DNA from: Flavobacteriales bacterium
Lineage (GTDB): Bacteria; Bacteroidota; Bacteroidia; NS11-12g; UBA955
NCBI GenBank assembly: GCA_947463125.1
Contig: CANHQZ010000019.1
Span: 1 to 36,593 of the forward strand
Direction: 5' to 3'
DNA length: 36,593 bases
A model generated the notes under the pieces. The model was not told the origin of the DNA. It searched no databases and saw only the letters and a program-made list of their open reading frames with translations. Position numbers and translations under genes: made by a program. Below, piece after piece: positions 1-36,593 of the stretch (position 1 is the first letter of the stretch; every line of letters begins with the position of its first letter).

Positions 1-519
1 AGCGAGCATTATCACCTCACCGAAAAGCAGGTTGGGTACATGTTTGGTTTCATTGGTGTTTGCAGTGCTGTGGTGCAGGGCGGCCTGATTGGTACCATTC
101 AAAAAGTGGTGGGATTGCAGCGCATGCTGCTGTTTGGCTGTCCCATTGTAGCTGTGGGTTTATCAGTGATTCCCTTGCCGTCCCAGGAATGGTTTGTTCC
201 GGTGCAAATCTGCGCCGTTATCTGTCTGGCCATTGGCAACGGCATGCTCATGCCTGCCATCAATTCGCTGGTTTCGGTGAATACGCCGGCTCACGATCAG
301 GGAAAAACGCTGGGTTTGCTGCAAAGCACCGGCTCGCTGGCACGTTCTGTAGGTCCGGTAGTCAGCGGATTTTTATACAGCATGGGTTTCATGCTGCCCT
401 ACATCAGTGCGGGTGTACTGATGATGCTGAATCTACTGCTGGCTATGGTTTTGGTGGCAAAACTGCGCTCCCGTGCATCGGCAACAATTTCAGAAGAAAA
501 AACAGTCCTTGAATCTTGA
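1..519 (+). CDS. MFS transporter, C-terminal part (5' end outside window)
   Basis: The reading frame is open from the first base, so this is the C-terminal ~172 residues of a longer protein; the first internal Met at base 40 is not the true start. The protein is strongly hydrophobic, with about five membrane segments separated by short polar loops, and ends in a short charged tail. The segment with 'GNGMLMPAINSLVS' followed by 'GLLQSTGSLARSVGPVVSG' resembles the C-terminal half of TetA/drug-efflux-type major facilitator superfamily proteins, where a Gly/Pro-rich helix follows a conserved SLARxxGP stretch. The substrate cannot be told. Its stop overlaps the start of the glycosyltransferase by four bases (TTGA), so the two are probably co-translated. 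Family assignment is by pattern only. Confidence 0.8.
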   Translation, partial: SEHYHLTEKQVGYMFGFIGVCSAVVQGGLIGTIQKVVGLQRMLLFGCPIVAVGLSVIPLPSQEWFVPVQICAVICLAIGNGMLMPAINSLVSVNTPAHDQGKTLGLLQSTGSLARSVGPVVSGFLYSMGFMLPYISAGVLMMLNLLLAMVLVAKLRSRASATISEEKTVLES

Positions 520-1793
520 AAAAACTAAAAGTCGTTCATATCAATGCATCTTCCGAAGGCGGCGCGTCTATTGTGGCGCAGCGGCTGAATGAAGGCTTGA
601 ATGAAGCCGGGCAAATAACATCTTCGCATCTTGTTTTTTCGGGCAAACCCTATAGTGGCAAAACCCAATGGGGCTATGAGCTCATCTCGAATTCCGGCTG
701 GAAGCGGTTTACGGCATTTATGCGGCACGCTCTTGATAAAGTGGATTTTTCAAGGTTTGAGGCCGATAAAACCATTCGGTTTCAGTTTAGCCATGCCTCT
801 CAGGGTATGGATATTAGCAGGCACCCATTGGTTCAGGAGGCTGATATTGTCCATTTACACTGGGTGCATAAAGGGTTTCAGTCGTTTGCAACGCTGGAAA
901 AATTACTGGCGTTGCCCAAGAAATTTGTGTGGACCTGCCACGATTTATGGCCGGTGACAGGTGGTTGTTATTACAACTGGGGTTGTACCAACCATGAAAC
1001 CGGCTGCGGTAATTGCAAATACCTGAAAAAGCCTTCCCCTGACGATTTGTCTTCTGTTTTGATTCAGAAAAAGTTAACGCTATGGGGCAATAATCAGATT
1101 CGGTTTATCACCCCAAGTCAATGGCTGGCAGATCAGGGTAAGCGTAGCATCGTGATGAGGGACAACAAGCCTTTTACGGTAATCCCCAATCCCATTGATA
1201 CTTCCGCATTTCAGCCTTTGAGCAGTGAGGGCAGGGCCGGGTTGCGGGCAAAATACGGGCTACCGAAGGATATGCCTGTGCTGCTATTTTCTGCAGCTTA
1301 TCTTTGTAATCCGGCCAAAGGATTTCCCCATTTCGTGGATTTGTGCAACGCCTTGCACAACAGTGGTACAGCCTTTCATGCGCTTATTGTCGGAGACAAT
1401 AAAAACCGTGAACTTCAGTTTGATTTTCCGTTTACCCATTGGGGCTATGTATCAGATTCCGAGAGAATAAAACATGCTTTTCTCCTGAGTGATTTGTATG
1501 TGATAACCTCCATTCAGGATAATTTGCCTACAACCATTATGGAGAGTCTGGCGCTGGGAACTCCCGTGGCCGGTTTTAGGGTAGGGGGTATTCCGGAATT
1601 GGTGGATGAAGGTAAAAACGGATTCTTGTCAAATTCAGGAGATAATATAAGTTTAAGAGAACAGGTAGGCCAATATTTGAGCAATCGCGCTGAATGGCCT
1701 CTTTACCGTGAAAACGCGAGAAATAAAGCGGTGAGTACTTATGATACCAAAGTGGTTTCGGCTCAGGTAGTATCTGTTTATCAATCTTTGTAA
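516..1793 (+). CDS. Family 4 glycosyltransferase, WcaC-like
   Basis: 425 residues with a TTG start that overlaps the preceding stop (TTGA). The N-terminal domain opens with 'KVVHINASSEGGASIVAQ', a Rossmann-type strand and Gly-rich loop typical of GT-B enzymes of family GT4, and 'HLHWVH' lies near residue 113. Around residues 149-168 there is a four-cysteine set C-x5-C-x6-C-x2-C after 'TGG', the same spacing I recall in WcaC of colanic acid synthesis. The C-terminal domain carries 'VIPNPID' and the nucleotide-sugar motif 'ESLALGTPVAGFRVGGIPE' near residues 343-361, including the second Glu of the EX7E motif. It should transfer a sugar from an activated donor to a surface polysaccharide or lipid intermediate; donor and acceptor are unknown. 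Confidence 0.88.
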   Translation: MKKLKVVHINASSEGGASIVAQRLNEGLNEAGQITSSHLVFSGKPYSGKTQWGYELISNSGWKRFTAFMRHALDKVDFSRFEADKTIRFQFSHASQGMDISRHPLVQEADIVHLHWVHKGFQSFATLEKLLALPKKFVWTCHDLWPVTGGCYYNWGCTNHETGCGNCKYLKKPSPDDLSSVLIQKKLTLWGNNQIRFITPSQWLADQGKRSIVMRDNKPFTVIPNPIDTSAFQPLSSEGRAGLRAKYGLPKDMPVLLFSAAYLCNPAKGFPHFVDLCNALHNSGTAFHALIVGDNKNRELQFDFPFTHWGYVSDSERIKHAFLLSDLYVITSIQDNLPTTIMESLALGTPVAGFRVGGIPELVDEGKNGFLSNSGDNISLREQVGQYLSNRAEWPLYRENARNKAVSTYDTKVVSAQVVSVYQSL

Positions 1794-1800
1794 TGGGTTT

Positions 1801-1833
1801 AAAAACAAACAGGGCAGCATTTCTGCCACCCTG
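1801..1833 (-). terminator. Rho-independent terminator at the end of the dcw cluster
   Basis: On the minus strand, about 30 bases past the ftsZ stop, an 8-bp GC-rich stem (CAGG/GCAG paired with CTGC/CCTG, 3-base bulge, loop AAATG) is followed by TTTGTTTTT. The T tract is on the minus-strand side only, so it serves the ftsZ transcript. It sits between convergent genes. Confidence 0.6.
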
Positions 1834-1863
1834 CCTGTAACTCAAGTATGAAAAAACTATTTT

Positions 1864-3204
1864 TTAATCTACGTTGTCGTGCAGATGCCTGTTGGGTTTC
1901 ACGATATGATCCACTTCTTCAACATTCTCAGAAATAGTCATGCGTGATACCTGGTTATTATCGCTTGCAGGCGCCTGAAACAGTACTTTTTCTCTGCGCA
2001 GGTAGGCGGGTGTTTCCAGCGATTCCAGTACATTTTCCCTTGACAGACGTGAGGGTTCTAGGTTGCGGAAATGCTCATGCTCTTCTATTGATGGCTGAGC
2101 TGCCGGTGGCTGCTCGATAACAGGGTCATCGAAAGAAATGGGCTGGGCTATTTTACCAAATCCGTCTTCGTTTTGGACTTCTGTATTAACAAAAACTTCC
2201 GGAGCGGATACCACACGCTGGGGTGCTGCCGATATGGGGACTTCAAATCCCGTGGCAATCACGGTAATGGAGATTTCTTCCGAAAGTCTTTCATCGTGGG
2301 TAATACCCATTTTCAGGTGTGCTGTGTTGCCGGCTTCCTGTTGCAGGTATTTTTTCACCCTGGCGGTTTCGCCCATAGTGGGTTCTTTGGAACCATACGT
2401 AATATTTACCAGCAGGTGTTTGGCTTTGTTGATACGGGTGTCGTCCAGCAGGGGGCTGTCCAGTGCCTGACGTGCGGCTTCCTCAGCCCTGTCAGGTCCT
2501 GCCGCAACGCCGGTACCCATGATGGCCCTTCCACTTCCGGTCATGGCTGTTTGTACGTCCTTGAAGTCTACGTTTATGATACCGGCTTTTGTAATAATTT
2601 CGGCTATGCCTTTAGCAGCAGTGCACAAAATATCATCCGCTTTGGAAAACGCCTGGCGCACGGGCAGATCTCCGTACATTTCCACAATTCGGTCATTGCT
2701 GATGGTGAGCAGCGCATCCACGTGGGGCTTGAGGTTGTCAATTCCCTGCATGGCCTGCCCGATTCTGTCGGGACCTTCGTCATCGAACGGAATGGTGACA
2801 ATACCCACAGTGAGTATGCCCAGTTCCTTGCTAACCTGCGCAATCACAGGAGCGGCACCGGTGCCGGTTCCTCCGCCCATTCCGGCAGTGATGAATACCA
2901 TTTTGGTATTGTTGCTGAGCAGGTCATGAATTTGCTGCTGGCTCTCCAATGCAGCCAGTCGACCCATTTCCGGTTCAGAGCCGGCGCCCAGACCTTCAGT
3001 CAGTTGTAAACCCAGCTGAATTCTGTTGGGCACGGGGCTGTCGAGCAGGGCCTGGGCGTCGGTGTTGCATACGTAAAATTCAACACCTTCTATTCCCTGG
3101 CGAAACATATGATTTACGGCGTTGCTTCCGCCTCCGCCCACGCCAATTACCTTAATAATGGCTCCTGTCATGCGGATTACATCCGGTTCAAAATGTGATG
3201 GCAT
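1864..3204 (-). CDS. ftsZ: Cell division GTPase FtsZ
   Basis: 446 residues, ATG start. FtsZ is the tubulin-like GTPase that polymerises into the cytokinetic ring. The nucleotide-binding glycine motif '[13 protein letters not shown]' is at residues 21-33 and the tubulin signature '[13 protein letters not shown]' near residue 110; the T7-loop region with '[11 protein letters not shown]' follows. After a variable linker rich in Pro, Glu and Ser comes 'TPAYLRR' (about 397-403), the conserved peptide that binds FtsA. Unlike in proteobacteria it is not terminal: about 40 more residues follow, ending 'HLHDNVD', which I know from other Bacteroidota FtsZ proteins. It is the last gene of the cluster, 18 bases after ftsA, and is followed by a hairpin terminator. 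Confidence 0.98.
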
Positions 3205-3222
3205 ATCTTTATTCTTTCTTTT

Positions 3223-4638
3223 TTATGATTCGTTGGTAAAATCTTCTCCGTCTTTCATCCAGGTTTTAAAATCATTCATCAGTTTGCCTCCGAAGTTACC
3301 AGTCCATTTTCTGCCAAAAATTCCACCGGGTTTTTGTGGTTCTGTTTCGTGGGGTGCTTCCACAACCACTTCGGGCGTTTCAGTCTTGGGTTTTGCAGCT
3401 TCGCGCACAAGCGGAGTATTTTCAGGAACATCAAATCTTGCAGTGCTCTCAAATCCGCGAAGCACAAGGCCAATACCGGTCGCAAACATCGGGTTTCTTA
3501 CTTCATCAACCATGCCTTTACCCAGTCGCTGTCCGGGTGTTCCAATGTGCACCTCCATGCCTGTGTGGTAGGAAACAAGCTGGGTAATATTGGCCAATGA
3601 TGAACCACCTCCGGTAAGCACAATACCTCCGGCAAGGCGGTTTTTCATGGTAGAAACCTCTATCTCGAAATTGATTCGTTCAATAATATCTTCCATGCGC
3701 GCCTGAATTACCTGGGCAATGGCAAAACGGCTGATTTCCTTGGATTTGCGCCCCGGCAAACCTGGAACCACCACCACTTCGTTCTTCATGCTTTCGGTAG
3801 GGTAGCAGCTTCCATAGTTTACCTTCACTATTTCGGCCTGCTCGGGCAAAATGCCAAAGGCTTCCTTCAGATCTTTGGTGATGCGGTCGCCGCCAATAGA
3901 GATAATGGCGGTATGGCGAATGGATCCGTCTTCAAATACACAGATATCCGTGGTGCCACCACCAATGTCGATTAGGGCTACACCGGCATCCATTTCGGCC
4001 TGCGAAAGCACAGCCGATGCGGAAGCGTAAGGCTCCACTATCAGATCCGCCACTTCCAGTCCGGCACGTTTCACGGCTTCAAAAATGTGACGGGCCGCTG
4101 CGGTTTGGCCGGTAATGATATGGTAATTGCATTCTACGCGCACGCCCATGCGTCCTACGGGGTCCTTTACACCGTCTTCATCGTCAATACGATAATCCTG
4201 AGGCAGCACGTGCAGGATTTCAACACCGGGTTCCAGTGCCAGATACTGCATTTCCTGCTCCAGCTTATCCAGTTCTTCCTGTTTGATTTCTTCAAAGGAA
4301 TTGCGTCTGGACAAAGTGCCGCGGTGCTGCATGCTGCGAATGTGATGGCCGGCAATTCCGACAAATACATTTTTGATGGCTACCTGGCTTTGGCGCTGAG
4401 CCTCCTCTACCGCCTCCCGAATGGCGATTTCCGCTTTGCGGATATTTGCCACCATTCCTCTTGAAACGCCCCCGGCACTGGCAGCTTTGCCCATGCCCAG
4501 TACGTTGATTTTGCCGTTCTCGGCCAGCTGACCCACAATGGCGCAAATCTTGGTTGTTCCAATGTCGAGGCCTACGATGATATCATTCTTTGAAGCCATA
4601 TCTTTTTGATGTATATTAGTGTTTTGCATTTTGGACAT
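3223..4638 (-). CDS. ftsA: Cell division protein FtsA
   Basis: Up to 471 residues. FtsA is the actin-like ATPase that tethers FtsZ to the inner membrane and recruits later division proteins. The phosphate-1 motif 'VGLDIGTTKICAIVG' is near residues 22-36 and the second phosphate motif 'DIGGGTTDICVF' near residue 222; 'GGIVLTGGGSSL' is the adenosine motif. The extreme C-terminus (KLMNDFKTWMKDG region) could form the amphipathic membrane-targeting helix. The start is uncertain. ATG codons lie at 4638, 4629 and 4599; the first overlaps ftsQ by 23 bases, while 4599 begins 'MASKNDIIVGLD', lies 16 bases past the ftsQ stop and follows a purine-rich AAAAAGA, so it is at least as likely. The tail before the helix is Pro/Glu-rich. 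Confidence 0.97.
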   Translation of the reverse strand: MSKMQNTNIHQKDMASKNDIIVGLDIGTTKICAIVGQLAENGKINVLGMGKAASAGGVSRGMVANIRKAEIAIREAVEEAQRQSQVAIKNVFVGIAGHHIRSMQHRGTLSRRNSFEEIKQEELDKLEQEMQYLALEPGVEILHVLPQDYRIDDEDGVKDPVGRMGVRVECNYHIITGQTAAARHIFEAVKRAGLEVADLIVEPYASASAVLSQAEMDAGVALIDIGGGTTDICVFEDGSIRHTAIISIGGDRITKDLKEAFGILPEQAEIVKVNYGSCYPTESMKNEVVVVPGLPGRKSKEISRFAIAQVIQARMEDIIERINFEIEVSTMKNRLAGGIVLTGGGSSLANITQLVSYHTGMEVHIGTPGQRLGKGMVDEVRNPMFATGIGLVLRGFESTARFDVPENTPLVREAAKPKTETPEVVVEAPHETEPQKPGGIFGRKWTGNFGGKLMNDFKTWMKDGEDFTNES

Positions 4639-5452
4639 CTTTTTCTTTCTTCTGTTCAGTTATATTGACACTTTTGACGCCTACTATCTGCCCGCGGTAT
4701 TTCAGGCTGATGGTATGGTATTTATCCCAGCCTGTGTTGCGCAAGCCTTTCTCGTAGAACTGGCGTAGGTTTGCGAACTTTTCGGGTAGATTTTCGGCGT
4801 CGCCTGTTACAATGCTATGCTTTCCTACGCGGGGAACCAAGATGAGGTCACCGGAGTTATCTACATGGCATTGTTCAAATTGTGCGTTCCACAGCTGATT
4901 TGCATCAATAAACGCAGCCAGTTTTATCAATTGCCTGAGTGTCACGGATTTTGCCTTCAGGGATTCTGCCAGTTTTTCCGTGATGTTTCCGGTAGCCGGC
5001 AGCACATCCGGCGCGTGGTTACCGCGATAGGGGATTTTATGGCCTGAACTGTCGAGGTAATATGTTTCTCCTGCGAGATTGGTAATCCGAACAATGGGTT
5101 TGCGCTGCACAATTTGAATCTTCATGATGCCGTCCAAACTGATGTAAACCTGCGATGCCTGCACATAGGGCATGGATTTTAAAGTAGTCTCGAGCCGCGT
5201 CAGTGATACCTGGGAAGCAGCTTTGCCCTGGGGATTGCCGCAGGTTCTGTTTACCAGGTTGAAAACATCCTGGTCATTCAGAAAATACACGCCGCTGTCG
5301 GGTAAAATGGAAATTTCAATTTTCTCGATGTTTCTGTTTTTCCCGGAATACTTCAGTGCACCCCATACGGCCAACAATATGACCAGTAGGCCTATCAGTA
5401 TGCTGAAAAGCCATACCCTGGATTTGCTGATATGATTAAATTTAATTCCCAT
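4616..5452 (-). CDS. ftsQ: Cell division protein FtsQ/DivIB
   Basis: 278 residues, ATG start. It is a bitopic division protein linking the cytoplasmic ring to the septal synthases through FtsL. It has a short basic N-terminus, one membrane segment at about residues 12-34, then a periplasmic region that starts like a POTRA domain ('IEKIEISILPDSGVYFLNDQDVFNLV') and continues with the FtsQ-type stretch 'RLETTLKSMPYVQASQVYISLDGIMKIQIVQRKP' split across strands and turns. A beta domain ending in 'HTISLKYRGQIVG' matches the C-terminal FtsQ region. The N-terminal codons overlap the murC stop by 11 bases and the end overlaps the longest ftsA frame. Identification rests on topology, position and the 'QRKPIVRI' segment. 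Confidence 0.93.
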   Translation of the reverse strand: MGIKFNHISKSRVWLFSILIGLLVILLAVWGALKYSGKNRNIEKIEISILPDSGVYFLNDQDVFNLVNRTCGNPQGKAASQVSLTRLETTLKSMPYVQASQVYISLDGIMKIQIVQRKPIVRITNLAGETYYLDSSGHKIPYRGNHAPDVLPATGNITEKLAESLKAKSVTLRQLIKLAAFIDANQLWNAQFEQCHVDNSGDLILVPRVGKHSIVTGDAENLPEKFANLRQFYEKGLRNTGWDKYHTISLKYRGQIVGVKSVNITEQKKEKDVQNAKH

Positions 5453-6857
5453 GGTATATTTCTTTAATTACCGGAACCAACCTGTCGATATCGCCTGCCC
5501 CGAGAATTAGCAGCAGTGATGGTTTGCTGTTTCTCACGAAATTGATGACTTCATCTGTTCTCATGCGCTTTGCTGCCGGATTTTTCATTTTGGTAACCAG
5601 CCATTCCGAGGTGATGCCTGGAATAGGCAGTTCCCTGGCGGGATAAATGTCCATAAGGATGGGAACATCCAGTTTGTCGAGGCTTTCGGCGAAGCCGTCA
5701 GCAAAGTCTCGGGTGCGGGTGAAAAGATGCGGCTGGAATATGCCTGTAATGGCCCTGTTTGGGTAAAGTGCTTTCACCGAGCCAATAATGGCGTTGAGTT
5801 CCTGCGGATGGTGGGCATAATCATCAATCACAACGGTATCTGTTGTTTTAACAACATACTCAAAACGGCGTTTGGCACCGCGGTAGCTGCTGATTCCCCT
5901 GCGTAAATCTGCTTCAGAAAGGCCGGGAAGGGCGAGGCATGCCGCAAGGGCGGCAGTAGCATTTTCCACGTTGTGAAAACCGGGTAGTCCTGACTGCCAT
6001 CCCGGAAAGGTTTTCTGTGTGTTTTCGTCAGTAATGGTGATGTCAAAATGGAATGCATCCCCGGAAGTGATGATGTTTTCGCAGGCTACCGACGGATTGC
6101 CGGTTGCCCTGATGCCGTAGGTTGTGCAACGAATATCCTCCGGCCAGCTCTCCTGCAGTGAACGATGGTAAATCAGTTGACCGCCAGGTTTGATTTTGCC
6201 GGCAAAAATGCGGAACGCTTCGCGAAAAGCTTCTTCGTTTTCGTAAATATCCAGGTGGTCGGGATCTATGGCCGTGATGATGGCTGTATCGGGGTTCAGG
6301 CGGTGAAAACTGCGGTCAAATTCATCGGCTTCCAGCACGACGATAGGTTTGTCGGGGAAGATATTCCTCCCTGTGGTGTGGTTTATATAGTTGGTCCCGT
6401 AATTGGCTGAAATTCCCCCTAAAAATGCAGCGAAATTTACATTGCATTCGCACAGCAAATGGGCAATGAGCGTGGATGTGGTGGTTTTGCCATGGGTTCC
6501 GGCCACCGCAATGCAATACGCGTCTTTACTGATGATGCCGAGCACTTCGCTGCGCTTGTGAAGCGTCTGTCCGCTGTCGCGAAGGTGATTCAGCTGAATG
6601 TGGTCTGCGGGAATGGCAGGCGTGTAAACCAGCAGCACCGCTTCTGCATTGCTTGCAATACACGATGGTAGCGTGGATATGCTGTCTTCGAAAGTGATGT
6701 CTATTCCTTCCTTTTGCAGCGCGTCTGTCAGGTCTGAGGGGGTTTTGTCATAACCTGATACAGCAATACCGCGCGATTTTAGGTATCGGGCGATGGCACT
6801 CATGCCAATGCCTCCGATGCCCAGAAAATATGCGTATTTAATCTCGTTCAGGTTCAT
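5442..6857 (-). CDS. murC: UDP-N-acetylmuramate--L-alanine ligase MurC
   Basis: 471 residues, ATG start overlapping the murG stop by four bases (ATGA). The cytoplasmic ATP-dependent ligase adds L-Ala to UDP-MurNAc, the first stem-peptide residue. The N-terminal UDP-binding loop is 'FLGIGGIGMSAIARYL' (about 11-26); the ATP loop is 'VAGTHGKTTTSTLIAHLL' (about 118-135); 'VLEADEFDRSFHRLNPDTAIITAIDPDHLD' contains the conserved Glu and the His that organise metal and substrate; 'DDYAHHPQEL' is the Mur-ligase signature specific to MurC and Mpl. The order MurG, MurC, FtsQ matches other bacterial dcw clusters. The length is normal and no key motif is missing. Confidence 0.97.
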   Translation of the reverse strand: MNLNEIKYAYFLGIGGIGMSAIARYLKSRGIAVSGYDKTPSDLTDALQKEGIDITFEDSISTLPSCIASNAEAVLLVYTPAIPADHIQLNHLRDSGQTLHKRSEVLGIISKDAYCIAVAGTHGKTTTSTLIAHLLCECNVNFAAFLGGISANYGTNYINHTTGRNIFPDKPIVVLEADEFDRSFHRLNPDTAIITAIDPDHLDIYENEEAFREAFRIFAGKIKPGGQLIYHRSLQESWPEDIRCTTYGIRATGNPSVACENIITSGDAFHFDITITDENTQKTFPGWQSGLPGFHNVENATAALAACLALPGLSEADLRRGISSYRGAKRRFEYVVKTTDTVVIDDYAHHPQELNAIIGSVKALYPNRAITGIFQPHLFTRTRDFADGFAESLDKLDVPILMDIYPARELPIPGITSEWLVTKMKNPAAKRMRTDEVINFVRNSKPSLLLILGAGDIDRLVPVIKEIYHGN

Positions 6858-7933
6858 GATTCGATGAGTTTTTTAATTTCTGAAACAATGGCCGCAGTAG
6901 CATTAGGTCGGGCAACCTGCCTCAGGGATTCCTGCATACCGGCTGTCAGGGGCTTGTTGCCCAGGGTTTCAATGGATTTTTTCACCAGTGTGTCCATTAC
7001 GTCGGCATCTTTTACCATGATCGCAGCGCCCAGTTTGCTAAACTGCAGAGCATTTTGGGTCTGGTGGTCGTCTGTTACGTTGGGTGAAGGAACCAGCAGG
7101 GCAGGTTTGCCACAAACGGCAATTTCAGCCATGCTAAGCGCGCCGGCCCTGGAGATAACCAAATCGGCGGCTCCGTAGCCGTATTCCATTTCCCGCAGAA
7201 ATATCATGGCCAGAATTCCCTTTCTGTTTCCGATTTCTGCCGAGAAGTTTTTTCCTGTTTGCCAGATAACCTGTATCCCTGCTTCTTCCAGCTCTTCCAA
7301 GCCTTGCTGAATAGCCAGGTTAATGCTTTTGGCGCCCAGGCTGCCACCGGTGATAAAAAGGACGGGCTTGTCAGGGTTCAGTCCAAAAAATTTGCAGGAT
7401 TCAGATTTATTTCGTATATTAGATAGATTTTCCCGAACCGGATTGCCGGTAAAACGCACTTTTTCTTTTGGGAAAACCCTTTCCATTTCAGGGAATCCCG
7501 TACAAATGATGCTGACCCGTTTGGCCAGTATTTTATTGGTCAGTCCGGCGTAGCCATTTCCTTCCCAAATTACAGTTTTTTTACCCATACCTGAGGCTGC
7601 ATACAGCACTGCCAGGCTGGCATATCCGCCTGTGCCGATCACACAGTCGGGATTAAATTCTTTAACAATCTTTTTTGACTTGAAATATGCTTTTATAAAT
7701 TTCCAAAGCACCACCAGATTCATGGGGCTGATGGCTCTTTTCAGTCCCATCACGTCAAGGCCAATAATCTTATAGCCTTCCTGCGGAACCTTTTCCATTT
7801 CCATACGGTTGCTGGCACCCACAAACAGGATTTCACAGCCGGGATATTCCTTCTGTAACAGCTGCGCAACTGCCACTGCCGGAAAAATATGTCCGCCTGT
7901 TCCACCGCCCGATATGAGAAACTTACGCTGCAT
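6854..7933 (-). CDS. murG: Lipid II synthase MurG (UDP-GlcNAc:lipid I GlcNAc transferase)
   Basis: 359 residues, ATG start, overlapping the ftsW stop by 11 bases. This peripheral inner-membrane GT28 enzyme adds GlcNAc to lipid I to make lipid II. The G-loop 'ISGGGTGGHIFPAVAVAQ' is at residues 7-24, the second glycine loop 'GGSLGAKSIN' near residue 200, and the donor-binding signature 'VISRAGALSMAEIAVCGKPALLVPSP' lies in the C-terminal domain. 'HQTQNA' after it matches the family. It sits between ftsW and murC, so the enzyme that makes lipid II is translated next to the SEDS polymerase that uses it. Confidence 0.97.
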   Translation of the reverse strand: MQRKFLISGGGTGGHIFPAVAVAQLLQKEYPGCEILFVGASNRMEMEKVPQEGYKIIGLDVMGLKRAISPMNLVVLWKFIKAYFKSKKIVKEFNPDCVIGTGGYASLAVLYAASGMGKKTVIWEGNGYAGLTNKILAKRVSIICTGFPEMERVFPKEKVRFTGNPVRENLSNIRNKSESCKFFGLNPDKPVLFITGGSLGAKSINLAIQQGLEELEEAGIQVIWQTGKNFSAEIGNRKGILAMIFLREMEYGYGAADLVISRAGALSMAEIAVCGKPALLVPSPNVTDDHQTQNALQFSKLGAAIMVKDADVMDTLVKKSIETLGNKPLTAGMQESLRQVARPNATAAIVSEIKKLIES

Positions 7934-9092
7934 TCAGTTTTTCTTTTTCTTCTTTAATGGTTCGGCTAACGCTTAAAATTACACCGAAAGCGATGCTGTT
8001 AAATACCAGGCTGGTTCCGCCCATACTCACAAGCGGAATGGTCAAGCCCGTAACGGGCAGCAGCCCAACGGCAACCCCCATATTTACAAAGGCCTGAAAG
8101 CTCATGCTCAGGCAAAGTCCCAGGGCCAACAAGGCCCCGAAGGCTTTCGGGCTTTCCACCACAATTCGGATGCAGCGGAAAATCAGGATGAGGAACAGCA
8201 ATACCATACCGGCACCACCCACAAATCCATACTCTTCCACAATGATGGCGTAGATGAAATCTGAGTATGGGTGTGGCAGGTAATTGCGCTGGGTGCTGTT
8301 GCCCGGACCTTTGCCAAACAATCCGCCTGATGCCACCGCAATTTTGGACTGCATTTGCTGGTAATTGCTTTCACCGTTGTCTTTGCCCGTAAAGGTTTCA
8401 ATCCGTTTTTTCCATGTAGGAATACGGCTGTTGGTCATGTTGTCAACATTGATATTCAATAAAATGACCACCAGAAGGCTCATCGCTGCAGCGCCGGCAA
8501 AGCCAAGCAGTGCCAGGTATTTCATATTGATGCGCCCGATAAACAGAAGCATGCAACAAATGGTGAAGACCATCAGAGCCGTACTAAGGTTTTCAGGAGC
8601 AATAAGGATAACCACAATGACGATGACGAAAAGGATATTGCGGAAAACTTTGAAGCTGTCAATATCCTCCTGTTTTTTACTCAGGTAGCGTGCGATATAC
8701 ATAATCAAAAACAGCTTGGCCATATCGCTGGTCTGAAATGTAATGCCCAGGCCGGGTATGGGCAGTACGCGGGTAGCGTTGTTGATTTCACTGCCAACGG
8801 CAAGAGTCACCACCAGCAGCACAATGGAAATCCAGATAAACAGTTGCGACAGCCGCGAAAAATATTGGTAATTGATAAGATGACACAGGTACAGAAAGCC
8901 AAAGCCAATGAGCAGAAATCCGGTGTGGCGCAGAAAATAGAATTCGGTATTGCCGCCCTGCTTACTGAACGCCAGTCCTCCGGTGGAGCTGTATACTGCC
9001 AGTATGCCCACCAACGATAGGATAATCACGATGGCCCATATCCAGGGATCACCGCGAAAAATCTTGCTGAATTTGCTGCCTTCTGCGCTCAT
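7923..9092 (-). CDS. ftsW: SEDS peptidoglycan glycosyltransferase FtsW
   Basis: 389 residues, ATG start. It is a polytopic membrane protein with about ten helices. FtsW polymerises lipid II at the septum together with the class B PBP FtsI. Family motifs visible are 'GLGITFQTSDMAKLFLIMYIARYLSKK' in separate loop and helix pieces, 'SGGLFGKGPGNSTQRNYLPHPYSDFIYAIIVEEYGFVG' across the large extracytoplasmic loop, and 'GLLPVTGLTIPLVSMGGTSL' before the last helix. The first cytoplasmic segment is short. Calling it FtsW rather than RodA rests on its place in the dcw cluster between murD and murG, three bases after the murD stop side and overlapping murG. Confidence 0.95.
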   Translation of the reverse strand: MSAEGSKFSKIFRGDPWIWAIVIILSLVGILAVYSSTGGLAFSKQGGNTEFYFLRHTGFLLIGFGFLYLCHLINYQYFSRLSQLFIWISIVLLVVTLAVGSEINNATRVLPIPGLGITFQTSDMAKLFLIMYIARYLSKKQEDIDSFKVFRNILFVIVIVVILIAPENLSTALMVFTICCMLLFIGRINMKYLALLGFAGAAAMSLLVVILLNINVDNMTNSRIPTWKKRIETFTGKDNGESNYQQMQSKIAVASGGLFGKGPGNSTQRNYLPHPYSDFIYAIIVEEYGFVGGAGMVLLFLILIFRCIRIVVESPKAFGALLALGLCLSMSFQAFVNMGVAVGLLPVTGLTIPLVSMGGTSLVFNSIAFGVILSVSRTIKEEKEKLNAA

Positions 9093-9095
9093 CTT

Positions 9096-10433
9096 TTACA
9101 GGTTTCTAACGGCTTCCTTAAACTGTCTGCCGCGGTCTTCGTAATTATCAAACAGGTCGAAACTGGCGCAGGCAGGAGATAACAATACGCAATCGCCTTT
9201 CTGGGCTAGGCGGCTGGCCACGTGCACGGCCTCTTTGGCACTGCCGGTGTTGATGATCATATCCACATCATCCTGAAATGCCTGGTGGATTTTGATGTTA
9301 TCCAGCCCAAGACAAATGATGTACTTCACTTTTTCTTTCACCAGCGACTTAAGCTCTTTGTAGTTGTTGCCTTTGTCAACGCCACCCGCAATCCATACCA
9401 CAGGCTTGTCCATGCTTTCCAGGGCATACCAGGCGCTGTTCACGTTGGTGGCCTTTGAATCGTTGATGTATTCCACGCCGTTTACGCGGTTTACAAACTC
9501 AAGGCGGTGTTCTGCATTCTGAAAGTTGCAAAGACTTTCGCGGATGGTTTCCTTGCGAACGTCGAGAAGGCTGGCTACCACGGCAGCGGCCATGCTGTTG
9601 TACGTGTTGTGAATTCCACGCAGTGAGATTTCTTCCATATTGATGGTCATTGTTTGTTTGTTATTATTGATAAAGAGTGTGTTGTTTTCTACGTAAGCGC
9701 CCGGGTTACAGGTTTGGGTTACCGAAAAAGGCAGGGCCGTGGCATTGCCGGTTTTAAGGCCGAAATATTCCATGCTGATGGTGTCGTCTGCACAGTAAAT
9801 GAAATAGTCTGATGACTGCTGGTTTCGGGTAAGCCTGAATTTACTTGCAGCATAAAGCTCCAGTTTGTATTCGTAGCGATCCAGGTGATCGGGTGTGATA
9901 TTGGTAAGAACGGAAATATGTGAGCGGAAGTTGAAGTTGCCGTCCAGTTGGAAACTGCTCACTTCCAGCACGTAGATATCATGGTTTTCTTCGGCCACCT
10001 GCCTGGCAAAACTCTTGCCGATATTGCCTCCCAGTCCTACATTCAATCCTGCGCTTTTAAGGATGTGGTGGGTGAGGAGGGTGGTGGTGGTTTTCCCGTT
10101 GGTGCCGCTGATGCACACCATTTTGGCGTTGGTGTAGCGCCCGGCAAATTCAATTTCTGATATGACAGGAATTCCCTTTTGCATAGCGGCCTGCACCATC
10201 GGGGCTTTGTCGGGTATGCCCGGACTTTTTACCATTTCGTCGGCAGATAGTATTTCTGATTCTGTATGCGTTCCTTCTTCCCAGCGCACCCCGATTTTTT
10301 CCAGTTCCTGGCGGTAGTTTTCTGCAATCTTGCCCATATCGGAAACAAACACATCCCACCCTTTGGCCTTGGCCAAAACAGCGGTTCCTGTGCCCGATTC
10401 GCCTGCTCCCAATATGACAAGTTTTTTACTCAA
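9096..10433 (-). CDS. murD: UDP-N-acetylmuramoyl-L-alanine--D-glutamate ligase MurD
   Basis: 445 residues. The start codon is TTG, overlapping the mraY stop as TTGA; the protein begins 'KKLVILGAGESGTGTAVLA', exactly where MurD proteins normally start, so no upstream extension is expected. The enzyme adds D-Glu to UDP-MurNAc-L-Ala in the cytoplasm. Its ATP loop 'ISGTNGKTTTTLLTHHIL' is near residues 109-126, 'NITPDHLDRY' holds the conserved His, 'INDSKATNVNSA' is the MurD-specific segment, and 'LSPACASFDLFDNYEDRG' is the C-terminal signature. It lies between mraY and ftsW. Confidence 0.97.
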   Translation of the reverse strand: MSKKLVILGAGESGTGTAVLAKAKGWDVFVSDMGKIAENYRQELEKIGVRWEEGTHTESEILSADEMVKSPGIPDKAPMVQAAMQKGIPVISEIEFAGRYTNAKMVCISGTNGKTTTTLLTHHILKSAGLNVGLGGNIGKSFARQVAEENHDIYVLEVSSFQLDGNFNFRSHISVLTNITPDHLDRYEYKLELYAASKFRLTRNQQSSDYFIYCADDTISMEYFGLKTGNATALPFSVTQTCNPGAYVENNTLFINNNKQTMTINMEEISLRGIHNTYNSMAAAVVASLLDVRKETIRESLCNFQNAEHRLEFVNRVNGVEYINDSKATNVNSAWYALESMDKPVVWIAGGVDKGNNYKELKSLVKEKVKYIICLGLDNIKIHQAFQDDVDMIINTGSAKEAVHVASRLAQKGDCVLLSPACASFDLFDNYEDRGRQFKEAVRNL

Positions 10434-11563
10434 CGCAGTTTTAACAATGCAATGGATACAAGTACCAGGATGATGGTTACCAGCCAGAAACGCAGGGTGA
10501 TTTTACTTTCAGGAATGTTCAGTTTTTGGAAATGGTGGTGAAGCGGACTCATCAGGAAAATCCTGCGGCCTTCGCCGTATTTCTTTTTGGTGTATTTGAA
10601 CCAGCCCACCTGCAATACCACACTGAGGCTCTCAGCAAAGAATACACCGCACAAAATCGGAATGAGCAGCTCCATTTTAATGATAATGGCAACGGCTGCG
10701 ATAGCCCCGCCGAGGGCAAGACTTCCTGTGTCGCCCATAAATACCTGTGCAGGAAAGCCGTTGTACCACAAGAATCCCAGGCAAGCGCCTATCACGGCAG
10801 CCAGAAACACCACTACTTCACCGCTTTGCGGAACGTAAATGATGTTCAGATACTCGGCCAGTTTGATATTGCCTGCGGCATAAGCGAGTACTCCGAGTCC
10901 AAGCCCCACAATGGCCGTGGTTCCGGCTGCCAGCCCATCGATACCGTCAGTAAGGTTGACAGCGTTGGTTACCGCCATACAGATAAATACAATCACCGGC
11001 AGAAAAATGAACCAGGCATTGTTTTCGCCCGGTATCAGGTCGGAATAGTTTAGCCGGTGGCTGGTGACCGGCAGGTTTGTTTCCAGCGGAATATTTGCAC
11101 TGCTATGCGTATAGTCAATTACCACGGCAATCACCACACCCAGCAGCAGCTGACCAATGAGCTTGGTAGTGGCTTTCATGCCCTCTTTATTCTTTTTGAA
11201 AACCTTGATGTAGTCATCTACTGCGCCGATGGTTCCCATCCAGGCGGTGCTCACAACCATCAGGATTACGTACACATTGTCAATTCGCGCCAGCAGTAGT
11301 GTGGGGATGATGATGGCCAGCAAAATGATGATTCCGCCCATGGTGGGTGTGCCTTTCTTCTGCAGCTGCCCTTCCAGTCCCAGATCACGGATTTCTTCGC
11401 CAATCTGTTGTCTTTGCAGCCAGCGAATGATGCGTTTGCCAATCAGCAGGGCAATCAGCAGGCTAAGAATTCCTGCCATGCTGGCCCTGAAGGAGATGTA
11501 CTGAAATACACCGGCTCCGGAAACATTGATGCTGTCGAGGTATTTGAAAAGATAGTATAGCAT
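10430..11563 (-). CDS. mraY: Phospho-N-acetylmuramoyl-pentapeptide transferase MraY
   Basis: 377 residues, ATG start sharing one base with the murE stop (TAATG). This polytopic membrane enzyme transfers phospho-MurNAc-pentapeptide to undecaprenyl phosphate, giving lipid I. Visible motifs are 'KKGTPTMGGIIIL', the Asp pair in 'GAVDDYIKVFKKNKEG', 'NAVNLTDGIDGLAAG' with the catalytic Asp, 'FMGDTGSLALGG', and the cytoplasmic 'MSPLHHHFQ' triple-His loop. The N-terminus 'MLYYLFKYLDSINVSGAGVFQYISFR' (first part shown in pieces here) is of the Bacteroidota type. All family residues I know are present. Confidence 0.97.
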   Translation of the reverse strand: MLYYLFKYLDSINVSGAGVFQYISFRASMAGILSLLIALLIGKRIIRWLQRQQIGEEIRDLGLEGQLQKKGTPTMGGIIILLAIIIPTLLLARIDNVYVILMVVSTAWMGTIGAVDDYIKVFKKNKEGMKATTKLIGQLLLGVVIAVVIDYTHSSANIPLETNLPVTSHRLNYSDLIPGENNAWFIFLPVIVFICMAVTNAVNLTDGIDGLAAGTTAIVGLGLGVLAYAAGNIKLAEYLNIIYVPQSGEVVVFLAAVIGACLGFLWYNGFPAQVFMGDTGSLALGGAIAAVAIIIKMELLIPILCGVFFAESLSVVLQVGWFKYTKKKYGEGRRIFLMSPLHHHFQKLNIPESKITLRFWLVTIILVLVSIALLKLR

Positions 11564-13026
11564 TATCCGTTGTTTTGGTTAAAGATGGATCTTACAATGG
11601 CTTTATCGTCAAATGGGTGTTTTACGCCCTTTATTTCCTGGTAGGTTTCGTGTCCTTTGCCGGCAATTAGAATGACGTCACCGGGCGCCGCCAGCATGGC
11701 TGCTGTGCGTATGGCTTCTTTACGGTCAGTGATTTTCAGCAGTTTTTTGAAGTATTGTCCTTCTACGCCTTCTTCCATTTGCTGAATTATGGTTTCCGGA
11801 TCTTCGTCTCTGGGATTGTCGCTGGTGAAGATGACTTTACTGCTCAGCCTGGCAGCAATTTTTCCCATTTCAGGTCTTTTTGCCGCATCCCGGTTGCCAC
11901 CGCACCCTACCACGGTTATCAGCTGGGCATGGTTGCCTCTGATGTCATTGATGGTTTTGATTACGTTTTCCAGCGCATCGGGGGTATGGGCGTAATCTAC
12001 AATGGCAGTAACACGTTCCGGACCGTTGATGGCTTCAAAGCGTCCGTTTACCCTGCCCGCTTTGGTGAGTGGCAGCATTATATCCTCTTCGCCTGCGGTG
12101 AGCAAAAATGCAGCTCCGTACACTGCTGCGAGGTTGTATGCATTGAAAGCCCCAACAAGGTTTACCCATGCTTCTTTGCCATCCAGCTTTAGCTGCATGC
12201 CCTGAAAGTCGCTTTCCAAGATTTTTACGGTAAAATCTGCCCCGCTTTTCATGGCATAGGTATACCTTGCTGCCTTGGTGTTTTGCAGCATAATCATGCC
12301 ATTGCGGTCGTCCTTGTTGGTAAGGGCCCAGGCACCTGAAGGCAGTTCATCGAAGAATTGCTTTTTGGCTTTCAGGTAATTGTCAAAGGTTTTGTGATAG
12401 TCGAGGTGGTCGTGGGTGAGGTTGGTAAATACGGCTCCGGTAAATTCCAGGCCCGCAATTCTGCGCTGGTGGATGGCATGCGAACTGCATTCCATGAAGC
12501 AATACTCACAGCCTTCCTCCACCATTTTTGCCAGAAGTGCGTTTAGTCCTGCCGTGTCAGGCGTGGTGTGGGTGCTGGGAATGATTTCGGTGCCAATTCT
12601 GTTTTCAACCGTAGATACCAGACCGCAGCGATGGCCCATGGCAGTAAAAAGCTCAAACAACAGTGTGCTTACCGTGGTTTTTCCATTCGTACCTGTGGTT
12701 CCCACCAGTTTCAGGGTTTTGGTAGGTTCGCCATAAAACAAGTGACAGGCAATGCCCATGGATTCGGCCACATCGTTTACCAGAATGTAGGTAATGCCGT
12801 CCTTCGGGTTGTTTATGCTTTTGGCAAGAATTGCCGTGGCTCCATTATCAATGGCTTTGTCAATGAAATCGTGTCCGTCAGCATGGGTTCCTGGCATGGC
12901 TGCATACAAAAAGCCTTTCTCAGCCTTGCGGCTGTCTATACATACGCCGTTTATGGCTGCATCACTTTGCCCGATAACCGTTACCGGTTTTAATCTGTTA
13001 ATGATATGTTGCAGATTCACTGTCAA
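11563..13026 (-). CDS. murE: UDP-MurNAc-tripeptide synthetase MurE, meso-DAP type
   Basis: 487 residues. The start is TTG overlapping the ftsI stop as TTGA; a GTG two codons later (13020) is an alternative and there is no nearby ATG. MurE adds the third stem-peptide residue. The ATP loop 'GTTGTNGKTTVSTLLFEL' is near residues 109-126 and 'TNLTHDHLDYH' follows. The selectivity motif reads 'SDNPRDEDP' near residue 405, and DNPR is the form seen in meso-diaminopimelate-adding enzymes rather than lysine-adding ones. This agrees with dapF elsewhere in the window. 'AGKGHETYQ' is the typical C-terminal segment. Normal length. Confidence 0.96.
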   Translation of the reverse strand: MTVNLQHIINRLKPVTVIGQSDAAINGVCIDSRKAEKGFLYAAMPGTHADGHDFIDKAIDNGATAILAKSINNPKDGITYILVNDVAESMGIACHLFYGEPTKTLKLVGTTGTNGKTTVSTLLFELFTAMGHRCGLVSTVENRIGTEIIPSTHTTPDTAGLNALLAKMVEEGCEYCFMECSSHAIHQRRIAGLEFTGAVFTNLTHDHLDYHKTFDNYLKAKKQFFDELPSGAWALTNKDDRNGMIMLQNTKAARYTYAMKSGADFTVKILESDFQGMQLKLDGKEAWVNLVGAFNAYNLAAVYGAAFLLTAGEEDIMLPLTKAGRVNGRFEAINGPERVTAIVDYAHTPDALENVIKTINDIRGNHAQLITVVGCGGNRDAAKRPEMGKIAARLSSKVIFTSDNPRDEDPETIIQQMEEGVEGQYFKKLLKITDRKEAIRTAAMLAAPGDVILIAGKGHETYQEIKGVKHPFDDKAIVRSIFNQNNG

Positions 13027-15143
13027 AACGGTTGGAGAGTCAGGTGAATTTGTGTGACTTTTGAAATGGCAGTGCCTGCAGGTATGCTTTGGCTTACAAT
13101 ACGGCCATATCCTTCGCTGCTGACAGAGATTTTATGCTGTTCCAGCCATACGATGGCATCGCGAAGCCCCATTCCTTTAAATTCGGGCAACAAACCCTGC
13201 TTTACCTGGGCAGGTTTAAGAAGAACGGCAAAACCTTTTTTGCTGCCCGATACCCATTCGCTTTGTGTGCCGCTGTCCAGCATTGAGCTGATGTTAAGCA
13301 GATTCAAAACCTGTTTGGTTTTGGCAGTGCTGCCTTTCAGAATTTCAGGAATTTGCGGGTCTCCTGTTTTTCCGGCCACAGGCTGTATTTTGAGAGAGCT
13401 GCTGTAAATTTTGTCTGCGATGTCTTTGAATACCGGACCTGCAACCAGCGCTCCGTATATCGTGCCTTTTTTAGGTTCGTTAATGACAACAATGATGCTG
13501 TACTGTGGATTCTGTGCAGGGAAATAGCCTGCAAACGAAGCTTTATAACTCCCTTCTGCATAGGCTTTTCCTTTGGCAATTTTGGCGGTTCCGGTTTTCC
13601 CGGCTACCTGGTAATTTTCGTTTCTTAGGTTTGTGGCGGTGCCATGGTCGACAACCCCCTCCATCATGCTTTTGAGTGCTGACAGTGTTTTGTCGCTGCA
13701 AATTTTCTCGTTGACCACTTCAGGAGAGATGTTTTTAATCAGTTTTCCCTCATGTCGGATTTCGCTTACCATGTAAGGCCGCATCATCTTGCCGTTATTG
13801 GCAACGGCATTGTAGAGCATCAGCATTTGCAGGGGAGATATTTTGGTTTCATAGCCGATACTCATCCAGGGCAGGGTGGTATTGTACCAGTTTTTTGACT
13901 TTTTGGTTTTAATCAGTGGATTGTTTGGGGTACGTATGTCAAAATCAGGTTTGAAGTGCAGGCCCAGTCTGAATGCATGGTTTACGAACTTTTCGGGTTG
14001 CTTGGCATAGTGTTTCAGTACCAGTTTGCTGATGCCTACATTGCTTGATTTTTCAAAGCTTTCCTGCAGGGTAAGAATTCTTTTGTTGGGTTTGGTGGCA
14101 TCCTTCATGGTTTCGCCATACATTTTTACTTCGCCTCCCTGCACATCCACGCTGTCTGTGGGTTTGGCGTAGCCGTCCTCCAGCAGTGCCATGGTGGAAA
14201 CCAGTTTAAACGTAGAGCCCGGTTCTTCAAATTCATCCACGGCATAGTTCAGCACTTCCACATATTCGCCCTTTTCATTTCGCTTCAGGTTTGCCATGGC
14301 TTTTATGGCGCCGGTTTTTACTTCCATTACCACTGCACATCCATGGTCGGCTTCGTTGCTTGCCAGCACTCTTTGTAAGGCGTTCTGGGCCACATCCTGA
14401 AGGTTTACATCAAGGGTGGTTACAATGTCATAGCCATTCACCGGGTCTTTCCCATTGCCTGTTTGCATGGGTCTCCAGATATTTCCCGGCATGCGTTGTT
14501 CCATGCGCTGTCCGTCGGTGCCGCGCAGCAGGCTGTCGAAAGCGCCTTCCAGGCCTACATATACGCCTTGCTTGCTGTATCCAATGGTTCTTTTGGCAAG
14601 ATCGCCCATAAAGTAGAGGCGTTTTCCCTGCTCATCAAACCAGAAGCCACCCTTGAATTTGCCTTTTCGGATCAGGGGCCATGACTTCATCTTTTTGACT
14701 ACATCATAGCCCTGGTCTTTTACCACCACTGCGTATCTGGATTTGCGGCTGCGTAAGCCTGTGAAATAGCCCTTCCATTCTGCGGCATTCCTCTCCTTGA
14801 ATTCGTAAGCCATGAGCAGGCTAAGGCTGTCAATATACTTGCGGAAGGTATCCTTGGTCAGTCCGTTGGCCATGGCATCAAAGACCATGTTGTAGCGCGG
14901 TACGGAGGTTGCCAGCAGACTGCCGTCTGCGGCGTAAATATTGCCTCTGATGGCCTTAACATCAATGGTGCGTGTGTTTTTTTGCTGCATTTCTTTGCTG
15001 AAATCCTCATCGGCACCCAGCTGAAGTTTGGCGGCTGTAAACAATACGGAAAACCCAAATACCAGCACAATCCCGAATACGAGATAAGCCCTGAGCAGGA
15101 TGGCTCTGCGGGTGTTTACCTTAGCGTTTTCCTGATTTGACAT
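13023..15143 (-). CDS. ftsI: Class B penicillin-binding protein FtsI with C-terminal PASTA domain
   Basis: 706 residues from the ATG at 15143; a TTG three codons upstream is less likely. This septal DD-transpeptidase crosslinks peptidoglycan made by FtsW. A cytoplasmic tail and one membrane helix (about 17-42) are followed by the PBP dimerisation/pedestal region with 'RGNIYAADGSLLATSVPRYN'. The transpeptidase domain has the SxxK motif 'GSTFK' near residue 310, SxN in 'SSNVG' near 367, and 'KTGTAK' near 515. The last ~65 residues ('PEFKGMGLRDAIVWLEQ...') form one PASTA domain, as in SpoVD/PBP2x and many Bacteroidota FtsI proteins, and unlike E. coli FtsI. It overlaps ftsL by 23 bases. Confidence 0.95.
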   Translation of the reverse strand: MSNQENAKVNTRRAILLRAYLVFGIVLVFGFSVLFTAAKLQLGADEDFSKEMQQKNTRTIDVKAIRGNIYAADGSLLATSVPRYNMVFDAMANGLTKDTFRKYIDSLSLLMAYEFKERNAAEWKGYFTGLRSRKSRYAVVVKDQGYDVVKKMKSWPLIRKGKFKGGFWFDEQGKRLYFMGDLAKRTIGYSKQGVYVGLEGAFDSLLRGTDGQRMEQRMPGNIWRPMQTGNGKDPVNGYDIVTTLDVNLQDVAQNALQRVLASNEADHGCAVVMEVKTGAIKAMANLKRNEKGEYVEVLNYAVDEFEEPGSTFKLVSTMALLEDGYAKPTDSVDVQGGEVKMYGETMKDATKPNKRILTLQESFEKSSNVGISKLVLKHYAKQPEKFVNHAFRLGLHFKPDFDIRTPNNPLIKTKKSKNWYNTTLPWMSIGYETKISPLQMLMLYNAVANNGKMMRPYMVSEIRHEGKLIKNISPEVVNEKICSDKTLSALKSMMEGVVDHGTATNLRNENYQVAGKTGTAKIAKGKAYAEGSYKASFAGYFPAQNPQYSIIVVINEPKKGTIYGALVAGPVFKDIADKIYSSSLKIQPVAGKTGDPQIPEILKGSTAKTKQVLNLLNISSMLDSGTQSEWVSGSKKGFAVLLKPAQVKQGLLPEFKGMGLRDAIVWLEQHKISVSSEGYGRIVSQSIPAGTAISKVTQIHLTLQPF

Positions 15144-15480
15144 GGTTTTCAATTTTTACGGGCGGAACACTCAGCTCTTTCAAGCCATTGGGCTCCAGTT
15201 TTTTCGCCAGTTCACTTTGCTTGCTGGCATTGGTTATTTGGCTTTCCAGACTGATTTTTTCGCTATGCAGTTCTTTGAGTTCCTTAATTAGTTTGTCTTT
15301 GGTTCTCAGTGCTTTATTTGCATGGTGCTGGTTATAGATGTAAAACAGCATGAGGGCAAAAGCCACCAAACCAAACTTTACCCAGGACCAGATACCTGCG
15401 GATTCCTGCTGCTCGGGCGTTTCTGCCTGAGGCTGGCTGGTTTCTTCGGTCGGCTCCATTGGTTCCATTTCTGTATTCAT
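15121..15480 (-). CDS. ftsL: FtsL-like bitopic division protein
   Basis: 119 residues, ATG start overlapping the rsmH stop by four bases (ATGA). The first ~28 residues are very acidic and rich in Glu, Pro, Thr and Gln with no predicted fold. One membrane helix lies at about residues 30-50 ('VKFGLVAFALMLFYIYN'), and then a heptad-like charged stretch (about 52-95, Leu/Ile-rich with Lys and Glu) looks like a short coiled coil. That topology, the size and the place between rsmH and ftsI are those of FtsL, which joins FtsQ and FtsB to the FtsWI synthase. Sequence similarity alone would not identify it, since FtsL diverges fast; the call rests mainly on context. Confidence 0.85.
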   Translation of the reverse strand: MNTEMEPMEPTEETSQPQAETPEQQESAGIWSWVKFGLVAFALMLFYIYNQHHANKALRTKDKLIKELKELHSEKISLESQITNASKQSELAKKLEPNGLKELSVPPVKIENHVKSGKR

Positions 15481-16379
15481 CGTTTTACTCCTATTCTCAT
15501 TTTTGCACTGCGGGCGCGGTTGTTTGATGCTATTTCGAGGTCATCAGGCACAATGGCTTTATTGGGTTCCGGGTCAAACGGGCGTTCCACGTTGCCATAC
15601 AGATCGGTATGTCTTGTTCCTTCCAGATTGCCGGTTTGAAGAAAGTTTTTAACCATCCGGTCTTCCAGGCTATGATAGCTGATGATAACAAGGTGTCCGC
15701 CTTTGCCAATACATTCGCTGGATGCCTTCAGCAGCGCTTCCAGCGCCTGCATTTCGCCGTTGACTTCTATTCTCAGAGCCTGGTAAACCTGGCTCAGGTA
15801 TTTGGCAGGAGTTTGTTTTGGGGTGCAGGGCGCGATTGTCTTTTTGAATTGCTCTGTAGTTGTAATGGGATTGCCGGTGCGTCCCTGGCAAATGATGGAT
15901 GCCAGCCTTCCCGCGTTGGGAATTTCGCCCCACATTTTAAAAATATGCTTCAGTTTTGTCTCCGGGTAAGTGTTGACGATGTCAGCGGCCGAAAGCGATG
16001 CTTTTTTGTCCATGCGCATATCCAGCGGGCCTTCAAGCCTGTGGGCAAACCCACGTTCACCCACATTGATCTGGTGGGATGAAATGCCCAGATCAGCCAG
16101 GATGCCGGAGATAGGCATCATTTTGCCGTAGCGCATAAATTGTTTCAAAAACCGAAAGTTGTGGTTTACGAGGGTAAAGCGCTTATCGTCCGGAGCGTTG
16201 GCAAGGGCTTCGTCATCCCGGTCGAAGGCAATGAGTTTCCCTTTGGCAGATAGTTTTTTCAGAATGGCACGAGAATGTCCGCCGCCGCCAAAGGTGGCAT
16301 CTGCATAAATCCCGTTGGGATCATGCACCAGCGCATCAACACTGGGATTCAGCAGTACGGGTACGTGATATTCTTGCAT
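15477..16379 (-). CDS. rsmH: 16S rRNA (cytosine-1402-N4)-methyltransferase RsmH (MraW)
   Basis: 300 residues, ATG start. RsmH uses S-adenosylmethionine to methylate C1402 of 16S rRNA in the P site. The N-terminus 'YHVPVLLNPSVDALV' and SAM loop 'YADATFGGGGHSRAILKKL' (about residues 21-40) are typical, as are 'GILADLGISSHQ', the 'RGFAHRLEGPLDMRM' segment, the 'ALRIEVNGEMQALE' segment and 'ISYHSLEDRMVKNF'. It is the second gene of the cluster, 26 bases after mraZ. Length and motif order are normal. Confidence 0.97.
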   Translation of the reverse strand: MQEYHVPVLLNPSVDALVHDPNGIYADATFGGGGHSRAILKKLSAKGKLIAFDRDDEALANAPDDKRFTLVNHNFRFLKQFMRYGKMMPISGILADLGISSHQINVGERGFAHRLEGPLDMRMDKKASLSAADIVNTYPETKLKHIFKMWGEIPNAGRLASIICQGRTGNPITTTEQFKKTIAPCTPKQTPAKYLSQVYQALRIEVNGEMQALEALLKASSECIGKGGHLVIISYHSLEDRMVKNFLQTGNLEGTRHTDLYGNVERPFDPEPNKAIVPDDLEIASNNRARSAKMRIGVKR

Positions 16380-16405
16380 GGTGCAGCCGGTTTCATTCCA
16401 AACAT

Positions 16406-16873
16406 TTATGGCTCCTTTCTGCTACCCGACTGCTGATGAAAGATTTGGGCCAGCTTGCTGAGTTCGTCAGAATCCACCGAAAGCTCGGTTTCATAATTCG
16501 AACGGCTCCAGATTTCCACTTTGTTTCCGTAGGCACTCAGCACCACCTCGTCGGTGAGTTCTGCGTACTCGCACAGTTTTTTGGGAATCAGAACCCGCTG
16601 GGCAGTGTCAATCTGAACCAGGTTTGCACCATTGGTAAAAATGCGCTTAAAACGGCGAATTTCAGGGCTCAGAAAGTCATCTACCGCGGTCAGTTTGCCG
16701 GTTTCTTGCAACCAGTCTTCTCGGGTGTACAGAACGAGACATTTTTCAAATCCCCGGTTGACCACAAGCGTGTTTCCCGCGCTTTCGGGAAACTGCGCAC
16801 GAAGCCTTGATGGTAAAGACAATCTGCCTTTCTCATCCAGCTTACATACATACTCGCCAATCAATCCGGACAT
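16406..16873 (-). CDS. mraZ: Transcriptional regulator MraZ
   Basis: 155 residues, ATG start. MraZ is a DNA-binding protein with two tandem SpoVT/AbrB-like swapped-hairpin units that forms ring oligomers. In E. coli it represses its own dcw promoter by binding TGGGN repeats spaced by five bases. Both units are visible: 'CKLDEKGRLSLPSRLR' near residues 10-25 and 'IDTAQRVLIPKKL' near residues 82-95. It heads the dcw cluster, and TGGGA repeats of the expected type lie 38-63 bases upstream of its start, which points to autoregulation. The C-terminal ~15 residues are Gln/Ser-rich and poorly conserved. Confidence 0.96.
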   Translation of the reverse strand: MSGLIGEYVCKLDEKGRLSLPSRLRAQFPESAGNTLVVNRGFEKCLVLYTREDWLQETGKLTAVDDFLSPEIRRFKRIFTNGANLVQIDTAQRVLIPKKLCEYAELTDEVVLSAYGNKVEIWSRSNYETELSVDSDELSKLAQIFHQQSGSRKEP

Positions 16874-16910
16874 AGGTTTGGAATTCCGTCTGCTAAATAA
16901 AAACTAAAAA

Positions 16911-16936
16911 TCCCACTTTTTCCCACTTTTTACCCT
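16911..16936 (-). promoter_or_regulatory. MraZ box 1 (TGGGA direct repeats)
   Basis: Read on the minus strand, this has TGGGA-AAAAG-TGGGA (16925 to 16911), with a degenerate third unit AGGGT just upstream (16936-16932, spacer six instead of five). This matches the TGGGN-N5-TGGGN pattern bound by MraZ in E. coli. It lies between the predicted promoter and the mraZ start. Binding itself is inferred. Confidence 0.75.
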
Positions 16937-17020
16937 TTTTAAGCACCATTTATCCACATAACGGTTATAAATCGGGTTTTATTGTGGTTTATTTTTACAA
17001 TGAGATGATTAATTATTCAG

Positions 17021-17050
17021 CAAAAGTACTTAAAAAGCCCGTAAATACAA
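17021..17050 (-). promoter_or_regulatory. Predicted Bacteroidota-type promoter of the dcw cluster
   Basis: On the minus strand, TTG at 17050-17048 is followed after exactly 19 bases by TACTTTTG at 17028-17021. This fits the Bacteroidota primary-sigma consensus (TTG near -33, TAnnTTTG near -7). The start point would be near 17015, giving a leader of about 140 bases that contains MraZ box 1. Confidence 0.65.
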
Positions 17051-17058
17051 AGAATTTG

Positions 17059-17079
17059 AAAAAGTGGGTGAAAGTGGGG
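17059..17079 (+). promoter_or_regulatory. Putative MraZ box 2, inverted relative to box 1
   Basis: On the plus strand, TGGGT-GAAAG-TGGGG (17065-17079) preceded by AAAAAG reproduces the repeat pattern of box 1. Over 21 bases it matches the minus-strand copy at 16931-16911 in 18 positions. It lies just upstream of the -33 element of the mraZ promoter and about 80 bases upstream of the divergent gene. Function is inferred from the match. Confidence 0.55.
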
Positions 17080-17153
17080 CGATTGTTTTGGATTTTAACC
17101 CGTTTTTGATCATATCCGGTAAAAAAGGGGAAATCGTCCCCAAATTTTTTAAC

Positions 17154-17161
17154 TACCTTTG
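17154..17161 (+). promoter_or_regulatory. TAnnTTTG element abutting the start codon at 17167
   Basis: TACCTTTG fits the -7 consensus exactly and ends only five bases before the ATG. A start point 5-7 bases downstream would fall on the ATG itself, so the message could be leaderless. No TTG is seen at the -33 position. Confidence 0.45.
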
Positions 17162-17166
17162 TATAT

Positions 17167-17889
17167 ATGAGGATCGGAACGGCAGTCGTTTTTCTGTTGG
17201 TAATGCCCTTGCTGCAGGCTCAGACCGATTCTCGATATTCGCTGGGAATGGGTATTTCGCGATACGGTGTGGCCGTGTCATTCAGAAACGATAAAGCGCC
17301 ACAAACCTTTGAATCAGCCACACTCCGCCCCGGCGGGTTTTACCTGGAAGCCGGAAATATTCAGCATCCCCGGGAGGTTGCCGTTGTAAATACATTTTTT
17401 CAAAATTCGGGCAGCTACAAAGTTGACAAAACCCATTACGCATGGACGCTTCGTCCCGGACTTCTTTACACCTACACTTTGAGCGAAAGGGTAGACCGTC
17501 GCGCAGTCGGATTGAATGTGACCTCCGGACCCGGAATCGCACTCGCTTACACCTGGCCGGTTTATGTTACTATTCTTCAGGTAGATCCTTTTGGAAATGA
17601 GTACTTTGCCAACGTGCGGTATAATCCCGATGTACACAAAACCACGGAAATAGCCGGCAGGGCAGGATTTTCGGAAGGTTTTCCGGAAGGTCGCTTTACC
17701 CCCGGCCTTTCCTGGCAGGGCGGGCTGGATTTTCAATGGGCCAATTACAGAAATGATGTGAATACACTTACGCTGGGAGCCCGTGTGGAAGCTTTTTCCC
17801 GAAAACTGACCATTTTGCACAACAATGAGCTCAACAGAAGTTTGTTTTCCTCATTTTATATTAGTTTTGCATTCGGATTGGGAAGTTGA
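17167..17889 (+). CDS. Exported protein of unknown function, probable outer-membrane beta-barrel
   Basis: 240 residues, ATG start. A signal peptide is clear: a basic N-terminus, the hydrophobic run '[13 protein letters not shown]' and a likely cut after 'LQAQ' near residue 19. The rest has no membrane helix and shows alternating polar and hydrophobic residues with many aromatic and Gly residues, such as '[17 protein letters not shown]', '[13 protein letters not shown]', '[13 protein letters not shown]' and '[10 protein letters not shown]', ending '[12 protein letters not shown]'. That pattern suits an 8-12-strand outer-membrane barrel. I do not recognise a named family. The stop overlaps a possible TTG start of lipA (TTGA), so the two may be co-translated. 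Upstream are MraZ box 2 and a TAnnTTTG element. Confidence 0.8.
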
Positions 17890-18785
17890 TTTTTCCGCTC
17901 CGCGAAATCTTGCTGGAACTACCTGTCATATCCTCAGAAAAGCGCAGACCCTCCAAGCCTTCATGGCTCAAGATTGATTTGCCTACCGGCGAAAATTACA
18001 CGCGTGTTAAGCGCATCGTGAAAGAGCACAAGCTCCACACCATTTGCGAAGACGGACGTTGCCCAAATATGGGCGAATGCTGGGGCGCCGGAACAGCCAC
18101 CTTTATGATACTCGGAAACATCTGCACACGCAGCTGTTCATTTTGTGCCGTGGCCACCGGACGGCCCACCGAATACGATATTGATGAGCCTTACCGCGTT
18201 GCAGAAGCGGTGAAGCTGATGGGGGTAAAACATTGCGTAATTACTTCCGTAAACCGCGATGAACTCAAGGACAAAGGGGCCAGCGTATGGGCGGCAACCA
18301 TTCGCGAAGTAAAACGCCAGAATCCGGAGACAACCATTGAAACGCTGATACCTGACTTCAAGGCTCAATGGGACTTGTTGTATATGGTGCTCGATGAAAG
18401 ACCGGATGTGGTGAGCCACAACATGGAAACCGTGGAAAGGCTTTACCGTATAGTAAGACCGCAAGCCAAGTATAGCCGCAGTCTTGAGCAGATAAAACGC
18501 ACCGCGGAATACGGACTGAGAACCAAAAGCGGAGCCATGATGGGTTGTGGCGAAACCCGCGAGGAAGTAGACCGTCTGATGGATGATTTGTACAATCATC
18601 AATGCCATGTGCTCACCCTGGGTCAATATCTGCAGCCGACCAAAATGCACCTGCCCGTTGCTGAATTTGTTCATCCCGATCAGTTTAAGGCATGGGAAGA
18701 AGCAGGACTAGCAAAAGGTTTTCTGCACGTGGAAAGCGGCCCCATGGTGCGCAGTTCATACCATGCCGAAAAGCATGTGCTTTAA
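17886..18785 (+). CDS. lipA: Lipoyl synthase LipA
   Basis: Up to 299 residues. This radical-SAM enzyme inserts two sulfurs into protein-bound octanoyl groups to make lipoyl cofactors of 2-oxoacid dehydrogenases and the glycine cleavage system. The auxiliary-cluster cysteines are in '[12 protein letters not shown]' (C-x4-C-x5-C) and the radical-SAM cluster in 'CTRSCSFC' (C-x3-C-x2-C); 'ITSVNRDEL', 'NMETVERLY', '[11 protein letters not shown]' and the C-terminal 'RSSYHA' Ser ligand region are all present. No ATG exists before the cysteine motif, so the start must be TTG at 17886 (overlapping the upstream stop) or TTG at 17910, which gives '[13 protein letters not shown]', close to where other LipA proteins begin. 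Confidence 0.95.
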
Positions 18786-18927
18786 CCCGGTTGATTCCCT
18801 TCCGCAATAAAATTGCAGTTAATTACCTGTCATGTTTTTGACATCATTGAAAAAATTGATGGGTCCGGTGGTTGTGTTTTCATAAAGTGGCTGTAAATTA
18901 GCGGACTATAAAGAACATTACCTTTTT

Positions 18928-21528
18928 ATGAAGTTGAAAAATGCCCTTCTGTTTTCTTCAGCCGTAGCGCTGATGGCCGGCACGGCCTGGTTTTCCGGGA
19001 ATTCCTTCTCTGTAAAACCGTCCTTTGAAAAATGGATGACTGAGGAATCAGGAGAAGAAGAAGAAATTGGCCCTGCACTTGAATACCTCAAAATGCTGCG
19101 CGCCAATCCGAAAACCGGAACTATCGAGCCTGAATGGATTGAAGCCGCGATAGCCCAGGCAGACCGCCTGAGCATGTTGCGTCGTGCCTCCCTGCAGTGG
19201 ACCAATATGGGTCCCGACAATATAGGAGGGCGCTGCCGTGCGTTGCTTCTCCACAAAGATTCAGCCAATATTTGGTTTCTGGGTGGCGTGAGCGGAGGAC
19301 TTTTCCGCAGCAATACTTCCGGTTCCAGCTGGTTTCCTGTCAACGATAAGCAGGAAAACCTGAATGTAACATGCATAGCCCAAACCGACGACGGTACCAT
19401 TTATTATGGAACCGGTGAAGGAGGATTTACCAACCTGTCCGGAACACGTAACGGTTCACCTGCCTTCATAGGAAATGGCTTGTACAAAAGTACCAGCCCT
19501 TCCGGCACAGCCTTTACCAGAATGGCCAATACCGCTGACAGCAGATTTCTGTCATGCAACACCATGGCTGCTTATGGCAACAAGCTGTATGTAGGAACAG
19601 AGAGCGGTTTGTTTTTGCTAACCAACAATGGAACTACCATCAGCCAAATCCGCGGTGGCGCCTGCCTTGAAGTGAAGATAGACAAAAATGGCGTTGTTTG
19701 GGCCAGTTACTCCAACGGTTCTGTGTTCAAAAGCGATGCCAACGGAGCAAACTTTACCCAGATGAATTACGGTGGTCCAGCAGCACGTGTGGCCATTGCT
19801 ATTTCGCCGGAAGATCCTAACTATGTATATCTGCAAAACGCTCAAACCCGTCTGAACGGTGTTTGGCGCACCACCGACGGTGGTGTGACCTGGAGTCAAA
19901 TTGTGTTCTACAGCACTGTTACCGATAATATGGGAACCGGCCAGGGTTACTATGATAACGTGGCAGCAGTCGATCCTCTCAACAAGAACCGTGTATACCT
20001 TGGCGGTGTTTCCCTTGCTGTATGGGATAATATTAATGGCTACACTGAAATAGCTTCCATGTTCGGAGCACCCTGGAACAATGGCTATGTTCATGCCGAC
20101 AAACACATCATTCAGTTCGATACCAGACAGAACCCTCCGCTTATGCTTGTAGGCTGCGACGGAGGTCTTTTTGGCAGCAGGGACCGCGCAACCTGGACAC
20201 GCCTGAACCGCAATTTTACTACATATCAGTGTTACAACGTCGCTGCAAACAGCCTCGGGCACATTGTGGGTGGTTCTCAGGATAACGGAACGCAGTTGAT
20301 TAACTTTTCAGGAAATAGCATAAACGGTGTTCCCTCCAAAACAGCCCTTGAAATTTTGGGTGGAGACGGTTTTGACGTGGAATTTTCCAAATATTACCCC
20401 AAGACTATTTTTATGTGTACCTACTATGGTCGCATAGTGAGAACCGGCAACAGCGGTCAGTCAAGCTCATCTTTCTGGGACAGCCGTATCAAGCCGGATG
20501 ATGCAGCCGCAAATCCTCCCGATGTGGATTTTAATACCCATTTCACATTATGGGAACCCAACGATTCTACCTCACGCCTTTTCCTGGCGCGCAACGCTGA
20601 AGTTTGGGTTGCCATCAATCCTACCAACTTTATCGAAGATGTTACCTGGTTCCGCGTAGCTGCCAACCTCGGAAACGATCGTATTGTTGAAATGGATCAC
20701 ACCCCGGATGGAGCCCACTTGTTCATAGCGAAAGCTGGTAAGCTTTTCAGAGTAAGTGGTTTGGATTCAGCAAACTTTACAGTAGCTGCCAATCCCGGAA
20801 TCAATGACATTCCAAAGGCACTCAGCATCAGAACCATAACGCCTCCCGGTGCTGCATCCCGCGTAGTAACTTCTGTAAATGTGGATCAAGCCAATCCCAA
20901 CCATGTGGTGGTAACCCTCGGTGGATATGGTGATGTTACCTATGTAATGGAAACCAAAAATGCACTGGATCTCACACCGACCTGGACCAACATCACCGGC
21001 GATTTGCCCAAGATGCCGGTATACGACGCTGTAATTGATATTGACAATCCCAACCGTATCATTATAGGTACAGACCTCGGTGTGTTTATGACTGAAAACG
21101 GCGGAACCAACTGGGCAGAAGCCAACAACGGAATGGCGCGCACACCTGTGTTCGAAATTCGTGGCTATGAGTGGAGACCCTGGGAGGGCATGAAACTCTA
21201 TATCGGAACCCATGGTCGTGGTTACTACCAGAGCATGAGCCTCACCACCGGAAACAAGAGAATTTCTGATACCTACACCGGCCTGAAAGCGTGGCCTGTA
21301 CCTGCGGGTAACCTGCTGAATGTATCTTTCCGTTCAAACGGCAATGAAAAAGTAACCGTGGAAATTTACGGTATGGACGGTAAGCGTTACCAGCAAAACC
21401 AGCCTGTTGTATCTGCCGGAAGCAATACCATTCAGCTGAATACTGCATCACTGCCTACAGGCAATTACTTTGTTCGCATCAGCGGCAAAGAAGGAAGCAA
21501 CAGCATCAAATTCAATGTAACCAAATAA
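18928..21528 (+). CDS. Secreted Asp-box (sortilin/VPS10-like) beta-propeller protein with T9SS sorting domain
   Basis: 866 residues, ATG start. An N-terminal signal peptide (about 1-27) precedes a ~60-residue acidic region, then a long propeller (about 90-770) with repeated Asp-box-like turns: 'NTSGSSWFPV', 'TTDGGVTWSQI', 'RDRATWTRL', 'TENGGTNWAEAN'. Glycine-Asp pairs such as 'GGVSGGLFRS' and 'GCDGGLFGS' recur between them. The last ~80 residues from 'LKAWPVPAGNLLNVSF' to 'SIKFNVTK', including 'MDGKRYQ' and 'LPTGNYFVRISG', form a type A T9SS C-terminal domain, so the protein should be exported and anchored or released at the surface. No catalytic residues of glycoside hydrolases can be asserted; it may bind glycans or proteins. 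A strong terminator follows. Confidence 0.88.
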   Translation: MKLKNALLFSSAVALMAGTAWFSGNSFSVKPSFEKWMTEESGEEEEIGPALEYLKMLRANPKTGTIEPEWIEAAIAQADRLSMLRRASLQWTNMGPDNIGGRCRALLLHKDSANIWFLGGVSGGLFRSNTSGSSWFPVNDKQENLNVTCIAQTDDGTIYYGTGEGGFTNLSGTRNGSPAFIGNGLYKSTSPSGTAFTRMANTADSRFLSCNTMAAYGNKLYVGTESGLFLLTNNGTTISQIRGGACLEVKIDKNGVVWASYSNGSVFKSDANGANFTQMNYGGPAARVAIAISPEDPNYVYLQNAQTRLNGVWRTTDGGVTWSQIVFYSTVTDNMGTGQGYYDNVAAVDPLNKNRVYLGGVSLAVWDNINGYTEIASMFGAPWNNGYVHADKHIIQFDTRQNPPLMLVGCDGGLFGSRDRATWTRLNRNFTTYQCYNVAANSLGHIVGGSQDNGTQLINFSGNSINGVPSKTALEILGGDGFDVEFSKYYPKTIFMCTYYGRIVRTGNSGQSSSSFWDSRIKPDDAAANPPDVDFNTHFTLWEPNDSTSRLFLARNAEVWVAINPTNFIEDVTWFRVAANLGNDRIVEMDHTPDGAHLFIAKAGKLFRVSGLDSANFTVAANPGINDIPKALSIRTITPPGAASRVVTSVNVDQANPNHVVVTLGGYGDVTYVMETKNALDLTPTWTNITGDLPKMPVYDAVIDIDNPNRIIIGTDLGVFMTENGGTNWAEANNGMARTPVFEIRGYEWRPWEGMKLYIGTHGRGYYQSMSLTTGNKRISDTYTGLKAWPVPAGNLLNVSFRSNGNEKVTVEIYGMDGKRYQQNQPVVSAGSNTIQLNTASLPTGNYFVRISGKEGSNSIKFNVTK

Positions 21529-21550
21529 GGAACGGGTTAATCGTTCTGAA

Positions 21551-21585
21551 TAAACTGCCGGTCGTTATGATCGGCAGTTTTTTTT
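21551..21585 (+). terminator. Rho-independent terminator after the propeller gene
   Basis: The stem CTGCCGGTC/GATCGGCAG (one G-U pair, loop GTTAT) flanked by AAA/TTT is followed by eight T residues. It ends inside the last codons of the convergent dapF, so the T tract overlaps the dapF stop region; on the minus strand only a weak T run follows the stem. Confidence 0.85.
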
Positions 21586-22351
21586 ATACCAATCCGTTAA
21601 AAACCCGGGCGACGGGACCGTTCAGATGTACATTGACAAAACCACTTTCCACGGCATCAAAAGACACAGACAGATTGCCGCCGGCTGTTTGCACGGCCGT
21701 GGTGTTTTGTGATTTGTGCAGAATATAATGTGCGAGCACGGCTGCGGTTACGCCTGTGCCACAACTCAGGGTTTCATTTTCAACACCACGTTCATAGGTG
21801 CGCATGCGCAAGGAAGTTCCGTCAACCTGCACCAGATTCACATTGATGCCTGCTGCCGCAAACTCATCGCCGTAGCGAATAGTGTGTGCAAAATGCAGTA
21901 AATCCAAATCATCGGGATCTTGCTGGATGAATTGAACATAGTGGGGTGAGCCGGTATTGATGACAACGGTGTTTTCGTCGCGTACCTCCCAATGAAACAC
22001 ATCCATCATTTGAAGAATAACCATGTCCCCTGCAACGGATGCATGGTGGGGGCCGTCAATGGCCAGAAAGTCCAGTTGACCTGCATTTCCCAAACCCAGT
22101 GAATGCGCAAAATGGGAAATACAGCGCCCGCCATTGCCGCACATGGAACTGATTTTTCCATCGCTGTTGTAATACACCATGCCGAAATCGTAGCCGTTTT
22201 CAGCTGTCAGATACATAAGGCCGTCAGCGCCTATGCCGAAGTGCCTGTGGCATAAACGAGCCACATCCATACCGGATGGTATGCCGTTTCGGGCGTCAAT
22301 CAGGATGAAGTCATTGCCTGTTCCCTGGTATTTGGTGAAATGGATGCTCAA
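21584..22351 (-). CDS. dapF: Diaminopimelate epimerase DapF
   Basis: 255 residues. DapF converts LL-DAP to meso-DAP, the substrate of MurE and the precursor of lysine. The start is TTG, overlapping the anti-sigma stop as TTGA; the protein begins 'IHFTKYQGTGNDFILIDAR', as DapF proteins do. The two catalytic cysteines are in 'SMCGNGGRC' near residue 72 and 'TLSCGTGVTAA' near residue 195; 'GADGL', 'NSDG' and 'RTYERGVENET' are also conserved. It is slightly shorter than E. coli DapF (274). Placement after a sigma/anti-sigma pair suggests it is transcribed with them. Confidence 0.96.
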   Translation of the reverse strand: MSIHFTKYQGTGNDFILIDARNGIPSGMDVARLCHRHFGIGADGLMYLTAENGYDFGMVYYNSDGKISSMCGNGGRCISHFAHSLGLGNAGQLDFLAIDGPHHASVAGDMVILQMMDVFHWEVRDENTVVINTGSPHYVQFIQQDPDDLDLLHFAHTIRYGDEFAAAGINVNLVQVDGTSLRMRTYERGVENETLSCGTGVTAAVLAHYILHKSQNTTAVQTAGGNLSVSFDAVESGFVNVHLNGPVARVFNGLV

Positions 22352-23382
22352 CGGCCAATTAGTTTTAATATGCTTTGATCAGTTACTTCCTGCGCAGGTG
22401 CACCGGCTGTTTTTTGGCCATTCTGCACCGGTAGGTTTAGCAGTTCATATACTTTTATGCCGCTGTGCAGAAAGTACCTGTTTTGCCACTCATAAACCAG
22501 TGGATTTCCATACACAATATCATAGCAGCGAACGAAATACATATCATTGTACTTTTCAATCTCAACCATCGGTGTATTGCGCGGCGTTTGGCAGAAGGTG
22601 AGGGAAAACCGCATGGCTGTTTTTTTACTGCGGGTTTGTTCAGGCTGCTTGTAATCGTTTCCTGCGCTCTCGGCACGGCCTGATTGTTTAGCCTTGGCGG
22701 TTTGTGCTGTTACTGCGGGTTGTGGCTGTGCATTGGCTTCAGCGGTGCGGGAGCGTTTCATTTCTGAAGCTTCGGTTTTCAGCGATTTCTGCGCTTCGGC
22801 CTGGTTGAAAAGGGTTATGGCTACCGCCTGAACATTGGAAGCAATGATGATGGGTTCGGGATCAGCGACCTCTGCAGTAGACCCTGCATCATCCGTTTCC
22901 ATAGGGGGCATGACCTCTTCGCTGTTCTGCACCAGCATTTCCGTTTCTTTTCCGGTGTCAGCATTTACTTTTTTAACTCCGGAATCCGTAGTAACAAACT
23001 CCGAAGCCTGTTTTTCAGCGGAATCAGCGGCTTTTTCTGTTCTGACAGTATTGTTGTGCTCAGGTTGTATCCCGGGATTTAACTTCCAAAGAATGATGGC
23101 CGCAGAAAAGGCTACCAGCATAACGGATGCAGCGGCAAAATACCAGGTTTTTCTGCTAAGATTAAAAATACCCCGATGCCGTGTCTTTTCCTGTAAATAC
23201 CGCTTCATTTGGGCATGCCCGAAAGCATAAACAGCCGCAGCCATTTTTTCATGCTGTTCAACCTGTAGCTTAAAATCAGGATCAGACTGCAATTTTGTCA
23301 TGAATGTTTCCAGCTCAGCTCCCTGTAATTCACCCCTAAGGTAGCGGTCAATCAGGTCGATATTAGGGTCAAATTCATTCAT
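22348..23382 (-). CDS. Membrane anti-sigma factor-like protein
   Basis: 344 residues, ATG start overlapping the sigma-factor stop by four bases (ATGA). The cytoplasmic N-terminus (about 1-77), with 'LIDRYLRGELQGAELETFMTKLQSDPDFKLQVEQ' split over helices, is the type of region found in Bacteroidota anti-sigma proteins ('I..YL.GEL...E...F...L..D......'). One membrane helix lies at about 80-99. Then comes a ~150-residue low-complexity periplasmic linker rich in Glu, Ala, Ser, Thr, Lys and Gln. It ends in a ~90-residue folded-looking domain with 'YNDMYFVRCYDIVYGNPLVYEWQNRYFLHSG' (aromatic-rich) that I do not recognise. The pairing with an ECF sigma factor supports an anti-sigma role; the sensed signal is unknown. 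Confidence 0.72.
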   Translation of the reverse strand: MNEFDPNIDLIDRYLRGELQGAELETFMTKLQSDPDFKLQVEQHEKMAAAVYAFGHAQMKRYLQEKTRHRGIFNLSRKTWYFAAASVMLVAFSAAIILWKLNPGIQPEHNNTVRTEKAADSAEKQASEFVTTDSGVKKVNADTGKETEMLVQNSEEVMPPMETDDAGSTAEVADPEPIIIASNVQAVAITLFNQAEAQKSLKTEASEMKRSRTAEANAQPQPAVTAQTAKAKQSGRAESAGNDYKQPEQTRSKKTAMRFSLTFCQTPRNTPMVEIEKYNDMYFVRCYDIVYGNPLVYEWQNRYFLHSGIKVYELLNLPVQNGQKTAGAPAQEVTDQSILKLIGR

Positions 23383-23948
23383 GAGATAAAATCAGATTTG
23401 GTAAAACGACTTTTAATCAGGGCCTCCAATTTTTTGAAACACTGATATTTCTTGGCTTTGGCTGTATCTGCATTGGCAAACTGCATTTTTCTGGCAATTT
23501 GTTCCATGTCATTTCCATCAAAGTAAAACAACAGCAGGAGGTTTTTACAGGTATCGCCTATCTCATCCATGGCTTTTTGCAGGTGTTTGAAATCGGACAA
23601 ATCTGAAAAATTGTCAGCACACACATGTAAATGAGGTAATATTTTGTCTTCTCCGTCCATTCTCTGCAACTTCCCCAGCCTTTTCAACCACAGGTTTTTG
23701 CAAATTGCCATCATGTATGTACTAAGCTTGCTGCTAAGTACAAAATTGCCCTGCTGCACTTTTTGCCAGAGTACAATCAATGCATCCTGCAACAGGTCCT
23801 CAGCATCTTCTTCACGTCCCTGATTTTTAATAACATAACTGCGAATCATGCTGTAGTTGCTTTTGTAAATACCCACCAGCGCATCCTTATCTCCGGCTTC
23901 AATCCGGGCAAGCAGTTCCTGGTCTTTGCTTGGTGTTGTTTCAGACAT
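23379..23948 (-). CDS. ECF-type RNA polymerase sigma factor
   Basis: 189 residues from the ATG at 23948 ('MSETTPSKDQELLARIEAGD'). The open frame continues upstream to 24185, but that part is hydrophobic, unlike a sigma factor, and would run into the divergent htrA. Region 2 is seen as 'ALVGIYKSNYSMIRSYVIKN' and 'EDAEDLLQDALIVLWQKV', the classic core-binding and -10 recognition helices; region 4 includes 'CKNLLLLFYFDGNDMEQIARKM' and a C-terminal helix-turn-helix with 'ANADTAKAKKYQCFKKLEAL'. It lacks the N-terminal region 1.1, as ECF factors do. It should direct a small regulon, likely including its own operon, when the membrane anti-sigma protein releases it. Confidence 0.9.
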   Translation of the reverse strand: MSETTPSKDQELLARIEAGDKDALVGIYKSNYSMIRSYVIKNQGREEDAEDLLQDALIVLWQKVQQGNFVLSSKLSTYMMAICKNLWLKRLGKLQRMDGEDKILPHLHVCADNFSDLSDFKHLQKAMDEIGDTCKNLLLLFYFDGNDMEQIARKMQFANADTAKAKKYQCFKKLEALIKSRFTKSDFIS

Positions 23949-23996
23949 TTCACAGATGGTTAATACTCTTTGGTCGAAAAGGGTAAATACCTGCTT

Positions 23997-24004
23997 CAAA
24001 AATA
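23997..24004 (-). promoter_or_regulatory. Possible -7 element for the sigma/anti-sigma/dapF operon
   Basis: On the minus strand, TATTTTTG fits TAnnTTTG; the near-consensus TTC lies 19 bases upstream at the -33 position. The start point would be about 40 bases upstream of the sigma-factor ATG. The region is A/T-rich, so a chance match is possible. Confidence 0.35.
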
Positions 24005-24066
24005 CAAGAAATGCATGCGTTTTGAAGTTACAAATTCGGAACAAAATTTGATTGATAAAAAATATC

Positions 24067-25575
24067 ATGGAAAAACTATTGAACAAATCAAAATGGATGG
24101 GCCTGCTGCTCGCAGGTTCTTTGGGAGGGTTGGTTTCTCTCGGTGCATTTGCAGTCATAACCAGGATTTCGGGAGATAATACCATTGAGCTGAAGCAACA
24201 GAATAGTGCGCAGCTGGCCCGTTATGCAGGTTTGAATGCCCAGCCTGCCTTTGACTTTGCAAGTGTGGCTGAAGTTTCAACACCCGCGGTGGTGCACATT
24301 AAAACCAGTGTGGGCAGCGTTGCTTCAGAGCGGAGGGAATCCAATCCTATGGATCCTTTCGACTTTTTTGGAAATCCTGGCTTTAGGTTTGAAAATCCCG
24401 GTCCCAGAGCCGGTTCCGGCAGTGGCGTAATTCTCAGTGATGATGGCTACATCGTAACCAACAATCATGTGGTGGAAGGTGCTACCAAAGTAGAAGTAGT
24501 GTTGAACGATAAACGTACGTATGTAGCCGAGATTATCGGTACAGACAAAAACACCGATCTGGCACTGCTGCGCATCGGTGAAAGCGGATTGCCGTTTATG
24601 AAACTGGGTAGCAGCAGTGGGGTGAAAGTAGGACAGTGGGTGGTGGCCGTGGGCAACCCTTTCAACCTGGAAAGCACTGTTACACTGGGCATTGTCAGTG
24701 CCATGGGCCGAAACATTGACCTCATTCGCAGTAAAGGAAACAAATACGCCATTGAGAATTTCATACAGACCGATGCAGCCATCAATCCCGGTAATTCCGG
24801 CGGAGCGCTTGTGAATACCGCAGGGGAGTTGATTGGCATCAATACCGCCATTGCTTCTGAAACCGGATCCTATACCGGCTATGCTTTCGCCATTCCCGTA
24901 GATTTGGTCAAAAAGGTAGTTAATGACCTGATGAAATACGGCAAGGTGCAGCGTGGATTGCTTGGTGTTTCCATTCAGGATATCAACCAGAAACTTGCTG
25001 ATGACAAGGGATTCCCCGATTTGAAGGGTGTATTTGTGGCTGAAGTGGTAGATGACGGAGCAGCGCAGAAAGCCGGTGTTAAAAAAGGAGATGTTATCCT
25101 GAAAATCAATGATGTGGAAGTAAACAGCAGCAGCCGCCTGCAGGAGGAAATCGGCAAGAGCCGACCCGGAGACAAGGTAAAAGTTACCCTTCGCCGGAAA
25201 TCTTCTACCCTGGATTTGTTTGCGGTTCTGCTCAGCGAAAGCGGTAAAACCTCCATAGAGTCTGCAGCACCTGAGAGTACTGCATCAGTGATGGGGGTTG
25301 AATTTGAAAACTCCACAAGGGAGGAAAGGCAGAATCTGGGATTGAAAAATGCGGTAAAAGTAAAAAATGTGGGAAAGGGTGTTTTCAAGGATGCCGGCAT
25401 TCCCCAGGGTTTCTTCATAACCCATATCAACAACGAACCTGTTTACAGTGTTCAGGGCGCTGTAGCCACCCTGAAATCGCTGAGAGGAGCCATAACCATC
25501 GAGGGTAAAACCGTTGATGGTAAAGAGAAAATCATCGCTGTCAAAATCCCCGCATCTTCGGATGCAGAAGAATAA
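24067..25575 (+). CDS. HtrA/DegP-type periplasmic serine protease
   Basis: 502 residues from the ATG at 24067; a TTG at 24052 in frame is a less likely start. A signal anchor or signal peptide ('MGLLLAGSLGGLVSLGAFAVI') is followed by a trypsin-like domain with the catalytic triad: His in 'VTNNHVVEGA' near residue 132, Asp in 'KNTDLALLRI' near 163 and Ser in 'NPGNSGGALVN' near 243. Two PDZ domains follow: one at about 295-390 ('GLLGVSIQDI', 'GAAQKAGVKKGDVILKIND') and a more divergent one at about 405-500. This is the DegP/DegQ architecture for degrading or holding misfolded envelope proteins. It is divergent from the sigma operon, from which it is separated by 118 bases, and may be its target. 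Confidence 0.95.
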   Translation: MEKLLNKSKWMGLLLAGSLGGLVSLGAFAVITRISGDNTIELKQQNSAQLARYAGLNAQPAFDFASVAEVSTPAVVHIKTSVGSVASERRESNPMDPFDFFGNPGFRFENPGPRAGSGSGVILSDDGYIVTNNHVVEGATKVEVVLNDKRTYVAEIIGTDKNTDLALLRIGESGLPFMKLGSSSGVKVGQWVVAVGNPFNLESTVTLGIVSAMGRNIDLIRSKGNKYAIENFIQTDAAINPGNSGGALVNTAGELIGINTAIASETGSYTGYAFAIPVDLVKKVVNDLMKYGKVQRGLLGVSIQDINQKLADDKGFPDLKGVFVAEVVDDGAAQKAGVKKGDVILKINDVEVNSSSRLQEEIGKSRPGDKVKVTLRRKSSTLDLFAVLLSESGKTSIESAAPESTASVMGVEFENSTREERQNLGLKNAVKVKNVGKGVFKDAGIPQGFFITHINNEPVYSVQGAVATLKSLRGAITIEGKTVDGKEKIIAVKIPASSDAEE

Positions 25576-25598
25576 CACAGTGTATGTATTTTGATGTG

Positions 25599-25626
25599 AA
25601 AACCCTGACGCTGTCAGGGTTTTTTT
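25599..25626 (+). terminator. Bidirectional terminator between htrA and dnaB
   Basis: The perfect 11-bp stem AAAACCCTGAC/GTCAGGGTTTT with a three-base loop (GCT) is followed by a T run on the plus strand. The flanking A run supplies a T run on the minus strand, so it can end both convergent genes. Confidence 0.85.
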
Positions 25627-25632
25627 ATGCGC

Positions 25633-27246
25633 TTAGAAGTCGTCGCTGTCTTCAATGATATTGGCACCACCAAGGTGATTCCAGTTGTCACGGTTGTCAT
25701 CGTCCAGCAGCATGTCTGATGCGTTATTCATTTTGCTGGGGAGTGTCTGTGTGGCGGGTTCATGGGTGTATCCGCCTTCATAGTGGTTGCTCTGGCTCTG
25801 AATGAGGACACGCTCTTCCGGTGCGAGATCAATAAACTTGCTGTATTGGTTAACAAACTTGGTAAACGCGGAGCCTACAGCACCATGTCGGTTTTTTCCG
25901 ATGATAATTTCTGTCAATCCGTCAACTCCGTAATTGTTATAGGAATCAGGGCCCTTCTGACCGGTTTCTCCTGCGCCCGTTTTCTGGTAGTATTCATCGC
26001 GGTACAGGAACATTACCATGTCGGCATCCTGTTCGATTGAACCCGATTCACGAAGATCAGAGAGCTGGGGTCTTTTGTTATTTCGTTTTTCAACTTCACG
26101 GCTTAGCTGGGCGAGTGCAATAACCGGCACGCTCAACTCTTTGGCAAGACCTTTCAGCGATCTGGAAATAAAAGCGATTTCCTGTTCGCGGTTTCCCTGG
26201 CCTTTGGTTTCATGCCTCAGGAGCTGCAGGTAATCCACAACAACCATATCAAGACCATGCTGTGAATGCACCCTTCGGCACTTGGCATTCAGATCAAAAA
26301 TATTCAGCTGGGGGGTATCGTCAATAAAGATCTTACTCTGGCTCAGGTTTACGGTTTTGCTGTGCAATCGCTGCCACTCCTGTTCGGAAAGATCACTTTT
26401 TCGGATTTTATCGGCTGCTACCTCTGCTTCCGCACTGATAAGGCGGTTTACCAGCTGCACATCGGCCATTTCCAGTGAAAATATCATCACCGATTTTTTA
26501 AAATCAACAGCGGCATTTCTAACCAGCGAAAGTGCAAAGGCTGTTTTACCCATGGCAGGTCTGGCCGCAAGAATAATCAAATCGCTGGGTTGCCAGCCGG
26601 CCGTGATTCTGTCCAAATCCGAAAATCCGGATGCAACACCCGTGATTCCGTCTGTTTCTGTTTTACTGCGTTCTTCAAGGTCTTTGATCGCGCGGCTTAC
26701 CAGCGAATCGATATCCTGGAAATTGCGCTTTAAACCGTTGTTTTTTATTTCGTACAGTTTGCGTTCGCTTTCATCCAACAGCACAAAACTGTCTTCGGAG
26801 TCGTCAAATGCATCATGTGCAATTTCACCGCTCACCCTGATCAGCTCGCGCTGAATCATTTTCTGGGTAAGAATTCTTGCGTGAAATCCAATATTGGCTG
26901 CACTCGAAACCTTGTTGGTCAGCATTGCCAGATAATAGCTGCCGCCAATCAGTTCCAGTTCGTTGGTGGATCGAAGGTGATTATTAATGGTCAGCAGGTC
27001 AACCGCGGTTTTCCCTTCCTGGTAAAGCGCGCTGATTGCCCGGAATACTACTTTGTTTTCAGGTGCGTAAAAGTGTGCTTCTGACAAAACGTCAATAACC
27101 TCGTTGATTTTTGCACTTTCCAGCATCATGGCACCGAGTACGGCTTCTTCAAGGTCTCTGGCATGCGGAGGAACCCGGCCTTGATAATCGGCCGGTAAAA
27201 CGGGAGCGTTCTTGCGTTTGCGGTTTGTGCTGTTGCTGGGGTCCAT
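25633..27246 (-). CDS. dnaB: Replicative DNA helicase DnaB
   Basis: 537 residues, ATG start. This hexameric 5'-3' helicase unwinds DNA at the replication fork. The N-terminal primase-interaction domain is present ('PPHARDLEEAVLGAMMLES' through 'LTNKVSSAANIGFHARIL'), then a linker, then the RecA-like domain with Walker A 'ARPAMGKTAFALSL' near residues 228-241, Walker B 'MVVVDYLQLL' near 330, 'LSREVEKRNNKRPQLSDLRESG' (in family order) and 'DADMVMFLYRDEYY'. The C-terminal ~70 residues are an acidic, Asn/Asp-rich tail longer than in E. coli DnaB (471 residues). No intein is seen. A TAnnTTTG element lies just upstream of the start. Confidence 0.97.
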   Translation of the reverse strand: MDPSNSTNRKRKNAPVLPADYQGRVPPHARDLEEAVLGAMMLESAKINEVIDVLSEAHFYAPENKVVFRAISALYQEGKTAVDLLTINNHLRSTNELELIGGSYYLAMLTNKVSSAANIGFHARILTQKMIQRELIRVSGEIAHDAFDDSEDSFVLLDESERKLYEIKNNGLKRNFQDIDSLVSRAIKDLEERSKTETDGITGVASGFSDLDRITAGWQPSDLIILAARPAMGKTAFALSLVRNAAVDFKKSVMIFSLEMADVQLVNRLISAEAEVAADKIRKSDLSEQEWQRLHSKTVNLSQSKIFIDDTPQLNIFDLNAKCRRVHSQHGLDMVVVDYLQLLRHETKGQGNREQEIAFISRSLKGLAKELSVPVIALAQLSREVEKRNNKRPQLSDLRESGSIEQDADMVMFLYRDEYYQKTGAGETGQKGPDSYNNYGVDGLTEIIIGKNRHGAVGSAFTKFVNQYSKFIDLAPEERVLIQSQSNHYEGGYTHEPATQTLPSKMNNASDMLLDDDNRDNWNHLGGANIIEDSDDF

Positions 27247-27254
27247 AGGACTAA

Positions 27255-27262
27255 CAAAATTA
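27255..27262 (-). promoter_or_regulatory. TAnnTTTG element close to the dnaB start
   Basis: On the minus strand, TAATTTTG ends eight bases before the dnaB ATG, so the leader would be only a few bases. The -33 position reads TTT rather than TTG. Confidence 0.35.
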
Positions 27263-27426
27263 TGTTTTTTGGTGCTGGCAGAAACGCTTCCCCGCAGTTA
27301 TATTTTTGAACATACCCCGTGGAAGAAAGGTGTATAACTCAAAATCAATGGCAGATTGTCATACAGCATGCGGGAAAATCTATTTGGCTTGAAATTTGAC
27401 AACTGTATACTTAACAACACAACTAT

Positions 27427-27477
27427 TACGTTTGTGTGTTAGTCATCATATATTACCATTCATTGATATTAAATTTG
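27427..27477 (+). promoter_or_regulatory. Two candidate -7 elements upstream of clpC
   Basis: TACGTTTG (27427-27434) and TAAATTTG (27470-27477) both fit TAnnTTTG. The first would give a leader of about 56 bases, the second about 13. Neither has TTG at the expected -33 spacing. No CtsR-like or CIRCE-like inverted repeat was found in this 250-base spacer. Confidence 0.35.
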
Positions 27478-27496
27478 TAATAAGGGAAACTACTAC

Positions 27497-30034
27497 ATGG
27501 AAGCCAAATTTTCACCACGGGTAAAGGAAGTTATTCAGTTCAGCAGGGAAGAAGCCATTCGGCTGGGCCACGATTACATTGGCTGTGAGCATTTATTGCT
27601 TGGCATCATCAGGGAAGGAGAGGGTAAGGCACTGCAGACCCTGCGCCTGCTGGATATTGATACCATACGGCTTAAAAAGGCTATTGAAGATACCATCAAA
27701 TCTACCGCTAACCGCACCACCAATCTGGGTAATATTCCCCTGACAAAACAGGCAGAAAAAGCCCTGAAAATTACCTACCTGGAGGCGAAAATATTCAAAA
27801 CCGATCTCATCGGAACCGAACACTTGCTGCTAAGCATCTTGCGCGATGAAGACAACACGGCTTCCAAAGTGCTGTCACAGTTCGGAATCACCTACGATAT
27901 TTTCAAGGCAGCTCTCGAAGAAGGTGTGGAAACGCAGTCGCCCAAAGCCGAAGCACCCGGCGAGGATCAGGATAATCCCGAGGATTTTTACCGCGAGGAA
28001 CAAAAGGCCACCGAAGCCCGGAAAGGCAAGGGTAAAAGCAAAACCCCAGTGCTGGATAATTTTGGAAGAGACCTCACCAAATCAGCGGAAGAGGGCAAGC
28101 TCGATCCTATTGTCGGTCGCGAAAAAGAAATTGAGCGTGTGAGCCAGATTCTGAGCCGCCGTAAGAAAAACAATCCTGTGCTCATAGGTGAACCCGGTGT
28201 TGGTAAAACCGCTATCGCCGAGGGGCTGGCCCTACGCATCGTTCAGCGAAAGGTAAGCCGTGTGCTGTTTAATAAAAGGGTAGTCAGCCTGGATATTGCC
28301 AGTATGGTAGCGGGAACCAAGTACCGCGGCCAGTTTGAAGAGCGCATGAAAGCCCTCATGATGGAACTGGAAAAAGCCGATGACGTTATTTTATTCATTG
28401 ATGAAATCCATACCATCGTAGGCGCAGGCGGTGCAAGCGGTTCGCTGGATGCGAGCAACATGTTTAAGCCTGCCCTGGCCAGAGGAGAAATTCAGTGTAT
28501 TGGTGCTACCACGCTGGATGAATACCGCCAGTACATAGAAAAAGACGGAGCGCTTGAACGTCGTTTTCAAATGGTGATGATTGAGCCTGCCACGCCGGAA
28601 GAAAGCGTTGAGATTCTGAATAATATTCGCGAAAAATATGAGGAACACCACGGTGTTATTTACACACCCGAAGCCGTAAAGGCCTGCGTGGACCTCAGTG
28701 TACGTTATATGAGCGACAGGCATCTGCCCGATAAGGCCATTGATATTCTGGACGAAGCCGGAGCACGTGTTCACATCAGTAATATTCATGTGCCTTCGGA
28801 AATTGTGAACCTGGAAACCCGAATTGAAGAGATCAAAGTAGAGAAAAACCGTGTGGTGAAAAGCCAGAACTTCGAGGAGGCTGCAAAGCTGCGCGATGAC
28901 GAAAAACGACTACTGGAAGAACTCGAGACAGCCAAGGCTCAGTGGGAGGCACAATCTGCCCATGAGAAGTTTACCGTTTCCGAAGATGATATAGCGGATG
29001 TGGTAAGCATGATGACAGGTATTCCTGTAAAGCGTATGGCCGAAGACGAAAGCAGGCGCCTGCTTAAAATGGCGGATACGATCAAAGGGCGCGTGGTTGG
29101 GCAGGATAAAGCTGTTGAGAAATTAACCAAGACCATTCAGCGCACCCGCGCAGGCTTTAAAGAGCCCAACAGGCCTATCGGTTCATTCATTTTCCTGGGT
29201 CCCACCGGCGTAGGTAAAACTGAGCTTGCCAAAGCACTTTCGGAATTTTTGTTTGATTCTGATGATGCCATGATTCGCATAGATATGAGTGAATACATGG
29301 AGAAATTTGCCGTAAGCAGGCTTGTGGGAGCGCCTCCCGGCTACGTTGGCTACGAAGAAGGTGGCTTGCTTACCGAAAAAGTCCGCCGTAAGCCTTATAG
29401 CGTTATTTTGTTCGATGAGGTAGAAAAGGCGCATCCGGATGTTTTCAATCTGCTTTTGCAGGTGCTGGATGAAGGACAGATGACCGACAGTCTGGGCAGA
29501 AAAATTGATTTCCGCAATACGGTCATTATTATGACATCCAATATAGGTTCAAGAACCCTTAAGGATTTTGGAACCGGTGTAGGCTTTGCCACCGGCACCA
29601 AGGAAGCTTCCCGCGAAAAGGAAAGCAAGCAGGTTATTGAAACCCAGCTAAAAAAGTTCTTTTCTCCTGAATTCCTGAATAGAATTGATGATATCATCGT
29701 ATTCAACAGCCTGGGTAAAGATGAAATCATACATATCCTGGATCTTCGTATGGCTAAAATGCTGAAGCGTATTGCCGATCTGGGTTACACCATTAACCTT
29801 ACCAAAGCGGCTAAAGAGTTTCTGGCCAATAAGGGTTTTGATCCTGATTTCGGAGCGCGTCCGTTACAACGCGCCTTGCAGAAGTACCTAGAAGAACCCT
29901 TGGCCGAAGAAGTGCTGAAAGGCAACCTAAAGGAAGGCAGTGAGCTGAAAGTCGATCATAAGAAAGACAGCGAAGAACTGAGCATCAGCAACGTGAAGTC
30001 AAAGGCTAAGGAAACCGACAAGAAGGAAGATTAA
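27497..30034 (+). CDS. clpC: AAA+ protease ATPase subunit ClpC
   Basis: 845 residues, ATG start. ClpC is a hexameric unfoldase that feeds proteins to the ClpP peptidase. The N-terminal double Clp-N repeat (about 1-145) begins '[16 protein letters not shown]' and contains '[18 protein letters not shown]'. The first AAA module has Walker A '[16 protein letters not shown]' near residue 230 and Walker B '[16 protein letters not shown]' near 297. A UVR-type middle segment ('[22 protein letters not shown]') near 455-480 marks it as ClpC rather than ClpB or ClpA. The second AAA module has '[15 protein letters not shown]' near 570 and '[11 protein letters not shown]' near 637. The C-terminal tail is Lys/Glu/Asp-rich. 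A very stable hairpin follows. Confidence 0.97.
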
Positions 30035-30053
30035 TTTCCAAACTACAAGCATT

Positions 30054-30089
30054 ATAAGAAAGCCCCGCCAACCGGCGGGGCTTTCTTAT
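30054..30089 (+). terminator. Terminator after clpC
   Basis: A perfect 16-bp stem with loop AACC, starting 19 bases past the clpC stop: the core is GCCCCGCC/GGCGGGGC flanked by AAGAAA/TTTCTT. The T-rich side is part of the stem. Confidence 0.85.
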
Positions 30090-30126
30090 GTCTATGGTAA
30101 ATGTGTATTTTTTGTAATGAACTCAT

Positions 30127-30152
30127 TGTCATGCTGAGCCTGTCGAAGCATG
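30127..30152 (+). repeat. Intergenic palindrome-like repeat, copy 1
   Basis: TGTCATGCTGAGCC followed by TGTCGAAGCATG: the outer CATGCT and AGCATG pair perfectly around an 11-base centre. The core resembles the 'GAGCCTGTCGAAGC' dispersed element that I recall from intergenic regions of many environmental Bacteroidota. The function is unknown. Confidence 0.6.
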
Positions 30153-30315
30153 GCAACGAGCTTGCCTATGAAACATGTGATTGTCGAGGGGGTGGCCATT
30201 TTTACCACAGTTTACTTTTATTCTTCCTGACATCTGCTCCAAAATAAAATTCTCTTGATAGACTTATCACGCTTAGTTCGACATCATACTTATTTGTCTT
30301 TCATACCGAACGTTA

Positions 30316-30329
30316 TGTCATGCTGAGCC
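30316..30329 (+). repeat. Second, partial copy of the intergenic repeat
   Basis: The 14 bases TGTCATGCTGAGCC are identical to those at 30127-30140, in direct orientation 189 bases apart. After them the copy diverges and the CGAAGCATG half is missing, so it cannot form the palindrome. Confidence 0.6.
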
Positions 30330-30343
30330 CGTTGGTACATCGC

Positions 30344-30384
30344 CATAACAAAAAAGGCACCCAACGGGTGCCTTTTTTGTTATG
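30344..30384 (-). terminator. Terminator of the beta-helix/PKD gene (bidirectional form)
   Basis: A perfect 19-bp stem (CATAAC, six A, GGCACCC paired with GGGTGCC, six T, GTTATG) with a three-base loop, 12 bases past the minus-strand stop. T runs lie on either strand, so it could stop transcription from both sides. Confidence 0.85.
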
Positions 30385-30395
30385 GTTTTCAGCGA

Positions 30396-33300
30396 TTATT
30401 TGCTGATAGTGATTTTGCGAACGGCGGTGTTTTCACCGGAACTTACACGTACCATGTAAACACCGTCTGAAAGATTGCCGCTGTTGATGCTGATCATACC
30501 GTTGTTTTCAGTGCTGATCTGCTTAACCACAGCGCCTGACATGTTGGTGATAACAATGTTCAGGTTTTTGCCGAAGCTGCTCTTCACAGACAGGTTAAAC
30601 TGACCGTTGTTCGGGTTCGGGAATACTGCTACACCGGTAGTTTCCAGATCCTTCACAGCAGCGCGGTTCATAACCACTTTCTTGGTGATGCTGCACTCGC
30701 AGAAAGGAGCGGTGGTAGACCTTGCACGCATGGTTACGTCATAGGCACCATCGGTCTGGAAGTCAAACTGGGTTTCAGCGTTAACACCTGAAGTTTTGTT
30801 GGTACCACCACCCTGGAAGATCCAGCTGTATTCAACTTTATCCTGTCCGCCGGCTACACCGGTAGAAGCGTTCAGAGGATTGAGTTTTACACCGTAGAAT
30901 CCGAACGCGTAGTCGGTAGCCACAGTGAAGTCGCAAGTGCGGGGACCTTCAAAGATGGTTACGGGAATCACGATTGAATCGGTGCAACCGCCTGCGATGC
31001 TGGCGTACAAGGTTACGTTGGGTGAGAATGCCTTGGTGTAGGTGTGAACAGGCTTCGATGAGGTTGAAGTAACACCATCGCCGAAGTTCCACAGCCAGGT
31101 GATGTCACCCTGAGGCCAGGTAGTAGTGTTATCGAATACCATGGGCTTGCCCAGACACACATTCTGCGCAGTGAAGGAAGCTTTGGGCTGAACACCTACG
31201 TTAAGCACTTTGCTGAAGCTGCCTTTGCAACCGTTCATCAGTTCGATGTCGAATTTAACATTCTTGGGTCCGAGTGTGCTCCAGCTGCGTGAAGGGCTGG
31301 CAAGGATGGAAGTTCCACCGTCACCAAAATCCCAGCTGTAGGTCTTCACGGCTCCACCGGCACCGCCCACTACAGGTGTAGTGTTGGTAAACTGAGTAGC
31401 AGTGCGAGAGCAGGCAGGAGTGTTAATGAAGGCTACTTTGGGGCTTTCAAGTACACTGATAGGCTTAGAAACGCTGTCTTTGCAACCAAATACGCTGGTA
31501 ACTACGAGTTTAACGTTTTTGGTACCGGGAGTGCCGAATACTTTGCTGGCATTATCTTCGGTAGAATAGGTGTTGTCTCCAAAGTTCCAGTAAGGACCGA
31601 AGGTACCGGATGAAATGGTTGATTTGTTAGTGAAATTATATGCATCGTTATCGCAGTTGCCTGAAGTCTGATCAAAGGCAGCTTTGGGTGTGGGGAACTG
31701 GTATGCCCTCTGTGTGGCTGTTCCGATACATCCGTTCAGATTTACTGTCAGGGTAACCAGGTAAGAACCGGGCGAAGCATAGCGGTATCTAACGGTAGCA
31801 TTGTTGTTGTTTACGTTGGTTCCGTTGCCCCAGTTCCAGTTGCTGGTAGTTCCGATCAGAGGAGTTGACTGGTTGGTGAAAACCAGATCCTGGCCTTCGC
31901 AGGCATTGCTCTTCACGAATTTGACGTTAGGAATAGCATTTACAACCACATCTGCGCTGTCGATGGTTACAAAACCCCATGGCACAGTGCGGGCAAACAA
32001 TTTAACCCTGAAGGTGCCTGCATTTGGGAAAGTAAAGATAGGTGACGGAGCGTTTGAAGTATCTCCGGCTACACCTGTTCCAAAGTTCCAGGTGAAATCC
32101 ATAGAACCGCTCTTGACAGTGCTCTTGTTGTTGAACAATACGGATTCACCATTACAGATTTTGCTCGGGAAAGTGAAATCTGCATTGATGGTTGGGTAAA
32201 TAAGGATGGCACGGCGCAGCAGGGTATCACAGTTGTTGCCCAGATCAGTGATCTTGGTAACCAGGGTAATAGTGCTGTCTTCCAAGCCAGCGTTTGCAGT
32301 TTCAAACTTAACTTCAAGGTTATTGGTGCCTGTAGCATGATTCTGAATGCTGGCAGGGAGAACAATACCTGCTCTGGTCAAACCATACACAGATGCTGTC
32401 CATTTTTTACCGGTTGAAGAACCTGTGCCGTCCCAGTAGTCAGCGTTGGTATAGGCACGGGGAGGGGTAATATGGTAGTAAATAGGTCTGTTAATTTGAG
32501 TTACATCATTTGGTCTGCCAAGCTGGTACACTGCTCTTGAAGGAGTTGTGCCCTGCAGGTAGCGTCCGCCACCGGGAGCAGGCAATACTGTGGTAGTGAA
32601 TGAAATACTGTCATTGGCTACGTTGTCGTCAGGCATATCTACATAGCAGGTAATACGGATATTACCACTTATGTTTAGTTGAATAGGAACGCTGAACCTA
32701 ACCAGATGGGTGTCGTTTGCCAGAATTCTCTTTGTAACAAAAGTGGAAACAGTAGGACCACCGGTTGAACGGTAAGAAACACGGAAACCGGTAGCGGTAT
32801 CAGCCCAAAGATTTCTTACATTCAAAGTCATGTTGCCTGTCCAGCCTGGGCAAACGGTAGCAGGAACGGTGAATGATGAACCTATAGCAGCAATATCTGC
32901 GAATGCTTCCACTGCACCGCGGTCTGAAGAACCGGGGTTTCTGTTGTTGCCATTGAACTGAACAGGAGTCGTAGCAGTTGTAACTACGTTGTTTTGGGTG
33001 CGGAAATCACGAGGTGTGAAATTACGTGCAGCCTCATTAGTGAAGTTAGGATTTTCATATACAAGCCCTGCCTGACCACCGGGGCTGGCAGCTCTGTAGG
33101 TAAGCCAGTTGGTGTAGGTTGTACCATTATGGTTGCCTCTGAAGTTAGTTACTGGCGAATTGGGTGCAAAAACGTGGTTGTTTCTGTAAATGTTGTCACC
33201 ACTTGAGTTAAAGCCCCAGTTGTAGTTGGTGCGGTCTACAAAAATGTTTCCGTCATACGTAGTGGTACCACTGCCGTCTGTGAAACGATTCGTCTGGCTG

Positions 33301-35066
33301 TTGAATATGAGGTTGTTCAGGTTCAGGTTGAACGTGTTTTGTTTAACCAGTACGTTTGCACCAGCACTGTTGTTGCAGAAGAATGCCGTTGTGGTTGAGG
33401 CTCCAACGCTGTGTGTCATGATATTGGAGAACCAGTTTTGATCGCCAAGGGCGATAGTCTGCACCCAATAACCCCAAAGGTTGTTTGAATTAGAATTTGT
33501 ACCCGCCTGGGTTAATCTGTCCACCATGTTGCGTGATCCAGTCCATCTGCCTTGCACGGTTCTGATACCATACATAGTAGCACCAAACCAACTAGCATTG
33601 GTATTTTGGATGTCTACAATCTGGTTGCCGGTGATTAGGCCGGGAGTGGCCGTGGTGCCCCCCTGGGTCCAAATACCTGCGAAGTGGGTGGCGGGTCTGC
33701 AAGCGGTAATGGTATTTCTTACGATATCGTTAGGAATAATGGTGCCTCCGAAACCAACACCAATGGTGTACCAACCGATATTGGGTGGAACCCCGGTTCC
33801 GCCCATTTGGAACATGCTGGTAAAGTCGTTAAAGATACCTGTGGTATTGCCCCAGAAGGTGCTTGTACTGGTATTGTTACTGTAGAGGTTGGTTATAATA
33901 TTATCTTCGGTTCTGGTGTTTTGGCAGCATCCCAGGTAGATACCAATGTTACCGCCAATACTAGTGCCGATGTTGGTAATTCTGTTTCCTTTGATGAAAG
34001 TGGGTAAAGTTTGAAATACAGAGATATTCATCCAGATAGAATAGGTACTGGAGTTGCTCTGAGCAGCAGTGGCATTCAGGAATGGAATGTCGTGAATGAA
34101 GTTTGAATCGATGCGGTGCGAGCGGGTAGTTCCACCCACTCCGCTGGAATGAATGCCTGAAATGGTGCTGTTTCCTGAACCGGCCACGTCGAATACGGTG
34201 GGGGTGGTAACATTGGAACGGCTGATGTCATTGTTTGCAATAACGGTTCCGTTGCTCAGCGATGTGAGGATACCAAAAACGAAGAAGTTCTGGATAACGT
34301 TATCTCTGAAGGTGTTGTTGTAGGCAGTGGTTGGTGGAAGCCAGCTTTGACCATTTTGGGTTTCATAGATACCGGCAAAAGGACCGGGGCTATTGGTGTT
34401 GGTCCGCATGATGTTGTTGCGAATCAGGTTTCTTGAACCGTTAACAGAAACACCGGTATTAACTGAACCGTTTGTTACGCCGGGAAAGCCCGTATTAAGG
34501 TTGTAGAATGGACGGGTTAACGAAGACGAGTTGGAAAATGCAACGTAAGAAGCACCTGTCATAGTCTGGGAGGCGGTGAGGTTAGATAACTCAATAATAC
34601 AGTTTTGTATAATGTTATCGTTTGCATCGTTGGTAAAACGAAGCCCCATTACGTTGGCAATTGAGCCTGAGTTGGTGATGGTTAAGTTGCTAATGGTGAA
34701 AAAGTCTGCACCGTTAAACAAGAAAACCTCGGGAGAAAAAGTGTTGGAAGAGTTCAGGGTTACACGGAAACCAGAACCATTAATGGTTACTCTTCTGGTC
34801 GCTGAAGGTGAATTTACCGTCAAATTGTTGAAAGTAACAACGGCAGATTCTGTGACGTCGGAAAGTACATTAACAGTTAATGGGCCTGAAACACCCTGTG
34901 CGTTAAATGCTGAGGCAAATGCTGTGAATGTGGCGTACGTTCCGCCGGAACCCACAGTCACTGTGCCGCTTAGCTGGGCCTTCACCCACCCCGAACCGGT
35001 GAGCATCAAACCCAGCGCAAGGGCTTTTAACCCTTTGCTTTTGATGGAGTTGTAAATTGTTATCAT
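30396..35066 (-). CDS. Large secreted beta-helix/PKD-repeat protein with T9SS sorting domain
   Basis: 1556 residues, ATG start. A signal peptide (about 1-30, cut near 'VKAQLSG') is followed by a right-handed parallel beta-helix region (about 35-720), rich in Asn, Thr and Gly with recurring turns such as 'NNIIQNCIIELSNL'-type, 'NLIRNNIMRTN', 'NTFRDNVIQNF' and 'NTRTEDNIITNLY'. A CARDB-like segment (about 725-840) comes next. Six PKD-like domains follow, starting near residues 958, 1045, 1125, 1208, 1295 and 1378, with 'FTWNFG', 'WNWGNG', 'YWNFGD', 'YSWDFGDG', 'WLWNFGDG' and 'YSWIFQGG'. The last ~80 residues from 'VAVFPNPNNGQFNLSV' to 'VRKITISK' are a type A T9SS sorting domain. No catalytic motif can be asserted; adhesion or polysaccharide binding is the natural guess. 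Confidence 0.9.
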   Translation of the reverse strand: MITIYNSIKSKGLKALALGLMLTGSGWVKAQLSGTVTVGSGGTYATFTAFASAFNAQGVSGPLTVNVLSDVTESAVVTFNNLTVNSPSATRRVTINGSGFRVTLNSSNTFSPEVFLFNGADFFTISNLTITNSGSIANVMGLRFTNDANDNIIQNCIIELSNLTASQTMTGASYVAFSNSSSLTRPFYNLNTGFPGVTNGSVNTGVSVNGSRNLIRNNIMRTNTNSPGPFAGIYETQNGQSWLPPTTAYNNTFRDNVIQNFFVFGILTSLSNGTVIANNDISRSNVTTPTVFDVAGSGNSTISGIHSSGVGGTTRSHRIDSNFIHDIPFLNATAAQSNSSTYSIWMNISVFQTLPTFIKGNRITNIGTSIGGNIGIYLGCCQNTRTEDNIITNLYSNNTSTSTFWGNTTGIFNDFTSMFQMGGTGVPPNIGWYTIGVGFGGTIIPNDIVRNTITACRPATHFAGIWTQGGTTATPGLITGNQIVDIQNTNASWFGATMYGIRTVQGRWTGSRNMVDRLTQAGTNSNSNNLWGYWVQTIALGDQNWFSNIMTHSVGASTTTAFFCNNSAGANVLVKQNTFNLNLNNLIFNSQTNRFTDGSGTTTYDGNIFVDRTNYNWGFNSSGDNIYRNNHVFAPNSPVTNFRGNHNGTTYTNWLTYRAASPGGQAGLVYENPNFTNEAARNFTPRDFRTQNNVVTTATTPVQFNGNNRNPGSSDRGAVEAFADIAAIGSSFTVPATVCPGWTGNMTLNVRNLWADTATGFRVSYRSTGGPTVSTFVTKRILANDTHLVRFSVPIQLNISGNIRITCYVDMPDDNVANDSISFTTTVLPAPGGGRYLQGTTPSRAVYQLGRPNDVTQINRPIYYHITPPRAYTNADYWDGTGSSTGKKWTASVYGLTRAGIVLPASIQNHATGTNNLEVKFETANAGLEDSTITLVTKITDLGNNCDTLLRRAILIYPTINADFTFPSKICNGESVLFNNKSTVKSGSMDFTWNFGTGVAGDTSNAPSPIFTFPNAGTFRVKLFARTVPWGFVTIDSADVVVNAIPNVKFVKSNACEGQDLVFTNQSTPLIGTTSNWNWGNGTNVNNNNATVRYRYASPGSYLVTLTVNLNGCIGTATQRAYQFPTPKAAFDQTSGNCDNDAYNFTNKSTISSGTFGPYWNFGDNTYSTEDNASKVFGTPGTKNVKLVVTSVFGCKDSVSKPISVLESPKVAFINTPACSRTATQFTNTTPVVGGAGGAVKTYSWDFGDGGTSILASPSRSWSTLGPKNVKFDIELMNGCKGSFSKVLNVGVQPKASFTAQNVCLGKPMVFDNTTTWPQGDITWLWNFGDGVTSTSSKPVHTYTKAFSPNVTLYASIAGGCTDSIVIPVTIFEGPRTCDFTVATDYAFGFYGVKLNPLNASTGVAGGQDKVEYSWIFQGGGTNKTSGVNAETQFDFQTDGAYDVTMRARSTTAPFCECSITKKVVMNRAAVKDLETTGVAVFPNPNNGQFNLSVKSSFGKNLNIVITNMSGAVVKQISTENNGMISINSGNLSDGVYMVRVSSGENTAVRKITISK

Positions 35067-35078
35067 ACGTTTGAGTTT

Positions 35079-35098
35079 ATATTGTTTGGCTACAATAT
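35079..35098. repeat. Short inverted repeat upstream of the PKD gene
   Basis: ATATTGT and ACAATAT (7 bp) flank TTGGCT, 13 bases upstream of the start at 35066. It could be an operator or a leader hairpin; A/T-rich sequence makes a chance pairing possible. Confidence 0.3.
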
Positions 35099-35128
35099 TA
35101 GGAAATTGAAACTAAAAAATAAATTTTT

Positions 35129-35136
35129 CAAAAATA
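35129..35136 (-). promoter_or_regulatory. Candidate -7 element of the PKD protein gene
   Basis: On the minus strand, TATTTTTG fits TAnnTTTG and would start a leader of about 56 bases. No TTG is found 19 bases upstream and the surroundings are A/T-rich, so this is weak. Confidence 0.28.
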
Positions 35137-35238
35137 TTTTTGTCGATGTTTCCCCTTCTGCAGGTGAAAATCAATCTTTAAAGGCCCTTATATTGGGCTT
35201 CTCAGATTTTTTGACAATTTAATGACCGTGCCCCGGCC

Positions 35239-35769
35239 TTACAGTAAAATCCTGCGGATTTGCAGAAAACGGGTTTTATAGTACTGCGATTTCAGCACAT
35301 CGTAGCGTATGCCTCCGTGTACCGCTGAATGGATAAAATAAATATCGGTAGGGGTTACTTCTGTAATGATACCCACATGCCCTATGCTTCGGTTTCTGCT
35401 GTTGGATCCCGTGAAGCAGATAACATCGCCGGGTCGGGCAGATTGGGGGTGAACTTTAATACCGTGTTTGTTATAGGTTGTTGCCGATGGACTTAGCACC
35501 AGCCCCTGTGTTTGGTTAAAGCAATACCTCACAAAACCGCTGCAGTCAAAACCGGCCGGGGTTTTGCCACCATAACGGTATGGAGTCCCAAGATGCTGTT
35601 CTGCAAAACGGATAAGACGGTTTATTTCCACTATGCGGCTGGCTCCGGTATCAGGGATGACTGCGCCAAGGGAATCTTCATGCCCAAGCTGCAGGGTGTC
35701 AGCCGGCTGACGACCCCAGATGCCGGTACAGAGAAGCACTGTTAATAATATGGAGAATGCCTTTCTCAC
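35239..35769 (-). CDS. NlpC/P60-family cell wall hydrolase
   Basis: 176 residues. The start is GTG, overlapping the stop of the M48 gene by four bases (GTGA). A signal peptide ('KAFSILLTVLLCTGIWG') precedes a ~20-residue linker and one NlpC/P60 domain. This begins 'FAEQHLGTPYRYGGKTPAGFDCSGFV', with the catalytic Cys near residue 75, then the His in 'SIGHVGIIT' near 130, and a third polar residue in 'YFIHSAVHGGIR' near 148. Such enzymes usually cut between D-Glu and DAP in peptidoglycan stem peptides. No SH3 or LysM targeting domain is present, so it is a minimal Spr/NlpC-like form. It likely acts in the periplasm. Confidence 0.92.
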   Translation of the reverse strand: MRKAFSILLTVLLCTGIWGRQPADTLQLGHEDSLGAVIPDTGASRIVEINRLIRFAEQHLGTPYRYGGKTPAGFDCSGFVRYCFNQTQGLVLSPSATTYNKHGIKVHPQSARPGDVICFTGSNSRNRSIGHVGIITEVTPTDIYFIHSAVHGGIRYDVLKSQYYKTRFLQIRRILL

Positions 35770-36572
35770 GGCAGGGAGGCTTTAAACGCATTGTAACGCT
35801 GGGTAAAGGTTTGGCCCATTTTGCCGCCGAGTGATTGCCATTTATCGGTAATGGCCTGCACACGGTTATCGGGATTGGGGTGGGTACTCAGCCACTGGGG
35901 CGCGCCTCCGCTTTGTCCCTGATCGATGAGTTTTTGGAAGAATCCTGCAGCTCCTTTTGCATTGTAGGCGGTAGGGTAGAGCCAGGTAACGGAATACATA
36001 TCGGACTGCGACTCGTTTTCGCGGCTGTATTGCAGCATTTTGATCTGGGCCGCCACGCGCACCAGTTGACCTTTGTCTTTGCCGAAGATGATATCAAACA
36101 ATACGCTAAGTCCATACTGACGGGTAAGCGCATCGGTGCTGTGTCTGAGATCGGCGTGGGCCATTTCGTGTCCCATCACACCTGCAAGTTGGTCTTCGCT
36201 TTCAAGGTATTTAATCAAAGCGGTATAAAAATATATATATCCGCCCGGAGCGCAAAAGGCATTAAGGGTTGTATCATCCTTGATTACGCGGATTCTCCAG
36301 GCAAACTCCTTTTCATAATTTAGTTCATTGTGCACCAGGATACTGTCGCGCAGGTTATACATGTATTTGTAGATTCCCGGATAGGTAGCCGAATCAAGCA
36401 CATTTACATTTGGGTCATTCTCCAGTTCCTGTGATACTTGAAAGCCCAGATCAAGGTCATCCTGTACGGTAAAAATATTGATGCTTCCGTCCTTATCCCT
36501 GCATGCCTGAAAAACGCCAATGAGGGAAATTGAAAACAGGGTGAATAGGGTTAATTTGATCGTTGTTTTCAT
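35766..36572 (-). CDS. M48-family metalloprotease lipoprotein
   Basis: 268 residues from the ATG at 36572; an in-frame TTG at 36587 would add five residues before the signal peptide and is less likely. The start 'MKTTIKLTLFTLFSISLIGVFQAC' in pieces is a lipoprotein signal with the lipobox Cys near residue 24. The zinc motif HExxH is 'HEMAH' near residues 135-139, in 'VMGHEMAHADLRHSTD', and the third-ligand region is 'YSRENESQSD'. 'STHPNPDNRVQAI' is typical of M48 (BepA/LoiP/YfgC-like) enzymes, which maintain outer-membrane proteins. No TPR domain follows, unlike BepA. It is coupled to the NlpC/P60 gene. The region upstream lies outside the window. Confidence 0.92.
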   Translation of the reverse strand: MKTTIKLTLFTLFSISLIGVFQACRDKDGSINIFTVQDDLDLGFQVSQELENDPNVNVLDSATYPGIYKYMYNLRDSILVHNELNYEKEFAWRIRVIKDDTTLNAFCAPGGYIYFYTALIKYLESEDQLAGVMGHEMAHADLRHSTDALTRQYGLSVLFDIIFGKDKGQLVRVAAQIKMLQYSRENESQSDMYSVTWLYPTAYNAKGAAGFFQKLIDQGQSGGAPQWLSTHPNPDNRVQAITDKWQSLGGKMGQTFTQRYNAFKASLP

Positions 36573-36593
36573 GGATGTATATTCCAAACAAAA

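Follow-up and report, generated by a model that had tools for sequence, protein, structure and literature searches.

A conserved, inverted second MraZ-type array upstream of the dcw promoter in Bacteroidota points to a two-part and possibly loop-forming operator

The window, by which we mean the whole 36,593-nucleotide stretch of DNA analysed here, is one contig of a 2.34-Mb Bacteroidota genome. On its minus strand mraZ opens the dcw division cluster and is followed on the same strand by mraW, an FtsL-like protein, a penicillin-binding protein, MurE and MraY, and on the plus strand a gene for an exported protein and lipA run divergently. The place of mraZ as first gene of the cluster with mraW next, together with domain scores above the curated cut-offs (PF02381, TIGR00242), identifies its product as a member of the MraZ family. 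Proteins of this family carry two DXXXR motifs, one in each domain, and the translation here contains DEKGR and DTAQR; solved structures of MraZ relatives include 1n0e, 9qlr, 9qlg and 9sx6. For comparison we defined a clade of relatives with at least 69% MraZ identity, which provided 42 unique upstream regions. The genes adjoining the region of interest are as follows:

15477-16379, minus strand: mraW (rsmH), second gene of the cluster (PF01795, E=3e-83)
16406-16873, minus strand: mraZ, regulator and first gene of the dcw cluster (PF02381, E=1.4e-26; TIGR00242, 117.4 bits against a cut-off of 98.35)
17167-17889, plus strand: divergent exported protein, syntenic in most of the clade
17886-18785, plus strand: lipA, lipoyl synthase (TIGR00510, above cut-off)

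Searches of Pfam and NCBIfam with the exported protein returned no match. Downstream of lipA, an 866-aa protein with a T9SS type A sorting domain (18928-21528) is also syntenic in most of the clade. The intergenic region between mraZ and the exported-protein gene spans 293 bp and contains two MraZ-type boxes, termed box 1 and box 2, along with promoters that, like the start sites, were predicted from consensus, start codons being chosen by profile fit:

16888-16900, minus strand: TTATTTAGCAGAC, a nearly invariant element located between the start codon of mraZ and box 1
16912-16929, minus strand: box 1 core, AAAGTGGGAAAAAGTGGG, with a pair of strong MraZ-type units oriented like mraZ; exact match, conserved in the clade
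16912-16957, minus strand: full box 1 array, five graded units, from the information content across 42 relatives aligned at box 1
17021-17028, minus strand: predicted -7 element of the mraZ promoter P1, TACTTTTG (TAnnTTTG)
17048-17051, minus strand: predicted -33 element of P1, TTTG, 19 bp from the -7 element
17061-17078, plus strand: box 2, AAAGTGGGTGAAAGTGGG, with two strong units pointing opposite to mraZ; exact match
17154-17161, plus strand: predicted -7 element of the divergent promoter, TACCTTTG (CAAAnnTA on the other strand), conserved in 38 of 42 relatives

Read directly from the window, the two inverted boxes agree at 18 of 21 positions (minus strand 16931-16911, AAAAAGTGGGAAAAAGTGGGA, and plus strand 17059-17079, AAAAAGTGGGTGAAAGTGGGG), as a previous sequence-only reading of this DNA had proposed, and each holds two GTGGG units at a 10-bp period, the box centres being 148 bp apart (about 150 bp in that reading). 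Box 1 had been described there as a two-unit box, which holds for its strong pair and not for its extent: the conservation profile instead reveals a graded five-unit array, with GTGGA, GTG, nGGG, GTGGG and GTGGG at -31, -20, -10, 0 and +10, counted from the first strong unit. In the window the five units read GTGGA, GTGCT, AGGGT, GTGGG and GTGGG at steps of 11, 10, 10 and 10 bp, and only the last two of them are strong. Both boxes display the hallmarks of an MraZ operator, namely at least two GTGG-type units at a 10-bp period adjoining mraZ. Exact matches to AAAGTGGGNNAAAGTGGG in the whole 2.3-Mb genome number two, the two 18-base box cores, and a search allowing up to two mismatches adds one further site, with two mismatches, inside mraW at 16050-16067; this site is unconserved in relatives and was dropped as a candidate third MraZ operator. 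When at most one mismatch is allowed, six of the seven genus members have a single match per strand, both adjoining mraZ, and no others; the seventh (L039) has no match at this threshold, yet both boxes are visible in it with GTGGG units. As a separate observation, the outermost box 1 unit, TGTGGATAA, coincides with a perfect DnaA-box sequence, TTATCCACA (16950-16958), which lies 31 bp before the first strong unit and reads TTWTCCACA in most of the clade. In related families the core GTGGA is kept and the nonamer is not, and the site could be either a DnaA site or a weak MraZ unit.

The placement of the mraZ promoter between the boxes proved sound. Its Bacteroidota-type elements, TTTG-N19-TACTTTTG on the minus strand (17051-17021), recur as a -33/-7 pair in most relatives, with the 19-bp spacing preserved in 26 of the 29 in which both elements were found. 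Relative to the inferred start, box 1 would lie inside the 5' leader, ~60-105 nt downstream, and box 2 ~45-65 bp upstream, just upstream of the -33 element. On the other side, the predicted divergent promoter almost abuts the ATG at 17167, so that the exported-protein message may be nearly leaderless. Between box 1 and mraZ, the hexamer TTAGCA within TTATTTAGCAGAC is present in 39 of 39 clade loci, with invariant columns, and the full 13-mer has its only exact genome copy here; TTAGCA also follows the MraZ array in seven of eight sampled genomes of f25, a family of another class, and in L213.

We compared genomes across Bacteroidota, together with E. coli. Within the clade, the inverted pair CCACN6CCAC is found near -205, always inverted, in 42 of 42 unique regions, most of them from metagenome-assembled genomes and not, where the genomes are related, independent observations. 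Among close relatives, box 2 is therefore not lost while box 1 is kept. All 39 members of a first set of relatives had the pair, where shuffled sequences would give 0.18, and in an alignment anchored on box 2 its positions average 1.65 bits per site, against 0.33-0.49 in the unconserved flanks. Spacing is held as well. Box 2 stands 49-50 bp from the P1 -7 element in 37 of 37 relatives with a recognised -7, and 139-143 bp from the first strong unit of box 1 in nearly all clade members (L044, an apparent exception through an artefact of the search pattern, belongs to the main group). In the three genomes of genus g2 the boxes are 131-133 bp apart, about one helical turn shorter, and this step coincides with the loss of roughly one box 1 unit. 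The spacer itself has a median identity of 38-40% among spacers of equal length, compared with 28% for shuffled spacers: between the boxes the sequence has drifted and the length has not. A conserved leader RNA structure was rejected as the cause of the fixed length, as RNAalifold finds no pairs. Both arrays thus exist, are unique in the genome and conserved, and are spacing-locked to the mraZ promoter and to each other.

Outside the clade, four sister genera within the family (g3, g9, g11 and g13) lack the inverted pair in all 18 genomes, most of which have three strong direct units instead; box 2 is accordingly not essential to MraZ control, since these genomes manage without it. Nor was the pair found in most other families sampled. 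In a phylum sample of one genome per genus (60 regions), a direct pair lies near mraZ in 41, against 0.11 expected, and an inverted upstream pair in 11, against 0.21 expected, the latter concentrating in f25. In that distant family a similar inverted pair recurs: it occurs between -400 and -125 in 50 of 67 unique genomes, with 0.25 expected, spacings other than six bases being rare, and the same interval of the 67 genomes contains no direct pair. The f25 promoter is of the TTGACA type, with 30 bp from the start of the -35 element to that of box 1, which there lies near the start site; the box-to-box distance ranges from 97 to 278 bp. Upstream of mraZ in a related family (L073-L090), the direct array and the inverted box enclose a conserved stretch of approximately CCGTCCATAAACGCTAA. 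The 18 sister-genus genomes without box 2 would agree with its being a chance or relic copy without function, a reading to which we attach next to no probability because the conservation tests already contradict it: the pair is universal among the 42 clade regions, stands at fixed spacing between randomised flanks, and is also present in f25.

The sister genera bear on a further alternative, in which each box would serve a promoter of its own: box 2 would be the operator of P1, and box 1 that of a second promoter, P2, located downstream at the TTATTTAGCAG element. In its favour, the sister genera have a -7 element just after the array, and groups without box 2 carry TAnTTTT(A/G) or TAnnTTTG just downstream of the array, in the homologous place. 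However, TATTTAGC is a poor -7 match that is more rigidly conserved than the P1 elements, and the fixed distance between P1 and box 1 would go unexplained; we consider such an arrangement very improbable.

As the sequence-only reading had noted, box 2 also lies upstream of the divergent exported-protein and lipA genes. It stands between back-to-back promoters, which invites the idea of a shared operator through which the division cluster and the divergent unit would be coordinated. The synteny of exported protein and lipA in most of the clade would fit such a role, as would the 53-57 bp that separate box 2 from the divergent -7 element in 27 of 38 relatives. On the other hand, this distance varies overall from 44 to 86 bp, and is mostly 82-84 bp in the window's own genus, whereas that to the mraZ -7 element is fixed; genus g2 retains box 2 though it lacks the exported-protein and lipA genes; and several f2 genomes, as well as 26 of the 40 box 2-bearing f25 genomes whose neighbour could be classified, have a tandem and not a divergent gene upstream. 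Box 2 is kept in genomes without lipA, or without any divergent gene at all, and so belongs primarily to mraZ; we judge the shared operator improbable as the explanation of box 2, which could nevertheless act also on the divergent promoter in this clade. Of the earlier proposal, the second, inverted MraZ operator is strongly upheld by conservation, orientation and fixed spacing, and it can be accounted for without joint control of the divergent unit.

A single array was correctly taken to be the known arrangement: E. coli, B. cenocepacia and the Mollicutes all carry one direct array each, located at the promoter or just downstream of it. The E. coli mraZ promoter (Pmra) resembles the locus studied here in its GTGGG units at a 10-bp period, located at -44, -34 and -24 from the start codon, and shares the unit context AAATTGTGGG with relatives of the window, but its three units are all direct and make up one array, which closely follows the -10 element near the start site, and the 601-bp intergenic region holds no inverted pair. 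The Mollicutes and Burkholderia cenocepacia are alike in carrying three or four direct AAAGTGK-type repeats with 3-nt spacers (PMC5282649, PMC7761207), as an (AAAGTGKN3)3 operator in the former (PMC5282649) and as four direct units overlapping the start in the latter (PMC7761207); in contrast to the present locus, the portions of these two reports on which we draw describe one direct array and mention no inverted partner. Our search of the open literature returned no report of a second, inverted MraZ array, nor of looping by MraZ. We regard the inverted two-array operator as a variant of the known MraZ autoregulatory operator.

GalR, LacI and AraC are loop-forming repressors with two operators flanking a promoter, ~100-200 bp apart, at a spacing that matters; in their loops a dimer or tetramer bridges mostly palindromic sites. 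At the locus studied here the operators likewise lie on either side of the promoter, of the order of 100-200 bp apart, and both are conserved, as in a two-operator loop-forming repressor. The difference lies in the protein, as MraZ is ring-forming and acts on tandem asymmetric units. We propose a two-part MraZ operator on which MraZ would close a loop over the dcw promoter: box 1, the graded array of five units, forms its leader part, and box 2, whose two units are strictly inverted, its part immediately upstream of the -33 element. MraZ rings on the two arrays would contact each other, or one ring would span both, and the resulting loop of ~150 bp would strengthen negative autoregulation of the division cluster; MraZ acts as a repressor in both E. 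coli and M. genitalium (PMC8475190, PMC7761207). Judged from sequence comparison, we hold this proposal to be just on the probable side of even.

The main rival to looping is an activating box 2 combined with a repressing box 1, where MraZ would act twice and separately, activating P1 from box 2 and repressing or roadblocking from box 1 in the leader, as a homeostatic switch. Box 2 is indeed at an activator-like position, at its fixed 49-50 bp from the -7 element, and MraZ is described as a mycoplasma activator in work cited in PMC7761207. Two separate actions would, however, leave unexplained why the leader keeps its length from P1 to box 1 to within a few bp although its sequence is not conserved, and why the inverted array of f25 stands at widely varying distances from the promoter, distances too variable for a fixed activator contact by box 2. 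We therefore consider separate actions rather unlikely. Direct communication between the arrays is favoured by the fixed length over drifting sequence, the strict inversion in two lineages and the f25 distances, and its simplest form would be a loop closed by multivalent MraZ rings. Of the two roles offered by the sequence-only reading, looping is accordingly the better one, on these same grounds, though the loop itself is what we infer.

Several points count against looping. The spacing could be held separately on either side of the promoter, with no loop needed, and the preferred helical phase of f25 differs from that of the window clade. The 18 sister-genus genomes without box 2 weigh against it as well. 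On helical phasing between the arrays, the clade shows a fixed length with a step of about one turn in g2, and f25 a 10.5-bp periodicity of its distances that speaks for a loop but is weak (Rayleigh p ~0.05 and jitter p 0.03 for distinct distances; jitter p 0.002 for all lineages) and no more than suggestive, its lineages being partly dependent on one another. The idea that all families share a single helical phase was discarded, as the f25 distances and those of the window clade have no one phase in common. The broader claim, that MraZ is a DNA-looping repressor whose rings bridge outward-pointing arrays enclosing the promoter in at least two Bacteroidota lineages, is a tentative one, to which we give somewhat less than an even chance.

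MraZ is among the most conserved bacterial transcription factors, and neither the reason for its ring nor its mode of cluster control is settled. The single-array model, which derives from E. coli and mycoplasmas, does not hold for every lineage, and a conserved inverted operator at fixed spacing offers a natural system for testing looping. If true, looping would explain why so widespread a regulator forms a multivalent ring.
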